Below, piece by piece: positions 1-64,000 of a stretch of 64,000 nt of DNA. Origin of the DNA: Streptantibioticus ferralitis (GTDB lineage Bacteria; Actinomycetota; Actinomycetes; Streptomycetales; Streptomycetaceae); NCBI RefSeq assembly GCF_029223525.1, contig NZ_JARHTQ010000008.1:186001-250000 (forward strand), written 5' to 3'. The notes beneath the pieces are model-generated. The model ran no database searches. It saw only the letters and a program-made list of their open reading frames with translations, and was not told the origin of the DNA. Within the stretch, counting starts at the first letter, position 1. Each line of letters starts with the position of its first letter. Position numbers and translations under genes: made by a program.

Positions 1-130
1 GGATGTCGCGCTCGGCGCCCGCCGCGCCGCAGTCCACCAGGGCGAAGCCGTCTGCGGTGCGTACGGCGTACGCCTGGCCGATGGCGAATCGGAACATCCA
101 GATGTCAGAGGCGAGTTGTACGGTCTCCAT
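1..130 (-). CDS. MBL-fold metallo-hydrolase, N-terminal fragment (runs off the left edge)
   Basis: Reading leftward from an ATG at 128-130, the 43 visible residues begin METVQLASDIWMFRF and continue with GQAYAVRTADGFALVDCG. A short strand, a turn and then a hydrophobic strand ending in a Leu-Val-Asp-Cys-Gly segment is the usual start of metallo-beta-lactamase-fold hydrolases. The zinc ligands (HxHxDH) lie outside the window, so the substrate cannot be named. It diverges from the HEXXH gene at 241, and the 110-bp gap between them should hold both promoters. Family call is an inference from the N-terminus only. Confidence 0.6.
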   Translation of the reverse strand, partial: METVQLASDIWMFRFAIGQAYAVRTADGFALVDCGAAGAERDI

Positions 131-240
131 GAGCCGACGGTAGGCCGGGGGAGGCGGTTTCGCGGCATGGTTGAGCCAAGGGCGAAACCCGGCGGCGGCA
201 CGTAGTCTCGTAAGGGGCGAGAGTCCTTGGGGAGGTGCCC

Positions 241-1194
241 GTGACACGTCACGCCGGACCCGCGGACCGGTCAGGACCGGCTTCCGGGGAGATCCTGCAC
301 GGTTTCCCGCACCTGCAGACGATCCAGGCCTCGCTGACCGCGCTCTACAAGCGGTTGTCGTACGACACCGTCAGCACGTTCGCGCGCAGCGTACTGCCGG
401 ACGAGGTCCGCATACCGCCGGACGCCGACATCTATCTGGGTACGCAGCAGGTCGCCCGGACCATCGTGCAGCATCTGCGGCTGCCGGACGCGCGGATGAT
501 CGTGGCGTTCCGCGACATGGTGCACGCCGGGAACGTGGAGCTGGAGGCCGGGCCCGAGTACTTCATCGAGCTGAACTCGCGGTTCAAGGACGACCGGCGC
601 GACATCGGCGCCTGTCTGGCGCATGAGGTGATGCACGTCTATCTGCACCGGCTTGGCCTGGGGTTTCCCGGGACCCGGGACAACGAGATACTGACGGACA
701 CCGCGACCACCTATCTCGGTGCGGGCTGGCTGCTGCTGGACGCCTACCGGGAGGAGAGCAATGTGCGCGGGGACCGCCTGGTGCGGTCGGCGTCGAAGCT
801 CGGGTATCTGACTCCGGAGGAGTTCGGGTACGTGCTGGCCAAGCGGGCGCTGGCCTTCGGTGACGACATCGAGCCGTGGTTCTCCAGCGCGCAGGCCCGC
901 GACGCGTATCGGGCCGGTCTCGCCCAGGCCGAGGCGGACCTGCGGCAGCCGCCGCTGGTGAGGTGCGGGTGGGCCAGCCGTCGGCGGTACGCCGCCGAGC
1001 GCCGCTATGTGCAGCGGGGGGACTGGAGCGGCGGGACGTCGGTGCGGGCTGGCGGGTACGCGTTCGAGAGCGGGTCGCCGCTGCGGGTGTCGTTCCCCTG
1101 CCCCACGTGCCACCAGCGGATCCGGGTGCCGGTGCGGGGGCGGTTCACGGCTCGGTGCGGGTTGTGTCGCACCGAGTTGCAGTGCGACACATAG
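241..1194 (+). CDS. HEXXH-motif putative metallopeptidase with C-terminal zinc ribbon
   Basis: The GTG at 241 is preferred because GGGGAGG ends about 5 bases before it; another GTG two codons upstream overlaps that site. The protein is about 317 aa. Near residue 130 it has HEVMHVYLH, an HEXXH zinc-protease signature with a further His, followed by NEILTDTATTYLG, which could supply the third ligand as in gluzincin-like folds. The C-terminus has CPTCHQ...CGLC, a four-Cys zinc ribbon. There is no signal peptide or membrane segment, so it is probably cytoplasmic. I do not recognise a characterised homologue; the protease role is inferred from the motif. Confidence 0.65.
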   Translation: MTRHAGPADRSGPASGEILHGFPHLQTIQASLTALYKRLSYDTVSTFARSVLPDEVRIPPDADIYLGTQQVARTIVQHLRLPDARMIVAFRDMVHAGNVELEAGPEYFIELNSRFKDDRRDIGACLAHEVMHVYLHRLGLGFPGTRDNEILTDTATTYLGAGWLLLDAYREESNVRGDRLVRSASKLGYLTPEEFGYVLAKRALAFGDDIEPWFSSAQARDAYRAGLAQAEADLRQPPLVRCGWASRRRYAAERRYVQRGDWSGGTSVRAGGYAFESGSPLRVSFPCPTCHQRIRVPVRGRFTARCGLCRTELQCDT

Positions 1195-1224
1195 CCCGCC
1201 CGACTTCTTACGGTGGTCGCCTTC

Positions 1225-2184
1225 TTACAGCGAGTCCAGGAACTCCAGCAGCGCCGCGTTGACCTCGTCCGGGCGTTCCTGCTGGGTCCAGTGGCCGCAG
1301 CCCGGCAGGACGACGGGCTCGCGGAGCTGGGGGTGCAGAGTGGTCAGCGCGGGCAGCAGCTGGTCCATGCCGGGGAAGTGGTAGACGAGGTCGCGGTCGC
1401 CGGTGATGTAGAGCGCGGGGATCTGGATCGTGGCGTCGGCCCAGGCGGCGGTCAGTTCCCAGTTGCGGTCCAGGTTGCGGTACCAGTTCAGGCCGCCGGT
1501 GAAGCCCGCTTCGGCGTATTCGGCGGTGAAGACGTCGATGTCCTCCTCGGTGAGCCAGGAGGGCAGCTTCTCCGGGGCCTTGACCCGGTCGAGGAAGCCG
1601 CCGCCGGGCTGGACCAGCGGCTGGCCCGGCGGGTCGTTGTGCGGGTTGTCGCCGCTCGCGCCGTACAGCGTGCGGCGGAACGTGGCGCGGGGGTCGGCGG
1701 CCAGCTCGGCGTCGGCGACGCCGGGGGTCTCGAAGTAGTTCCAGTAGAACTGGCCGTCGAACCGCTCACGCATGGCCCGCAGCGGCGGTACGGAGCCGCG
1801 TGGCTGCGGTGGGACGCTCAGGCCCGCGACGGCGGTCACCACGTCGGGGCGCAGCAGCGCGGTGTGCCAGGCGACCGGTGCGCCCCAGTCGTGGCCGATG
1901 ACCACGGCGTGTTTCTCGCCGAGGGCGTGGATCAGGCCGATGACGTCGCCGACCAGGTGCAGGATGGTGTACGCCTCGACCTCCTGCGGGTGGTCGCTGC
2001 GGCCGTAGCCGCGCTGGTCGACGGCGACCACGCGGTATCCGGCGGCGGCCAGCGGCGCGAACTGGTGCCGCCACGAGTACCAGCACTCGGGAAATCCGTG
2101 CAGCAGCACGACCAGTGGCCCTTCGCCCTCTTCGGCGATGTGCAACCGGATGCCGTTCACGTTGACGCTGTGGTGCTCTACCAC
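1225..2184 (-). CDS. alpha/beta hydrolase, epoxide hydrolase-like
   Basis: 319 aa, the normal size for bacterial soluble epoxide hydrolases. The oxyanion-hole motif HGFPE is near residue 30. The nucleophile elbow GHDWGAPVAW, with Asp as nucleophile, is near residue 97; Asp rather than Ser at the elbow separates epoxide hydrolases and dehalogenases from esterases. A late Asp (ITGDRDLVYHF) and a His (GCGHWTQQERP) complete the triad. The expected reaction is epoxide to vicinal diol through an ester intermediate, in the cytoplasm; the natural substrate is unknown. It is transcribed toward the convergent HEXXH gene, with only 30 bp between them. Confidence 0.85.
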   Translation of the reverse strand: MVEHHSVNVNGIRLHIAEEGEGPLVVLLHGFPECWYSWRHQFAPLAAAGYRVVAVDQRGYGRSDHPQEVEAYTILHLVGDVIGLIHALGEKHAVVIGHDWGAPVAWHTALLRPDVVTAVAGLSVPPQPRGSVPPLRAMRERFDGQFYWNYFETPGVADAELAADPRATFRRTLYGASGDNPHNDPPGQPLVQPGGGFLDRVKAPEKLPSWLTEEDIDVFTAEYAEAGFTGGLNWYRNLDRNWELTAAWADATIQIPALYITGDRDLVYHFPGMDQLLPALTTLHPQLREPVVLPGCGHWTQQERPDEVNAALLEFLDSL

Positions 2185-2250
2185 CCTGGTGCCTCCCCAA
2201 CTACCGTCCGGTGAACCAGGTTCAGGCTACGCCTGCGCGCGGACATGGCG

Positions 2251-2292
2251 CGGCGCCCGGCCCCCCGGTCGGGGTTGGGGGGCCGGGCGCCG
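2251..2292 (-). terminator. strong hairpin after gltD
   Basis: A perfect 16-bp inverted repeat (2251-2266 and 2277-2292, arm CGGCGCCCGGCCCCCC) with a 10-base loop lies 45 bp past the gltD stop. It has no T-run, which is common for Streptomyces terminators. It separates the gltBD operon from the epoxide hydrolase gene. Confidence 0.7.
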
Positions 2293-2336
2293 CCTTGCCA
2301 GCCGTACGGCGTTGTACGGCTCACTCGTGGCCGCCG

Positions 2337-3815
2337 TCAGACCGCCAGGGCGCGGTCGGTCGGGCGGATCGGTGCCGGAAGCGAGCTGGCTCCGGTCAGG
2401 TAGTGGTCGACGGCGCGGGCGGCCGAGCGGCCCTCGGCGATCGCCCACACGATCAGTGACTGGCCGCGGCCCGCGTCACCGGCGACGAACACGCCGTCGA
2501 CGTTGGTGGCGAACTCCTTGTCCCGGGCGATGTTTCCGCGGGCGTCCAGTTCCAGGCCGAGCTGCTCCACCAGGCCGTTCTCCTGGTCGGTGCCGGTGAA
2601 GCCCATGGCGAGGGTGACCAGTTGGGCCGGGATCTTGCGCTCGGTGCCGGGCTTCGGCTCGAACTTGCCGTCCTTGAACTCGACTTCGACCAGGTGCAGG
2701 AACTGCACGTTCCCGACGTCCTGTCCCTCTTCAGGGGCGGACCCCTCGAACCTGACCGTGTTGACCGCGTAGACGCGCTCGCCGCCCTCCTCGTGCGCGG
2801 AGGTGACCTTGTACGTCATCGGGAACGTCGGCCAGGGCTGGTGGGCCGGGCGCTCGTCCGCCGGACGCGGCATGATCTCCAGCTGGGTGACGGAGGCCGC
2901 GCCCTGGCGGTGCGCCGTGCCGACGCAGTCGGCACCGGTGTCGCCGCCACCGATGACCACGACGTGCTTGCCCTCGGCGGACACCGGCGAGCTGACGTAG
3001 TCGCCTTCCTGGACCTTGTTGGCCAGCGGCAGGTACTCCATCGCCTGGTAGATGCCGCGCAGCTCGCGCCCCGGCACCGGCAGGTCGCGGGCGGTGGTGG
3101 CACCGGCCGCGATCACCACCGCGTCGTACCGCCGCTTCAGCACGGCGGCGTCCAGGTCGGCGCCGATCTGCACCCCGGTACGGAACTTGGTGCCCTCCGC
3201 GCGCATCTGCTCGATACGGCGGTTGATGTGCCGCTTCTCCATCTTGAACTCGGGGATGCCGTAGCGCAGCAGACCGCCGATGCGGTCGGCGCGCTCGTAC
3301 ACCGCGACCGTGTGCCCGGCGCGGGTGAGCTGCTGGGCGGCGGCGAGTCCGGCCGGTCCCGAGCCGATCACCGCGACGGTCTTGCCGGAGAGCCGGTCCG
3401 GCGGCTGCGGGGTGACAAGGCCGTTGTCCCATGCCTTGTCGACGATGGTGACCTCGACGTTCTTGATGGTGACGGCGGGCTGGTTGATGCCCAGCACGCA
3501 GGCGGCCTCGCACGGCGCGGGGCACAGCCGACCGGTGAACTCCGGGAAGTTGTTGGTCGCGTGCAGCCGCTCGTAGGCGGCCTTCCAGTCACCGCGGTAC
3601 GCGTAGTCGTTCCACTCCGGGATGAGGTTCCCCAGCGGACAGCCGTTGTGGCAGAACGGGATGCCGCAGTCCATGCAGCGTCCGGCCTGCTTGCTGATGA
3701 TCGGCAGCAGGGAGCCGGGCGCGTAGACCTCGTTCCAGTCCTTGACCCGGTCCTCGACCGGGCGGGAGGTGGCGACCTCGCGGCCGGTGGTCAGAAAGCC
3801 CTTCGGGTCAGCCAT
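2337..3815 (-). CDS. gltD: glutamate synthase (NADPH) small subunit
   Basis: 492 aa, standard length. It carries electrons from NADPH through FAD and Fe-S clusters to the large subunit GltB, which makes two glutamates from glutamine and 2-oxoglutarate. The N-terminus has the Fe-S cysteines [13 protein letters not shown] (Cys47, 50, 55, 59). An FAD Rossmann motif [13 protein letters not shown] lies near residue 151, and a second nucleotide-binding motif [11 protein letters not shown] near 290. The ATG overlaps the end of gltB by 8 bp, so the two subunits should be translationally coupled. Clear assignment. Confidence 0.97.
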
Positions 3816-6800
3816 GAGCCGCCTCCATCATCTTCGCCGTGGTCTCGGACTCGGAGAGTCCCGCTTGCTCGGCGGCAACCTTGGCGGCGAGCACTGCCTT
3901 GTAGTCCCTCGGCATGACCTTGCCGAAGCGGGTGAGTGTGGTGCCCCAGTCGGCGAGCAGCGCCTCGGCGACGGTGGAGCCGGTTTCCTCCTGGTGGCGG
4001 CGCACCACGTCGTGCAGCCACGCGATGTCGTCGGCGTCGAGCGGTTCGACGCCGACCATTCCGTTGTTGACCCTGGACGGGTCCAGGTCGAGGACGTAGG
4101 CGATGCCGCCGGACATTCCGGCGGCGAAGTTCCGTCCGGTTTCGCCGAGGACGACCGCGCGTCCGCCGGTCATGTACTCGCAGCCGTGGTCGCCGACGCC
4201 TTCGGCCACCACCGTGGCGCCGGAGTTGCGGACGCAGAACCGTTCGCCGACCCGGCCGCGCAGGAACAGCTCACCGCCGGTGGCGCCGTAGGCGAGGGTG
4301 TTGCCCGCGATGGTGGAGTACTCGGCGAGGTGGTCGGCGCCCCGGTCCGGGCGGACGATGACCCGGCCGCCGGACAGTCCCTTGCCGACGTAGTCGTTGG
4401 CGTCGCCCTCCAGGCGCAGCGTGACGCCCTTGGGCAGGAACGCGCCGAACGACTGTCCGGCGGAGCCGTTGAAGGTGACGTCGACGGTGTCGTCGGGCAG
4501 GCCCGTGCCGCCGTACCGCTTGGTCACCTCATGGCCGAGCATGGTGCCGACGGTGCGGTTGATGTTGCGGATGGGGACCTGGGCGCGCACCGGCGTACCG
4601 CTCTCCAGCGCGTCGGCGGCCAGCTTGATCAGCTGCTTGTCGAGCGCCTTCTCCAGCCCGTGGTCCTGGACGGTGACCTGGTGGCGGGCCGCGCCGTCCG
4701 GCAGCTCGGGCACGTACAGCAGCGGGGCCAGGTCCAGGCCCTGGGCCTTCCAGTGGTTGACCGCGCGGGTGCTGTCGATCAACTCGGCGTGGCCGACGGC
4801 CTCTTCGACGGAGCGGAAGCCCAGCTCGGCGAGGATCTCACGGACCTCTTCCGCGATGAACTCGAAGAAGTTGACCACGAACTCGGCCTTGCCGCTGAAG
4901 CGTTCGCGCAGCACCGGGTTCTGGGTGGCGATGCCGACCGGGCAGGTGTCCAGGTGGCACACCCGCATCATCACGCAGCCGGAGACCACCAGCGGCGCGG
5001 TGGCGAAGCCGAACTCCTCGGCGCCGAGGAGTGCGGCGATGACCACGTCCCGGCCGGTCTTCAGCTGGCCGTCGGTCTGCACCACGATCCGGTCGCGCAA
5101 TCCGTTGAGCAGCAGCGTCTGCTGGGTCTCGGCGAGGCCCAACTCCCAGGGGCCGCCCGCGTGCTTGAGCGAGGTCAGCGGGGAGGCGCCGGTTCCGCCG
5201 TCGTGGCCGGAGATCAGCACGACGTCCGCGTGCGCCTTGGAGACGCCCGCCGCGACCGTGCCGACGCCGACCTCGGAGACCAGCTTCACGTGGATGCGGG
5301 CGGCCGGGTTGGCGTTCTTCAGGTCGTGGATCAGCTGGGCGAGGTCCTCGATGGAGTAGATGTCGTGGTGCGGCGGCGGCGAGATCAGGCCGACGCCGGG
5401 GGTGGAGTGCCGGGTCTTGGCGACCCACGGGTAGACCTTGTGGCCGGGCAGCTGGCCGCCCTCGCCGGGCTTGGCGCCCTGGGCCATCTTGATCTGGATG
5501 TCGTCGGCGTTGACCAGGTACTCGGAGGTGACGCCGAAGCGGCCGGAGGCGACCTGCTTGATCGCCGAGCGCCGGGCCGGGTCGTGCAGGCGCTCCGGGT
5601 CCTCGCCGCCCTCGCCGGTGTTGGACTTGCCGCCCAGCTGGTTCATGGCGATGGCGAGGGTCTCGTGTGCCTCGCGGCTGATCGACCCGTACGACATGGC
5701 GCCGGTGGAGAACCGCTTGACGATCTCGGAGACCGGCTCGACCTCGTCGAGCGGGATCGAGGGCCGGTCGCCCGTCTTGAGGTTGAACAGGCCGCGCAGC
5801 GTCATCAGCCGCTCGGACTGCTCGTTGACCCGCTCGGTGTACTTCTTGAAGATGTCGTAGCGGCGAGAGCGGGTGGCGTGCTGGAGCCGGAAGACGGTCT
5901 CCGGGTCGAACAGGTGCGGTTCGCCCTCGCGGCGCCACTGGTACTCGCCGCCGATCTCCAGTCGGCGGTGGGCGGCGGTGATGCCGGAGGCCGGGTACGC
6001 CTTGGCGTGCCGGGCGGCGACCTCCTTGGCGATGACATCGAGTCCGGCGCCGCCGATCTTCGTGGTGGTGCCGTGGAAGTAGGTCTCCACGAAGGCCTCG
6101 TCCAGGCCGACGGCCTCGAAGACCTGGGCGCCGCGGTAGGAGGCGACGGTGGAGATGCCCATCTTGGACATCACCTTCAGTACGCCCTTGCCCAGCGCCT
6201 TGATCAGGTTCTTGATCGCGTCCTCGGGCTCGATGCCCTGCAGGAACGTCCCTGCACGCACCAGGTCCTCAACGGACTCCATGGCCAGGTACGGGTTGAC
6301 GGCCGCCGCGCCGTAGCCGACGAGCAGCGCGACATGGTGCACCTCGCGCACGTCACCGGCCTCGACCAGCAGGCCCACGTGGGTGCGGGTCTTGGTGCGG
6401 ATCAGGTGGTGGTGGACCGCGGAGGTCAGCAGCAGCGACGGGATCGGCGCGTGCTCGGCGTCGGAGTGCCGGTCGGAGAGCACGATCAGCCGGGCGCCGT
6501 CCGCGATGGCGGCGTCGGCCTCGGCGCAGATCTCGGCGAGCCGTGCGGCGAGCGCCTCGCCGCCGCCCGCGAGCCGGTACAGGCCGGAGAGCGTGGCGGC
6601 CTTCAGGCCGGGCATGTCGCCGTCGGCGTTGATGTGGATGAGCTTGGCCAGCTCGTCGTTGTCGATCACCGGGAACGGCAGGGTGACGTTGCGGCAGGTC
6701 GCGGGCGTGGGCTCCAGCAGGTTGCCCTGCGGGCCGACCGCGGAGATCAGCGAGGTGACCAGCTCCTCGCGGATGGCGTCCAGCGGCGGGTTGGTGACCT

Positions 6801-8382
6801 GCGCGAACAGCTGGGTGAAGTAGTCGAACAGCAGCCGCGGCCGCTCGGAGAGCGCGGCGATCGGCGAGTCGGTGCCCATCGAGCCGATCGGCTCGGCGCC
6901 GGCCTTGGCCATCGGCGCGAGGATGACCCGCAGCTCCTCCTCGGTGTAGCCGAAGGTCTGCTGGCGGCGGGTGACCGAGGCGTGGGTGTGCACGATGTGC
7001 TCGCGCTCCGGCAGGTCCTTGAGGTGGATCAGCCCGGCCTCGAGCCATTCGGCGTAGGGCTTCTCGGCGGCGAGCTGTGCCTTGATCTCGTCGTCCTCGA
7101 TGATGCGGTGCTCGACGGTGTCGACCAGGAACATCCGGCCCGGCTGCAGCCGGCCCTTGCGGACCACCTTGTCGGGAGCGATGTCGAGCACGCCGACCTC
7201 GGAGGACAGCACCACCAGGCCGTCGTCGGTGACCCAGTAGCGGCCGGGGCGCAGACCGTTGCGGTCCAGCACCGCGCCGACCAGGGTGCCGTCGGTGAAG
7301 GTGACGCAGGCCGGGCCGTCCCAGGGCTCCATCATCGTGGAGTGGTACTGGTAGAAGGCTCGCCGGGCCGGGTCCATCGAGTCGTGGTTTTCCCACGCCT
7401 CCGGGATCATCATCAGCACGCTGTGCGGCAGTGACCGGCCGCCGAGGTGCAGCAGTTCGAGGACCTCGTCGAAGGTGGCGGAGTCCGAGGCGTCCGGGGT
7501 GCAGACCGGGAAGATCCGCTCCAGGTCGCCCTTGATCAGGTCGCTGGCCAGCTGCGACTCGCGGGCGCGCATCCAGTTGCGGTTGCCCTTGACGGTGTTG
7601 ATCTCACCGTTGTGCGCGACGAACCGGTACGGGTGGGCGAGCGGCCAGCTGGGGAAGGTGTTGGTGGAGAAGCGGGAGTGGACCAGGGCGATCGCGGTGG
7701 CGAACCGGCGGTCGGACAGGTCGGGGAAGAACGGCTCCAGCTGCCCGGTGGTCAGCATGCCCTTGTAGACGATGGTGCGCGCGGACAGCGACGGGAAGTA
7801 GACGTTCACCTCGCGCTCGGCGCGCTTGCGCAGCGCGAAGGCGAGCCGGTCCAGGTCGAGTCCCTGCCGCCCTCCGGTGGCGTCCGCGACGAACAGCTGC
7901 GAGAAGTACGGCATGGTGGTGCGGGCCGAGGCGCCCAGCAGTTCGGGGGCGACCGGCACCTCGCGCCAGCCGAGGAGCTCCAGGCCCTCCTCGGCGGCGA
8001 TCCGCTCGATCGAGTCCACCGCCTTGGCGCGGGCCTCGTCCTCGACCGGCAGGAAGCCGATGCCGACGGCGTAGGAACCGGCCGTGGGCAGGTCGAAGGA
8101 GACGGCCTCCCGCAGGAAGCTGTCCGGGATCTGGACAAGGATTCCGGCGCCGTCGCCTGAATCGGGTTCCGAGCCGGTGGCTCCGCGGTGCTCCAGATTG
8201 CGCAGGACGGTCAGCGCCTGTTCCACGAGCGCGTGGTCCGCCTCGCCGGTGAGGGTGGCCACGAAGCCGACGCCGCACGCGTCGTGCTCGTTGCGGGGGT
8301 CGTACATCCCCTGCGGGGCGGGACGCCCGTCCATGTGGGCCCAGCGGGTGCCGGGCTCGGAGTGCGTGGACGCGGAACGCAT
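3808..8382 (-). CDS. gltB: glutamate synthase large subunit
   Basis: 1524 aa. The domain order is class II glutamine amidotransferase, central, FMN-binding synthase, and C-terminal beta-helix (the GxxGG repeat region near 1,260-1,400). DACGVGF places the catalytic Cys at residue 36; in this family the N-terminal residues are removed so that Cys becomes the N-terminus. [15 protein letters not shown] near 1,135-1,148 holds the 3Fe-4S cysteines. Start: ATG 8382 has GGGAGAG six bases upstream. It is first in a two-gene operon with gltD and is a central ammonium-assimilation enzyme. Confidence 0.97.
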
Positions 8383-8691
8383 CGGCTCTCCCGTCGTCGT
8401 GGCATGTGTATTGCCGGAGTGATGTCACGGCGCAACAGGGACGACGCTGGCCCTCTGCGATTTCGTGCAGGTTACATGATGGGCCGGATCCCGAACAGTG
8501 GATATCGGCTTCCAACATGTGGACGCAAGGCTGCGAGATACGGGCGTACGCGGCGGTCGCCCGGCGCTTGGTGGGCGACACTGCCCCGGTGCGCGTGTAC
8601 CTCATGCCCTGCCGCAAGCGCGCCGAAACGAGCGAGTAACGCAACGGGCTGTCGGCAGCTTGTGGCCTGCGTCACTGCCCGGCTGACCAGG
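8383..8691 (-). promoter_or_regulatory. gltB upstream region with candidate promoter and GlnR-like half box
   Basis: This 309-bp gap lies between gltB and the VIT gene and holds no convincing gene. On the minus strand, TTGCGC (8435-8430) and CAATAC (8413-8408) are 16 bp apart and would fit a sigma-70-type promoter. Just upstream, GTAAC-n6-GAAAT at 8475-8460 resembles one a/b pair of the actinobacterial GlnR box (GTnAC-n6-GAAAC); a second pair is not evident. A nitrogen-dependent regulator would make sense for gltBD, but both sites are inferences from short motifs. Confidence 0.35.
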
Positions 8692-9426
8692 CTAACCGAC
8701 CGCGGTACCGAACAGCGAGCCCAGAACGAAGGTGACCCCGGCCGCCGCGCCGCCCAGGACCAGCTGCCGCAGCCCGCTGAACCACCACGACCGGGCCGTC
8801 ACCCGGGCCACCACCGCGCCGCAGGCGAACAACCCCAGCAGCGCCAGCACCAGCGCGGGCCACAGCGCGCTCGCACCCAGCAGGTACGGCAGTACGGGCA
8901 GCAGCGCACCGGCCGCGAACGATCCGAATGACGAGACGGCGGCGACCACCGGCGACGGCAGGTCGGAAGGGTCGATGCCCAGTTCCTCGCGGGCGTGTAT
9001 CTCCAGCGCCTGCTCGGGGTCGGCCGACAGCTGCCGTGCGACCTCCAACGCCAGCTCCGGCTGCACACCACGGGATTCGTAGAGCTTGGCCAGCTCGTAC
9101 AGCTCGTCCTTCGGGTTGCGCCGCAGTTCGAGCCGCTCCAGCTCCAGCTCGGCCTGCACCAGCTCACGCTGCGAGGCGACCGAGGTGTACTCACCCGCGG
9201 CCATGGAGAACGCACCGGCCGCGAGCCCGACAAGACCGGCGATCACGATGGTCTTGTTGGAGACATGGCCGCCCGCGACACCGGTCATCAGCGCGAAGTT
9301 GGACACCAGTCCATCCATCGCTCCGAAGACGGCCGGGCGCAGCCAGCCGCCGTTGACATCCCGGTGGCTGTGGTGCGGTACGTGGTAGTCGAAGCGCTCG
9401 GCCTCGTTCTCGATGACGGTGGACAT
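8692..9426 (-). CDS. VIT1/CCC1-family transporter (putative Fe2+/Mn2+)
   Basis: About 244 aa. Start ATG 9426 (MSTVIENEAERF) has GGAAGGGAG upstream; an upstream in-frame extension lacks a ribosome site. The first membrane segment contains FGAMDGLVSNFALMTG, the typical VIT-family signature. A second helix (GAFSMAAGEYTSVASQ) follows, then a long charged cytoplasmic region rich in Glu (residues about 85-150), then three C-terminal helices. The family moves ferrous iron or manganese across membranes. Metal choice cannot be read from the sequence. It sits alone between gltB and lgt. Confidence 0.88.
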   Translation of the reverse strand: MSTVIENEAERFDYHVPHHSHRDVNGGWLRPAVFGAMDGLVSNFALMTGVAGGHVSNKTIVIAGLVGLAAGAFSMAAGEYTSVASQRELVQAELELERLELRRNPKDELYELAKLYESRGVQPELALEVARQLSADPEQALEIHAREELGIDPSDLPSPVVAAVSSFGSFAAGALLPVLPYLLGASALWPALVLALLGLFACGAVVARVTARSWWFSGLRQLVLGGAAAGVTFVLGSLFGTAVG

Positions 9427-9586
9427 CTGCTCGGTCTCCCTTCCGGGCCAGGTGCGGACCGCCCGGTCCCCTCCCCAACGCATCGAAGATACGCACGATT
9501 CTGTGACCGCTGCCAGCAAGGAAAGCCTGGCCAAAGCGGGTGCGTACCCCCGCGGGGGCGGTTCCCTCGCCACGGTCCGGGTACGC

Positions 9587-9625
9587 GGGAAGGCCGCCGG
9601 ATCCGTCAGATCCGGCGGCCTTCCC
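9587..9625 (-). terminator. hairpin after lgt
   Basis: A perfect 17-bp inverted repeat (9587-9603 and 9609-9625) with loop CGTCA lies 30 bp past the lgt stop and upstream of the VIT gene start. It can separate the two transcription units. No T-run follows. Confidence 0.75.
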
Positions 9626-9654
9626 GTGGTACGCGTCGGGCCCTGTCGGGGGCC

Positions 9655-10686
9655 TCAGGCCTTCTTGGGCGCCCGGTCCGCGGGCCGCGCCTCGCCCGCC
9701 GTGCGGGCGTCCTGGGCGGGCGCCTCGTCCGGCTCGCCGGACGCGCCGATGGTCGGCGCGTCGCCGGCCTGCGTCCCGGCTCCGGCGTCCGGGTCCGCCT
9801 TCTGGTCGGCCTTCTGGTCGGCGGGCGCGTCCGTCGCTTCCGGTCCGCCGTCGGGGCCGGCGGCGCCCGGTTCCACGACCGCCTCACGGCCGGGCCGCAG
9901 GCGCACCGAGATCACGATGTAGAGCACCGCTGCCAGGAAGACGATGATCGCCGTCCAGTCGTTGAGCCGCATGCCCAGGATGTGGTGGGCGTAGTCGACC
10001 CGCATGTGCTCGATCCAGAACCGGCCCACCGTGTACGCGGCCACGTACACCGCGAAGGCCCGGCCGTGGCCGAGGCGGAATCTGCGGTCGGCCCACATCA
10101 CCAGCAGCGCCACGCCGACGCACCACAGCGACTCGTACAGGAACGTCGGGTGGTACAGGCCGATGTCCGGGGTGGCCGCCGGGCGGTGCGCCGGATCGAT
10201 CTTCAGCGCCCACGGCAGCTTGGTCGGGCCGCCGTACAGCTCCTGGTTGAACCAGTTGCCCCAGCGGCCGATGGCCTGGGCGAAGGCGATGCCGGGGGCC
10301 ACCGCGTCCGCGTACGCGGGCAGCGGGATGCCCCGGCGGCGGCAGCCGATCCACGCGCCGAGCGCGCCCAGCGCGATCGCGCCCCAGATGCCGAGACCGC
10401 CGTCCCAGACCTTGAAGGCGCCCACCCAGTCGCGGCCCTTGCCGAAGTACAGCTCGTAGTCGGTGATGACGTGGTAGAGCCGCCCGCCGAGCAGGCCGAA
10501 CGGCACCGCCCACACCGCGATGTCGGCGATGGTGGTCTTCTGCCCGCCGCGTGCGGCCCACCGCTTCCCGCCCAGCCATACGGCGACGAAGACGCCGATG
10601 ATGATGCAGAACGCGTAACCGCGCAGCGGAATCGGGCCGAGGTAGAGGACGCCCCTCGACGGGCTGGGAATGTATGCGAGGTCCAT
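9655..10686 (-). CDS. lgt: prolipoprotein diacylglyceryl transferase
   Basis: 343 aa from ATG 10686 (MDLAYIPSPSRG). It transfers diacylglycerol from phosphatidylglycerol to the lipobox Cys of preprolipoproteins, the first step of lipoprotein maturation; lspA at 46866 performs the second. Hallmarks are LGGRLYHV, GGLGIWGA, the signature GRWGNWFNQELYGGPT and YHPTFLYE, spread over about seven membrane helices. The last 75 residues are a low-complexity tail rich in Asp, Ala, Pro and Gly (ADQKADQKADPDAG), longer than in enterobacterial Lgt and probably cytoplasmic. Confidence 0.95.
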   Translation of the reverse strand: MDLAYIPSPSRGVLYLGPIPLRGYAFCIIIGVFVAVWLGGKRWAARGGQKTTIADIAVWAVPFGLLGGRLYHVITDYELYFGKGRDWVGAFKVWDGGLGIWGAIALGALGAWIGCRRRGIPLPAYADAVAPGIAFAQAIGRWGNWFNQELYGGPTKLPWALKIDPAHRPAATPDIGLYHPTFLYESLWCVGVALLVMWADRRFRLGHGRAFAVYVAAYTVGRFWIEHMRVDYAHHILGMRLNDWTAIIVFLAAVLYIVISVRLRPGREAVVEPGAAGPDGGPEATDAPADQKADQKADPDAGAGTQAGDAPTIGASGEPDEAPAQDARTAGEARPADRAPKKA

Positions 10687-10760
10687 GGCGTACCCGACGC
10701 TACCGTGCCGGACGGGGGCGGGCGCAATCCGCCCGGCAACGGGTCCGTAACAGGGGCCGG

Positions 10761-11546
10761 TCAGCTGCTGGGGATCGGCTTGCCCTTGTTGGCGGCGGCG
10801 ACGTCGGACTTGAGGATGTCGGGCGTGAGGGGCTGGTTCTCGCCGAAGATGCTCTTGCCGTTGAGCAGGATGGTCGGGGTCGAGCTGAAGCCGGAGCTGT
10901 TGAAGTCGGCGTTGGACTTGTCGACCCACCCGTTGTACGTGCCGTCGTGCACACAGGAGGTGAAGGCCGGCGTCTTCAGGCCCGGCACCTTGTCGGCGAG
11001 CTGCAGCAGGTAGTTCTTGTCGGCGAACTTGTCCTCCCGCTCGTCGGGCTGGTTGTCGTACAGCACGTCGTGGTACTCGCGGAACTTGCCCGCGTCCTGG
11101 GCGCACGCCGCCGCGTTGGCCGCGTTCAGTGAGCCGGTGCCGCCGGTGTTCCCGTCGATCAGCCGGACCAGGTGGTACTCGCCCTTGAGCTGGCCGCTGT
11201 CCATCAGGCCGTGCACGGTGTCGCGGAAACTCTTCTCGAAGGCGTCGCAGGCCGGGCAGCGGAAGTCCTCGTACACCGTGAGCGTCGAGGGCGCACCGTT
11301 CCTGCCGACCGGAATGGCGAGACTGTTCTTGCCGACGGCGCCCTTGGGCGGGGTCACCGTGCCGCTGGTGCCGCTCTTGGTGTTGGAGACCACGATTCCG
11401 ACGGCCGCGGCGATCGCCAGTACGGCGATGATCCCGCCCGCCACCACCAGGGCTCTCTTGCGCTTGCCCCGGGCCTTCTCCCGTTCGCGTTCCGCCTGCA
11501 GCCGCTCACGGGCGCTGCGCTTTCCCTCGCTGTTCTTGTCACTCAC
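10761..11546 (-). CDS. membrane-anchored DsbA-like thioredoxin-fold protein
   Basis: 261 aa. A charged cytoplasmic N-terminus (ARERLQAEREREKARGK) is followed by one membrane segment at residues about 31-53 and an extracytoplasmic thioredoxin-fold domain. The active-site motif CPAC is near residue 97 (YEDFRCPACDAFEK). The cis-Pro region is SSTPTILLNGK. It is expected to form or isomerise disulfides in secreted proteins. A paralogue with CPVC lies at 42091-42900. It sits between trpA and lgt, with a hairpin separating it from trpA. Confidence 0.85.
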   Translation of the reverse strand: MSDKNSEGKRSARERLQAEREREKARGKRKRALVVAGGIIAVLAIAAAVGIVVSNTKSGTSGTVTPPKGAVGKNSLAIPVGRNGAPSTLTVYEDFRCPACDAFEKSFRDTVHGLMDSGQLKGEYHLVRLIDGNTGGTGSLNAANAAACAQDAGKFREYHDVLYDNQPDEREDKFADKNYLLQLADKVPGLKTPAFTSCVHDGTYNGWVDKSNADFNSSGFSSTPTILLNGKSIFGENQPLTPDILKSDVAAANKGKPIPSS

Positions 11547-11561
11547 GCCCCTGCCTAACGC

Positions 11562-11591
11562 GCCGGGGACGCGTCATCGCGCGTCCCCGGC
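11562..11591 (-). terminator. hairpin after trpA
   Basis: A 12-bp perfect inverted repeat (11562-11573, GCCGGGGACGCG, and 11580-11591) with a 6-base loop lies 35 bp past the trpA stop. It probably ends the trpBA transcript. Confidence 0.7.
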
Positions 11592-11625
11592 GGTCAATTC
11601 CCCCGAACGGATCACCGTCCGCGGC

Positions 11626-12438
11626 TCAGCGCTTACGCACGCCGGTCGCCAGTTCCCCGGCCAGGCCGCGGACCGCGGCGATACCGGACTGCGTGTCGGG
11701 TGCGTCCAGCAGGCGCTTGACGAAGGCCGAGCCGACGATCACGCCGTCGGCGAATCCGGCCACCTCGGCTGCCTGCTCGGCGTTGGAGACTCCGAGGCCG
11801 ACGCAGACCGGCAGGTCGGTGCTGGCGCGAGTGCGGCGCACCAGGTCGGCGGCCTGCGCACCGACCGAGGCGCGGGTGCCGGTGACGCCCATCAGCGAGG
11901 CCGCGTAGACGAAGCCGGAACCCGCGGCCGTGATCTTCGCGAGGCGCTCGTCCCGGCTGCTGGGCGCGACGACGAACACGGTGGCCAGACCGTGCCGCTC
12001 GGCCGCCGCACGCCACCCCGCGGACTCCTCCACCGGCAGGTCGGGCAGGATGCAGCCCGCTCCCCCGGCGTCGGCCAGTTCCTCGGCGAACCGCTCCGCG
12101 CCATGGCGGTCGACGGGGTTCCAGTAGGTCATGCACAGCACCGGCGCACCGGTCGCCGCGTGCACCTCGCCGACCGTGCGGACCACGTCGACGATCTTGA
12201 CGCCGCCGCGCAGCGCGATGTCGTCGGCGGTCTGGATCACCGGCCCGTCGAGCACCGGATCGCTGTGCGGCAGCCCGATCTCGACGATGTCGCAACCGCC
12301 TTCGACCATGGCGATCGCGGCGGCGGTGCCCTCGTCCACGGACGGGAAGCCCGCCGGGAGGTAGCCGACCAGCGCGGCGCGGTTCTCGGCCTTGGCGGTG
12401 GCCAGCGCCTCGTTCAACAGCTGGATGTTCCCGCTCAC
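11626..12438 (-). CDS. trpA: tryptophan synthase alpha chain
   Basis: 270 aa TIM barrel. It cleaves indole-3-glycerol phosphate to indole and glyceraldehyde 3-phosphate and channels indole to TrpB. Visible motifs are the catalytic Glu/Asp stretch [17 protein letters not shown] (residues about 49-65) and the phosphate-binding [15 protein letters not shown] and VGSAFVK near the C-terminus. Its ATG overlaps the trpB stop by 4 bp (ATGA), so the two subunits are translationally coupled. Confidence 0.97.
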
Positions 12439-13679
12439 TTGGCGTCCCCCTCAGGTGCGTCGTACAGCCCGAAGTAGCGGGCGGCGGTGTCCATGTCCTT
12501 GTCGCCGCGGCCGGAGAGGTTGACCAACAGCAGTCCGTCGGGGCCGAGTTCACGGCCGAGGTCCAGGGCGCCCGCGAGCGCGTGCGCGCTCTCGATGGCC
12601 GGGATGATGCCCTCGGTGCGGGAGAGCAGCCGCAGTGCCCGCATCGCCTCGTCATCGGTGACCGGGCGGTACTCGGCGCGGCCGACGTCCTTCAGGTACG
12701 AGTGCTCGGGGCCGATGCCGGGGTAGTCGAGCCCGGCGGAGATCGAGTAGGGCTCGGTGATCTGGCCGTCCTCGTCCTGCAGTACGTAGGAGCGCGAGCC
12801 GTGCAGGATGCCGGGCTCTCCCGCGGTCAGCGTCGCCGCGTGCTCACCGGACTCGACGCCGTGTCCGGCCGCCTCCAGACCGACCAGCCGTACGTCCTCG
12901 TCGGGCAGGAAGGCGTGGAAGATGCCGATCGCGTTGGAGCCCCCGCCGACGCAGGCGCAGATGGCGTCCGGCAGCCGTCCGGCGCGCTCCAGGATCTGCC
13001 GCCGCGCCTCCACCCCGATGACCCGGTGGAAGTCGCGCACCAAGGCCGGGAAGGGGTGCGGTCCGGCGACCGTGCCGAACAGGTAGTGCGTGGAGTCGAC
13101 GTTGGCGACCCAGTCGCGGAACGCCTCGTTGATGGCGTCCTTGAGGGTACGGCTGCCCGACTTCACGGCGATGACCTCGGCGCCGAGCATCCGCATCCGG
13201 GCGACGTTGAGCGCCTGGCGCTGGGTGTCCACCTCGCCCATGTAGATCGTGCAGTCGAGGCCGAACAGTGCGCAGGCGGTCGCCGTGGCGACGCCGTGCT
13301 GCCCGGCGCCGGTCTCGGCGATCACCCGGGTCTTGCCCATGCGCTTGGTGAGCAGCGCCTGGCCCAGCACGTTGTTGATCTTGTGCGAGCCGGTGTGGTT
13401 GAGGTCCTCGCGCTTGAGGAAGATCCGCGCGCCGCCCGCGTGCTCGGCGAACCGCTTGACCTCGGTGAGCGGGCTGGGGCGTCCGGTGTAGTGGACCAGC
13501 AGGTCGTTCAGTTCCGCTGCGAAGGCCGGGTCGCCCTTGGCCTTCTCGTACTCGGCGGCGACCTCGTCGACCGCGGCGACCAGCGCCTCGGGGATGAACT
13601 TCCCGCCGAACGCGCCGAAGTAGCCCTCGGCGTTGGGGACTTGACCCTCCGGGTCCGGGATGAAGAAGTCGGTGGACAT
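12435..13679 (-). CDS. trpB: tryptophan synthase beta chain
   Basis: 414 aa, PLP enzyme that condenses indole with serine. HTGSHKINN holds the PLP lysine near residue 104, and [10 protein letters not shown] is the phosphate-binding glycine loop. Typical ends are present ([16 protein letters not shown] near the start, [13 protein letters not shown] near the end). ATG 13679 is preceded by GAGGAGT. It is separated from trpM by a 763-bp repeat-filled gap, so trpBA may have its own promoter. Confidence 0.97.
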
Positions 13680-13833
13680 TCGGTGTACTCCTCGACGGGG
13701 CTGGCGCCCCGTACTCCGTGATCTGCGGCGAATGCGGTGGTTTACCCGGTGAGTGCGACTTTAGGGCTTGCGGGGTCCCTGCGGGCTCCCTGCGGGATGG
13801 CGGTACAGCGGTTCGGCGGTTCGGCGGGGTTGC

Positions 13834-13889
13834 GGTGGGTTCGGCACCGCCGGGCCACACTGTGGTGGTTGCTCGCCGTCGCGGCGGGA
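13834..13889 (+). repeat. R1 dispersed intergenic repeat, copy 1
   Basis: Contains GGTTCGGCACCGCCGG, a variable 12-15 bp stretch, then GTGGTTGCTCGCCGTCGCGG. The same arrangement recurs in other gaps of this window (see other R1 entries). The name R1 is used only for this report. Confidence 0.75.
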
Positions 13890-13928
13890 ACTGATCAACG
13901 TCACAGTTGCGAGCCGTGTGGCGGAATC

Positions 13929-14236
13929 CGACTGACATCGCGACTGCGCGCCCCGGCGGCGGAAACCACTGAGGCCGTGGGTTACGCACCGCGGCGGCGA
14001 AAACCCACCGACGCCGTCGGTTACCCGCCGCAGCGACGGAAAACCGCTGACGCCGTCGGTCACGCACCGCAGGGCGGAAACCGCTGACGCCGTCGGTCAC
14101 GCACCGCGGCGGCGAAAACCCACCGACGCCGTCGGTTACCCACCGCAGCGACGGAAAACCGCTGACGCCGTCGGGCACGCACCGCGGTAGCGGAAACCCA
14201 CCGACCACGTGGTCGCTCGCCGCCGAAGGCGAATTC
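13929..14236. repeat. tandem array of about eight 37-40 bp units
   Basis: Units begin at about 13929, 13966, 14005, 14045, 14082, 14120, 14160 and 14198. Each is built as (C)GACGCCGTCGGT, then ACGCACCGC or ACCCGCCGC, then GGCGGCGAAAACC or AGCGACGGAAAAC. Units 2 and 5, and 3, 4 and 6, are nearly identical, giving a higher-order pattern of about 115 bp (14005 versus 14120). The outermost units are degenerate, and the last merges into half of an R1 element. Lengths vary, so no reading frame is kept. Confidence 0.75.
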
Positions 14237-14240
14237 CATT

Positions 14241-14297
14241 CCGCCGCAACGGTGAGCAACCACCACCGCGGAGTCCGGCGGGACCGAACCCACCGCA
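14241..14297 (-). repeat. R1 dispersed repeat, copy 2 (inverted)
   Basis: Reverse complement matches copy 1: GGTGGGTTCGGTCCCGCC, then GTGGTGGTTGCTCACC and GTTGCGGCGG. With copy 1 it flanks the tandem array as an inverted pair. Confidence 0.7.
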
Positions 14298-14340
14298 GTG
14301 ACAGAGGCATCCTTTCGCCGCCGCGACGGAAAGATCTTCA

Positions 14341-14393
14341 CCGCTACGGCATGCAACCACTACACGTGGCCCGGCGATGCCGAACCAACCGCA
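14341..14393 (-). repeat. R1 dispersed repeat, copy 3 (inverted)
   Basis: Reverse complement contains GGTTGGTTCGGCATCGCC, GGGCCACGTGTAGTGG and TTGCATGCCGTAGCGG, matching the R1 consensus with scattered substitutions. Confidence 0.65.
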
Positions 14394-14442
14394 ACCCGCG
14401 AAGATCAGCCGGACGGAACCGGGGCCGTACCCCGGAACGTGT

Positions 14443-14598
14443 TCAAGCCGTCGCGGAGCGACGGCGCCATCGCATGCCGTTCACCTGGCCCGGCTCGCAG
14501 CCGATGACATACCGCACGCGCCGCCCGAGCACCCGCCGTGCGGGTGCCCGGCAGCCGCGCGGACGGCAGCCGCGAGCCAGACGGACGCAGACGGCCAT
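14443..14598 (-). CDS. trpM: small tryptophan biosynthesis modulator, TrpM-like (51 aa)
   Basis: Translating the minus strand from ATG 14598 gives MAVCVRLARGCRPRGC, then RAPARRVLGRRVRYVIG, then CEPGQVNGMRWRRRSATA and a stop at 14443. A very basic Arg/Cys/Gly-rich protein of this size directly after trpC matches TrpM of Streptomyces coelicolor, reported to modulate tryptophan synthesis and development. It starts 6 bp after the trpC stop, with AGGGA upstream, so it is in the trpC operon. The mechanism is not readable from the sequence. Assignment rests on remembered family sequence and position. Confidence 0.8.
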   Translation of the reverse strand: MAVCVRLARGCRPRGCRAPARRVLGRRVRYVIGCEPGQVNGMRWRRRSATA

Positions 14599-14604
14599 GG
14601 GCGG

Positions 14605-15414
14605 TCAGTCCCTGCCGTGGCGCAGCGCGGGGTGCGCGCCCGCGGCGACGAGGTCGGCGACAGCGGCCTTGGGGTCGCGGCCGGTGACCAGGGACTCGCC
14701 GACGAGTACCGCGTCGGCGCCGTCGTTGGCGTAGGCGATCAGGTCGTGCGGGCCGCGTACGCCCGATTCCGCGACCTTCACGATGTGGCCGGGGATTTCC
14801 GGCGCGACCCGGGCGAAGTTGCCACGGTCGACCTCAAGGGTCTTCAGGTTGCGGGCGTTGACCCCGATGATCTTCGCCCCGGCGTCCACCGCCCGCTGGA
14901 CCTCGTCCTCGTCGTGCACCTCGACGAGCGGAGTGAGCCCGATCGACTCGGCGCGCTCGATGAGGGAGACCAGCGCCTCCTGCTCAAGGGCCGCGACGAT
15001 CAGCAGCGCGAGGTCGGCGCCGTACGCCCGTGCCTCCCAGAGCTGGTAGGCGGTGACGATGAAGTCCTTGCGCAGGACCGGGATGTCCACCCTGGCCCGT
15101 ACCGCCTCAAGGTCCGCCAGGGAGCCGCCGAACCGGCGCTGCTCGGTCAGGACGCTGATCACGGCCGCGCCGCCCGCCTCGTAGTCCGCGGCCAGGCCGG
15201 CCGGGTCGGCGATCGCGGCGAGCGCGCCCTTGCTGGGGCTGGACCGCTTGACCTCGCAGATCACCTTCACGCTGTCGCCGCGCAGCGCGGCGACACCGTC
15301 CTTCGCCGGCTGGGCTTTGGCCGCCCGCTCCTTGAGCTCGTCGAGGGAGACACGCGCCTGCCGTTCGGCGAGGTCGGCGCGGACTCCGTCGATGATCTCG
15401 TCGAGCACACTCAC
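14605..15414 (-). CDS. trpC: indole-3-glycerol phosphate synthase
   Basis: 269 aa from GTG 15414 ([15 protein letters not shown]), preceded by GGAAGGGGG; in-frame codons further upstream lack a ribosome site. A TIM barrel that decarboxylates and cyclises CdRP. Motifs: [10 protein letters not shown] (residues about 53-62, catalytic Lys), VLRKDFIV, and [13 protein letters not shown]. It is first of a trpC-trpM pair. About 160 bp of noncoding sequence lies between it and the DUF2752 gene. Confidence 0.96.
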
Positions 15415-15576
15415 GCGAGCGGCCCCCTTCCGGTGGCGGTTGTCGAAGTTCCGAAAACCTACTGGTGGATCTGTGGAGCTCAGGTAGTGCGATGGTATCC
15501 GCCGCGGGCCGAAGAGACGGCATCCGGTTGCCGCTAGTCCCATCACCTGGACAAATACAGCTACTCGGAGCAGTGC

Positions 15577-16275
15577 CTAGGGCGCCAGGAACGCCCCGAA
15601 CGACAGGTTCCGGACAACGCTGAAGACCAGTACGACGGCGCCGAGCCCCCACCACACCGCCCGCGGCACGCGCAGCGCGGCCGGGCGGCCGCGCACCTCG
15701 CGGGAGAGCCAGAGCGCCCACAGCACGGCGGCGGTCCCGTAGCCGACGACTGCCAGCGCGTTGTCGCGCAGCGCGCCGCCGAAGTCGCCGTGCACCACGG
15801 CGTACGCGCTGCGCAGTCCGCCGCAGGCGGGGCAGTACCAGCCGGTCAGGTACAGGAAGGGGCACACCGGGTAGTGCCCCGGGTGGTTGGGGTCCACGGA
15901 CCCCACGTACCCGAAGGCCCCCGTGACCGCGGCCAGCAGGCCGACGGGAGCGCCGACACGCCGGAGCAGGGTCCGGGGGGCCGGTCGCCCACCGGATACG
16001 CCACCCCGCGGGGGTGTGGCGAAGCCGTGTGCCGCGGACGGGGGTGCGCTCGTCGCCGTCCGCCCGGCGCGGGCGTCCGGCCCGCCGTACCCCATGGGCG
16101 CGGCGGTCGGGCGCTGTGCAGGGCCACCGGAATCGGCCGGGCTGATCGGTTGGCTGGACGACACGAGCCGATTCTCCCTGGAAACACCGGCAGGCGCAGC
16201 ACCGGGGCGATGCGCTCCCGACACTGCGCCTGACGCGCTGTCGCGTGGCCGCTCAGCCGACTCGTCGCCGGGCAT
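15577..16275 (-). CDS. DUF2752-family membrane protein
   Basis: 232 aa. A Pro/Ala/Gly-rich disordered N-terminus of about 105 residues precedes a membrane domain with three to four helices. CPFLYLTGWYCPACGGLRS (near residue 140) is the conserved DUF2752 signature with its Cys pair. It is regularly found beside actinobacterial trp genes but has no established function. It lies upstream of trpC in the same direction, with the HGxxPAAW gene upstream again. Confidence 0.85.
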   Translation of the reverse strand: MPGDESAERPRDSASGAVSGAHRPGAAPAGVSRENRLVSSSQPISPADSGGPAQRPTAAPMGYGGPDARAGRTATSAPPSAAHGFATPPRGGVSGGRPAPRTLLRRVGAPVGLLAAVTGAFGYVGSVDPNHPGHYPVCPFLYLTGWYCPACGGLRSAYAVVHGDFGGALRDNALAVVGYGTAAVLWALWLSREVRGRPAALRVPRAVWWGLGAVVLVFSVVRNLSFGAFLAP

Positions 16276-16424
16276 CGGCGATCACGGGAGCCGGTCCGCG
16301 CTGTGGGATTGGTCACCGCCCTGGCGGCAGGCCCTGCCGGGACGCGCGACCACGGTGCCGGGCGGCGGTACGGAGACCGCCACACCCCACGGCGCTCAGG
16401 CGGTGAACAGCCGCCGGACGGGCC

Positions 16425-16637
16425 TCAGCGACCGGCCTTCTGCGGCGTGGGGGCGCCGAGGCCCGCCGCGCGCATGCCCAGGGTCACGACGCCGCCGAGG
16501 GCAACCACGGCCATACCCGCCCAGAAACCGACCGGCTCGGCCGCGACGGTGAAGACACCCGCGACACAGAAGCCGATGAAGGTGATGATGACGCCGGTCC
16601 AGGCGGCAGGCGTGTGTCCGTGGCTGTTTCCCGCCAT
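16425..16637 (-). CDS. HGxxPAAW-motif small membrane protein
   Basis: 70 aa from ATG 16637, which has AAGGAGT five bases upstream. The N-terminus MAGNSHGHTPAAW carries the motif that names the family. Two membrane helices follow (about residues 14-34 and 38-58) and a short polar tail. It is conserved next to trp genes in Streptomyces; its function is unknown. It probably shares a transcript with the trp-associated membrane protein 105 bp upstream. Confidence 0.85.
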   Translation of the reverse strand: MAGNSHGHTPAAWTGVIITFIGFCVAGVFTVAAEPVGFWAGMAVVALGGVVTLGMRAAGLGAPTPQKAGR

Positions 16638-16742
16638 TTCTACTCCTTGCATGTGCTCTGGCGCCGACTGAGGGCGCATTGATCCTCAGGCCATTGTCAC
16701 CCGTCCGCAGCAGTGCTCGTCATCGGGGGCCCGGCACCGGGT

Positions 16743-17399
16743 TCAGTCGGCGGTGGGGTCCTCGCCGCGGTCCAGTGCCTTCCACATCTCGCCGGGCTGC
16801 TCGGGGTCGGGCGCGCGGCGGGCGGCGCGCTGGGGGCGGGGGCCGCCGGCGCGCTCGTAGCGGCTGGACATGGTCGGCCAGGCGGCGCCCCGCACGATGG
16901 CCAGTGCCCCGGCGAGCAGCAGGAGCAGCCCGCCCACCGCGGCGACCCACGGCCAGCCGGTGTGGCCGACGTGCTGGACGGCGGTGCCGGTCAGGCCGCT
17001 GGCCTTGGCGGCGGCGGCGTTGAGCGCTTTGGTGTCGGCGGCGCCGGTGACGCACGCCGCAACGGTCCCGGCGCCGCACAGTGCGAGCAGGGCCGAGACC
17101 ACCAGGCGCCCGACCCGGCGCACCGCGAAGACCGCGACCAGCGCGGCCAGTCCGACCAGTGCCAGGGCGTCCGGCAGCCCGGTGACCGCCTTGCCGGTGG
17201 CGGTGACCGGAATCACACTGCCTGCCGACGGTGCCGTTCCGGTCGACCAGGTCTTGCCCGCCGCGAGCAGTACGAGCGCGGCGCCCGCCGCGCCGAGCAG
17301 CAGCGCCACGGCAAGGCTGCGCCGTCCGGAACCGCGGCTCGGCGGTTCGGCGGCGGATTCCTCGGCGGGGCGGGGCGGGGGCACTGCGGCGACACTCAC
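16743..17399 (-). CDS. Trp biosynthesis-associated membrane protein (TIGR02234 type)
   Basis: 218 aa from GTG 17399 (MSVAAVPPPRP) with GGAAGG five bases upstream. It has four predicted membrane helices (about residues 31-50, 72-94, 101-120 and 150-172), with an extracytoplasmic loop containing GKTWSTGTAPSAGS and a basic cytoplasmic tail. This matches the actinobacterial protein called Trp_oprn_chp. Its role is not established. It is the first gene of the leftward trp block and diverges from the S53 protease. Confidence 0.82.
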   Translation of the reverse strand: MSVAAVPPPRPAEESAAEPPSRGSGRRSLAVALLLGAAGAALVLLAAGKTWSTGTAPSAGSVIPVTATGKAVTGLPDALALVGLAALVAVFAVRRVGRLVVSALLALCGAGTVAACVTGAADTKALNAAAAKASGLTGTAVQHVGHTGWPWVAAVGGLLLLLAGALAIVRGAAWPTMSSRYERAGGPRPQRAARRAPDPEQPGEMWKALDRGEDPTAD

Positions 17400-17474
17400 G
17401 CCTTCCACTATCTCGTCCCCGCGCGGCCGTCCGGCACCCGGGGGCCACGGACGGCGATTTGTAGTGGCTACCCC

Positions 17475-17502
17475 GCGGGCGGCGCTTCGAAGCGCCGCCC
17501 GC
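17475..17502. repeat. 28-bp perfect palindrome in the trp/S53 divergent gap
   Basis: GCGGGCGGCGCTTC and its exact reverse complement meet at TTCGAA, 76 bp upstream of the trp-associated membrane gene. The whole gap 17400-17813 (414 bp) separates two divergent starts. It also carries a common Streptomyces motif at about 17689-17710 (AGCTTCGCCCCCGGACCCC). The palindrome could be an operator, or a leader hairpin of the leftward transcript. No Trp-rich leader peptide was found upstream of it. Confidence 0.7.
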
Positions 17503-17813
17503 CCCCATGAGCGGGCAATTTCTTCCCCCCGGAACCCCATCCACCGGCAAAGCGGCGGTACAGAGTCGCGCGTGCGCTCTTGTTGACGTGCGCCGGTCAC
17601 ATTACGTTTTCCGGCAATCCGCCTCCGGATATCGGTCGACGGGCCGAATGCGGAGCTCCCGCCCCGCACGGAGGTTGAGGAGATTTTCCGGGAGCTTCGC
17701 CCCCGGACCCCGGCACCACACCAACGCGCAAGCAGGCCATGGCTCGCCCCCCCTGTCCGCCGTGGCCTGTCCCCCCTCATGACTCCGGGTCACCAGCCAC
17801 AGGAGGCAGTACA

Positions 17814-19055
17814 TTGCGCAGATCCATGCCCAAGGCGCTTTACCGCGCCGGGCTTTCCCTGACCGCCGCGGCGGGCCTCGCGCTCTCCGGCTTCGCCGCC
17901 GCACCCGCCGCCAACGCGCAGCAGTCCCCGCTGACTTCCGGCGCGCACGGCGTTCGTACCATCCACTCCTGCGCCATCCCGAACAAGGCCGACTGGGCGG
18001 CGTGCAACGCGCTCAAGGTGGTCGGCGGCACGGTCGCCGCCAAGGCGACGGGCGTCTCCCCCGAGGCCGCCCCCTCCGGCTTCGGCCCGAGCGACCTGCA
18101 CAAGGCCTACTCGCTTCCGTCCAGCGGCGGTTCCGGCGCGACCGTGGCGATCGTCGACGCGCAGGACAACCCCAACGCCGAGAAGGACCTGGCCGCCTAC
18201 CGCAAGCAGTTCGGGCTGCCCGCCTGCACCAGCTCAGGCGGCTGCTTCAAGAAGGTCGGCCAGACCGGCAGCACCACCAACCTCCCCGCGCCTGACGCCG
18301 GTTGGGCCGAGGAGGAGTCGCTGGACGTCGACATGGCCAGCGCGATCTGCCCCAGCTGCCACATCCTGCTGGTCGAGGCCAACTCGCCGTCCATGGCCGA
18401 CCTCGGCGCGTCGGTCAACGAGGCCGTCAAGCTCGGCGCGAAGTACGTATCCAACAGCTACGGCGGCGGCGAGTCCTCGTCCGACCCCGGATACGACAGC
18501 AAGTACTTCAACCACCCCGGTGTGGCCATCACCGTGAGCTCCGGCGACTCCGGCTACGGCGTCGAGTACCCGGCCGCCTCGCGGTACGTCACCGCCGTCG
18601 GCGGCACCCACCTCACCACGGCGTCCAACAGCCGCGGTTGGACCGAGACCGCCTGGAGCGGCGCCGGATCCGGCTGCTCGGCGTATGACGCCAAGCCCGG
18701 TTGGCAGAAGGACAGCGGCTGCGGCAAGCGCACGGTCGCCGATGTCTCGGCGGTCGCCGACCCGGCCACCGGTGTCGCGGTCTACGACACCTACGGCGGC
18801 GACCCGGGCTGGGAGGTCTTCGGCGGTACGAGCGTCTCGTCGCCGATCATCGCCAGCGTGTACGCGCTCGCCGGAAAGCCGTCTTCCGGCTCCACCCCGG
18901 CTACGTTCCCGTACGCCCACACCTCGGCGCTGAACGATGTGACGAGCGGTTCCAACGGCTCGTGCGGCGGTGGCTACCTGTGCACCGCCAAGCCCGGCTA
19001 CGACGGCCCGACGGGCCTCGGCACCCCGAAGGGCACCGCGGCCTTCAAGGGCTGA
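17814..19055 (+). CDS. secreted S53-family (sedolisin) serine-carboxyl protease
   Basis: About 413 aa. TTG 17814 is chosen because AGGAGG lies 7 bases before it; the next ATG (17826) is 19 bases away. A signal peptide (MRRSMPKALYRAG, hydrophobic core, cut after APAANA) directs export. The sedolisin Glu/Asp pair is in EEESLDVDMAS (residues about 164-174), the oxyanion Asp lies in SSGDSGYG, and the catalytic Ser in FGGTSVSSPI. The large N-terminal activation propeptide typical of the family seems to be missing, since the mature start runs straight into the catalytic domain. It lies between trp genes but is unrelated in function. Confidence 0.88.
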   Translation: MRRSMPKALYRAGLSLTAAAGLALSGFAAAPAANAQQSPLTSGAHGVRTIHSCAIPNKADWAACNALKVVGGTVAAKATGVSPEAAPSGFGPSDLHKAYSLPSSGGSGATVAIVDAQDNPNAEKDLAAYRKQFGLPACTSSGGCFKKVGQTGSTTNLPAPDAGWAEEESLDVDMASAICPSCHILLVEANSPSMADLGASVNEAVKLGAKYVSNSYGGGESSSDPGYDSKYFNHPGVAITVSSGDSGYGVEYPAASRYVTAVGGTHLTTASNSRGWTETAWSGAGSGCSAYDAKPGWQKDSGCGKRTVADVSAVADPATGVAVYDTYGGDPGWEVFGGTSVSSPIIASVYALAGKPSSGSTPATFPYAHTSALNDVTSGSNGSCGGGYLCTAKPGYDGPTGLGTPKGTAAFKG

Positions 19056-19068
19056 CCCCGTTGAGCGG

Positions 19069-19100
19069 GTTGGGCCGCCCACTCCCGGGGGCGGCCCAAC
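19069..19100. terminator. bidirectional hairpin between S53 protease and trpE
   Basis: A perfect 12-bp inverted repeat (19069-19080, GTTGGGCCGCCC, and 19089-19100) with an 8-base loop lies between two convergent genes only 55 bp apart. It can serve both. Confidence 0.75.
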
Positions 19101-19110
19101 TCACCTGCGT

Positions 19111-20619
19111 TCAGAGCCGGTTGGCGGTGGCGACCGCCCGTAGCACCGCCGCCGCCTTGTTGCGGCATTCGGTGTCCTCGGCCACCGGATCGGAGTCCGC
19201 GACGATGCCCGCGCCCGCCTGCACGTACGCCGTGCCGTCGCGCAGCAGCGCGGTCCTGATGGCGATCGCGGTGTCGGAGTCCCCGGCGAAGTCCAGATAG
19301 CCCACGCAGCCCCCGTACACGCCCCGGCGGGTGGGCTCCAGTTCGTCGATGATCTGCATCGCGCGCGGCTTGGGCGCACCCGACAGGGTCCCGGCCGGGA
19401 AGCAGGCGGTCAGCACGTCGAAGGCGGTACGGCCCTCGGCGACCTTTCCGGTGACCGTCGAGACGATGTGCATCACATGGCTGTAGCGCTCGATGGACAT
19501 GAAGTCGACCACCTCGACACTGCCCGGCTCGCAGACCCGGCCCAGGTCGTTGCGGCCGAGGTCGACCAGCATCAGGTGCTCGGCCCGCTCCTTGGGGTCG
19601 GCCAGCAGTTCCTCGGCGAGCGCCTGGTCCTCCTGAGGGGTGCCGCCGCGCGGCCGGGTTCCGGCGATGGGGTGCACCATCGCCTGCCCGTCCTCGACCT
19701 TGACCAGCGCCTCGGGCGAGGAGCCAACGATGTCGAAATCGTCGAAGCGCAGCAGGTACATGTACGGGCTGGGGTTGGTCGCCCGCAGTACCCGGTACAC
19801 GTCGAGCGCGCTCGCCGGGCACGGTGTCTCGAACCGCTGCGAGGGCACGACCTGGAACGCCTCACCGGCGCGGATGCGCTCCTTGATGTCCTCGACCACC
19901 TCCTGGTACGCGGCACCGCCCCACAGCGCGGTGAACTCCGGCAGTTCGGAGGGCGGCAGTTCGACCGGGGAGCTGTCCAGCGGACGGGCCAGGTCGGCGG
20001 CCATGTTGTCGAGCCGTGCGACGGCGTCCGCGTAGGCCTCGTCGACACCGGTGTCGAGGTCGTTGTGGTTGATCGCGTTGGCGATCAGCAGGACGGTGCC
20101 GTCCCAGTGGTCGAGTACGGCCAGGTCCGAGGTGAGCAGCATGGTCAGCTCGGGCAACCGCAGGTCGTCCTTGGCGTGCTCGCCGATGTGCTTCTCCAGT
20201 CGGCGTACGACGTCGTAGCCGAGGTAGCCCACCATTCCGCCGGTGAACGGCGGAAGGGCGCCGCTCGAGTGCAGGTCGCGCGGGGTGTGCAGGGTCTCGA
20301 TGGTGGCCCGCAGCGCGCTGAGCGGATCGCCGCCGGTGGGTACGCCGACCGGCGGCGTGCCGAGCCAGTGCGCCTGCCCGTCGCGCTCGGTCAGGGCGGC
20401 GTCGCTGCGTACCCCGATGAAGGAGTAGCGCGACCAGGAGCGGCCGTGCTCCGCGGACTCCAGCAGAAACGTCCCGGGGCGCTCGCCCGCCAGCTTGCGG
20501 TACAGCCCGACGGGAGTGTCGCCGTCGGCGAGCAGCCGCCGGGTGACCGGGATGACCCGGCGGTCCCGGGCGAGGTCGCGGAACGTTTCGAGGTCGGGGG
20601 TGACATAGCCCGTGGTCAT
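19111..20619 (-). CDS. trpE: anthranilate synthase component I
   Basis: 502 aa. It makes anthranilate from chorismate with ammonia supplied by a TrpG partner, which is not in the window. The feedback-site Ser lies in [17 protein letters not shown] (residue about 55). The chorismate-binding domain has [21 protein letters not shown] and [14 protein letters not shown] 20619 follows a weak ribosome site. It stands apart from the other trp genes, next to hisI, with 718 bp of repeat-rich noncoding sequence upstream. No leader peptide with clustered Trp codons was found there. Confidence 0.96.
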
Positions 20620-20726
20620 GGGCGGAAGCCTAGGCCCTGCCCGGGCGGGGGATCACACAGCCCGCACCCCGACGCGCCCCGGCCACCACGACACCGGATG
20701 CCGCCGGGGGATTTCGGTTGCGGGTC

Positions 20727-20965
20727 GCGGTGGTTCGGCACCGCCGGACCCCGCCGTAGTGGTTGCTCGCCGTCGCGGCGGGTTCTCTCGCCTGGCGGCA
20801 ACGAAGCGACGCGGAGCGCCGGAAGGCTGCGCGCCCAGGGGAGACACCGGATCCTGGCCGCGGTTGGTTCGGCACCGCCGGGCACCACCGTGGTGGTCGC
20901 TCGCCATGGCGGCGGAATTCTTTTGCCAGACGGCAAGGAAGCGACGCGAGGCACGCCAAAGAGGA
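20727..20965 (+). repeat. two direct R1 copies with a shared 3' extension
   Basis: Copy 4 (20727-20830) and copy 5 (20861-20965) share the R1 core (GGTTCGGCACCGCCGG, then GTGGTTGCTCGCC or GTGGTCGCTCGCC). They also share about 45 further bases ending ACGGCAAGGAAGCGACGCG or GCGGCAACGAAGCGACGCG. The full element is therefore about 105 bp here, and the two copies are spaced 134 bp apart. Confidence 0.75.
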
Positions 20966-21002
20966 AACCCCACGCGGCAAAGACTGCCGCAGGCAAAAAC
21001 AT

Positions 21003-21059
21003 CCGCCGCAACGGCAAGCAACCACGGCGATGCAGACCGGCGGAGCCCAAACCGGCCGC
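21003..21059 (-). repeat. R1 dispersed repeat, copy 6 (inverted)
   Basis: The reverse complement reads GCGGCCGGTTTGGGCTCC, GCCGGTCTGCATCGCC, then GTGGTTGCTTGCCGTTGCGG. It is inverted relative to copies 4 and 5, and its left end continues into the tandem array. Confidence 0.7.
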
Positions 21060-21287
21060 AAACCGGATCCGAAGCCACCCGACGGAGCCCAAACCGACCA
21101 CAACCCGGCGGCGCCAAACCGACCGCAACCCGAATCCGAAGCCACCCGGCGGCGCCGAACCGGCCGCAAACCGGATCCGAAGCCACCCGACGGAGCCCGA
21201 ACCGACCACGACCCGGCGGCGCCGAACCGAGCACAACCCGGATCCGAAGGCGCCCGGCGGGGCCGGACCAGCCGCAAACCGCGGTAG
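21031..21287. repeat. tandem array of alternating 41-bp and 26-bp units
   Basis: Units share GGCGCCGAACCG or GGAGCCCAAACCG followed by GCCGCAAACC or ACCACAACCC. The longer units add GGATCCGAAGCCACCC. The order is roughly long, short, long, long, short, long, short. The common part is the reverse complement of the left end of R1, so the array appears to have grown by repeating one end of that element. Confidence 0.7.
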
Positions 21288-21337
21288 CCCGCTCCGCACC
21301 GGGGCGGGGGCGTACGGGGCCGGCCCCGGAGTGCCCG

Positions 21338-21700
21338 CTAGCCCAGCGGCAGCGGATCCGCGTCGAAGCAGGTGCGGTCGCCGGTGTGGCAGGCGGCGCC
21401 CACCTGGTCGACCTTGACCAGCAAGGTGTCGCCGTCGCAGTCGAGGGCGACCGACTTCACGTGCTGCACATGGCCCGAGGTGTCGCCCTTGACCCAGTAC
21501 TCCTGGCGGCTGCGGCTCCAGTAGGTGCAGCGGCCAGTGGTCAGGGTGCGGTGCAGCGCCTCGTCGTCCATCCAGCCGAGCATCAGCACCTCACCGGTGT
21601 CGTACTGCTGGGCGATGGCGGGGACCAAGCCGTCGGCGGACCGCTTCAGGCGGGCGGCGATGGCGGGATCGAGACGGGAGACGGCCGGCATGCCCCCCAT
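21338..21700 (-). CDS. hisI: phosphoribosyl-AMP cyclohydrolase
   Basis: 120 aa (ATG 21700; ATG 21691 is an alternative and neither has a clear ribosome site). It opens the adenine ring of PR-AMP in step 3 of histidine synthesis. Metal-binding residues are in [21 protein letters not shown] and the C-terminal [21 protein letters not shown] is the conserved central motif. It stands alone as the cyclohydrolase, without a HisE pyrophosphohydrolase domain. It sits about 2.2 kb from the hisD-F operon and diverges from the gene at 21860. Confidence 0.95.
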
Positions 21701-21859
21701 TGTGGATCAGCCGCGCCGGATACGGAAAACGTCCCTGCCATGGTGCGGCACGGACGGCTGTGTCCTGTGCGGCGGAACGCAACAGCCGCCGCTGAGCTGG
21801 GAGTCACGACTTGGCATCCTCCACGATCGACTGTCAGTCCTATGGGGCATGCTTCGGTC

Positions 21860-22729
21860 ATGAGTTTCCCTCCGCCGCCGAATGACGCTCCACCCCCGGG
21901 TTCAGGGGGTGGCTTCGGCCCGCCGCAGGGCTTCGGCCCGCCGCCTCCGCCCGGCCATGGCGGATACGGTCCGCAACCGCCCGCTTCCAGCGGCTTCGGC
22001 GGCTATGGACCGGGCACGCCCGGCGGCCCCGCGGGGCCCGGTGGATACGGCCCCGGTGGCCCGGGCGGATACGGCCCCTATCCGCCGCCTCCGCCCGGCC
22101 CGGGCGGCAGCCCGAACGGCGGCGGCAACGGCCCGAAGGTCGCGGGCATAGTGATCGGCGCCGTGGTCGTGCTGGCCATCGTGATCGGTGGCATCGTGTG
22201 GCTCGGCAGCAGCCACAGCGACAAGAACAGCGCGGCGCAGGACAACGGCTCCGCCTCACCGTCCGCGTCCTCCTCACCGTCGCCGTCGGACTCGTCCGGC
22301 CTGCCGAGTGAGAACCCGTCCGACGGCGCCTCGCTGCCCGGCATACCCGAGCCGTCGGCGAGCCACCATCTGACGTATGTGAAGCTCTCCCCCGGCGACT
22401 GCTTCAACTCCCCCAGTCTGGACAGCCATGTCCAGGACATCACCAAGGTCTCGTGCGGCTCCGCGCACGACGGCGAGGTCATCGCCAACGAGACCCTGAA
22501 GGGCACCATCAGCACCGAGGACGATCTGAAGACCAAGGTTCTCGACCTGTGCGAACCGGATGCCAAGAAGCGGCTGGAGTCCATACCCAGGGACGGGCAG
22601 ACCTACTACAACTACGCGCTCTACCCGGACCTGACTACCTATCAGTTCCAGGGGGAGAACACGGTCTCCTGCTCGCTGACGTTGAGCAATTCGATGGACG
22701 GCAAGCAGCTGACCGGCCCGTTGCCGTAG
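21860..22729 (+). CDS. Gly/Pro-rich single-pass membrane protein with septum-formation-like domain
   Basis: About 289 aa from ATG 21860 (ATG 21842 is in frame upstream). Residues 1-90 are a low-complexity Pro/Gly/Tyr stretch (PPPPNDAPPPGSGGGFG). One membrane helix follows (KVAGIVIGAVVVLAIVIGG), then a Ser/Pro linker and an extracytoplasmic domain (LSPGDCFNSPSLDSHVQD ... VSCGSAHDGEVIANE). That domain with paired Cys resembles the Septum_form family (PF13845). The function is unproven. It diverges from hisI, with a 159-bp gap. Confidence 0.7.
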   Translation: MSFPPPPNDAPPPGSGGGFGPPQGFGPPPPPGHGGYGPQPPASSGFGGYGPGTPGGPAGPGGYGPGGPGGYGPYPPPPPGPGGSPNGGGNGPKVAGIVIGAVVVLAIVIGGIVWLGSSHSDKNSAAQDNGSASPSASSSPSPSDSSGLPSENPSDGASLPGIPEPSASHHLTYVKLSPGDCFNSPSLDSHVQDITKVSCGSAHDGEVIANETLKGTISTEDDLKTKVLDLCEPDAKKRLESIPRDGQTYYNYALYPDLTTYQFQGENTVSCSLTLSNSMDGKQLTGPLP

Positions 22730-22762
22730 CCGCCCGGGCCGGGGTGGACGTACGCTGCCGCC

Positions 22763-23401
22763 ATGTCGACTCATGCGCAGCGTGAACGTCTCCTCCTCGC
22801 CGACCTGTTGGAGAGCGCCGGCCCCGGGGCCCCGACGCTGTGCGAGGGCTGGACCGCACGCGACCTAGCCGCCCATGTGGTGGTCCGGGAGCGGCGCCCC
22901 GACGCGGCCGCCGGAATCCTGCTCAAACCGCTGAAGTCCCGACTCGACCGGGTTCAGCAGGAGTTCACGGCCAAGCCGTACGAGGAACTGATCCAGCTCA
23001 TTCGCACCGGACCGCCCCGCTCCTCACCGTTCGCGCTGAAGCAGATCGACGAGGCCGCGAACAGCGTCGAGTTCTATGTGCACGCCGAGGACGTCCGCCG
23101 GGCCCAACCCGACTGGACGGAACGGACCCTCGACCCGGTCTTCTCGGACGTGCTGTGGAAGCGGCTGGAGCGGGCGGCGCGGGTCCTCGGCCGCAAGTCC
23201 CCGGTCGGCCTGGTGCTGCGCCGCCCGGACGGCCAGACGGCGGTCGCGCACAAGGGCGCGCCGGTGGTCACCGTGACGGGAGAACCCGGCGAGTTGACGC
23301 TGTTCACGTTCGGGCGGCAGTCCGTCGCACACGTCGAGTTGGACGGCGAACCGGACGCGATCGCCAAGGTGCGGGGCACCAAGCTCGGCATCGACGCCTA
23401 G
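22763..23401 (+). CDS. TIGR03085-family protein (DinB / mycothiol-dependent isomerase-like fold)
   Basis: 212 aa. The N-terminus (ERLLLADLLESAGPGAPTLCEGWTARDLAAHVVVRERRPD) has the Cys-x-Gly-Trp then His pattern of the maleylpyruvate-isomerase/DinB metal-binding fold. A further His/Glu (VEFYVHAEDVRRAQ) lies near residue 105. No substrate is known. ATG 22763 has no ribosome site, but TACGCT ends 6 bases upstream of it, so a leaderless mRNA is possible. It is convergent with hisF. Confidence 0.8.
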   Translation: MSTHAQRERLLLADLLESAGPGAPTLCEGWTARDLAAHVVVRERRPDAAAGILLKPLKSRLDRVQQEFTAKPYEELIQLIRTGPPRSSPFALKQIDEAANSVEFYVHAEDVRRAQPDWTERTLDPVFSDVLWKRLERAARVLGRKSPVGLVLRRPDGQTAVAHKGAPVVTVTGEPGELTLFTFGRQSVAHVELDGEPDAIAKVRGTKLGIDA

Positions 23402-23451
23402 GGCCTGTTCGGCGGACCTTCGGCCACCGGGCTGCCGTGGGCAGCCGTACG

Positions 23452-23494
23452 ACCGCAGGGCCGCGTCCTCGTGGTCGCTCGTCGTCGCGGCGGC
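23452..23494 (+). repeat. R1 dispersed repeat, copy 7 (right part only)
   Basis: GTCCTCGTGGTCGCTC then GTCGTCGCGGCGGC matches the right half of R1. It lies in the 142-bp gap between the convergent TIGR03085 gene and hisF. Confidence 0.55.
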
Positions 23495-23533
23495 ACCACG
23501 GCGACGCCACGTGGCCCTGCGGCGCGACCGCCG

Positions 23534-23556
23534 CCCGGTCCCGCTAGCGGACCGGG
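23534..23556. terminator. hairpin overlapping the hisF stop codon
   Basis: CCCGGTCC (23534-23541) and GGACCGGG (23549-23556) enclose a 7-base loop that contains the hisF stop. It may mark the end of the his operon transcript. Short stem, so modest support. Confidence 0.45.
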
Positions 23557-24314
23557 TGGCCCGCTTCGCGCAGCGTCCGCTTGACCTCGTTGATCCGCAG
23601 GTCGCCGAAGTGGAACACGGAGGCGGCCAGGACCGCGTCCGCGCCCGCCGCGATGGCGGGCGGGAAGTCGCTGAGCTTGCCCGCGCCGCCGCTGGCGATG
23701 ACCGGGACGGTGACGTGATTGCGGACCGCCTCGATCATCTCCGTGTCGTAGCCGTCCTTGGTCCCGTCGGCGTCCATCGAGTTGAGCAGGATCTCCCCGG
23801 CGCCCAACTCGACGGCGCGGTGCGCCCATTCGACCGCGTCGATCCCCGTGCCACGGCGACCGCCGTGCGTGGTGACCTCGTATCCCGACGGGGTGACCGT
23901 GCCTTCGGGGCATCGGCGGGCGTCCACCGACAGCACCAGGACCTGGCTGCCGAACCGCTCGGCGATCTCCCGGATCAGCTCCGGGCGGGCGATCGCCGCG
24001 GTGTTGACCCCGACCTTGTCGGCGCCGGCCCGCAGCAGCTTGTTGACGTCCTCGGCGGTGCGCACCCCGCCGCCGACGGTCAGCGGGATGAAGACCTGCT
24101 CGGCGGTGCGGCGCACCACCTCGTACGTGGTCTCCCGGTTGCCTGAGGAGGCGGTGATGTCGAGGAAGGTGAGCTCGTCGGCGCCTTCCGCGTCGTACAC
24201 CTTCGCCATCTCGACGGGGTCACCGGCGTCCCGCAGGTTCTGGAAGTTGACGCCCTTGACGACGCGGCCGTCGGCCACGTCGAGGCACGGAATGACCCGG
24301 ACGGCCAGGCTCAC
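23544..24314 (-). CDS. hisF: imidazole glycerol phosphate synthase, cyclase subunit
   Basis: 256 aa TIM barrel that makes IGP and AICAR from PRFAR using ammonia channelled from HisH. The catalytic Asp residues are visible in [15 protein letters not shown] (residue about 11) and VLSVDARR (about 130). Phosphate loops are TVGGGVRT and IASGGAGK. Its GTG overlaps the ridA stop by 4 bp. It is the last gene of the his operon. Confidence 0.96.
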
Positions 24315-24757
24315 GGCGTATCTCCACTCGGTTCATCAGCGCGGCGGCCATCGGGGCGGGCCGCCGGACGCACTGCTTCGACTTCCACCTCGACCAGCAC
24401 CCGCGAGTCGACGAAGCCGGAGACCACCACCAGGGTGGCGGCCGGCCGGATGTCGTCGAACAGCTCCTTGTGGGCGCGGCCCGCCGCGTCCACATCGCGG
24501 GCGTGGGTGATGTACATACGGGTACGGACGACGTCCGAGGCTCCGAGACCCAGCGACTCCAGTGCCGCGAAGGCGTTCTGGAAGGCCGCCTTGGCCTGCA
24601 GATACGGGTCGCCTTCGGCCTGCAGCACCCCCTTGACCAGTGGCATCGTGCCGGACACCAGAACCCGGTCGCCGACCGCGACGGCTCGGGCGAAGCCGAT
24701 GGTCTCTTCCCAGGGGCTGTCGGTCTGCACACGCCGCACGGCGGGGGTTTCGGTCAT
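24311..24757 (-). CDS. RidA/YjgF-family protein
   Basis: 148 aa. The trimeric RidA fold is suggested by [20 protein letters not shown] near the N-terminus, [13 protein letters not shown], and [10 protein letters not shown], where the conserved Arg of the imine-hydrolysing site sits. RidA proteins hydrolyse reactive 2-aminoacrylate-type imines that damage PLP enzymes. It overlaps both priA and hisF by 4 bp, so it is firmly within the his operon. That placement suggests protection of HisC or detoxification of a pathway imine (inference). Confidence 0.88.
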
Positions 24758-25479
24758 CGTGACACTGCCTCCAACGCTTCTTCCAAGGTGAATGCCTTGG
24801 CGTAGAGGGCTTTGCCCACGATGGCACCTTCCACACCCTCCGGGACGAGGGCGGCGATGGCGCGCAGGTCATCGAGCGAGGAGACGCCGCCGGATGCGAC
24901 CACCGGCGCGTCGGTCGCGGCGCAGACGTTGCGCAGCAGTTCCAGGTTGGGGCCCTGCAGCGTGCCGTCCTTGGCGATGTCGGTGACGACGTAGCGGGCG
25001 CAGCCCTCGGAGTCGAGGCGGGCCAGCGTCTCGTACAGGTCGCCGCCGTCCCGGGTCCAGCCGCGGCCGCGCAGCGTGGTGCCGCGTACGTCCAGGCCGA
25101 CCGCGATCCGGTCGCCGTGCTCGGCGATGGCCTTGGCCACCCACTGCGGGCTCTCCAGGGCGGCGGTGCCGAGGTTGACCCGGGTGCAGCCGGTGGCGAG
25201 CGCAGCGGCGAGCGAGGCGTCGTCGCGGATGCCGCCGGACAGTTCGACCCTGATGTCCATGGAGCGCACGACCTCGGCGATCTGCTCGCGGTTGTCGCCG
25301 GTACCGAACGCCGCGTCCAGGTCGACCAGGTGCAGCCACTCGGCGCCCGCCTGCTGCCAGGCGAGCGCGGCGGCCAGCGGGTCGCCGTAGGAGGTCTCGG
25401 AACCGGACTCGCCGTGCACCAGGCGGACGGCCTGGCCGTCCCGTACGTCGACGGCGGGGAGGAGTTCGAGGTTGGACAT
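24754..25479 (-). CDS. priA: bifunctional HisA/TrpF isomerase PriA
   Basis: 241 aa TIM barrel from ATG 25479 ([20 protein letters not shown]). In actinobacteria this one enzyme isomerises ProFAR for histidine and PRA for tryptophan. Catalytic Asp 11 is in PAVDVRDG and the second Asp in [22 protein letters not shown] and VASGGVSS are phosphate loops. No separate trpF is seen among the trp genes in the window, which fits the double role. It starts 8 bases after the hisH stop. Confidence 0.95.
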
Positions 25480-25487
25480 CTGACGGC

Positions 25488-26123
25488 TCACAGGGTCTCG
25501 ATCCAGTTGGTCAGCAGCTGGGCACCGGCGTCGCCGGACTTCTCGGGGTGGAACTGGGTGGCCCACAGCGGCCCGTTCTCGACGGCCGCCACGAACCGCT
25601 CGCCGTGCGTCGCCCAGGTCACCTTGGGGGCACGGATGGCGTCGTTGGTGACTTCCAGCTGCCATTCGCGTACCCCGTAGGAGTGCACGAAGTAGTAGTG
25701 CTCGTCCCTGTCGAGCCCGGCGAACAGCCGTGAGTCCTCGGGCGCCTCGACGGTGTTCCACCCCATGTGCGGTACGACCGGCGCCCGCAGCGGCTCCACG
25801 GTGCCGGGCCACTCGTCGCAGCCCGCGGTCTCCACACCGTGCTCGACGCCGCGCGCGAACAGGATCTGCATACCGACGCAGATGCCCATGATCGGCCGTC
25901 CACCGGCCAGTCGCCGCCCGATGATCCAGTCGCCGCGTGCCGCCTTCAGCCCGGCCATGCAGGCGGCGAACGCGCCGACGCCGGGCACCAGCAGCCCGTC
26001 GGCGGCCAGCGCGGCGTCGTAGTCGGCGGTGATCTCGACGTCGGCGCCGACCCGGGCCAGCGCCCGTTCGGCGGAACGGATGTTGCCGAAGCCGTAGTCG
26101 AAGACGACCACGCGCTTGCTCAT
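25488..26123 (-). CDS. hisH: imidazole glycerol phosphate synthase, glutamine amidotransferase subunit
   Basis: 211 aa class I glutamine amidotransferase. The nucleophile Cys is in [12 protein letters not shown] (residue about 82), and the His/Glu of the triad are in QFHPEKSG near the C-terminus. [11 protein letters not shown] forms the oxyanion region. It feeds ammonia to HisF, encoded two genes downstream. ATG 26123 is preceded by a GGGAAAGGG stretch. Confidence 0.96.
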
Positions 26124-26186
26124 CGCTTGTCCCTTTCCCAGTTCCGCGGTTCCGTCGGCTTCACGGTTCCAGCGCTTCGCACGGCT

Positions 26187-26339
26187 CTAGAGCCGCAGCA
26201 GTCCCGCGGCCAGCGACATCGCCGAGCCGAGGCCGAGCAGTACGACCACGCTCTTCGGCATCTTCTGCTTCCAGAAGGAGTAAACGCCTCCGGCGAGGAA
26301 CAGCCCCAACAGGATGAAGAGCATCGCCGCCTTGTTCAC
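26187..26339 (-). CDS. 50-aa membrane protein inside the his operon
   Basis: GTG 26339 overlaps the hisB stop by 4 bases (GTGA), the same coupling used elsewhere in this operon, and this decides the start. The peptide ([18 protein letters not shown], then YSFWKQKMPKSVVVLLGLG) has two short hydrophobic helices joined by a basic turn and no other feature. A small protein at this place is seen in Streptomyces his operons, but I know of no function. Longer frames starting upstream would run through hisB and are not credible. Confidence 0.75.
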   Translation of the reverse strand: MNKAAMLFILLGLFLAGGVYSFWKQKMPKSVVVLLGLGSAMSLAAGLLRL

Positions 26340-27088
26340 AGCGCACCCTTGGTCGACGGGATCCCGGTCTGCCGCGGATCGATCTCCGAGGCGTAGCGCA
26401 GTGCGCGGGCGAGCGCCTTGAACTGGCACTCCACGATGTGGTGCGCGTTGCGCCCGTAGGGGACGTGCACATGCAGGGCGATCTGCGCCTGCGCGACGAA
26501 GGACTCCAGTATGTGCCGGGTCATGGTGGTGTCGTACGTGCCGATCATGGGCGCGATGCCCTCCGGCTCGGTGTGCACCAGGAACGGGCGGCCGGACAGG
26601 TCGACGGTCACCTGGGCCAGCGACTCGTCCAGCGGGACCGAGGCGTTGGCGAACCTGACGATGCCGCGCTTGTCGCCGAGCGCCTGCTTGAACGCGGCAC
26701 CGAGCGCCAGCGAGGTGTCCTCGATGGTGTGGTGGGTGTCGATGTGCAGGTCGCCGTCGGTCTTGACGGTGAGGTCGAACAGGCCGTGGCGGCCCAGCTG
26801 GTCGAGCATGTGGTCGTAGAAGCCGACGCCCGTCGACACATCGACCTGTCCGGTGCCGTCGAGATTGATCTCGACGACGACCGAGGTCTCCTTGGTGGTG
26901 CGCTCCACGCGGCCCACGCGGGTCATGCCCTCCCGTCGCCCACCACCGCCCTCAAAGGAGGTGCCATGCACCGCTGCCACTCCCTCTCGTCGCCCACCAC
27001 CGCCCTCAAAGGAGGTGCCATGCACCGCTGCCACTCCCTCTCGTCGCCCACCACCGCCCTCAAAGGAGGTGCCATGCACCGCTGTCAC
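26336..27088 (-). CDS. hisB: imidazoleglycerol-phosphate dehydratase with repeat-derived N-terminal extension
   Basis: The catalytic core starts at ATG 26926 ([14 protein letters not shown]) and has the usual 196 aa, with His-rich metal motifs [19 protein letters not shown] and [15 protein letters not shown]. The frame stays open for exactly 54 more codons up to GTG 27088. That GTG overlaps the hisC stop (GTGA) and has AAGGAG eight bases upstream. ATG 26926 has only GGGAGG two bases away, too close to be ideal. I therefore give GTG 27088 as the more likely start. The added residues are three 18-aa copies of [18 protein letters not shown]. If ATG 26926 is used instead, the repeat is an untranslated spacer. 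Confidence 0.85.
26927..27088 (-). repeat. 3 x 54-bp in-frame tandem repeat before the hisB core
   Basis: Three head-to-tail copies fill exactly 162 bp, from the base after the hisB ATG to the GTG overlapping the hisC stop. The marker CGTCGCCC occurs at 26934, 26988 and 27042. Copies differ at only about two positions. On the minus strand each unit holds GGTGCATGGCACC, a 5-bp hairpin, then CTCCTTTGAGGGCGG. On the plus strand each shows AAAGGAGGTG four bases before an ATG, a perfect ribosome-site sequence in antisense. The same unit occurs in murD (62137-62236). Confidence 0.9.
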
Positions 27089-28191
27089 TTTCCGTTCTCC
27101 TTCATCAGCTCGCGTACCGCGTCGAGGAACGCGTCGTTCTCGGCCGGGGTGCCCGCGGTGACGCGTAGCCAACCCGGTACTCCGTTGTCACGGACCAGTA
27201 CGCCGCGATCCAGCAAACCCTGCCAGGCGGCGTGCGCGTCCTCGAACCGGCCGAACTGCACGAAGTTGGCGTCCGAGTCCGTCACCTCGCAGCCGATCGC
27301 CCGCAGCTCGGTGACCAGCCGGTCCCGCTCGGCCTTCAGCTGCTCGACGTACCCCAGCAGAGTATCCGTGTGCTCCAAAGCGGCGAGCGCGGTGGCCTGG
27401 GTGACGGACGACAGGTGGTACGGCAGCCGCACCAGCTGGACCGCGTCGACCACGGCGGGGTCGGCGGCCAGGTAGCCGAGGCGCAGTCCGGCGGCGCCGA
27501 ACGCCTTGGACATGGTGCGGGACACCACCAGATTCGGACGGCCTTCGATGAGCGCCAGCAGCGACGGGCGGTGCGAGAACTCGCCATACGCCTCGTCCAC
27601 CACCACCAGCGAGGGCTTGGCGGCCTGCGCCGCGTCGTGCAGCGCGAGCACGGTTTGGGCGTCCACGGCGGTGCCGGTGGGGTTGTTGGGCGAGCAGATG
27701 AAGACCACATCGGGCCGGTGCGCGGCGATCTCGTCCTTCGCCGCCTCGACGTCGATGGTGAAGTCCGCGGTGCGGGGCCCGGAGATCCAGCCGGTTCCGG
27801 TGCCGCGGGAGATCAGCGCGTGCATCGAGTACGAGGGCTCGAAGCCGAGCGCGGTGCGGCCGGGCCCGCCGAAGGTCTGCAGCAGCTGCTGGATGACCTC
27901 GTTGGAGCCGTTCGCCGCCCAGACACCGGCGAGTCCGATCCGGTGGCCGGTGGTCCGGGTCAGATAGGCGGCCAGCTGGGTGCGCAGTTCCACCGCGTCC
28001 CGGTCCGGGTAGCGGTTGAGCCCGCGGGCCGCCTCGCGGACCCGCTCGGCGATCCGCTCGACCAGCGGCTCCGGCAGCGGGTACGGGTTCTCGTTGGTGT
28101 TCAGGCGCACCGGGACGTCGAGTTGGGGGGCGCCGTACGGGGTCTTGCCGCGCAGCTCGTCCCGGATCGGGAGATCGTCGATTCGGGTCAC
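27085..28191 (-). CDS. hisC: histidinol-phosphate aminotransferase
   Basis: 368 aa from GTG 28191, which overlaps the hisD stop by 4 bases. It is a fold-type I PLP enzyme that transfers an amino group from glutamate to imidazole acetol phosphate. The PLP Lys is in [17 protein letters not shown] (residue about 229), the cofactor Asp/Tyr in [10 protein letters not shown], and the substrate-binding [10 protein letters not shown] lies near residue 32. It ends directly at the 54-bp repeat array. Confidence 0.95.
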
Positions 28192-29519
28192 TGGCCGGGC
28201 ACCTGCCAGTCGAAGCGAGCCTTCAGGGCGGCGCCGTGCGCAGGCAGGTCCTCGGCCTCGGCCAGGGTCACCACGTGGTGGGCGACCTCGGCGAGGGCGT
28301 CGCGCGTGTAGTCCACGACGTGGATGCCGCGCAGGAAGGACTGCACCGACAGGCCCGAGGAGTGGCAGGCGCAGCCGCCGGTGGGCAGCACGTGGTTGGA
28401 GCCCGCGCAGTAGTCGCCCAGCGAGACCGGGGCGTACGCGCCCACGAAGATCGCGCCCGCGTTGCGCACCCGGGCGGCGACATCGGCGGCGTTCTCGGTC
28501 TGGATCTCCAGGTGTTCGGCGGCGTAGGCGTCCACCACCGCCAGGCCCTGCTCGATGGTGTCGACCAGGACGGTGGCGGACTGCTTGCCGGAGAGCGCCT
28601 CGGTGATCCGCTCGGTGTGCTTGGTGGCCTCGACCTGTCGGTCGAGCTCCTTGTCGACCGCGTCGGCGAGGTCGGCGGAGGTGGTGACGAGCACGGCGGC
28701 GGCCAGTGTGTCGTGCTCGGCCTGGCTGATCAGGTCGGCGGCGACGTTCGCCGGGTCGGCGGTGTGGTCGGCGAGGACGGCGATCTCGGTGGGTCCGGCT
28801 TCGGCGTCGATGCCGATGCGTCCCTTGAGCAGCCGCTTGGCCGCGGCGACCCAGATGTTGCCGGGGCCGGTCACCAGGTTGACCGGGCGGCACTCCTCGG
28901 TGCCGTACGCGAACATGGCGATCGCCTGTGCGCCTCCGGCCGCGTACACCTCGTCCACGCCCAGCAGCGCGCAGGCGGCGAGGATCGTGGGGTGCGGCAG
29001 GCCGTCGAAGTCCGCCTGCGGCGGGGAGGCCACGGCGAGCGATGTGACGCCCGCCTCCTGGGCGGGCACCACGTTCATCACCACGGAGGACGGGTAGACG
29101 GCGCGCCCACCAGGCACGTACAGCCCGACGCGCTCCACCGGAACCCATCGCTCGGTGACCGTGCCGCCGGCCACGACCTGGGTGGTGTGGTCGGTGCGGC
29201 GCTGCTCCCCGTGCACCAGACGGGCGCGGCGGATGGACTCCTCCAGCGCGGCGCGTACGGCCGGATCCAGTTCCCGCAGCGCGCGCTTCAGCGCCTCGGC
29301 GGGCACCCGGGTCCGGTCGATCTTCACACCGTCGAACCGCTCCGCGTAGTCGATCAGCGCAGCGGTGCCACGATGCTTCACGTCGTCGCAGATCGGCCGC
29401 ACCTTCTCCAGAGCGGCTTCCACGTCGAGTTCGGCACGGGGAAGCAGGTCACGGTCGATCCCGCCGTCGAGGGAGGCCTCGGCGAAGGCGGCGCCGCGCA
29501 GATCAATTCGGGAGATCAC
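28188..29519 (-). CDS. hisD: histidinol dehydrogenase
   Basis: 443 aa, zinc enzyme catalysing the last two NAD-dependent oxidations to histidine. Recognisable stretches are [22 protein letters not shown] (conserved PGG motif), [21 protein letters not shown] and SNHVLPTGG. It is the first gene of the hisD-C-B-(small)-H-priA-ridA-F operon. GTG 29519 has no ribosome site; a TACACT box lies 7 bases before it, suggesting a leaderless transcript. Confidence 0.96.
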
Positions 29520-29526
29520 GGTGTCA

Positions 29527-29532
29527 AGTGTA
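29527..29532 (-). promoter_or_regulatory. candidate leaderless -10 box of the his operon
   Basis: On the minus strand TACACT is followed by 7 bases and then the hisD GTG. Transcription starting about 7 bases after a TANNNT box would begin at the start codon. Leaderless mRNAs of this design are frequent in Streptomyces. No clear -35 box was found. Confidence 0.45.
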
Positions 29533-29704
29533 GAGAGCGCGTATGCCGCACGCGGCGGGCCTCCACTCCGTGAGACGCGGCGCGTCCCGAAAAGCCTGTC
29601 ATGCTCCGGGCAGATCGCTGGCCGAATTCAGCCATCTGGAGGTGGCCGGCCCTATACCGTGCGACCTGGGTGATCACCCGCTGTCGACGGGAAGGGACCA
29701 CACC

Positions 29705-31492
29705 GTGAGCCAGCCCGCCATGCCCGCAGACCTGACCCCCGCCGAACTCCGCATGTGGCATGCCTTCCGCCGCGGCGCGACCTGCGACCTGCGAACCGGC
29801 TCACCGGTACCCGGCGAGCCGGGCACCCGGCCGGGCCCGACCGACGACACCGGACGCGTGACGGCGGCCGGTACGACCGGCGGTACCGCTGGCGCTACGG
29901 CTGACGGCGCCACCGAACGCACGGTGCCGAGGCCGTCCGGCACCACGTCCGGCCGCCCCCCGACCGCTGCCGCGGACGACACGGCACCGGAGCCCGGAGT
30001 GCCGGGGCCGCGCGGGTCGGAGCCCGGCCGGGACGGGGACGGCGCGGAGCCCGGCTTTGGGGAGGCGGAGCCCGGCCGTACCGTCCGGGCGGAGATCGTC
30101 GCGCTGCTGCTGCTCGACGGGCCGCCCAGCGAGCCCGGGCGGGTCGCCGCCCTGAAGCTGACGGGGGCGTTGATCACCGGGTTGCTGAACCTGTCGGGCG
30201 GCCAAGTCCAGCCCTATGTGGAGCTGCGGGAGTGCCGTTTCGACAACCAACTCCTGCTTCCCGCCTGCCACTTCACCACCGCGCGGCTGATGCGCTGCGT
30301 GGTGCCGCGGATCGAGGCCGCCCGGCTGAACAGCGAGGGCGATCTACATCTGCCGCAGTGCACGGTGCCGGGCGGGATCCGGCTCACCGACGCGCACATC
30401 GGCACCGACCTGGTGCTCAACCAACTCACCGTGGGCCAGAGCCGCAGCGGCCACTCCATCGCGGCGGACGGGCTGACCGTCGCCCAGGACGTGGAGGCCG
30501 AGCTGCTGGAGTCGACCGGTGAGATCAGCCTGCGCAGCGCGCGGATCGGCGGCCGGCTGAGCCTGCGCGGCAGCGCACTGCACAATCCGTACGGCCGGTA
30601 CGCGCTCAACGCCGCGCGGGTCACCGTGGAGCACACGCTGTATCTGAGCTCGGGCTGGTTCAGCGGCTACTCCGGCGGGGGCACCCCGCCCGCCGGCGTG
30701 CACACCCAGCGCTTCACCTCCGAGGGCGGAATCCGTCTCGACGACGGGCGGTTCGGCAACGCGGTGATCGCGGACAAGGCGCACTTCCGGCTCACCGGCA
30801 CCCAGCAGTTGTCACTGCGCCGGATCCAGACGCCCGAGTTGCGGCTGACCCTCGACGAACCCCCGTCGGGACGGATCTCGCTGGCCGGTGCCCGGATCGG
30901 CAACCTCACGGACCGGCCGTCCAGTTGGCCGGGCCGGGGCGGTATCGACCTCGCCGGGTTCAGCTACGAGTCGCTGTCCTCGCCCGGCCCCGTCCCGCTG
31001 GAGCAGCGGATCGCCTGGCTGGCCGACGCGACGCCCGAGTACAACCCGGAGCCGTACGAGACCCTGGCGCAGGTGCTGCGCCAGGGCGGCGAGGACTCGC
31101 AGGCCCGCGAGGTGCTGCTGGCCAAGCAGCGCAGGCGCCGCGAGACGCTGCCGCCGGCGGGCGTGGTGTGGGGCTGGGTGCAGGACATCACGGTCGGCTA
31201 CGGATACCGGCCGGGCCGGGCGGCACTGTGGATGGCGGTGCTGTGGGCGGCCGGGACGCTGTACTTCGGGATGGGACCGAGGCCCGAGCCGGTGGACGAC
31301 CAGGCGTGGCCGCACTGGAACCCGGCGCTGTTCGCGCTGGACCTGTTACTGCCGATCGTCGATCTCGGCCAGAGCCACTCCTGGCGGCTGGCCGGAACGG
31401 CGCAGTGGGTGGCGGCTGCCATGACCATGGTCGGCTGGATCCTGGCGTCGACTGTGGTGACCGGCGCGTCACGGCTGCTGCGCCGCGGGTAG
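29705..31492 (+). CDS. membrane-anchored protein with long beta-repeat (pentapeptide-like) region; function unknown
   Basis: About 595 aa from GTG 29705, preceded by GGGAAGGGA seven bases away. Residues 1-20 (AMPADLTPAELRMWHAFRR) precede a 90-residue disordered Thr/Pro/Gly stretch. Residues about 125-400 are regularly spaced short strands (LKLTGALITGLLNL, VELRECRFDNQLLL, IRLTDAHIGTDLVL, LSLRGSALH), a pattern like a right-handed beta-helix. A helical linker (ETLAQVLRQGGEDSQAREVLLAKQRRRR) follows, then three to four C-terminal membrane helices. It is sometimes labelled an oxidoreductase in databases, but I see no cofactor site to support that. It diverges from hisD. Confidence 0.7.
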   Translation: MSQPAMPADLTPAELRMWHAFRRGATCDLRTGSPVPGEPGTRPGPTDDTGRVTAAGTTGGTAGATADGATERTVPRPSGTTSGRPPTAAADDTAPEPGVPGPRGSEPGRDGDGAEPGFGEAEPGRTVRAEIVALLLLDGPPSEPGRVAALKLTGALITGLLNLSGGQVQPYVELRECRFDNQLLLPACHFTTARLMRCVVPRIEAARLNSEGDLHLPQCTVPGGIRLTDAHIGTDLVLNQLTVGQSRSGHSIAADGLTVAQDVEAELLESTGEISLRSARIGGRLSLRGSALHNPYGRYALNAARVTVEHTLYLSSGWFSGYSGGGTPPAGVHTQRFTSEGGIRLDDGRFGNAVIADKAHFRLTGTQQLSLRRIQTPELRLTLDEPPSGRISLAGARIGNLTDRPSSWPGRGGIDLAGFSYESLSSPGPVPLEQRIAWLADATPEYNPEPYETLAQVLRQGGEDSQAREVLLAKQRRRRETLPPAGVVWGWVQDITVGYGYRPGRAALWMAVLWAAGTLYFGMGPRPEPVDDQAWPHWNPALFALDLLLPIVDLGQSHSWRLAGTAQWVAAAMTMVGWILASTVVTGASRLLRRG

Positions 31493-31530
31493 CGATCGCT
31501 CGCCCGTCCCCCTACTCGGGAAAACTGGTC

Positions 31531-31557
31531 TTGACGCCCGGGGCCTGCGCTTAGGCT
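31531..31557 (+). promoter_or_regulatory. candidate promoter of the Lon-N-domain gene
   Basis: TTGACG (31531-31536) and TAGGCT (31552-31557) are 15 bp apart, and TAGGCT lies 8 bases before GTG 31566. No ribosome site is present, so a leaderless mRNA is likely. Spacing between boxes is slightly short. Confidence 0.45.
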
Positions 31558-31565
31558 TACCTGTT

Positions 31566-32285
31566 GTGACCGCACGACTTCCGCTGTTCCCGCTCGGCTC
31601 GGTGCTCTTCCCGGGCCTCGTGCTGCCGCTCAACATCTTCGAGGAGCGGTACCGCGCGCTCGCCCGGGATCTGCTCGCGCTCCCCGAGGACGCGCCGCGG
31701 CACTTCGGTGTGGTGGCGATCCGGGACGGGTACGAGGTCGCCCCGAGCGGCCCGGGAGCCCCCGACGACGGTGCGGCGGCCGGCCTCGGGCCCGATCTGG
31801 GCAAGGCGTTGTACGAGGTCGGATGCATCGCGGACGCCGCCTCGCTGCGGGAAAAGGAGGGCGGCGGGTACGAGATGGTGGCCACCGGCACCACCCGGTT
31901 CCGGCTGCGGTCGGTGGACGCGACAGGGCCGTATCTGGTGGCTGAGATCGAGGAGTTGCCCGAGTTGCCGGGCGCGGGCGCGGGGCCGCTCACCGCGGAG
32001 GTGGAGCGGGCGTTCCGTACGTACCAGAAGCAGCTCGCGGGCGCGCGGGAGCGGACGCTGTCCACTGCCCAGGAGCTGCCCGCCCAGCCGTCGGTGCTGT
32101 CCTATCTGGTGGCCGCCGCGACGGTGGTCGAAGTTCCGGTCAAACAGGAGCTGTTGGAGGCTGCGGACACCGCGACCCGGCTCACGGAGGAGTTGAAACT
32201 GCTGCGCCGGGAGACGGCTGTGATCGGTAAGCTCCCGTCGCTGCCCGCCGTCGAGTTGACCCGGCAGCCGACCAACCGCAACTGA
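31566..32285 (+). CDS. LON peptidase substrate-binding (N-terminal) domain protein
   Basis: 239 aa. LPLFPLGSVLFPGLVLPLNIFEERYRAL (residues 5-32) is the typical Lon N-terminal domain start, followed by FGVVAIRDG, VGCIADAASLREKEGGGYEMVATGTTRFRL and a C-terminal helical bundle. There is no AAA+ ATPase or peptidase domain, so it is a stand-alone binding domain, not a protease. Its partner is unknown. It is followed 8 bp later by the ybaK-type gene, probably in one transcript. Confidence 0.88.
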   Translation: MTARLPLFPLGSVLFPGLVLPLNIFEERYRALARDLLALPEDAPRHFGVVAIRDGYEVAPSGPGAPDDGAAAGLGPDLGKALYEVGCIADAASLREKEGGGYEMVATGTTRFRLRSVDATGPYLVAEIEELPELPGAGAGPLTAEVERAFRTYQKQLAGARERTLSTAQELPAQPSVLSYLVAAATVVEVPVKQELLEAADTATRLTEELKLLRRETAVIGKLPSLPAVELTRQPTNRN

Positions 32286-32293
32286 CCGGGAGC

Positions 32294-32794
32294 GTGGCGG
32301 AGTTGGCCAGGAAGGCGAAGTCCGGAATGACTCCGGCGACGGTCGCGCTGGGCGCGGCCGGTGTGCCGTTCACCGTGCATTCCTACGAACACGATCCGGC
32401 CGCCGCGTCGTACGGCGAGGAAGCCTCGCAGGCGATGGGCGTCGCACCGGAGCGCGTGTTCAAGACGCTCGTCGCGGATGTGGACGGCGCGCTCACGGTC
32501 GCGGTCGTCCCGGTGGCGGGGTCGCTTGACCTCAAGGCGCTCGCCGCGGCGGCCGGCGGCAAGCGGGCGGCGATGGCCGATCCGGCCGCCGCGGAACGCA
32601 CCACGGGCTATGTACGCGGTGGGATCTCGCCGCTCGGCCAGCGCAAGCGGCTTGCCACGGTCATCGACGCGTCGGCGCTCGGGCATCCCACCGTCTTCGT
32701 GTCGGCGGGCCGCCGTGGGCTGGAAGTGGAACTGGCCCCGCGGGATCTGGTGCGGCTCACCGGCGCCGTGACGGCGCCGATCGGCCGGGGCTGA
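32294..32794 (+). CDS. ybaK: YbaK-type aminoacyl-tRNA deacylase (Cys-tRNA(Pro) hydrolase)
   Basis: 166 aa from GTG 32294 with GGGAG just upstream. The YbaK/ProX fold is shown by VFKTLVADVDGALTVAVVPVAGSLDLKALA (the conserved Lys in FKTL is needed for editing) and GYVRGGISPLGQRKRLATVID. The expected role is to remove cysteine mischarged onto tRNA(Pro). It is the second gene of a pair with the Lon-N-domain gene. Confidence 0.9.
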   Translation: MAELARKAKSGMTPATVALGAAGVPFTVHSYEHDPAAASYGEEASQAMGVAPERVFKTLVADVDGALTVAVVPVAGSLDLKALAAAAGGKRAAMADPAAAERTTGYVRGGISPLGQRKRLATVIDASALGHPTVFVSAGRRGLEVELAPRDLVRLTGAVTAPIGRG

Positions 32795-32896
32795 TCACCC
32801 CGACTCCGGCCTGTCTGACGTCTCGACAGATCCGCCCACCGGGCGCACGCTGACCGCACAGCGCGGGGGCGGACCCGCGCGGAGGGGCCGGGCACC

Positions 32897-32971
32897 ATGT
32901 CGAAACGTACACGTAAGCGGAAGTGGCGGATCAAGAAGCGCAGCGCGAATCACGGCCGTCGACCGGCGTAG
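32897..32971 (+). CDS. ribosomal miniprotein bL37 (24 aa)
   Basis: ATG 32897 opens a 24-codon frame reading MSKRTRKRKWRIKKRS then ANHGRRPA. Size, extreme basic charge and the ending ANHGRRP match bL37, the small large-subunit protein found in mycobacterial ribosome structures (ending ANHGKRP). GGAGGGG lies about 11 bases upstream. It follows the ybaK gene by about 100 bp and is short enough to be missed by gene finders. Identification is by remembered family sequence. Confidence 0.8.
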   Translation: MSKRTRKRKWRIKKRSANHGRRPA

Positions 32972-32997
32972 CCCTTCCGGCGGTCTCGGGGGCGGGG

Positions 32998-33160
32998 ACG
33001 CGGTTCCCTGGACACCGCCGGTCGGTGTCGTCGTGGTTGCTCGCCGTCTCGGCCGGGATTTCTTACCGGGCACGGGCCCGACCCCGGCCGCCGATCTCCG
33101 AAGGCGCGGTTGTCCGACCCCGTCGGTCCACGACGTTGTGGTGGCTCGCCGCCGTGGCGA
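32998..33160 (+). repeat. R1 dispersed repeat, copies 8 and 9
   Basis: Copy 8 (32998-33056): GGACACCGCCGGTCGG, GTCGTGGTTGCTCGCC, then GTCTCGGCCGGGATTTC. Copy 9 (about 33107-33160), more diverged: GACCCCGTCGGTCC and TTGTGGTGGCTCGCC. Both lie between bL37 and the convergent DUF2567 gene. I see no gene in 32972-33202. Confidence 0.65.
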
Positions 33161-33202
33161 GGGGGGCCAGGGTGCCGGGAGGGGGACCTGCCGGGAAGCG
33201 CC

Positions 33203-33904
33203 CTACGGGTGGTCCGGGCGGTCCGGGCGGTCCGGGTGGTCCGGGGGTGGCGTGGTGTCGCCTTGGGGGTGGGGGTTGGGCGGCGGGGCCGACCAGCCGT
33301 CCCAGTGTGGTTGTGGGTGGGGTTCGCGCGGGCCGAAGGCCGAGGTCAGGGCCAGGAAGGCAGCCATCGCGGCGACCGGCCAGGCCAGTAGGGCGCCCTT
33401 GGCACGCAGTTCCAGGGGCGCGTAGAAGACCTTGTTGGGACCGACCGCCTTGGCGTGCGCCACCACGTTCTGCGTGGGGCCGAGCCACACGCCCAGCCGC
33501 CAGGCGATCAGCGAACCGAGCACCGCGCCGACGGCCAGCCCGACGACGATCGCGACTCCCCCGGCGCGCCGCCACAGGAAGACCGCCGCCGCGGTCAGCA
33601 CGCCGAACCCCAGGCCCATCAGCGCGAACCAGCCGTCGGCGCCGATCGCCTGCTCGCCCTCGGAGTTCTTCAGGTAGACGGCCGAGCCGTCCGAGATCAG
33701 CGGTACCTGCGGGGCGAGCCACACCCACAGCAGCCCGAACAGGACTCCGCACACCGCCACCGCCGCCGCGACGATGCCCCCGTCGCGCAGTTCCCGGCCG
33801 AGGCTGGGCCGCTCGTCCGGGGCCCCGCCGTGCTCGTCCGGAACGGGCGGGTTCGGCGGCTGCTGATCGTGGTCGTGCGGGGTCAACGGTGCGGTCACCC
33901 GCAT
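33203..33904 (-). CDS. DUF2567-type four-helix membrane protein
   Basis: About 233 aa from ATG 33904 (MRVTAPLTPHDHDQQ; GTG 33898 also possible). It has four membrane helices (about residues 44-64, 92-112, 118-140 and 170-188), with an extracytoplasmic loop APQVPLISDGSAVYLKNSEGEQAIGADG between the first two. The Pro-rich tail ends in repeats of PDRPDRPDHP. It is conserved in Streptomyces but of unknown function. It lies downstream of the ABC exporter genes in the same direction. Confidence 0.7.
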   Translation of the reverse strand: MRVTAPLTPHDHDQQPPNPPVPDEHGGAPDERPSLGRELRDGGIVAAAVAVCGVLFGLLWVWLAPQVPLISDGSAVYLKNSEGEQAIGADGWFALMGLGFGVLTAAAVFLWRRAGGVAIVVGLAVGAVLGSLIAWRLGVWLGPTQNVVAHAKAVGPNKVFYAPLELRAKGALLAWPVAAMAAFLALTSAFGPREPHPQPHWDGWSAPPPNPHPQGDTTPPPDHPDRPDRPDHP

Positions 33905-33959
33905 ATGGTGCCAGGTCCCGCCGGGCTGGCGGCGGGAGGCCCGGCTGTGACGGGTCCGC

Positions 33960-34772
33960 TCAGCGGTACGCGGCCCTGCGGTACGCCCAGGTGGCCACCG
34001 CCAGCGACACCACGCCCACCGCGGCGCACACGGACAGGTCACCCAGCACGGCGGGCCAGTCCGGCGAGACGTCGAAGGTGCGGGCGAAGGCCTGCACCCC
34101 GTACGTGGACGGCAGCGCGTCCCGCGCCCAGCCCACCGGGCCCGGTAGATGCCCGGGCGGGAGCACACCGAGCAGCAGTGCCGCCGACATGCCCAACTGG
34201 CCGAACAGCGTGGCGAGTTCCTGGCGCGGCGCGAGCAGCCCGAGGGTCGCCCCGAGCCCGGACAGCGCGGCGCCCGCGAGCGGTACCACCGCCCCGAGCA
34301 CCCACAGGCCGCCGAGCGGCAGATGGAACAGCACGCAGCCGACGGCCGCGGTCGCCACTGTGCCCGGCAGGGTGAACGACGCGTACGCCGCCGCCGCACC
34401 CAGCACGACCGAGGCCGGTGGCACCGGCAGCGTCGCGTAGTGGTCAAGTCCGCCGGACGCCCGTAGCTGCCCGAAGTACTGGGCCAGCAGGTTGAGCGCG
34501 ACGAACGCCACCACCAGGACGCTGGAACCGGAGACCACCGCGCGGGCGGCGTCGGAGCCGGTCGAGACGACCCCGCGCATCAGGATCATGATCCCGACCG
34601 ACTGGAACGTCGCCACGAACAGCAGCGGGATGCGCGCGACCTTGGCCCGGGACAGCTGGGCCCGGTAGACCGCGCCCAGCGCGGGCCACAGCCGGGCGCG
34701 CGGCGCGAGTCCGGTGGGGTCTTCCACGGCGCCGCGCATCACCGGCACCCTCCGAGCGGACACAGTGGTCAC
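33960..34772 (-). CDS. ABC-2 type transporter permease
   Basis: 270 aa from GTG 34772, which overlaps the ATPase stop by 4 bases (GTGA). Six hydrophobic helices are spaced as in ABC-2 permeases, for example IPLLFVATFQSVGIMILM, VLVVAFVALNLLAQYF, VVLGAAAAYASFTLPGTVATAAVGCVL and the last near VLGDLSVCAAVGVVSLAV. It pairs with the ATPase encoded immediately upstream to form an exporter. The substrate is not evident; candidates are lipids, drugs or peptides. Confidence 0.87.
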   Translation of the reverse strand: MTTVSARRVPVMRGAVEDPTGLAPRARLWPALGAVYRAQLSRAKVARIPLLFVATFQSVGIMILMRGVVSTGSDAARAVVSGSSVLVVAFVALNLLAQYFGQLRASGGLDHYATLPVPPASVVLGAAAAYASFTLPGTVATAAVGCVLFHLPLGGLWVLGAVVPLAGAALSGLGATLGLLAPRQELATLFGQLGMSAALLLGVLPPGHLPGPVGWARDALPSTYGVQAFARTFDVSPDWPAVLGDLSVCAAVGVVSLAVATWAYRRAAYR

Positions 34773-35815
34773 GCCTTGACCAGTCCTTTCTGGCTTCCGC
34801 CGAGCGCCAGGTAGACGTCCTCCAGGCTCGGGGTGGCGAGCGTGAAGTCGTCGAGGGCCGCGAACGCGGGTCCCGCGGTGACCGAGGCGACCACGGCCCG
34901 CGCCCGGTCCTGGGGCAGCCGCAGCGTCCAGCGGCGCCCGGCGGCTTCCGCGCCTTCCCGCAGCACGGCGATCTCGGGCAGGTCCAGCGGCGGCTCGTCC
35001 CGCCACACCAGGTCCAGTCGTACGTCGCCGTCGACCATCGTCTTCAGCCCGGCCGGGGTGTCGCAGGCGATGACCTTGCCCCGGTCGATGACGGCGACCC
35101 GGTCGAGCACGGTCTCGGCCTCGAGCACGTTGTGGGTGACGAGCAGCACGGTGGTGCCGCGTTCGGCACGACGGCGGTCCACGGCGGTCCACACCGCGCG
35201 GCGCGCGACCGGGTCCATGCCGGTGGTGGGCTCGTCGAGGACGAGCATCGGCCGCTCCCCCACCAGCGTGGCGGCGAAGCAGGCCAGCCGCCGCTGTCCG
35301 CCGGACAGCCGCTTCAGCGGTCGCTGGGCGATGTCGGTCAGGCCGAGTTCTTCCAGTACGGCGTCCCGCTCGGCGCGTGCGGTACGGGAGTCGAGGCCGC
35401 GCAGCCGTCCGGTGGTCTCGGCGGCGAGGGCGACGGTCAGCTCGTCAAGGGCGGTGGACTCCTGGCCCAGGTAGCCGATCAGCCGGGCAGCACGCTCGGG
35501 GTGGGCCACCAGATCGTGGCCGAGGAGGGTGATGCTGCCCGCGTCCGGCCGCAACAGCCCGGTGAGCTGGCGGACCAGGGTGGACTTGCCCGCGCCGTTG
35601 GGTCCGAGCAGGCCGAAGATCTCACCGCGCCGGATGTCCAGGTCGATGCCGTCGTTGGCGCGGACCGCAGCCGCGGGCGCGGCAGCGGCCTTACGGCGCC
35701 GGAACGCACGCCCGGCGGGGTAGCTCTTGACCAGCCCGCGGACGGTCCACATCGCCTCGCGGGCCACGGCGGCGGGGCTGGGTGCCGCCTGTTCAGTGCC
35801 CGTACTCACGAGCAC
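34769..35815 (-). CDS. ABC transporter ATP-binding protein (exporter type)
   Basis: 348 aa. Walker A is GPNGAGKST (residue about 71), the Q-loop LGQESTALDE, the signature LSGGQRRLA, Walker B MLVLDEPTTGMDP, and the H-loop LLVTHNV. The C-terminal 120 residues are the extension usual for DrrA/NodI-like exporters. GTG 35815 or GTG 35809 may start it. It forms a two-gene operon with the permease; the substrate is unknown. Confidence 0.93.
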   Translation of the reverse strand: MLVSTGTEQAAPSPAAVAREAMWTVRGLVKSYPAGRAFRRRKAAAAPAAAVRANDGIDLDIRRGEIFGLLGPNGAGKSTLVRQLTGLLRPDAGSITLLGHDLVAHPERAARLIGYLGQESTALDELTVALAAETTGRLRGLDSRTARAERDAVLEELGLTDIAQRPLKRLSGGQRRLACFAATLVGERPMLVLDEPTTGMDPVARRAVWTAVDRRRAERGTTVLLVTHNVLEAETVLDRVAVIDRGKVIACDTPAGLKTMVDGDVRLDLVWRDEPPLDLPEIAVLREGAEAAGRRWTLRLPQDRARAVVASVTAGPAFAALDDFTLATPSLEDVYLALGGSQKGLVKA

Positions 35816-35890
35816 TGAGGGTACGCGGTCCCTCGGGCCCGGGTGGGCCTGGGCCCCGGTCAGGGGAGTCGCCCGAACGCCCGGCGGGCG

Positions 35891-37117
35891 CTACTCGGCT
35901 GACGACGTCTGATCGGCGGAGACCGATCGGGCGTCCACCTCGCGCCAGAAGCCCGCTCGGATGGCGTAGCGGTCGTGTTCGTCGATCTGGTCGTCCTTGT
36001 GGGCAAGCAGGCCGAAACGGGCCGCGTAGCGCAGCAGTTCGCCGTCGATGCGGTGCGGCACCCGGGGGTACTCGGCGGAGAGCGCCTGTAGCGCGGCGGA
36101 GTCGGTGAGGCGGTCGATCCAGCGGCGGGCGAAGACCTGTCCGACCTCGAACGGGTCGCCGCTGACGGCGGTGATGTCCTCTTCGCGGTCGGCCCAGCGC
36201 TGTTCGGCGCTGGTGAGTTGGGCGAGGGTGGGCAGCCCGGGGTCGGCGGCCTCACTGCCGGGGCCGCGTTCGATCCAGCCCTTCTCGGACGACCAGCGCA
36301 GCGTGGCGGCGGGGGGCGGGTGCGGGGTGGGGTGGCCGCCCGCGGGTCCCCGGCCGCCGCCGAGTCCGGCGAGGTCCTTGGGGGTGGGCACGCCGGTCTT
36401 TCCGGCGGCGGTTTCGGCGGGCGCCGGGCCGTGGCCGTTCTTGACCGGTTCCGGGGGCTCGGCGGGCGGTTTGGCGGCCGGGGCGCGCATCGCGGATTCG
36501 GGGAGCGGCGCGGACAGGATCGCGGCGATCTCCGGGCGAGGTCCGGGCGGCGCGCACACCGCCCCGGTGTCCCGGGCCTGCACCGCCTGGGTGATCCACT
36601 CACGGTCAAGGACACGGCGCTCGTCGGCCTCGGCGACCAGGTCCTCGGACTGGTTGTAGTCGCCGTCGGCGGCCTGTACTGCCCACAGGTGGACGGCGAC
36701 GCCGTGCTCCTTGGCGGACATCATTCCGGGCAGCAGATCGCCGTCTCCGGTCACCAGGACCACATCGGAACAGGCGCGGTTGCGGGCGAGCTCGGACAAC
36801 TCGGCGTGCATCGCGGCGTCGACGCCCTTCTGCGCCCAGCGCCCGTCGGTGCGGGTCAGCGCACCGAGCCGTACGGTGACCCGCGGCATCACCCGCAGCC
36901 GCCGGTGTTCGGGTTGGGGAACCCGGTCCGGGGCACCGTCGAACCAGTAGATCCGCAGCAGCGGCTGGCCGGTCTCACGTTCCGCGCGTTCTCGCAGGCC
37001 TTGGACGACGGCGGCATGGTCCACGGTGATCCGCGACCGAGAGGGTTCTCCGGCCAGCAGGCTCGCGGCGGCGCCGAGCAGATAGCCGGCGTCCACGAGG
37101 ACGACGCAGCGGTCCAC
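35891..37117 (-). CDS. NYN-domain (PIN-like) putative ribonuclease
   Basis: 408 aa. The N-terminal NYN domain (residues 1-170) has the acidic metal residues in MDRCVVLVDAGYLLG, KGVDAAMHAELSELA and VVLVTGDGDLLPGM, the pattern of LabA/MARF1-type nucleases. A Pro/Gly/Ala-rich linker (about 200-285) follows, then a conserved helical C-terminal domain (FARRWIDRLTDSAALQALSAEYPRVPHRIDGELLRYAA) that may bind nucleic acid. An RNA-processing or decay role is inferred; the target is unknown. ATG 37117 has GAGGGTGG upstream. The 255 bp to the next gene show nothing notable. Confidence 0.8.
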   Translation of the reverse strand: MDRCVVLVDAGYLLGAAASLLAGEPSRSRITVDHAAVVQGLRERAERETGQPLLRIYWFDGAPDRVPQPEHRRLRVMPRVTVRLGALTRTDGRWAQKGVDAAMHAELSELARNRACSDVVLVTGDGDLLPGMMSAKEHGVAVHLWAVQAADGDYNQSEDLVAEADERRVLDREWITQAVQARDTGAVCAPPGPRPEIAAILSAPLPESAMRAPAAKPPAEPPEPVKNGHGPAPAETAAGKTGVPTPKDLAGLGGGRGPAGGHPTPHPPPAATLRWSSEKGWIERGPGSEAADPGLPTLAQLTSAEQRWADREEDITAVSGDPFEVGQVFARRWIDRLTDSAALQALSAEYPRVPHRIDGELLRYAARFGLLAHKDDQIDEHDRYAIRAGFWREVDARSVSADQTSSAE

Positions 37118-37372
37118 GTTCCACCCTCTTTTCTACATCCGGTCGCCCCCCGGCACGATGTTGCCTTGAGTCTGCCCGACCGCGCCGGGGATATGAGCCG
37201 GAACTCGATCATCGGCGTGGCGGATGCGGGATCCGGGCACTCCTTCCCTCCTACAAACGCCCGAAATGCGACTTTCGTTCCGCCGTGCGAGTCTGTGTTC
37301 CACCCCGGGAGCCGTCTCGGGACTCACGCATCTCAGGCCATTGTCCGAGATCCCCCGACAGGAGGCACGATC

Positions 37373-37546
37373 GTGGCCAAGAACAAGAACAGGAAACAGG
37401 AACGTCGGCAGTCGGAGAGCAGCCGGAGTGCGGCCGAGCGCGGTGCGGAGCAGGCGAAGACCGCCGCGATGGAGGCCCAGCAGGAGGCCATCCCGAACAT
37501 GTCGATCGCGCACAAGGGTCGGCAGAAGCGCTTCGGTCACAACTGA
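37373..37546 (+). CDS. small conserved hydrophilic protein (57 aa)
   Basis: GTG 37373 has AGGAGG nine bases upstream, one of the best ribosome sites in the window, which fixes the start. The sequence is charged (MAKNKNRKQERRQSESSRS, ending SIAHKGRQKRFGHN) with an Ala/Glu-rich middle. There is no hydrophobic core, so it is probably a small RNA- or protein-binding polypeptide. I do not recognise a function. It is convergent with dnaE. Confidence 0.7.
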   Translation: MAKNKNRKQERRQSESSRSAAERGAEQAKTAAMEAQQEAIPNMSIAHKGRQKRFGHN

Positions 37547-37665
37547 CCGCCGCAGCCGACCGCTTCGGCGGGCGGCCCGACCGGCCCGCTCAACCGCCCG
37601 GCCCCGTAAGGCCGTCGAGAGGCGCAGCCGGAAACCCGGGTGCGCCCCTCGTAGTGTGCCGGTGG

Positions 37666-40600
37666 TCAGCTGGCCTGTGAGTTCTGCGCCGCGCCCAGGC
37701 AGGCCGGGCCGAGCAGCGCCTTGAGATCGCCGAACAGCGCGGGGTCGGGGGCGACCCGGTGCCGGTCCAGGCGGAGCACGGTGGTCTTGCGGGCGCCCTG
37801 CAGCCGTACCCGTACCTCGGTGTTGCCCCGGTGGCTGTCGAGCACCTCGCCGAGGCGGGCGACCAGCGGCGGGGTGACCTTGACGGTGGGGATGGAGATG
37901 GTCACCGGGGCGTTGGCGGACGCCTCGGAAAGGTCGGGGACCTGGAGTTCCATCGCCACCAGCCGGGGGACGTCCTCCCGCTTGTCGAGACGGCCCTTGA
38001 CGAAGACCACGGCGTCCTCGATGAGCTGGGTGGAGACCAGTTGGTAGGTGGCGGGGAAGAACATGCAGTCGATGGAGCCCGCCAGGTCCTCGACGGTGGC
38101 GATCGCCCAGGCGTTGCCCTGTTTGGTCATCTTGCGCTGCAGGCCGGAGATGATGCCGCCGATGGTCACGATCGCCCCGTCGGCGTAGTCCCCGCCGGTC
38201 AGCTGGGCGATGGCGGCGTCCGTCTTGTCGTTCAGCACATGCTCGATGCCGAACAGGGGGTGGTCGGAGACGTACAGGCCGAGCATCTCGCGTTCCTGGG
38301 CGAGCAGATACGCCTTGTCCCACTCGATGTCGGAGAAGGTCACATCGAGGCCGAAACCGGGCTCGTCCTTGGCGTCGTCGTCGCCCATACCGCCGAAGAG
38401 GTCGAACTGGCCCTCGGCTTCCTTGCGTTTGACCTGCACCACGTTGTCGATCATCGCTTCGTAGTGCTCGGTCAGACCCCGCCGGGTGTGCCCCATCTCG
38501 TCGAACGCGCCCGCCTTGATCAGCGATTCAACGGTCCGCTTGTTGCACACCACCGCCTCGACCTTGTCCAGGAAGTCCGGGAACGAGGTGTACTTCCCCT
38601 TGGCCTTGCGGCAACGGATGATCGAATCCACCACGTTCGCACCGACGTTGCGTACCGCGGTGAGGCCGAAGAGGATCACGTCATCACCCTGCGCGGTGAA
38701 GTTCGCATCCGACTCATTGACGTTCGGCGGCAGCACCCTGATACCCATACGACGGCACTCGTTCAGGTAGATCGCCGACTTGTCCTTGTCGTCCCGCACC
38801 GAGGTCAGCAGCGCGGACATGTACTCGGCCGGGTAGTTGGCCTTCAGATACGCGGTCCAGTAGGTGACCAGCCCGTACGCCGAGGAGTGCGCCTTGTTGA
38901 ACGCGTATCCGGCGAACGGGACCAGGACGTCCCACACCGCCTGGATCGCCGCGTCGGAGAAGCCCTTGGCCCGCGCGCCCTCCCGGAACGGGATGAACTC
39001 CTTGTCCAGGACCTCCTGCTTCTTCTTGCCCATCGCCCGGCGCAGCAGGTCGGCCTGGCCGAGCGAGTACCCGGCGAGCACCTGGGCAGCCTTCTGCACC
39101 TGCTCCTGATACACGATCAGGCCGTAGGTGATGTCGAGGACCTCCTTGAGGGGCTCCTCGAGCTCCGGGTGGATCGGGGTGATCTCCTGCTGCTTGTTCT
39201 TGCGCAGCGCGTAGTTGATGTGCGAGTTCATGCCCATCGGCCCCGGCCGGTACAGGGCCGAAACCGCGGAGATGTCCTCGAAGTTGTCGGGCTTCATCAT
39301 GCGCAGCAGGGAGCGCATCGGCCCACCGTCGAACTGGAAGACACCCAACGTGTCGCCGCGGCACAGCAGTTCGTAGGTCTTCGGGTCGTCGAGCGGCAGC
39401 GAGAGCAACTCGATGTCGATGCCCTTGTTGGCCTTGATGAGCTTGACCGCGTCATCCATGATCGTCAGGTTGCGCAGGCCCAGGAAGTCCATCTTCAGCA
39501 GGCCGAGCGACTCGCAGGTGGGGTAGTCCCACTGCGTGATGGTGACGCCGTCGCTGTGCCTGACCCAGACCGGGATGTGCTCGGTGATGGTCTCGCTGGA
39601 CATGATCACGCCCGCGGCGTGCACGCCCATCTGCCGGACCAGGCCCTCGACGCCGCGGGCGGTGTCGATCACCTTCTTCACATCCGGCTCGTTCTCGTAC
39701 ATGCCCCGGACCTCGCCCGCCTCGCCGTAGCGCGGGTGCTGCGGGTCGAGGATGCCGGACAGCGGGATGCCCTTGCCGAGGACGTCGGCGGGCATCGCCT
39801 TGGTGATGCGGTCGCCCATCGCGTACGGGTAGCCCAGCACCCGCGCGGAGTCCTTGATCGCGTTCTTCGCCTTGATGGTGCCGTAGGTGCCGATCATGGC
39901 GACCTTGTCGGCGCCGTACTTCTCGGTGACGTACCGGATCACCTCGGCGCGCCGACGTTCGTCGAAGTCGATGTCGACATCGGGCATGGAGACGCGCTCG
40001 GGGTTGAGGAACCGCTCGAAGATCAGCCCGTGCTCGATCGGATCGAGGTCGGTGATGCCCATCGCGTACGAGACGATCGAACCGGCCGCCGAACCTCGGC
40101 CGGGGCCCACCGCGATGCCGTTGTTCTTCGCCCACATGATGAAGTCGGCGACGACCAGGAAGTACCCCGGGAACCCCATCTGGATGATGATGTCCATCTC
40201 GTACTCGGCCTGCTTCTGCCGGTCCTCGGGGACACCCCCGGGGTAGCGGCGGGCCATGCCCCGCTTGACCTCCTCGCGGAACCAGGTCACCTCGGTGTAC
40301 CCCTCGGGCACGTCGAAGCGCGGCATCAGGTCGCGTTTTTCGAACCAGCCCGTGGTGTCGACCTGCTCGGCGACCAGCAGGGTGTTGGCGCAGCCCTCCT
40401 GCCAGGCGTCGGAGGAGTCGATGGCGTACATCTCGTCGGCCGTCTTCAGGTAGTAGCCGGTGCCGTCGAACTTGAAGCGGTCGGGGTCGGTGAGGTTCTT
40501 GCCGGTCTGGATGCACAGCAGCGCGTCGTGCGCGTCGGCCTCGTGCGCATACGTGTAGTGCGAGTCATTGGTCACGATCGGGCGGATGCCGAGCTTCTTG

Positions 40601-41226
40601 CCGATCTCCAGAAGCCCGTCGCGGACCCGCCGCTCGATCTCGATGCCGTGGTCCATCAGCTCCAGGAAGTACCGGTCCTTGCCGAAGATGTCCTGGTAGT
40701 CGGCGGCGGCCCTGACCGCCTCGTCGAACTGCCCGAGCCGCAGCCGGGTCTGCACCTCACCGGACGGGCAGCCGGTGGACGCGATCAGCCCCTCCGACCA
40801 CTGGGAGATGGTCTCCTTGTCCATCCGCGGCCACTTCTGCAGCCAGCCCTCGGCGTACGCGTCGGAGGAGAGCCGGAACAGGTTGTGCAGACCGGTTTTG
40901 CTCGCCGCCCAGATCGTCTTGTGGGTGTAACCACCGGAGCCGGAGACGTCGTCGCGCTTCTGGTGCGGCTGGCCCCACTGGACCTTGCGCTTGTTGCGCC
41001 GCGACTCGGGCGCCACATAGGCCTCGATGCCGATGATCGGAGTGATCCCCGCGCCGGTCGCCTGCTGGTAGAAGTCGTACGCGCCGTGCAGGTTGCCGTG
41101 ATCGGTCATGGCGATGTGCGACATGCCCATCTCCTGGCACGCATTGAACATGTCCTTCAACCGCGCCGCCCCGTCCAGCAGGGAGTACTGGGTGTGGACG
41201 TGCAGGTGCGTGAAGGTCTTGGCCAC
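37666..41226 (-). CDS. dnaE: DNA polymerase III alpha subunit (DnaE1)
   Basis: About 1186 aa. Chromosomal replicase. The N-terminal PHP domain starts FTHLHVHTQYSLLDGAA and keeps its His and Asp ligands. The polymerase palm has GPGRGSAAGSIVSYA and the catalytic PDVDIDFDERRR (residue about 412). The C-terminal OB fold has GAIVTIGGIISGLQRKMTKQGNAWA. GTG 41226 is favoured because GGAGGT lies about 10 bases before it; GTG 41238 is the alternative. TAGACT at 41273-41268 (minus strand) could be its -10 box. Confidence 0.96.
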   Translation of the reverse strand: MAKTFTHLHVHTQYSLLDGAARLKDMFNACQEMGMSHIAMTDHGNLHGAYDFYQQATGAGITPIIGIEAYVAPESRRNKRKVQWGQPHQKRDDVSGSGGYTHKTIWAASKTGLHNLFRLSSDAYAEGWLQKWPRMDKETISQWSEGLIASTGCPSGEVQTRLRLGQFDEAVRAAADYQDIFGKDRYFLELMDHGIEIERRVRDGLLEIGKKLGIRPIVTNDSHYTYAHEADAHDALLCIQTGKNLTDPDRFKFDGTGYYLKTADEMYAIDSSDAWQEGCANTLLVAEQVDTTGWFEKRDLMPRFDVPEGYTEVTWFREEVKRGMARRYPGGVPEDRQKQAEYEMDIIIQMGFPGYFLVVADFIMWAKNNGIAVGPGRGSAAGSIVSYAMGITDLDPIEHGLIFERFLNPERVSMPDVDIDFDERRRAEVIRYVTEKYGADKVAMIGTYGTIKAKNAIKDSARVLGYPYAMGDRITKAMPADVLGKGIPLSGILDPQHPRYGEAGEVRGMYENEPDVKKVIDTARGVEGLVRQMGVHAAGVIMSSETITEHIPVWVRHSDGVTITQWDYPTCESLGLLKMDFLGLRNLTIMDDAVKLIKANKGIDIELLSLPLDDPKTYELLCRGDTLGVFQFDGGPMRSLLRMMKPDNFEDISAVSALYRPGPMGMNSHINYALRKNKQQEITPIHPELEEPLKEVLDITYGLIVYQEQVQKAAQVLAGYSLGQADLLRRAMGKKKQEVLDKEFIPFREGARAKGFSDAAIQAVWDVLVPFAGYAFNKAHSSAYGLVTYWTAYLKANYPAEYMSALLTSVRDDKDKSAIYLNECRRMGIRVLPPNVNESDANFTAQGDDVILFGLTAVRNVGANVVDSIIRCRKAKGKYTSFPDFLDKVEAVVCNKRTVESLIKAGAFDEMGHTRRGLTEHYEAMIDNVVQVKRKEAEGQFDLFGGMGDDDAKDEPGFGLDVTFSDIEWDKAYLLAQEREMLGLYVSDHPLFGIEHVLNDKTDAAIAQLTGGDYADGAIVTIGGIISGLQRKMTKQGNAWAIATVEDLAGSIDCMFFPATYQLVSTQLIEDAVVFVKGRLDKREDVPRLVAMELQVPDLSEASANAPVTISIPTVKVTPPLVARLGEVLDSHRGNTEVRVRLQGARKTTVLRLDRHRVAPDPALFGDLKALLGPACLGAAQNSQAS

Positions 41227-41361
41227 GGTGCGGGACACCTCCGGTGGGAGCTTTGGGAGAGGTGGAAAGTCTAGTCCGCGGCACTGACAGCAGGGGCCCG
41301 CTCATATCGTTGCGCGACCTTTAGGCGCCGCATACGGATTCCCGTGGCACACTCTGGCCTC

Positions 41362-42018
41362 ATGGAGGGGACTGCACACTTCAGGGCGGCGCGCGCCGCG
41401 CTGTTCGCCGCGCTGTGCGTCACCCTCTCCACCACCTCGCACGTCCTGCTGTCGCGGCTGCCGCTGCCGCTGCCCACGGTGGCGTTCGCCTTCCTCGGCA
41501 TGTTCGCGCTCGCCTATGCGCTCGCCGGCCGGGAGCGCGGCTTCTGGCCGATCACCTCGCTGCTGGTGCCGCTGGAGCTGGCCGCCGACACCGTGTTCAC
41601 CACCGGCCAGCACACCTGCTACGGACCGTCCGGCGGCCCGGTCACCGGCGCGCTGCGGTCCTTCGGCGCCGATGTGATCTGCGACGGCGGCCGGGTCGGC
41701 ACCCCGCTGGCCGGCGCCGGGCTGCCGGTCGCCGACCCGGCGCTGCCGTGGCTGCTGCTCGCCGCACATGTCGCCGTGGGGCTGCTCGCCTCATGGTGGC
41801 TGCGGCGCGGTGAGGCGGCGCTGTACCAACTGCTGCGCGCCACCGCTTCGTTGGCGTTCCGCCCGCTGACCCGGGCGGCCACGGTGCTGTGCGCCTACGT
41901 CGCCGGACCGGCCCGGCCGCGCGCGCGGCGGCCGGAGGCCCGGGCGGCCGTGCCGGTACCGCCACTCCTGCTGCACTCCGTCGTACGTCGCGGCCCGCCG
42001 CGCCCGGCCGCGGTCTGA
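41362..42018 (+). CDS. conserved membrane protein of unknown function
   Basis: About 218 aa from ATG 41362 (GTG 41344 is in frame upstream; neither has a ribosome site). It has four predicted helices (residues about 11-30, 39-57, 66-84 and 132-152). The extracytoplasmic loop TVFTTGQHTCYGPSGGP ... VICDGGRVG carries two Cys that may pair. The Arg/Pro-rich C-terminal tail is cytoplasmic. It diverges from dnaE and precedes a DsbA-like gene, which may be relevant to its Cys pair (inference). Confidence 0.65.
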   Translation: MEGTAHFRAARAALFAALCVTLSTTSHVLLSRLPLPLPTVAFAFLGMFALAYALAGRERGFWPITSLLVPLELAADTVFTTGQHTCYGPSGGPVTGALRSFGADVICDGGRVGTPLAGAGLPVADPALPWLLLAAHVAVGLLASWWLRRGEAALYQLLRATASLAFRPLTRAATVLCAYVAGPARPRARRPEARAAVPVPPLLLHSVVRRGPPRPAAV

Positions 42019-42090
42019 CCCTGCCGTCGGGCCGCCGCACCGGGCCACGCAGCACGTACATCCACCACCGTGACGGAGAAGCGGATCACC

Positions 42091-42900
42091 ATGAGCAGCA
42101 AGAACTCCTGGGAGAACAAGGCGTCAGCGCGTGAGCGTCTGAAGGCCGAGCGTGAGCGGCAGGCGAAGCGGGACAAGCTCCGCCGCCAGCTCATCGCGGG
42201 CGGCGCGGTCGTCGCCGCCCTCGCGATAGCGGGCGGCATCGCCGTGGCCGTCTCGAATTCGGGCAGCCCCAGCAAGCCGCTGGTGCTGCCCGCCAACACC
42301 TCGGGGCCGAACGGCACGACGGTGATCTACGGCAACAAGAACGCCCAGCACACCCTGAGCCTCTACGAGGACCCGCGCTGCCCGGTCTGCGCCCTGTTCG
42401 AGCAGACGGACGGCAAGGACGTGCTCCAGGGCGCGCAGGACGGCCGGTACAAGATCCAGTACACCTTCGGCACCTTCCTCGACCAGGGCGCCAGCCCCGG
42501 CACCGGCTCCATGCACGCGCTCAGCGCCCTGGGCGCGGCGCTCAACGTGAGCACGGACGCGTTCGTCAAGTTCCACACCGCGCTGTACACCCAGGCCAAC
42601 CACCCGCAGGAGACGACCGACAAGTTCAGCGACAACAGCTACCTGTTCAAGATCTCCGACCAGGTTCCGGAGCTGAAGGGCAACGCCGCCTTCCAGAAGG
42701 CGGTCAAGGACGGCACGTACGACGCGTGGGCGAAGAAGATGTCCGACTCCTTCAACAGCAGCGGTGTCCAGGCCACCCCCACCGCCAAGCTCGACAACAA
42801 GGACTTCCCGGTGGCCGGTAACGCCTTCCCGCAGACCGGTGTGATCACCTCCGCCCAGCTGGCGGCGGCCTTCGACAAGGCGCTCGGCCCCAAGAAGTAG
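42091..42900 (+). CDS. membrane-anchored DsbA-like thioredoxin-fold protein (second copy)
   Basis: 269 aa from ATG 42091 (MSSKNSWENKASARERLK). The charged N-terminus and single helix (LIAGGAVVAALAIAGGIAVAV) are closely similar to the protein at 10761. The active site is CPVC (YEDPRCPVCALFEQ, residue about 100), and the cis-Pro region QATPTAKLDNK. It is expected to act outside the membrane in disulfide formation. The two genes in this window are clear paralogues with different dipeptides between the cysteines (PV here, PA there). Confidence 0.85.
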   Translation: MSSKNSWENKASARERLKAERERQAKRDKLRRQLIAGGAVVAALAIAGGIAVAVSNSGSPSKPLVLPANTSGPNGTTVIYGNKNAQHTLSLYEDPRCPVCALFEQTDGKDVLQGAQDGRYKIQYTFGTFLDQGASPGTGSMHALSALGAALNVSTDAFVKFHTALYTQANHPQETTDKFSDNSYLFKISDQVPELKGNAAFQKAVKDGTYDAWAKKMSDSFNSSGVQATPTAKLDNKDFPVAGNAFPQTGVITSAQLAAAFDKALGPKK

Positions 42901-42907
42901 CGGGCGG

Positions 42908-43471
42908 CTACAGCTCGGCGAGGAAGGACAGGGCCGTGGACCAGGTGCGCTCCGCGGCCTCCTCGTCCCAGTCCGGCAGGTCGGGGTCGGTGTAGAGGTG
43001 GCCCGCGCCGCGGTAGCGGTGCACCTCGACATCGGCGCCGGCCCGCCGCATCCGCAGGTACCACGCGTTCAGCCAGTCGTCGGGCTCGAACGGATCCGGC
43101 TCGGCGACGTGGAGTTGTACGGGGATATCGGTCGCGGCATCGTCCGCGATGTCCGAGGTGCCGTGCAGCAGCAGAAGGCCGCGGGCCTTCTCGTCGGCCA
43201 GGGCCAGGTTCTGCGCGATGGATCCGCCGAGCGAGAAGCCCGCGTACACCAGCCCGTCCGCGGAGTGTGGCGCCGCGGCGGCGACGGCCCGCCTCAGCAG
43301 TTCCTCGCGGCCGATCTCGTCCTTGATCGCCATTCCGTCCGTGACCGTGTCGGCGGTCCTGCCGTCGAACAGGTCCGGGACCACCACCTCGTGTCCGGCG
43401 GCACGCAGCCGGTCGGCCGCCGCGTGCACCGCGGGCCGCAGCCCGTACGTGGAGTGGAACAGGACGATCAC
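42908..43471 (-). CDS. dienelactone hydrolase-family protein
   Basis: About 187 aa from GTG 43471 (MIVLFHSTYGLRPAV); ATG 43489 is an alternative. It has the alpha/beta hydrolase fold with the nucleophile elbow YAGFSLGGS near residue 81, where Ser replaces the Cys of classical dienelactone hydrolases. Asp (VAEPDPFEPDDW) and His (GAGHLYTDPD) complete a triad. The substrate is unknown; the Ser suggests an esterase-like reaction. It is convergent with the DsbA-like gene, 7 bp apart. Confidence 0.85.
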   Translation of the reverse strand: MIVLFHSTYGLRPAVHAAADRLRAAGHEVVVPDLFDGRTADTVTDGMAIKDEIGREELLRRAVAAAAPHSADGLVYAGFSLGGSIAQNLALADEKARGLLLLHGTSDIADDAATDIPVQLHVAEPDPFEPDDWLNAWYLRMRRAGADVEVHRYRGAGHLYTDPDLPDWDEEAAERTWSTALSFLAEL

Positions 43472-43645
43472 TGGGCGTCCGGGGGGCATCCCCCCGGAAA
43501 AGACGGTAGCGGCAGCCAATGTGGTGAGCTTCCTCGCGTGGGCGGACGGCGTACACGCACCATCGTGCCAGTTACCCTCGGAGTGGCATCCGCAGCCGCG
43601 CACCAGTGCCGACTGCCGACGCCGACGAGTCCGAGGAAGGCCGAT

Positions 43646-44758
43646 ATGGAGACCGTGCTGCGACCGGTGATCGTGGCCGGAAGCGCCATCGTCATCACCC
43701 TGGCAGTGAGCTGGGCCGTGGACCGGATGCTGCGAAGGATCGACGCCCGGCGCCCGGACAACCCGCTGTGGCATCTGCTGCGCCGGTGCCGCTGGCCGTT
43801 GCGGATCGCGCTGTGCGCCAGTCTGCTGCTGGGCAGTTACAGCGCGGCGCACATCGGGCGCGGCCATGAGACGGGCATCAACCGGGCGCTGGCTCTGGTG
43901 CTCATCGGCGCGCTCGCCTGGCTGGTCGTCCGGGTCAGCACGGCCGTGGTCGAGTCGAGTTACGCCCGCTATGCGGCCACTTCGCAGGACGCCGCCCGGG
44001 TGCGGCGGGTGCGTACCCAGGTGACGGTGATCCAGCGGGTGGTCACGGCGGCCGTGGGTGTGGTCGCGGCGGCCGTGATGCTGATGCAGATCCCGGCCAT
44101 GCAGGCGGTGGGCACATCCGTGCTGGCCTCGGCGGGTGTGATCGCCGCTGTCGCCGGTATCGCCGCCCAGTCCACGCTGGGCAATCTCTTCGCCGGGCTG
44201 CAGATCGCCTTCGGCGACATGGTCCGGCTCGGCGACACCGTGGTGGTCGAGGGCGAGTGGGGCACGGTCGAGGAGATCACGCTGACGTATCTGGTGGTCA
44301 ACACCTGGGACGAGCGCCGGATCACCATGCCGGTGTCGTACTTCACCAGCCACCCGTTCCAGAACTGGTCGCGCGGCAGCGCCCAACTGACCGGCACGGT
44401 CTTCCTCCATCTCGACCACGCCACCCCCATCGACCTGCTGCGTGAGCACCTCTACCAGGTGCTCAAGGACTGCGAGCAGTGGGACGGCCGGGCCTGGAGT
44501 CTGGTGGTCACCGACACCACGCCGAGCACGATCCAGGTGCGGGCGCTGGCCACCGCCAAGGACGCCGCCGACATCTGGACCCTGCGCTGCACGATCCGGG
44601 AGCGGCTGATCGACTGGTTGCGGCGGGAGCACCCGTACTCCCTGCCGAGGATCAACACCGCGCCCGCGCCCGGGCTTTCCTCGGCTCCCGACCGCGGCGT
44701 GTCGGCCGGGCCGCGCCCCGACGACATCGGCCCGGGGCCCGGCGCGCCCAACGGCTGA
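43646..44758 (+). CDS. mechanosensitive ion channel family protein (MscS type)
   Basis: 370 aa from ATG 43646 with GGAAGG upstream. Helices lie near residues 5-24, 48-68, 80-98 and 130-150. The pore helix and beta domain carry the MscS signature (SVLASAGVIAAVAGIAAQSTLGNLFAGLQIAFGD, then VRLGDTVVVEGEWGTVEEITLTYLVV). The cytoplasmic C-terminus ends in a Pro/Gly-rich tail. It is expected to open under membrane tension after osmotic downshift. Confidence 0.9.
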   Translation: METVLRPVIVAGSAIVITLAVSWAVDRMLRRIDARRPDNPLWHLLRRCRWPLRIALCASLLLGSYSAAHIGRGHETGINRALALVLIGALAWLVVRVSTAVVESSYARYAATSQDAARVRRVRTQVTVIQRVVTAAVGVVAAAVMLMQIPAMQAVGTSVLASAGVIAAVAGIAAQSTLGNLFAGLQIAFGDMVRLGDTVVVEGEWGTVEEITLTYLVVNTWDERRITMPVSYFTSHPFQNWSRGSAQLTGTVFLHLDHATPIDLLREHLYQVLKDCEQWDGRAWSLVVTDTTPSTIQVRALATAKDAADIWTLRCTIRERLIDWLRREHPYSLPRINTAPAPGLSSAPDRGVSAGPRPDDIGPGPGAPNG

Positions 44759-44850
44759 CGGCTGTCTCCGGCGGAGGGCACGCACACTTGGGCGGCTCGC
44801 CGCCGGCGCCGAACCAGCCGCGCCCCGGAGAGAAACCGTCCGAGGTCCCG

Positions 44851-45290
44851 TCAGTGCAGGCTGCGGACGTCGAGATGGCGTAGGACGCGGTCGACCACCT
44901 CCGGGTCGAAGCCCGGCCGGCTACGGGCCACGAGTACGGCCCGCCGGGCGGCGGACATCATCTCGTTGTGCACCCGGCGGATGTGCCGCCGGCGCGTGAC
45001 CCGCTGCTTGACCGCCTCGCGCCGCTCGGTGCCGACCATGTCCGGGCTGATCCGCGCCCCGATGTCGTAGGCACGCCGGGGGCGGCGTAGATCAGCGGGG
45101 GCGGCGCCAGCGGCAGGATCAGCCCGGGGCGGATGGCGACGTTCGGTACGAACGGCAACACCGCCAGCACGCCCCCGAGCAGCGTCATCAGCACCGGGGA
45201 CGGCAGCCCGAGCCGCTCTCCCACCGGGACCATGCCAAGGGTCCCGAGCAGCAGGATGAACAGCAGGGCGAGCCGGTCCACGGACGGCAC
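44851..45290 (-). pseudogene. decayed Na+/H+ antiporter (CPA1/NhaP type), internal deletion and frameshift
   Basis: From GTG 45290 the frame encodes an antiporter start (MPSVDRLALLFILLLG, VGERLGLPSPVLMTLLGG, PFVPNVAIRPGLILPL, PPLIYAA). It then breaks at about 45086 into unrelated sequence. The usual C-terminal end appears in a different frame downstream (AVKQRVTRRRHIRRVHNEMM ... DPEVVDRVLRHLDVRSLH, to 44851). About 60 N-terminal and 75 C-terminal residues remain of a protein normally over 500 aa. Nearly all membrane helices are gone, so it cannot transport. Confidence 0.8.
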
Positions 45291-45395
45291 GCTCCCGGAG
45301 TCGAGATCTGGCGTCAGCCGCCTTCAGCGTGCCACGAGCCACTGACAATCCGGATCCTGAGCCCGTTTCAGGACCCGAGCGTCACATCGCCCGGC

Positions 45396-45881
45396 TCACA
45401 GGGTGCGGCGCATCGCCTGGTGCGGAATCCCGCTTCCCTCGTCGAACTCCGGCCCGTACGCGGTGTATCCGAGCCGCTGGTAGAAACCGAGGGCGTGCGT
45501 CTGCGCCTCCAGATAGATCCCGGTGAGACCGAGTCGGCGCGCCTCGTCCTCCACCGCGCGTACCAGCGCGGCGCCCAGACCGGTGCCGCGGGCGGACTTG
45601 GCCACGGCCAGCCGCCCGAGTACCGCGGTCAGGTCGTCGTCCACCGCCGCCGGGTACTTCCGGCGCGCGACGGCGCCGTGCAGGATGCGGACGGTGCCCG
45701 CCGGACGCCCGTCCTGGGCACCGGTGGCGAGCAGATGGACGGCGTGCGCGTCGTACGCGTCCATCTCCACGCTCTCCGGAACGCCCTGCTCGGCCACGAA
45801 CACCTCGCGGCGGACGGCGAAGCAGCCGTCCATCTCCGGCTCGCCCGCGACCTCGATCCGGTAGCGCTGAGGGTCCGTCAT
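45396..45881 (-). CDS. GNAT-family N-acetyltransferase
   Basis: 161 aa from ATG 45881, overlapping the stop of the pseudouridine synthase gene by 4 bases. [22 protein letters not shown] is the ElaA-like start. The acetyl-CoA loop is [21 protein letters not shown] (residue about 95), and [21 protein letters not shown] is the C-terminal GNAT strand and helix. The substrate is unknown. It is co-transcribed with the rluA-type gene. Confidence 0.9.
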
Positions 45882-46819
45882 GCGCTGTCCGCCCGTACCG
45901 TGTCCAGCGCGTGCTGGAGGTCGGCCGGATAGGGGGCGTCGAACTCCACCCAGCGGCCGTCGGCCGGGTGCTCGAAACCGAGGCGCACCGCGTGCAGCCA
46001 CTGGCGGGTGAGCTTCAGCCGCTTGGCGAGCGTCGGGTCGGCGCCATAGGTCAGATCGCCGACGCAGGGGTGGCGGTGCGCGGACATGTGGACCCGGATC
46101 TGGTGGGTGCGGCCGGTCTCCAGCTTGATGTCGAGCAGGCTGGCGGCGCGGAACGCCTCGATGAGGTCGTAGTGGGTCACGCTGGGCTTGCCCTCGGCGA
46201 CGACCGCCCACTTGTAGTCGTGGTTCGGGTGGCGTCCGATCGGCGCGTCGATGGTGCCGCTGAGCGGGTCGGGGTGGCCCTGCACCAGCGCGTGGTAGCG
46301 CTTGTCGACGGTGCGCTCCCGGAACTGCTGCTTGAGCAGGGTGTACGCCCGCTCGGACTTGGCGACGACCATCAGCCCAGAGGTGCCGACGTCGAGGCGG
46401 TGCACGATGCCCTGGCGCTCGGCGGCGCCCGACGTGGAGATCCGGTACCCGGCCGCGGCGAGGCCGCCGATCACGGTCGGCCCGGTCCACCCCGGGCTGG
46501 GGTGCGCCGCAACTCCGACCGGCTTGATGATCACGACGACGTCATCGTCATCGTGGATGATCTCCATGCCCTCGACCGGCTCGGCGACGATCCGTACCGG
46601 CGCCGCGGGCGCGGGCATCTCGACCTCGAGCCACGCCCCGCCTCGCACCCGGTCGGACTTCCCGGCGGCGGCGCCATCCACCCGTACCTTGCCGTCAGCG
46701 GCCAGCTCGGCCGCCTTCGTACGGGAAAAGCCGAACATACGGGCCAGCGCGGCGTCTACCCGCTCGCCCTCCAGGCCGTCGGGTACCGGGAGAGTGCGGG
46801 TCTCGGGAAGGGTGCTCAC
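45878..46819 (-). CDS. RluA-family pseudouridine synthase
   Basis: 313 aa from GTG 46819 ([18 protein letters not shown]). The N-terminal S4 RNA-binding domain ([30 protein letters not shown]) is followed by the catalytic domain with [16 protein letters not shown], where the Asp is the catalytic residue, and [11 protein letters not shown]. It is RluD-like in layout, so 23S rRNA helix 69 is the probable target (inference). It lies 46 bp after lspA, an arrangement common in bacteria. Confidence 0.92.
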
Positions 46820-46865
46820 CCGATCGAGTATGCCGGACCGGGCGGGCACCCCGGTCCACGGGCCG

Positions 46866-47555
46866 TCAGTCCCGGTGCACGGTCCCGTCCGGGTCGAGGC
46901 CGCGGAAGGAGAGCCAGACGATCAGGATGCCGCCGCAGACGATCGCGGAGTCGGCCAGGTTGAAGACGGCGAAGTGCGCCGGGGCGATGAAGTCCACCAC
47001 ACCGCCCTGGAAGACACCCGGCGAACGGAAGATGCGGTCGGTGAGGTTGCCGAGCGCACCGCCGAGCAGCAGGCCCAGCGCGATCGCCCACGGCGCGCTG
47101 TAGAGCTTGCGGGCCAGCCGGGCGATCACGCCGATCACGATGAGCGCGATCAGCGTGAAGACCACGGTCATGCCCTGGCCGATGCCGAAGGCGGCACCCG
47201 AGTTGCGGATCGCCGCGAACTGCAGGTAGTGGCCGATGAGCTGGATCGACGGCTGGTTCTCCAGATGCTGGACCACGAGCGTCTTGCTGATCAGGTCCAG
47301 GGCGTAGGCGAGTGCCGCAACGCCGAACAGCACGGCGATCCGGCGCTTGCGGCGCGGGACGGGCACGTCCGTGGCACCGCCCGGCGCCGCGTCCGGCTCC
47401 GGAGTACCGTCAGTGTCCGCGCCGTCCGCGGCCGGTGACGCCTGTGCGTCCTTCCCGTCCGCCGGCTCGCCCGCCACCTGTCCGAAACCAGGGGGACCCC
47501 CCGCGCCCTTGAGGCGTGGGGGAGTACCGATGGTCCGTCGCTCCGCCTTCGTCAC
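46866..47555 (-). CDS. lspA: signal peptidase II with long N-terminal extension
   Basis: 229 aa from GTG 47555 (GAGGGA upstream). It cleaves diacylglyceryl-modified prolipoproteins made by Lgt. Four helices are present, and the catalytic Asp pair is in GNLTDRIF and [19 protein letters not shown] is also conserved. About 70 cytoplasmic residues precede the first helix, against a handful in E. coli. Residues 9-25 ([17 protein letters not shown]) are encoded by a GC-rich sequence (GGTACTCCCCCACGCC, GGGGGGTCCCCCTGG) that resembles a common Streptomyces intergenic repeat. Confidence 0.93.
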
Positions 47556-47580
47556 GTGAGTCCCTCAGCCTTGAGTCCCG

Positions 47581-47599
47581 CGTCAGGCACTGCCTGACG
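47581..47599. repeat. palindrome between lspA and the dksA-like gene
   Basis: CGTCAGGCA, one central base, then TGCCTGACG. It lies 26 bp upstream of the lspA start and 32 bp past the end of the DksA/TraR-type gene. It could be an operator or a weak hairpin terminator; no regulator is suggested by the sequence. Confidence 0.5.
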
Positions 47600-47631
47600 G
47601 AGTCGAGCGTACGGCACCGGGTTCACCGCGG

Positions 47632-48468
47632 TCAGCGGCGTTCGGTCCGCTGCTTGCACTCAACGCACAGGGTTGCCCTCGGGAATGCCTGCATGCGGGC
47701 CTTTCCGATCGGCTTGCCACAGGATTCGCACAAGCCGTACGTGCCATTGTCCAGGCGTTCGAGCGCGTGCTCGGTCTGCAGCAGCATCTCCCTGGCGTTT
47801 TCGGCCAGGGCGATCTCGTGCTCGCGTGAGATGTTCTTGGTCCCGACGTCCGCCTGGTCGTCCCCAGCGCCATCGCCGGAGTCCCGCATCAGGCCTGAGA
47901 TCGCGTCCTCGGAGGCGAGGATCTCGCTGCGCAGCCGAGCGGCCTCGTCCATCAGCGCGGTCCGCGCCTCCGCGACCTCCGCCGGTGACCAGGGCTCCTC
48001 TCCTGGGCGTACGGCGAGGGTCCCGGGGTCGACCGGGCCGGGGTCCGCCGCGGCGCGCGCGGACGGAAGCGGGGAGGCCCCACGGGCCGCTGTCTTCTTC
48101 GCAACCACCGTCTTGGCTCCTGTCTGCTTAGCGGTCGCGCTCTTTTTCGCGGCCGTCGCCCTCTTGGTGGTGGTGCTCCTGGCCGCCGCCTTCCTGGCGA
48201 CGGCCTTCTTGGCCGGGGACTTCTTCGCCCCGGTCCTTCCTTCCGCTGCGGCGTCGGGTGTCGCCGCCTCCTTCTCGGCCGCCGTCTTCGCCATGGTCCT
48301 CTTGGCGGGGGCCTTCTTCGCCGGAATCTTCGCCTGGGTCTTCTTGGCCGGGCTCTTCTTGGCTGGGCTCTTCTTGGCTGGGCTCTTCTTGGCCGCGGTC
48401 TTCTGGGTGGCGGCCTTCTTGGCGGTGGGCGCCGGTCTCTTCGGCGCTGCGGTCTTCTTCACCACCAT
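47632..48468 (-). CDS. DksA/TraR-type zinc-finger protein with Lys/Ala-rich histone-like N-terminus
   Basis: 278 aa from ATG 48468 with AAGGGG about 9 bases upstream. Residues 1-140 are almost only Lys, Ala, Pro, Thr and Ser, with repeats of AKKSP and three tandem KKSPA units. This resembles histone H1 tails and should bind DNA or RNA nonspecifically. Residues about 165-278 are a DksA-like coiled-coil helix pair ([21 protein letters not shown]) and the four-Cys zinc finger [26 protein letters not shown]. DksA proteins act on RNA polymerase; here a joint nucleoid/transcription role is an inference. Confidence 0.88.
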
Positions 48469-48719
48469 GGACGCGGCCCCTTCACATAGTGTGATCTTGC
48501 TCGCGAATCGTCCCGGAACGATAAATCGACCCGGCGCCCGCGGCAACGGGGCTCGCCCACAGCAGGCAGGTCTGCATCCGTTGTGCCCAGCTCACCGGCG
48601 GGTAATCCGGTACGCCCCGGTAGCGACCCGTCCAGTGCGCCTAACGTCCCCATTCGGGTCAGTGGGGGAACAGCAGGGGTCAGCGGGGAATTCCGGAAGA
48701 GGACCCGGCCCGTTCGCCG

Positions 48720-48725
48720 TACACT
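48720..48725 (+). promoter_or_regulatory. candidate -10 box of the ileS transcript
   Basis: TACACT lies about 270 bp before the ileS start, so a transcript beginning near 48732 would include the whole T-box leader. No good -35 box was found. The 524-bp gap 48469-48992 otherwise holds the T-box and, on the other strand, the promoter of the DksA-like gene. Confidence 0.35.
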
Positions 48726-48796
48726 GTCCGAAGCGAAAGGCGTGGAAAGGGACGAGTAGCGCCGCACGCAGCCATGAGCGATCCGGGGATGGTGTG

Positions 48797-48990
48797 AGCC
48801 CGGGGGTGTGCGCGACGTGAAGATCACCCCGGAGCCGCCGGAGGAAAACCCAGCGGGTGAGTAGAACCGGTTTCGCGACCCCAATGAGGGGGCCGGGAGG
48901 GATGACTCCCGGCCAAGGAGGGTGGTACCGCGGGAGCACCTGCTCTCGTCCCTCCGACGGAGATCGCACCGTATCCGCCGGAGGACGTTC
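48797..48990 (+). promoter_or_regulatory. T-box riboswitch (tRNA-Ile sensing) of ileS
   Basis: The T-box sequence AGGGTGGTACCGCG at 48919-48932 is nearly identical to the universal consensus; TGGT inside it pairs with the free NCCA end of tRNA. Upstream, GTGAAGATCACCCC (48818-48831) has an ATC isoleucine codon at 48823-48825 as probable specifier in a very short stem I. CCTCC at 48950-48954 can pair with the ileS ribosome site GGAGG at 48980-48984. This fits the translational, ultrashort-stem-I class known for actinobacterial ileS leaders. Uncharged tRNA-Ile should free the ribosome site. Confidence 0.92.
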
Positions 48991-48992
48991 CG

Positions 48993-51900
48993 ATGACGCA
49001 GTACCGCCAGGTCCCCGCCCAGGTAGACCTGCCCGCCCTTGAGCACGAGGTGCTCGGGTTCTGGCAGGAGAACAAGGTGTTCGCCCGCTCCCTGGAGCAG
49101 AGCGAGGGACGGCCCGAGTGGGTCTTCTACGAGGGCCCGCCGACCGCCAACGGTATGCCCGGCGCGCACCACATCGAGGCCCGCGTCTTCAAGGACGTCT
49201 TCCCGCGCTTCAAGACCATGCAGGGCCACCATGTGACCCGCAAGGCGGGCTGGGACTGCCACGGTCTGCCGGTGGAGCTGGCCGTCGAGAAGGAGCTGGG
49301 CTTCTCCGGCAAGCAGGACATCGAGCGCTACGGCATCGCGGAGTTCAACGCGAAGTGCCGGGATTCCGTCACCCGGCACACCGACGCCTTCGCCGCGCTG
49401 ACCCGGCGCATGGGCTACTGGGTCGACCTGGACCAGGCGTACCGGACCATGGACCCGGAGTACGTCGAGTCCGTCTGGTGGTCGCTCCAGCAGATCTTCG
49501 ACAAGGGCCTGCTGGTGCAGGACCACCGGGTGGCGCCCTGGTGTCCGCGCTGCGGCACCGGCCTGTCCGACCACGAGCTGGCGCAGGGCTACGAGACGGT
49601 CGTCGACCCCTCAGTCTTCGTCCGCTTCCAGCTCACCTCGGGCCCCCTCGCGGGCCAGGCGTCGCTGCTGGTGTGGACCACCACCCCGTGGACCCTGGTC
49701 TCCAACACCGCGGTGGCCGCGCACCCGGAGGTCACCTACGTGGTGGCCACCGACGGCAGCGAGAAGCTGGTGGTGGCCGAACCACTGCTGGACAAGGCCC
49801 TGGGCGAGGGCTGGACCGCCACCGGTGAGACCTACCGCGGCACCGAGATGGAGCGCTGGACGTACCAGCGCCCGTTCGAGCTGGTGGACATCGAGAACGC
49901 GCACTTCGTGGTCAACGCCGACTACGTGACCACCGAGGACGGCACCGGCCTGGTCCACCAGGCTCCCGCCTTCGGTGAGGACGACCTCAAGACCTGCCGC
50001 GCGTACGGCCTGCCGGTGGTCAACCCGGTCAACCCGGACGGCACCTTCGCCGAGGACCTGGCTCTGGTCGGCGGCCAGTTCTTCAAGAAGGCCGACGAGG
50101 CGCTGGTGGCCGACCTCCAGTCCCGCGGCCTGCTGTTCCGGCACCTGCCGTACGAGCACAGCTACCCGCACTGCTGGCGCTGCCACACGGCGCTGCTGTA
50201 CTACGCACAGCCGTCCTGGTACATCCGCACCACGCAGATCAAGGACGCCCTGCTCCGCGAGAACGAGAAGACCAACTGGTTCCCGGAGGCGGTCAAGCAC
50301 GGCCGCTTCGGGGACTGGCTGAACAACAACATCGACTGGGCGCTGTCCCGCAACCGCTACTGGGGCACCCCGCTGCCGATCTGGCGCTGCGCGGAGAACC
50401 ACCTCACCTGCGTCGGCTCGCTCGCCGAGCTGACCGAGCTCACCGGCACCGACCAGACCTCGCTGGACCCGCACCGCCCGTACATCGACGAGATCACCTT
50501 CGACTGCACCGCCGAGGGCTGCCAGTTGACCGCCACCCGCGTCCCCGAGGTCATCGACGCCTGGTACGACTCGGGCTCCATGCCGTTCGCGCAGTGGGGC
50601 TACCCGTACCGCAACAAGGAGGTCTTCGAGAAGAGCTACCCGGCGCAGTTCATCTCCGAGGCGATCGACCAGACCCGCGGCTGGTTCTACACGCTGATGG
50701 CGGTCGGCACGCTGGTCTTCGACCGCAACGCCTACGAGAACGTCGTCTGCCTCGGCCACATCCTCGCCGAGGACGGCCGCAAGATGTCCAAGCACCTGGG
50801 CAACATCCTGGAACCGATCCCGTTGATGGACCAGCACGGCGCCGACGCGGTCCGCTGGTTCATGGCGGCTGGCGGCTCGCCCTGGGCGGCCCGCCGGGTC
50901 GGCCACGGCACGATCCAGGAGGTGGTGCGCAAGACGCTGCTCACCTACTGGAACACGGTCGCCTTCCAGGCCCTCTACGCCCGCACCTCGAACTGGGCGC
51001 CCAGCGCCGCCGATCCGGCCCCGGCCGACCGGCCGCTGCTGGACCGCTGGCTGCTCGGCGAGCTGAACTCGCTGACCCGGGACGTCACCGACGCCCTGGA
51101 GTCCTACGACACCCAGCGGGCGGGCAAGGCCCTGTCGGCCTTCGTCGACGACCTGTCCAACTGGTACGTCCGCCGCTCGCGCCGCCGCTTCTGGCAGGGC
51201 GACAAGGCAGCGCTGCGCACCCTGCACGACGTCATCGAGACGGTCACCCGGCTGATGGCTCCGCTGGTCCCGTTCATCACCGAGCGCGTCTGGCAGGACC
51301 TGGTCGTCCCGACCACCCCGGATGCCCCGGCCTCGGTCCACCTGGCCGGCTGGCCGGAAGTCGACGACAATCTGATCAACCCCACCCTTTCCGCCCGAAT
51401 GACCCTGGTTCGCCGCCTGGTGGAGCTGGGCCGTGCGACCCGGGCGGAGTCGGGCGTCAAGACCCGTCAGCCGCTGTCCCGGGCGCTGGTCGCGGCGGCC
51501 GGGTTCGAGTCGCTCGACGCGGATCTGCGCGCCCAGATCGCGGAGGAGCTGAACGTCAGCGCCCTCGACTCGCTCTCCTCCGTCGGCGGTTCGCTGGTGG
51601 ACACCACGGCGAAGGCCAACTTCCGGGCGCTGGGCAAGCGTTTCGGCAAGGGCACCCAGCCGGTCGCCAAGGCCATCGCCGAGGTGGACGCCGCCGCGCT
51701 GTCCCTGGCGCTGCGCGAGGGCACGGCGGCGGTCGAGGTGAACGGGGAGACCATCACGCTGTCCGCGGAAGAGGTCATCATCACCGAAACCCCGCGCGAG
51801 GGCTGGTCGGTGGCCTCGGACTCGGGCGCGACGGTCGCCCTGGACCTGGAGATCACCCCCGAGTTGCGCCGGGCGGGGCTGGCCCGGGACGCCATCCGCC

Positions 51901-52127
51901 TCATCCAGGAGGCCCGCAAGAACAGCGGCCTGGACGTGGCGGACCGGATCGCGCTGCGCTGGCGCGCATCCGACGGGGAACTGGCGGAGGCGCTCGGTGA
52001 GCATGCTGGGCTTGTCTCCGACGAGGTCCTCGCCGTTGACTTCGCGGAGGGGGAGGCGGATTCCGCCTATGGCGAGCCGTTCACGGACGAGGCGCTGGGG
52101 CTGACGTTCCGCTTGCGCAAGCAGTAG
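48993..52127 (+). CDS. ileS: isoleucyl-tRNA synthetase
   Basis: 1044 aa, the longer eukaryote-like form, about 100 aa more than E. coli IleS. Class Ia motifs: the HIGH equivalent is GPPTANGMPGAHH (residues about 45-57), and KMSKH is in DGRKMSKHLGN (about 595). The editing domain lies between, with VWTTTPWTLVSNTAVAAHPEV. The C-terminal anticodon domain has SNWYVRRSRRRFW. GGAGG nine bases upstream of ATG 48993 is the site masked by the T-box. Eukaryote-like IleRS enzymes are often less sensitive to mupirocin (known for the class, not tested here). Confidence 0.97.
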   Translation: MTQYRQVPAQVDLPALEHEVLGFWQENKVFARSLEQSEGRPEWVFYEGPPTANGMPGAHHIEARVFKDVFPRFKTMQGHHVTRKAGWDCHGLPVELAVEKELGFSGKQDIERYGIAEFNAKCRDSVTRHTDAFAALTRRMGYWVDLDQAYRTMDPEYVESVWWSLQQIFDKGLLVQDHRVAPWCPRCGTGLSDHELAQGYETVVDPSVFVRFQLTSGPLAGQASLLVWTTTPWTLVSNTAVAAHPEVTYVVATDGSEKLVVAEPLLDKALGEGWTATGETYRGTEMERWTYQRPFELVDIENAHFVVNADYVTTEDGTGLVHQAPAFGEDDLKTCRAYGLPVVNPVNPDGTFAEDLALVGGQFFKKADEALVADLQSRGLLFRHLPYEHSYPHCWRCHTALLYYAQPSWYIRTTQIKDALLRENEKTNWFPEAVKHGRFGDWLNNNIDWALSRNRYWGTPLPIWRCAENHLTCVGSLAELTELTGTDQTSLDPHRPYIDEITFDCTAEGCQLTATRVPEVIDAWYDSGSMPFAQWGYPYRNKEVFEKSYPAQFISEAIDQTRGWFYTLMAVGTLVFDRNAYENVVCLGHILAEDGRKMSKHLGNILEPIPLMDQHGADAVRWFMAAGGSPWAARRVGHGTIQEVVRKTLLTYWNTVAFQALYARTSNWAPSAADPAPADRPLLDRWLLGELNSLTRDVTDALESYDTQRAGKALSAFVDDLSNWYVRRSRRRFWQGDKAALRTLHDVIETVTRLMAPLVPFITERVWQDLVVPTTPDAPASVHLAGWPEVDDNLINPTLSARMTLVRRLVELGRATRAESGVKTRQPLSRALVAAAGFESLDADLRAQIAEELNVSALDSLSSVGGSLVDTTAKANFRALGKRFGKGTQPVAKAIAEVDAAALSLALREGTAAVEVNGETITLSAEEVIITETPREGWSVASDSGATVALDLEITPELRRAGLARDAIRLIQEARKNSGLDVADRIALRWRASDGELAEALGEHAGLVSDEVLAVDFAEGEADSAYGEPFTDEALGLTFRLRKQ

Positions 52128-52169
52128 CTTTCCCACCCGCCCCTGGGGGCTTCGCCCCGGACCCCTTGC

Positions 52170-52213
52170 CTCAGTCGCCGGGCGGGCTCACCAGAGCCCG
52201 CCCGGCGACTGAG
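52170..52213 (+). terminator. perfect 20-bp stem after ileS
   Basis: CTCAGTCGCCGGGCGGGCTC (52170-52189) and its exact complement (52194-52213) enclose loop ACCA, 43 bp after the ileS stop. A motif common in Streptomyces gaps (GGGGGCTTCGCCCCGG) precedes it. No T-run follows. Confidence 0.75.
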
Positions 52214-52218
52214 GGCAC

Positions 52219-52258
52219 CGCAGCGGCGAGCAGCCGCAACGGCGCTGTCCGGCGGAAC
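52219..52258 (-). repeat. R1 dispersed repeat, copy 10 (partial, inverted)
   Basis: The reverse complement CCGCCGGACAGCGCCG, then TTGCGGCTGCTCGCCG and CTGCGG matches the central part of R1 with several differences. It lies between the ileS and divIVA terminators. Confidence 0.45.
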
Positions 52259-52264
52259 GCCAAA

Positions 52265-52307
52265 AGGGCCGGGCCCCAGGGGAACGTATCCCCGGGGGCC
52301 CGGCCCT
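52265..52307 (-). terminator. terminator of divIVA
   Basis: AGGGCCGGGCCCC (52265-52277) pairs with 52294-52307. On the minus strand the stem is followed by TTTT, giving a classical intrinsic terminator 24 bp past the divIVA stop. On the plus strand no T-run follows. Confidence 0.8.
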
Positions 52308-52330
52308 GTGCTTCGCCTGGCGGCGAGCGT

Positions 52331-53533
52331 TCAGTTGTCGTCCTCGTCGATCAGGAAACCCCGCATCGGCGTGGGCGCCTGCTGCAGCGGCTGCGGGCCC
52401 TGGGGCCGCACCGGTGCCATCGGCTGTGTCATGGCCGGTGACATCTGCTGCTGACCGCCGTAGGTCTGGTTACCGCCGGCACCGCCCATCTGCTGGCCGC
52501 CGTAGGTCTGGTTGCCACCGTTGGTGTGCCCCATCGCTCCGGCACCGGCCGCGGCCATGCCGCCACCCATCGAGCCGCCACCCATCGAGCCGCCGCCCAT
52601 GGTGCCGCCGCCGAGCGAGCCGCCCATGGTGGACGACGAGGGCAGCGACGCGGTCGCGGGCGTCCGCGGCGGGGCCAGCGAGTCGTCCGCCTGGTTCTCC
52701 AACTGCCGCAGCTGGCTCTCCAGGTAGGACTTCAGACGCGTCCGGTACTCCCGCTCGAAGCCCCGCAGGTCCTCGACCTTGCGCTCCAGCGTGGCGCGGG
52801 CCGACTCCAGCGAGCCCATCGCGACGCGGTGCTTCTCCTGCGCGTCCCGCTCAAGGGCGTCCGCCTTGGCACGGGCGTCGCGCTCCAGACCCTCGGCGCG
52901 GCTGCGCGCCTCGCCGACGATCTTGTTGGCCTCGGAACGGGCCTCCGCGATCGCCTGGTCGGCGGTCTGCTGCGCCAGCGAGAGCACCCGGGCGGCGCTG
53001 TCGCCACCGGGACCACCCTGCTGCATGGGGTGACCGGGACCCCCCTGCATCGGGTGCTGTCCCATCGGACCGGGACCCATCGGGCCCTGACCCATGGGAC
53101 CGGGACCCATCGGGCCCTGTCCCATCGGACCCTGACCCATCGGGCCCTGACCCATGGGACCGGGACCCATCGGGCCCTGGCCCTGCGGGCCGTGCTGCGC
53201 GCTCGGACCAGCCGGAAGCTGCGGGGCGCCAGGCAGTTGGGGCGGACCGCCCATCTGCTGCTGGCCCGGCGGCACCGGCTGCGGGCCGGATATGGCGGCG
53301 GGCACGGGAGCACCCTGCCGGTCCTGCGGCTCGGGCTTGCGCTGCTGGTTCTGTGCGGCGGCGCGGGTGGCCGCCGCGAGTTTGGCGCGCAGGTCCTCGT
53401 TCTCCCGCAGCAGCCTGGTGAGCTCCGCCTCGACCTCGTCGAGGAAGGCGTCGACCTCGTCCTCGTCATAGCCTTCGCGGAGGCGGACGGTCGTGAACTG
53501 CTTGTTACGAACGTCCTCGGGGGTCAGCGGCAT
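52331..53533 (-). CDS. divIVA: polar growth protein DivIVA
   Basis: 400 aa. It marks hyphal tips and directs apical wall growth. The membrane-binding N-terminus is conserved (LTPEDVRNKQFTTVRLREGYDEDEVDAFLDEVEAELTRLLREN). A long linker from about residue 65 to 165 contains GPMGQGPMG repeats. A coiled coil follows at about 185-280 (AQQTADQAIAEARSEANKIVGEARSRAEGLERDA). The C-terminal tail is Gly/Met/Gln-rich with GGGSMGGG repeats. It is longer than mycobacterial Wag31 (about 260 aa) because of the linker and tail. Confidence 0.95.
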   Translation of the reverse strand: MPLTPEDVRNKQFTTVRLREGYDEDEVDAFLDEVEAELTRLLRENEDLRAKLAAATRAAAQNQQRKPEPQDRQGAPVPAAISGPQPVPPGQQQMGGPPQLPGAPQLPAGPSAQHGPQGQGPMGPGPMGQGPMGQGPMGQGPMGPGPMGQGPMGPGPMGQHPMQGGPGHPMQQGGPGGDSAARVLSLAQQTADQAIAEARSEANKIVGEARSRAEGLERDARAKADALERDAQEKHRVAMGSLESARATLERKVEDLRGFEREYRTRLKSYLESQLRQLENQADDSLAPPRTPATASLPSSSTMGGSLGGGTMGGGSMGGGSMGGGMAAAGAGAMGHTNGGNQTYGGQQMGGAGGNQTYGGQQQMSPAMTQPMAPVRPQGPQPLQQAPTPMRGFLIDEDDN

Positions 53534-53579
53534 CTCTTCACCTCAACGTGATCGTCGGCAATCGGCAAGACCGTATCGT

Positions 53580-53864
53580 TCACAGCCTGGCCACGACGGA
53601 GATCAGGATGTAGACGATGATCATCAGTACGAAGAAGGACAGGTCGAGCGCCACGCCCCCGAGACGCAGCGGCGGAATAAACCGCCGCAGAAGCTTGAGT
53701 GGCGGATCGGTGACAGTGTAGGTGGCTTCGAGAAGGACCACCATCACCTTGCCAGGTCGCCACGATCGGGCGAACTGGAAGACGTAGTCCATCACCAACC
53801 GGAAGATCAGCACGATCAGGAAGCACATCAACGCGATGTAGATGACCTGTTTAGCGACACTCAT
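53580..53864 (-). CDS. YggT-family membrane protein
   Basis: 94 aa with two membrane segments (VIYIALMCFLIVLIFRLVMDYVF and ALDLSFFVLMIIVYILISVV) joined by the conserved WRPGKVMVVLLEATYTVTDPPLKLLRRFIPPLRLGG. It is found in the same place between divIVA and sepF in most actinobacteria and has been linked to osmotic tolerance and division, without a settled mechanism. It lies 46 bp upstream of divIVA. Confidence 0.92.
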   Translation of the reverse strand: MSVAKQVIYIALMCFLIVLIFRLVMDYVFQFARSWRPGKVMVVLLEATYTVTDPPLKLLRRFIPPLRLGGVALDLSFFVLMIIVYILISVVARL

Positions 53865-53926
53865 CGCGCTCCCCTCTCCCCTGCTCTCCGCCGGCCTTGT
53901 CGGTCCGGTTCCACATGGTCGCTGTC

Positions 53927-54487
53927 TCAGCTCTGGTTGAAGAACCCGCCCTCGGCGATACGGGCTTTGTCCTCCGCCGTGACATCGACGTTAGCAGGAG
54001 ACAGCAGGAACACCTTCTGCGTCACCCGTTCAATGCTCCCGTGCAGACCGAAGACCAAACCCGCCGCAAAGTCAACAAGACGCTTCGCATCCGTGTCATC
54101 CATCTCCGTCAAGTTCATGATCACCGGCGTGCTCTCGCGGAAGTGTTCCCCGATCGTACGGGCTTCGTTGTACGTCCGGGGGTGAAGCGTGGTGATTCGA
54201 TACGGCTCTCGCTCCGACACAACCTTGGGCATGATCACCGGTGCGTTCTTCTCCAGAGTGCGGCGTTCAGGTGTGATGGATGCCACGGGGGCGATCCGCG
54301 GTTCCCGGGGGGCCGGCGCATGCACGATTCGCGCCGGTTCCTCCTGAGTTGGCTGGTGTTGTCGTCTTGCCCGGTCGGGTTCCGGCTCGGGCTCGAACTC
54401 GTCGTCGGGGTCGAACCCCGGGCCGTCGTACCCATCGTCCTCCACGAGGCCGAGGTAGACCGCCATCTTGCGCATCGCGCCGGCCAT
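53927..54487 (-). CDS. sepF: cell division protein SepF
   Basis: 186 aa. It links FtsZ filaments to the membrane. The N-terminal amphipathic helix ([15 protein letters not shown]) precedes an acidic, Pro/Arg-rich linker. The globular SepF core is [70 protein letters not shown]. It lies between yggS and yggT in the division cluster. Confidence 0.96.
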
Positions 54488-54611
54488 GCTCTGCGTCCTC
54501 CGCTCTGTGGTGGATCGGCACCGTCACCAGGTGAGGGGATCCACTGGGCCAGCTCCGTGTCCTGACGGAGCATGACCATATTTTCTGCTGTGGTCCGACT
54601 TCCTCGTGACG

Positions 54612-55331
54612 TTACCCGAGGGCGGGACGGACTCCGAGTACCGCCGTACCGACGCGGACATGTGTCGCACCGGCGGCGACGGCTTCCTCAAGGTCCGAAC
54701 TCATCCCTGCGGACACCATGGTTGCAGCAGGATGCGATTCGCGCAGTGCGGATGCGATTTCCATCAGCCGGTCGAAGGCGGCCCGCGGCTTTCCCGCGTA
54801 CGGACCGGCGAGCGGCGCTACAGTCATCAACCCCTCGAGCCGCAACCCCGGTGCGGCGGCGATCGCGTCGGCCACGGCGACCGTGTCGGCCGGGGCCGCA
54901 CCACCCCTACCGCCCACAGATCCTGACGAGGCGTCGAGAGCCACCTGTACCAGGCAACCAACCTCGCGCTCCGCCCGGACCGCGGCCGTTGAGAGTGCGT
55001 CAACCAGTCGCAATCGGTCGACAGAGTGCACAAAGTCCGCATAACGCACCACAGACCGGGCCTTGTTGGTCTGCAGTTGTCCCACGAAGTGCCAATTCAG
55101 GTCGAGTTCGGAACATTCTGCGGCTTTGGGCGCCGCGTCCTGGTCGCGGTTCTCGGCGACCTCCCGCACTCCGAGCTCCGCGAGATACCTCACATCGCTC
55201 GCCGGGTAGGTCTTGGTGACCACGATCAGGGTCACGTCCTCGCGCTCGCGCCTGGCGGCGGCACACGCGGCCGCGATGCGCTGCTCGACCTGAGCCAGAT
55301 TCGCGGCCAGTTGGGCCTTCCTGTCCGTCAT
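54612..55331 (-). CDS. YggS-family PLP homeostasis protein
   Basis: 239 aa from ATG 55331 (MTDRKAQLAANLAQVEQ), with GGAGAG just upstream. It is an alanine racemase-like barrel that binds PLP by Lys in TLIVVTKTYPASDVRYL (residue about 39). HFVGQLQTNKAR and the end MSSDLEEAVAAGATHVRVGTA are family signatures. It buffers free PLP rather than catalysing a reaction. It starts 7 bases after the pgeF stop. Confidence 0.93.
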   Translation of the reverse strand: MTDRKAQLAANLAQVEQRIAAACAAARREREDVTLIVVTKTYPASDVRYLAELGVREVAENRDQDAAPKAAECSELDLNWHFVGQLQTNKARSVVRYADFVHSVDRLRLVDALSTAAVRAEREVGCLVQVALDASSGSVGGRGGAAPADTVAVADAIAAAPGLRLEGLMTVAPLAGPYAGKPRAAFDRLMEIASALRESHPAATMVSAGMSSDLEEAVAAGATHVRVGTAVLGVRPALG

Positions 55332-55338
55332 CTCTCCG

Positions 55339-56079
55339 TCACTCGCTGCCGTCCAGCCAGACATATCCGGCGAGCCGCCCCGTCGTGCGGTCGCGTCGGT
55401 ACGAGAAGTGGTCTGCGGACTCCAGGGTGCAAATATGGGATTTCTCTCTTATTGACACCCCAAGTCGGGCGAGTTGGGCATGAACCCCGGCCGTCACATC
55501 GACCGACGGCGTCCCCCAACTCGTCTCGGCCCTGGCCTCCGGAACCACATCGGCGACCTCCTCGCGCATCTCGTCCGGCACCTCATAGCACCGGCCGCAG
55601 ACCGCAGGCCCGGTGAAGGCGGTGATGCGTTCGGGTCGCGCACCGAGCCGGGTCATCGCCTCGACCGCCGCCGGAACCACTCCGGCGACGAGTCCGGGCC
55701 GTCCGGCGTGTGCGGCGGACACCACACCCGCGACCGGGTCGGCCAGCAGTACCGGCACGCAGTCCGCGGTGAGCACGGCGAGCGCGAGTCCGGGGCGAGC
55801 GGTGACCACCGCGTCCACCGCGGGGACCGGTGCGTCACCCCAGGCGGTGTCGACCACGGCCACGTCGTTGCCGTGCACCTGGTTCATCCAGACCACATCA
55901 CCGGGGTCAAGCCCCAGCGCCTTCGCGGCGAGTTCGCGATTGGTCCGCACGGCCCGCGGGTCGTCGCCGACCGCGCCGCCGAGGTTGAGCTCCTCGTACG
56001 GAGCGGCGCTCACCCCGCCCCACCGATCGGTGAAGGCGAAGTGGGCGCCGCTCACTTCATAACGCTGCCGGATTATCAA
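55339..56079 (-). CDS. pgeF: peptidoglycan editing factor PgeF / multicopper-like (YfiH) protein
   Basis: 246 aa, start TTG 56079, 10 bases after the ftsZ stop. The YfiH zinc or copper site is visible: MNQVHGNDV (His), TADCVPVLLADP (Cys), AHAGRPGL (His). GPAVCGRCYEVP follows, and the C-terminus (ESADHFSYRRDRTTGRLAGYVWL) is conserved. The family is annotated as polyphenol oxidase or laccase; in E. coli it removes wrongly incorporated amino acids from wall precursors, which suits its place in this cluster. Confidence 0.92.
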   Translation of the reverse strand: MIIRQRYEVSGAHFAFTDRWGGVSAAPYEELNLGGAVGDDPRAVRTNRELAAKALGLDPGDVVWMNQVHGNDVAVVDTAWGDAPVPAVDAVVTARPGLALAVLTADCVPVLLADPVAGVVSAAHAGRPGLVAGVVPAAVEAMTRLGARPERITAFTGPAVCGRCYEVPDEMREEVADVVPEARAETSWGTPSVDVTAGVHAQLARLGVSIREKSHICTLESADHFSYRRDRTTGRLAGYVWLDGSE

Positions 56080-56089
56080 TTGCGCGGGT

Positions 56090-57340
56090 TCACTTCAAGA
56101 AGTCGGGAACGTCCAGCTCTTCGGCCTGGCTGTCCTGGTAGGGACGGGCCGGGGGCACCTGCGGCGGTGCCAGCGGAGCGGTCGGGGCCTCGGCGACCGG
56201 AGCGGGCTCCGGTCGCTCCTCCCTGACCGGCTCGGGGTCACGCGCGGTGACGCTGCCGAGGCCGCCGAACGCCGGGCGCGGGGACTCGGTCGGCTGACTG
56301 CCGATACGGGAGGCTGCAGACGGGGTGGACGAAGCGCTCTCGTCACGGCCGCCGTAGGCGCCGAGCACCTTCTCGCGGTTCTTGGTGGGCGGCTGCCCGC
56401 CGTCGAATCCGGCCGCGATGACGGTGACCCGGACCTCGTCGCCGAGTGCGTCGTCGATGACCGCACCGAAGATGATGTTGGCCTCGGGGTGCGCGGCCTC
56501 GCTGACCAGTTGGGCGGACTCGTTGATCTCGAACAGACCCAGGTCCGAGCCGCCCGAGATGGACAGCAGCACGCCCCGGGCACCGTCGATGGACGCTTCG
56601 AGCAGCGGCGAGGAGATCGCCATCTCGGCGGCGGCCACCGCGCGGTCGTCGCCGCGCGCCGAGCCGATGCCCATCAGCGCCGAACCCGCCTCGGACATCA
56701 CCGACTTGACGTCCGCGAAGTCCAGGTTGATCAGGCCGGGGGTGGTGATCAGGTCGGTGATGCCCTGGACACCGGAGAGCAGTACCTGGTCCGCCGACTT
56801 GAACGCGTCCAGCACACTGACCTGGCGATCGGAGATGGACAGCAGACGGTCGTTGGGGATGACGATCAGGGTGTCGACCTCGTCGCGCAGGTCCGCGATG
56901 CCGTCCTCGGCCTGGTTGGCGCGGCGGCGGCCCTCGAAGGTGAACGGGCGGGTGACCACGCCGATCGTCAACGCGCCCAGCGAACGGGCGATGTTGGCGA
57001 CGACGGGTGCGCCACCGGTGCCGGTGCCGCCGCCCTCCCCCGCGGTGACGAAGACCATGTCGGCCCCCTTGAGGACCTCCTCGATCTCCTCGCGGTGGTC
57101 CTCGGCGGCCTTGCGGCCGACCTCGGGGTTGGCGCCGGCGCCGAGGCCGCGGGTGAGCTCACGGCCGACATCGAGCTTGACGTCGGCGTCGCTCATCAGC
57201 AGGGCCTGTGCATCGGTGTTGATCGCGATGAACTCGACGCCCTTGAGCCCGACCTCGATCATCCGGTTGATGGCGTTGACGCCACCGCCGCCAATGCCAA
57301 CGACCTTGATGACTGCGAGGTAGTTCTGCGGTGCTGCCAC
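56090..57340 (-). CDS. ftsZ: cell division GTPase FtsZ
   Basis: 416 aa. It polymerises into the Z ring or, in sporulating hyphae, Z ladders. The tubulin signature is [19 protein letters not shown] (residues about 101-118). The N-terminal [18 protein letters not shown] and synergy loop region GGDD-type [16 protein letters not shown] are present. A variable linker (320-400) precedes the C-terminal peptide ([10 protein letters not shown]), which binds SepF and FtsW. An upstream gap of 274 bp separates it from ftsQ and should hold its own promoters. Confidence 0.98.
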
Positions 57341-57614
57341 GTCGAAGGCCTCTCGCCTCGATTTACGTGTCGGCGCCTCGCGAAGTCGCGGTGCGCCGAC
57401 GGATGCCGATGGGACGGTTCGGACGCCGACCCGAACCCTAACCCTGAGGTTTAGGGTTACCAGTATGTCTGTTCCTTGTGTCCGCCTGCACAGGACACTA
57501 AGTCGACAAGCGGTACTCGTTCAACGAACACGCCGAACCTCCCGCTTTTCTTTTGACCCTATGTGATCACGCCTGATGCGGGCCAACCAGGGTGGCCCCG
57601 GACAATCTGCTCCG
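57341..57614 (-). promoter_or_regulatory. ftsZ upstream region with AACCCTAA hairpin
   Basis: This gap should carry the ftsZ promoters; Streptomyces ftsZ is known for several, one developmentally controlled. About 94-118 bases before the start, AACCCTAA (57434-57441) and TTAGGGTT (57451-57458) form an inverted repeat in an A/T-richer patch. It lies in the probable leader of the minus-strand transcript. A short run of lower-GC sequence (57530-57570) may mark a promoter. Exact -35/-10 boxes could not be assigned. Confidence 0.5.
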
Positions 57615-58421
57615 TCAACTACCCGATGACGCGGGCGCGGTGGGGGCGCTCACGTCATAGTGCGCGGCACTTCCCGCCGCCTTCATCAGCGCGGTCAGCG
57701 CGGCGGCCTTCCGCGCACCGTGTTCGGCGCTTCCCCACAGCACCGTGCGGCCGCCGGTGAGTTCCAGCGAGATGGCGTCAAACGAACGCACTTGGATGGT
57801 TTGCGTCTGCTTCTGTACGGATTCAGGGAGATCCATGGCGACTTGCACCGTCGCACGCAGAAGTCGATCTGTCCCGAAATAGCGGTTGCTGGGCATCTGG
57901 CTCTGGTCACTCGAAGCGGCGTCGCCAGCCAATTCGACGATCGGAACTCCGGAAGGCGGGGTCGAGTCCGTAGCAAATCGGACACCGCTCACGTCCACTT
58001 CCTGGAACTTTCCGCCCTTTTTGAGAAGTACTTTTGGCGTTCGCTCGGTCACTTTCAGTACGATCTTGTCCGGCCAGGACCGTTCGACGTCAATCGAGGC
58101 GATCCTCGGCAGCCCCGTACGGAGCTGGTCCGCCACCGCGCCGGTGTCGACCGAGACCAGCGGCGTCCCGATCCGCACCGCCGCCACGGCCCGGACCTGG
58201 TCGGCCGAGAGCACCCGGGTACCCGACACCCCAACCTGCCGCACCCTCAGCCAGGGTGACCCGTAGAACAGGTACGTACCCCCGCCGACCAGCAACGTCG
58301 CGGCGACGAGCAGAACCAGGACGCCGCGCCGGGAGAGCCGGGGCCGGGGCGGGCGGCGGACCGCGGGGTGCGGCCGGGCCGGGCGAGCGCGCTCACGGTC
58401 GGCGGTCGTCGGTCCGGCCAC
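57615..58421 (-). CDS. ftsQ: cell division protein FtsQ/DivIB
   Basis: 268 aa bitopic protein. A basic cytoplasmic N-terminus (about 32 aa) is followed by one helix (GVLVLLVAATLLVGGGTYLFY), the POTRA domain (LRVRQVGVSGTRVLSADQVRAVAAVRIGTPLVSVDTGAVADQLRTGLPRIASIDVERSWPDKIVLKVTER) and the FtsQ beta domain. It helps recruit the septal wall synthase. It lies 33 bp after murG; murC, often found here in other bacteria, is absent. Confidence 0.94.
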   Translation of the reverse strand: MAGPTTADRERARPARPHPAVRRPPRPRLSRRGVLVLLVAATLLVGGGTYLFYGSPWLRVRQVGVSGTRVLSADQVRAVAAVRIGTPLVSVDTGAVADQLRTGLPRIASIDVERSWPDKIVLKVTERTPKVLLKKGGKFQEVDVSGVRFATDSTPPSGVPIVELAGDAASSDQSQMPSNRYFGTDRLLRATVQVAMDLPESVQKQTQTIQVRSFDAISLELTGGRTVLWGSAEHGARKAAALTALMKAAGSAAHYDVSAPTAPASSGS

Positions 58422-58454
58422 TGCCCCTCCTCTAGCTCCTCCGCACGTTGTTCC

Positions 58455-59549
58455 CTATCCTGCCCGGCCGGCGGCGATGGCCTCGTGCACCATGCCGACG
58501 AGCAGGTCGTCGGCGTCGCGTCGGCCGAACTCGGCGGCGGAGCGGGACATCTCGTACAACCGGTGCGGATCGGTGAGCACCGGCAGGACGCTGCCGAGCA
58601 CCCACTCCGGGGTGAGCTCGGCATCGTCGACCAGCAGACCGCCGCCCGCCTTGACCACCGGCTGGGCGTTGAGCCGCTGTTCGCCGTTGCCGATCGGCAG
58701 CGGGACGTACGCGGCCGGCAGGCCCACCGCGGACAGCTCGGCGACGGTCATGGCACCGGCCCGGCACAGCATCATGTCGGCCGCCGCGTACGCCAGATCC
58801 ATCCGGTCGAGGTACGGGACGGGGAGATACGGGGGCATGCCCGGCATGTTGTTCGGCTGCGGCAGCTCGTTCTTGGGGCCGACCGCGTGCAGGATCTGGA
58901 CGCCGGACTGCTGCAGACGCGGAGCCACCGCCTGGATGGTCTCGTTGAGCCGCCGGGCGCCCTGCGAGCCGCCGGAGACCAGCAGGGTCGGCAGGTTCGG
59001 GTCGAGGCCGAAGGCGGCGCGGGCCTGGGCGCGCACCGCGGCCCGGTCCAGGGTCGCGATGGAGCGGCGCAGCGGGATGCCGATGTACCGGGCGTCGCGC
59101 AGCTTGCTGTCGGGAGTGCTGACCGCGACGACCTTCGCGTAGCGAGAGCCGATCTTGTTGGCCAGACCGGGGCGGGCGTTGGCCTCGTGGACCACGATCG
59201 GCACCCCGAGCCGCTTGGCGGCCAGATACGCGGGCAGCGCCACATAGCCGCCGAAGCCCACCACGCAGGAGGCCTTGGTGCGCTCGAGCACCTGCTCGGC
59301 GGCCTTGATGGTGCCGCGCAGCCGACCGGGAACGGTGATCAGTTCCGGGGTGGGCCTGCGCGGCAGCGGGACTGCGGGGATCAAGGCCAGTTCGTAGCCG
59401 CGTTCCGGAACCAGCCTGGTCTCCAGGCCCCGCTCCGTACCGAGCGCCGTGATCCCCACGGTCGGGTCCTGCCTACGCAGGGCATCCGCGAGCGCGAGCG
59501 CGGGCTCGATGTGGCCGGCGGTCCCCCCGCCGGCGAGAACGACATGCAC
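58455..59549 (-). CDS. murG: UDP-GlcNAc:lipid I transferase MurG
   Basis: 364 aa GT-B glycosyltransferase that makes lipid II at the inner membrane face. The N-terminal glycine loop is [18 protein letters not shown] (residues 7-24), the second loop [17 protein letters not shown], and the C-terminal UDP-binding region has [14 protein letters not shown] and [20 protein letters not shown] with the E-x-x-x-x-G pattern. It starts 6 bases after the ftsW stop, so the two are co-transcribed. Confidence 0.96.
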
Positions 59550-59555
59550 CGAAAT

Positions 59556-60995
59556 TCACCGCTTCCTGGACGACCGTCGTCGGACGAGACGTCGCATGCT
59601 ACGTGTCATTGCCCCTGTCACAGGACCCGCCCCCCGCGCGGCCAGTGCCGCCCTCGCGCCGGGCTCGCTCCTGGCGAAGGAGATCAGCAGCCCGATCGCG
59701 AACATGGTCGGCAGCAGGGCCGAACCCCCGTAGGAGAACAGCGGGAGCGGAACCCCGGCGATCGGCAGCAGACCGAGCACCGACCCGATGTTGACCACGG
59801 CCTGGGCCATGATCCAGGTGGTCACGCTTCCCGCCGCGAACCTGACGAAGGGGTCCTCCGTGCGTCCGGCCACGCGGATACCCGCATAGCCTAGAGCCGC
59901 GAAGAGACCGAGCACCGACAGCGTCCCCGCTAGGCCGAGTTCCTCCCCTGTCACGGCGAAGATGAAGTCGGTGTGCGGCTCGGGGAGTTGACCCCATTTT
60001 TCCACACTCGCGCCAAGACCGGAACCGAACCATCCGCCCGAGGCCAGTGCATAGATCCCGTGCACCGCCTGCCAGCACTGATCATTGACCCCCGGGTCGG
60101 TGGCACCAATGCACGCGAGCCGGGACATCCGGTGCGGACTGGTCTTGATCAGCAGCAGCGCGAGCAGTCCCGCCACGCTCAGCACGCCCGCGAACAGCCT
60201 GGTGGGCGCCCCGGCCAGCCACAGCAGCCCGAACAGCATCGCGGTGAGCACGATCGCGGTGCCCATGTCGCCGCCGAGCAGGATCAGCCCGAGGACCAGC
60301 ATGACCGCCGGTACGAGTGGCACCAGCAGATGCTTCCACTGGGTGAGCAGCCGCTTCTCGTACTTGCGGGCGAGCAGGTCGGCGCCCCACAGCACCAGGG
60401 CGAGCTTGGCGAACTCGCTGGGCTGGATCTGGAACGGGCCGCCGATGGACAGCCAGTTCTGGTTGCCGTTGACCTTCTTCCCTATCCCCGGCACCTGCAC
60501 CAGCGCCATCAGGAAAATCGATCCGGCTAGCAGTGGATACGCCAGCGTCCGATGGGTCCGTACCGACAACCGGGCGGCGAACACCATCAGAACCCCGCCG
60601 ATGGCTGCCGCAAGCAACTGCTTACGGAAGAAGTAGGTACCCGGCAGGCCCATCTGCAACGCCTTGACCTGTGAGGCGGAGAACACCATGACAAGGCCGA
60701 GCACGGTGATCAGGGCACTGCCGCCCAGGATCAGGTAGTAGGCGGTCAGCGGCCGGTCCCAGGCCCTTCTGACCCGCTCGTACGCCACCCGCGCACCGCG
60801 TACCGTACCGCCCCGGCCCGACGTGGCCGTACCCGGCGGCCGGGCCGGGCCCGCGGCGCCCCGGCCGGACCCGCGCAGCGGCCCCGGTACGGCGGCCGGG
60901 CCCGGACGCGCCGGGGGGCGGCCGCCGGGCAGCGCCTGCGACGCCCCCGGTCCGGGGCGGCGGCCGTCACGGGCGGTAGAGCGGTCGGCCGTCAT
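59556..60995 (-). CDS. ftsW: septal peptidoglycan polymerase FtsW
   Basis: 479 aa from ATG 60995, with GGAGGGG six bases upstream; an upstream ATG lacks this. SEDS glycosyltransferase with ten helices. Conserved segments are FFRKQLLAAAIGG, QIQPSEFAKLALVLWGADLLARK, GGDMGTAIVL (catalytic Asp loop equivalent), GSGLGASVEKWGQLPEPHTDFIFAVTGEELG and VPLPLFSYGGSAL. A Pro/Gly/Arg-rich cytoplasmic extension of about 75 residues precedes the first helix. Confidence 0.95.
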   Translation of the reverse strand: MTADRSTARDGRRPGPGASQALPGGRPPARPGPAAVPGPLRGSGRGAAGPARPPGTATSGRGGTVRGARVAYERVRRAWDRPLTAYYLILGGSALITVLGLVMVFSASQVKALQMGLPGTYFFRKQLLAAAIGGVLMVFAARLSVRTHRTLAYPLLAGSIFLMALVQVPGIGKKVNGNQNWLSIGGPFQIQPSEFAKLALVLWGADLLARKYEKRLLTQWKHLLVPLVPAVMLVLGLILLGGDMGTAIVLTAMLFGLLWLAGAPTRLFAGVLSVAGLLALLLIKTSPHRMSRLACIGATDPGVNDQCWQAVHGIYALASGGWFGSGLGASVEKWGQLPEPHTDFIFAVTGEELGLAGTLSVLGLFAALGYAGIRVAGRTEDPFVRFAAGSVTTWIMAQAVVNIGSVLGLLPIAGVPLPLFSYGGSALLPTMFAIGLLISFARSEPGARAALAARGAGPVTGAMTRSMRRLVRRRSSRKR

Positions 60996-61052
60996 GCGCG
61001 TCCCCTCCATCGGTGCGTCGCGCCGGGTCCTCGGCGACGCGTGGACGACCGG

Positions 61053-62555
61053 CTATCGGTTGTTGTGCAGAGCGCGTACGGCCGCGGCGAAGGCATCGCC
61101 GCGCTTGCCGTAGTTGGCGAACATGTCCATCGAGGCACAGGCGGGGGCCAGTAGGACGGTGTCGCCGGGCTGGGCGAGTGCTGCGGCGGCGTCGACCACG
61201 GCCGTCATCGCTTCAGTGTCGGTCCGTTCCAGGTCGACGACCGGGACTTCGGGGGCGTGTCGTCGAAGCGCTTCGGCGATCAGGGCGCGGTCGGCGCCGA
61301 TGAGCACGACCCCGCGAAGTCGCTTTGCCGATTTGGCGACAAGCTCATCGAACGTGGCGCCCTTGGCCAGACCTCCGGCGATCCACACGATGTGCTCATA
61401 GGCGGCCAACGACGCCTCGGCGGCATGGGTGTTGGTGGCCTTGGAGTCGTCGACGTAGTCCACGCCGTCCACGGTGGCCACCCGCTCGATGCGGTGCGCG
61501 TCGGGACGGAAGGCGCGCAGCCCGTCGCGTACCGCGCGCGGTTCGACGCCGTAGGCGCGGGCCAGCGCGGCGGCGGCGAGCGCGTTGGCGATGTTGTGCG
61601 GCGCCGGGGGCTGGACGTCGGTGACCTCGGCCAGTTCCTGGGCGTTCTTGTACCGGTCCTCGACGAAGGCCCGGTCGACCAGGATCCCTTCCACCACGCC
61701 GAGTTGGGAGGGGGCGGGCGTGCCGAGGGTGAAGCCGATGGCCCGGCAGCCCTCTTCGACGTCGGCCGCGCGGACCAGTTCCTCGGTGGCCGGGTCGGCG
61801 GTGTTGTAGACGCAGGCGACCGTGTTGCCCTCGTAGATACGACCCTTGTCAGCGGCGTACGCGGCCATCGAGCCGTGCCAGTCGAGGTGGTCGGGGGCGA
61901 TGTTCAGTACGGCGGCGGAGTGGGCGCGGACGCTGGGCGCCCAGTGCAGTTGGTAGCTGGACAACTCGACGGCGAGGACGTCGTACTCCTCCTCGCCGAG
62001 CACGGCGTCCAGCACGGAGACGCCGATGTTGCCGACGGCCGCGGTGCGCAGGCCCGCCGCCTTCAGGATCGAGGCGAGCATCTGGACGGTGGTGGTCTTG
62101 CCGTTGGTCCCGGTGACCGCGAGCCAGGGGGCGGCGCCCGCCCGTCGCCCACCACCACCCTCAACCGAGGCGCTACGCGCCGCGGATACACCCGCCCGTC
62201 GCCCACCACCACCCTCAACCGAGGCGCTACGCGCCGTGCCGCGTAGCCGCCAGGCCAGCTCCACGTCGCCCCAGACCTCGATGCCCACATCCGCGGCTGC
62301 CGCGAAGAGCGGGCTGGTGGGCTTCCAGCCGGGCGAGGTGACGATGAGGTCGGTGCCCTCGGGCAGGGTGTCACCGTCGCCGAGGCGGACCGTGATGCCC
62401 TCGCCCCCAAGAGCGGCCGCGGTCTCCCGCTGCCGCTCGCCGTCGCCGCCGTCGACCACGGTGACGTGCGCGCCGAGACCGGCGAGCACCCGGGCGGCGC
62501 TGACCCCGGAGACGCCGAGCCCGGCGACCGTGACGTGCTTACCCGACAGTTCCAT
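61053..62555 (-). CDS. murD: UDP-MurNAc-L-Ala--D-Glu ligase with 33-residue repeat insertion
   Basis: 500 aa from ATG 62555 (MELSGKHVTVAGLGVSG), about 30 longer than usual. It adds D-glutamate to the wall precursor. The ATP loop is AVTGTNGKTTTVQML; further motifs are HLDWHGSMAAYAADKGRIY (carbamylated-Lys region) and YVDDSKATNTHAAEASLAA. Between the N-terminal domain (WRLRGT) and the ATP loop (AAPWLAVTG), about 33 residues are inserted: two copies of ARSASVEGGGGRRAG, the first followed by VSA. The insertion is in the interdomain linker and keeps the frame, so the enzyme is probably active. Confidence 0.95.
   Translation of the reverse strand: MELSGKHVTVAGLGVSGVSAARVLAGLGAHVTVVDGGDGERQRETAAALGGEGITVRLGDGDTLPEGTDLIVTSPGWKPTSPLFAAAADVGIEVWGDVELAWRLRGTARSASVEGGGGRRAGVSAARSASVEGGGGRRAGAAPWLAVTGTNGKTTTVQMLASILKAAGLRTAAVGNIGVSVLDAVLGEEEYDVLAVELSSYQLHWAPSVRAHSAAVLNIAPDHLDWHGSMAAYAADKGRIYEGNTVACVYNTADPATEELVRAADVEEGCRAIGFTLGTPAPSQLGVVEGILVDRAFVEDRYKNAQELAEVTDVQPPAPHNIANALAAAALARAYGVEPRAVRDGLRAFRPDAHRIERVATVDGVDYVDDSKATNTHAAEASLAAYEHIVWIAGGLAKGATFDELVAKSAKRLRGVVLIGADRALIAEALRRHAPEVPVVDLERTDTEAMTAVVDAAAALAQPGDTVLLAPACASMDMFANYGKRGDAFAAAVRALHNNR
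62137..62236 (-). repeat. about 2 x 54-bp in-frame tandem repeat inside murD
   Basis: Copy one is 62137-62190 and copy two 62191-62236, identical over the shared 46 bp. The plus-strand unit begins CCCGCCCGTCGCCC, then ACCACCACCCTCAACCGAGG, then CGCTACGCGCCG. It aligns with the hisB unit over its whole length at the same 54-bp period. On the minus strand GGCGCGTAGCGCC can fold as a 5-bp hairpin at the place where the hisB unit has GGTGCATGGCACC. Confidence 0.9.
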
Positions 62556-62563
62556 GGCAGTCC

Positions 62564-63628
62564 TTACTTCGCCGCGACGAAGCCCGCGTAGAACAGGCCC
62601 AGGCCGACGGCCATGCACATGCCCTGGATGATCCAGAAGCGGACCACGACCAGAACCTCGCTCCACCCCTTGAGCTCGAAGTGGTGCTGGAGTGGGGCCA
62701 TCCGGAAGACCCGCTTCCCGGTGAGCCGGAAGGAGCCGACCTGGATGACGACGGAGAGGGTGATCAGGACGAACAGACCACCGAGGATGGCGAGCAGCAG
62801 CTCGGTGCGCGAGCAGATCGCGAGTCCGGCGAGCGCGCCGCCGAGCGCCAGCGACCCGGTGTCACCCATGAAGATCTTGGCGGGCGAGGTGTTCCACCAC
62901 AGGAAGCCGAAGCACGCGCCCATCAGGGCGGCCGCCACCACGGCGAGGTCCAGCGGGTCGCGTACGTCGTAACAACCCGGGCCCGCGGTCAGCGGGTTGG
63001 CGCAGGACTGCCCGTACTGCCAGACGCCGATGACGGTGTAGGCGGCGAAGACCATCACCGAGGCGCCGGTGGCCAGACCGTCGAGGCCGTCGGTGAGGTT
63101 CACCCCGTTCGACATCGCGAGGATCATGAACAGCGCCCAGATGACGAAGATCACCGGGCCGATCGACCAGCCGAAGTCCTGGGTGAAGGACAGCCTGGTG
63201 GAGGCGGGGGTGGTGCCGCGCCCGTCGGCGAAGTTGAGGGCCAGCAGCGCGAAGGTGATGCCGACGATGAACTGCCCGGCCATCTTGGCCTTGGCCCGCA
63301 GACCGAGGCTGCGCTGCTTGACGATCTTGATGTAGTCGTCCAGGAAGCCGACCACGCCGAGACCGGCGAAGAGGAAGAGCACCAACAGGCCGGACATCGT
63401 GGGCCGTTCGGAGACGATGACCTTGGTCATCGCGTAGGCGATCAGTGTCGCCAGGATGAACGCGATACCGCCCATGGTCGGGGTGCCGCGCTTGCTGTGG
63501 TGTTCCTTGGGGCCGTCGTCACGGATGAACTGGCCGTAGCCCTTGCGGGCCAGCAGCTTGATCAGCAGCGGGGTGCCGACCAGGGACAGGAACAGCGCGA
63601 TGACACCGGAGATGAGGATCTGTTTCAT
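62564..63628 (-). CDS. mraY: phospho-MurNAc-pentapeptide transferase MraY
   Basis: 354 aa, ten helices. It makes lipid I from UDP-MurNAc-pentapeptide and undecaprenyl phosphate. Catalytic motifs are [13 protein letters not shown] (Asp pair, residues about 93-97), [16 protein letters not shown], and [23 protein letters not shown]; the family His cluster lies in [12 protein letters not shown] near the C-terminus. It is tightly packed: 8 bases to murD, 3 bases from murF. Confidence 0.97.
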
Positions 63629-63631
63629 CGC

Positions 63632-64000
63632 TCAGCCCTCGCCCTCGGCGCCGTCCAGCAGTGCCAGTGCGATCCGCTCCAGGCCGATCGACCTCGATGC
63701 CTTCACCAGCACGACGTCCCCCGGGCGCACTTCGCTGCGCAACAAATCGATCGCCGTCTCCGCGTCGGACACGTGCACCGACTCCTCACCCCATGAACCC
63801 TCGTTCTTGGCGCCCATGTCCAACCAGGCGGCCGCCTGGCCACCGACGGCCACGAGCTTGCTGACGTTGAGCCGGACGGCGAGCCGCCCGACCGCGTCGT
63901 GCTCGGCGAGGGATTCCCCGCCGAGCTCGGCCATCTCGCCGAGCACCGCCCAGGTCCGGCCCCCCCTTGCCCGTGCGGCTTCGCCCATGGCGGCGAGCGC
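63632..64000 (-). CDS. murF: UDP-MurNAc-tripeptide--D-Ala-D-Ala ligase, C-terminal part (runs off the right edge)
   Basis: The last 122 or so codons are visible, ending at TGA 63632. RTWAVLGEMAELGGESLAEHDAVGRLAVRLNVSKLVAVG is the conserved start of the MurF C-terminal domain, and RPGDVVLVKASRSIGLERIALAL the conserved end. The ATP-binding central domain lies outside the window. It is next to mraY in the usual order. Confidence 0.92.
   Translation of the reverse strand, partial: ALAAMGEAARARGGRTWAVLGEMAELGGESLAEHDAVGRLAVRLNVSKLVAVGGQAAAWLDMGAKNEGSWGEESVHVSDAETAIDLLRSEVRPGDVVLVKASRSIGLERIALALLDGAEGEG

Follow-up and report, generated by a model that had tools for sequence, protein, structure and literature searches.

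Short hairpin-bearing tandem repeats, probably mobile, read in frame within genes of Streptantibioticus ferralitis and other actinomycetes

Bacterial chromosomes carry several kinds of short dispersed repeat. REP and BIME are short stem-loop repeats present in many copies per chromosome, and the MIRUs of Supply's 1997 description are said to lie between cistrons, to point the same way as the genes and to have no dyad symmetry. MIRUs are 40-100 bp repeats that occupy 41 places in M. tuberculosis H37Rv, some of them polymorphic in copy number (PMC2734929), and are apparently mobile; their insertions fall on start codons, with a coupling of -4 nt (PMC12548453). The palindromic elements of Rickettsia (RPE) measure about 150 bp, lie in frame within unrelated metabolic genes and are read through as extra peptide (PMC10969869).

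Here we describe an element found in a 64,000-nt window of Streptantibioticus ferralitis (contig NZ_JARHTQ010000008.1, positions 186,001 to 250,000) that probably represents a family of mobile repeats that are non-autonomous and very small. It shares with MIRUs a unit size within 40-100 bp and a dispersed and often tandem arrangement (41 arrays, periods of 51-57 bp); a few of its arrays lie at ATGA overlaps, one of them in a two-component pair, and may correspond to the start-codon insertion of MIRUs. It is set apart from MIRUs by description: 11 of the 41 source-genome arrays lie in genes, six of them antisense, and the element has a covarying hairpin whereas MIRUs reportedly have no dyad symmetry. 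With the RPEs it has in common the in-frame insertion into unrelated genes and the read-through, and the likeness drawn in the preliminary description holds for behaviour. However, the element is about 54 bp long with a 13-nt hairpin compared with about 150 bp for the RPEs; it multiplies in tandem, can land on start codons as well and occurs in actinomycetes. Like REP and BIME it is a short stem-loop repeat in many copies, but it is found inside genes, and no Y1 transposase match was obtained in three genomes of the genus. MITEs too are small non-autonomous repeats; unlike them, the element shows by eye no terminal inverted repeats in its consensus and, among the gene clusters listed from 163 loci, no recurrent transposase-like neighbour. 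Because its size, number and, in a minority of arrays, start-codon landing resemble MIRUs and its read-through resembles RPEs, while it contrasts with each in other features, we place it in neither class. The literature searched, in which coverage of subscription journals is thin, held no published description or name for it.

The element extends to free-living actinomycetes with large genomes a behaviour best known from Rickettsia, that of a repeat adding peptide segments to essential enzymes. Its copies in MurD, AroB, PepN, GalE and AckA are natural linker insertions, several of which have empty relatives as controls. It is a possible source of new protein segments, its arrays are likely variable-number loci for strain typing, and it offers a test case for the movement of MIRU-like elements without an obvious transposase.

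The repeat in murD and at hisC/hisB

The gene murD (UDP-N-acetylmuramoylalanine-D-glutamate ligase; 61053..62555, minus strand) remains open across an insert of two tandem, in-frame units at 62136..62240 (minus strand), recognised from the sequence and a motif scan and empty in the congener G001. The minus-strand translation reads WRLRGT-ARSASVEGGGGRRAG-VSA-ARSASVEGGGGRRAG-AAPWLAVTGTNGKT, and the motif scan places the two cores 54 nt apart; the pair does not appear in the Tandem Repeats Finder list of the window. Alignment to solved structures puts the insert between the N-terminal and the ATP-binding domain: the solved chain 3lk7 matches MurD on both sides, over residues 9-108 and then 114-448, with the gap at the insert site, and two further structure alignments shown interrupt at the same point. 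The preliminary description had reported two in-frame units between these domains, as the translation and the 3lk7 gap bear out, and an added length of 33 residues; the linker has 62 residues against 30 over the same span of the empty congener orthologue, so the added length is 32 codons.

At the hisC/hisB start-stop overlap stand three tandem 54-bp units (26927..27085, minus strand), a site that is empty in G002, G007, G011 and G017 and holds a short remnant in G001. The stop codon of hisC (27085..28191, minus strand; named by family match) overlaps the first GTGA of the array. The hisB gene (26336..27088, minus strand) runs from the GTG of this GTGA through 54 array-derived codons to its old ATG at 26926; the part read from the old ATG matches the HisB family. 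Tandem Repeats Finder reports this array at 26928-27089 with a period of 54 and 98% matches. It also lists other arrays in the window: one at 13947-14233 with periods of 39, 78 and 115 bp, whose consensus does not resemble the element; one at 21036-21281 with a higher-order period of 108 bp, which may be a coding repeat rich in proline; and short-period arrays at 48285-48425 (15/30/42 bp) and 53048-53191 (15/30/60 bp) with the look of coding repeats of low complexity. The murD and hisB units had been described as one shared repeat with a period of 54 and a common peptide, S-x-EGGGGRR-x-G, all of which we find; the hisB array, though, sits at the overlap of two genes and lengthens HisB at its N-terminus.

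A unit of about 48-51 nt consists of a 13-nt hairpin followed by a near-fixed G-rich tail, GTTGAGGGYGGTGGYGGGCGACGGGCGGGC. On the G-rich strand the consensus is CNGC, the hairpin GGCGC-GNA-GCGCC, TCCGTT, GAGGGYGGTGGYGGGCGACG and GGCGGGC. In the murD unit nearer the N-terminus, the hairpin GGCGC-GTA-GCGCC lies at 62223..62235 and the conserved tail at 62191..62216, both on the minus strand. The change from GGCGC/GCGCC to GGTGC/GCACC between units had earlier been taken to suggest selection on structure, and the wider alignment strengthens that suggestion. Across 41 aligned units of one genome, 90.2% of stem cells are paired and 26 double-sided stem changes are found compared with 6.0 in shuffles, a number reached in 0 of 500; stems slid along the alignment give 21-75% pairing and 2-12 double-sided changes. 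Two further counts do not favour the hairpin, namely the number of pairs altered on both sides (4 versus 2.8 in shuffles; 114 of 500) and further pair types (12, versus 13 in one slid version). When units of other genera are included, 617 of 912 cells are paired in 152 units, the maximum in 1000 shuffles being 489; this count covers six pairs, the outermost of which forms in only 55 of the 152 units. The loop is GNA in 73 of the 152. The sequence d(GCGNAGC) forms an unusually stable DNA mini-hairpin. Single-sequence DNA folding of four units was unremarkable (z -1.8 to +0.3), and the case for the hairpin therefore rests on covariation. Nocardiopsis copies have different stems and an unchanged tail, the tail having been required by the search pattern. 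A search of 15 loci against Rfam returned no match to the element at gathering scores, the sole match being an adjacent tRNA.

Distribution of copies and empty sites

Chance does not account for the repeat: with up to 2 mismatches, a 20-mer of the unit matched the source genome (8.8 Mb, 110 contigs) 79 times, compared with 3 for the reversed control. The 40 regions fetched, together with the window, make up 41 arrays; two places with 2 mismatches lie outside this set and three matches were discarded as chance. In total these arrays hold 73 units, with several units in 16 of the 41, and they reach many genes besides murD, in keeping with the dispersed in-frame repeat in core genes that had been proposed. 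Units are far more alike within arrays (identity 0.947, 58 pairs) than between loci of the source genome (0.733, 2570 pairs), which shows local growth of the tandem arrays. No two loci of this genome carry identical units, the best pair agreeing at 95% over 44 nt, and thus nothing points to very recent movement. Tandem periods are 51-57 bp, apart from one interval of 110. The spacing is 54 in all eight intervals of coding arrays and in 8 of 24 elsewhere, a regularity that we attribute to selection on the reading frame.

Beyond this species, a related 20-mer matched three genomes of the genus 64, 52 and 20 times with up to 1 mismatch (reversed control, 0). Of 81 genomes drawn across the family, 45, including the three of the genus, matched a 26-mer with up to 2 mismatches (reversed control, 2 in total). 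A class-wide draw with a 28-mer and up to 1 mismatch found 13 of 296 genomes (reversed control, 0): the source genome, 4 of the 27 of genus g10 and all 8 of genus g54. The matches listed for the exact 28-mer, which supply the named loci below and whose tail conservation is fixed by the query, belong to Streptomyces, Streptantibioticus, Kitasatospora, Streptacidiphilus, Nocardiopsis, Allosalinactinospora and Amycolatopsis. By BLAST with the low-complexity filter on, the element matched no phage record and one plasmid-listed Streptomyces record of 2.8 Mb, and no viral contig of IMG/VR contained its exact 26-mer. On these searches the element is essentially chromosomal, and carriage by phages or plasmids was rejected.

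Orthologous sites could be read in both congeners, G001 and G002, for 16 of the 41 arrays, and host genes were named from family matches and structure alignments. The element is missing from at least one congener at 11 of the 16 and from both at 6, and it is from such presence and absence across relatives that we infer its movement. Sites empty in both congeners are pepN, a UvrD-helicase-like gene, a PAP2 gene, aroB, the permease pair L020 and rsmD, this last named below the family cut-off (106 versus 117.5 bits), perhaps with the gene clipped by the gene finder. Those empty in one are murD, an SseB-domain gene (L015), L046, purS/purQ and hisC/hisB. The two-component pair, ackA and the L026 acyltransferase are filled in both, and galE and L017 are ambiguous because the sites show remnants, unusual codons or a degenerate unit. 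The trpS start, the SseB-domain gene, purS/purQ and the two-component pair are filled in several species, and part of the pattern may for this reason reflect old insertion followed by loss. A unit stands at or just 5' of the trpS start in nine loci, assigned by eye (L056, L071, L077, L087, L090, L121, L125, L136 and L137, the host of L071 being named by family match), and is apparently an old shared insertion.

The murD linker gives the closest view of this history. Thirty orthologues were fetched and 22 linkers parsed. Of the latter, 18, one congener included, have no insert, and 4 have one: the source genome, G002, G009 and G023, the last with a composite and partly reversed insert. In G004, of another genus, the linker is empty and an antisense copy lies near residue 270 of the query protein. 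Copies that differ in site and orientation require separate events, and an empty linker in one congener together with a reversed copy elsewhere in the gene of another genus argues for a mobile repeat and against an old MurD domain. The preliminary description had named a unit confined to murD, without empty sites, as the finding that would speak against mobility; this is not what we find, and empty sites, for which it had proposed a search in sister species, exist at 11 of the 16 arrays read.

It is possible, if somewhat doubtful, that the copies entered long ago, passed down by vertical descent and disappeared from many lineages, the element being hardly mobile today or not at all. In line with this, locus-specific hairpins mark the filled two-component pair in G000, G001 and G002 and the filled L046 in G000, G002 and G007; the trpS start is occupied in nine loci, the remnant kept by G001 at hisC/hisB is a short left end, and identical units are not shared between loci. 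Against it, pepN and the helicase-like gene are empty in all five relatives read, three of them outgroups, aroB is empty in both congeners and three outgroups, and the murD copies imply separate events.

Landing sites and codon phase

By the bounds of a simple gene finder trained on 15 open reading frames of the window, which may err, 19 of the 41 source-genome arrays lie between genes and 11 in genes (5 in sense and 6 in antisense); gene starts hold 8 and gene ends 3. Overall, 158 arrays include 36 in genes in sense, 19 in genes in antisense and 75 between genes. Genera differ among the matches listed: 20 of 41 Streptomyces arrays are in genes in sense, and 17 of 20 Nocardiopsis arrays are intergenic. 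The preliminary description was right about landing inside genes; it missed the start-stop mode at ATGA, the presence in Nocardiopsis and Amycolatopsis, and the bias in codon phase.

The start-stop mode is clearest at L020. In both congeners the empty site reads GGCATGAGCGCC, and the filled site reads ATGACC, then the unit, then GGGCATGAGCGCC. The upstream gene still stops at the left ATGA, where a new frame also opens and continues for 18 codons into the original ATG. The same plan is found at L046, in the two-component pair and at hisC/hisB, where three units make 54 codons. Five of the 41 arrays have an RTGA 27 nt 5' of the core, against an expectation of 0.27 per offset; five have an ATG 27 nt past the core's start, against 0.40 per offset. 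Both ends, TGA on the left and ATG or GTG on the right, occur together in 4 of the 41 source-genome arrays and in 1 of the 117 arrays of other genomes; start-codon landing is thus not general. ATGA is doubled cleanly at L020 and L046 only, gene-internal sites have no consistent target duplication, and at purS/purQ the unit is reverse-oriented, directly after GTGA.

The 55 arrays inside genes span 39 gene families and are read through in frame on either strand. A single codon phase accounts for 35 of 36 sense arrays and 15 of 19 antisense arrays or, counted by gene family, for 24 of 25 in sense (p = 1.5e-6) and 11 of 14 in antisense (p = 7e-4). The sole sense exception, L123, looks like a gene called in the wrong frame. 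Since the other phases are mostly open (154 of 158 units are open in the alternative sense phase and 153-156 in the three antisense phases), the bias is not driven by stop codons. Either selection favours the mildest peptide, which is EGGGGRR in sense and RPSPTTTLNGG in antisense, or the mode of insertion sets the phase. That the phase is locked at insertion, and not only by later selection, seems to us unlikely: the element would enter via or beside translation, start-codon- or mRNA-coupled, as a 54-nt cassette of 18 codons open in one phase on both strands. If true, such a cassette would be a mobile element built for passing unnoticed through essential genes.

The predominance of one phase in genes would also suit a very unlikely reading in which the element is a functional protein module, a flexible EGGGGRR linker that is selected as peptide and spread by recombination. 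Third codon positions are indeed slightly more variable than the first two, but the excess is slight and extends to intergenic copies (0.73, 0.70 and 0.87 bits), and codon wobble gave no support to selection on the peptide. Moreover, 19 of the 55 in-gene arrays are antisense and encode an unrelated peptide of the RPSPTTTLNGG type, 75 of the 158 arrays are intergenic, and all 41 source-genome units, which had been picked with few mismatches, have the A of the CGA codon.

Possible mechanism

In a mobile family of this kind, a single-stranded DNA or RNA intermediate would fold at the hairpin, as the hairpin itself suggests, and hairpin and tail would be recognised by a putative trans-acting enzyme. 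Insertion at ATGA would duplicate 4 bases, element and duplication together making 54 nt, a whole number of codons. Units, once landed, may gain local copies through slippage or unequal recombination. Selection would purge frame-breaking copies, with survivors in linkers, at termini, at start-stop overlaps and between genes. No host benefit is evident from the data here.

By eye, the 25 largest clusters of predicted genes from 163 loci contained no transposase or recurrent mobile neighbour, the clusters being landing-site orthologues. A hairpin with a fixed flank, tandem copies and an essentially chromosomal location would suit a REP/BIME-like repeat moved by a RAYT (Y1 tyrosine) transposase. 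To this reading we give very little credence, since Y1_Tnp (PF01797) had no match in 3 Streptantibioticus-group genomes, with 5 of 14 control genomes positive, and copies lie inside genes. The IS91-like, rolling-circle Y2_Tnp matched 0 of 8 genomes, its control being silent as well. Guidance of insertion by sequence homology between target and element end is scarcely credible and was not supported: the empty site of the PAP2 gene in G002 agrees with the probe GCGACGGGCGGG at 11 of 12 positions (p = 0.003) and L017 in G017 reaches p < 0.02, but the combined p over 13 sites, one relative each, with five probes against random in-frame windows is 0.13-0.50.

Three minor observations concern single loci or variants. 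At L012 (1992-2042), a unit lies between putative rnc and fpg genes, named by eye, and in M. tuberculosis a MIRU-VNTR occupies that intergenic position too (PMC2734929), a match that is probably coincidence. An AT-rich stretch like GAATCAAAAGG precedes the hairpin, by eye, in several Streptomyces copies (L053, L068, L075, L095, L103 and L122) and may extend the element leftwards in that genus. The locus L277 of genome G353 carries an array of nine units with a period of mostly 51 nt and an AAGGG variant of the tail, a variant that is common in other genera of the bacterial family.
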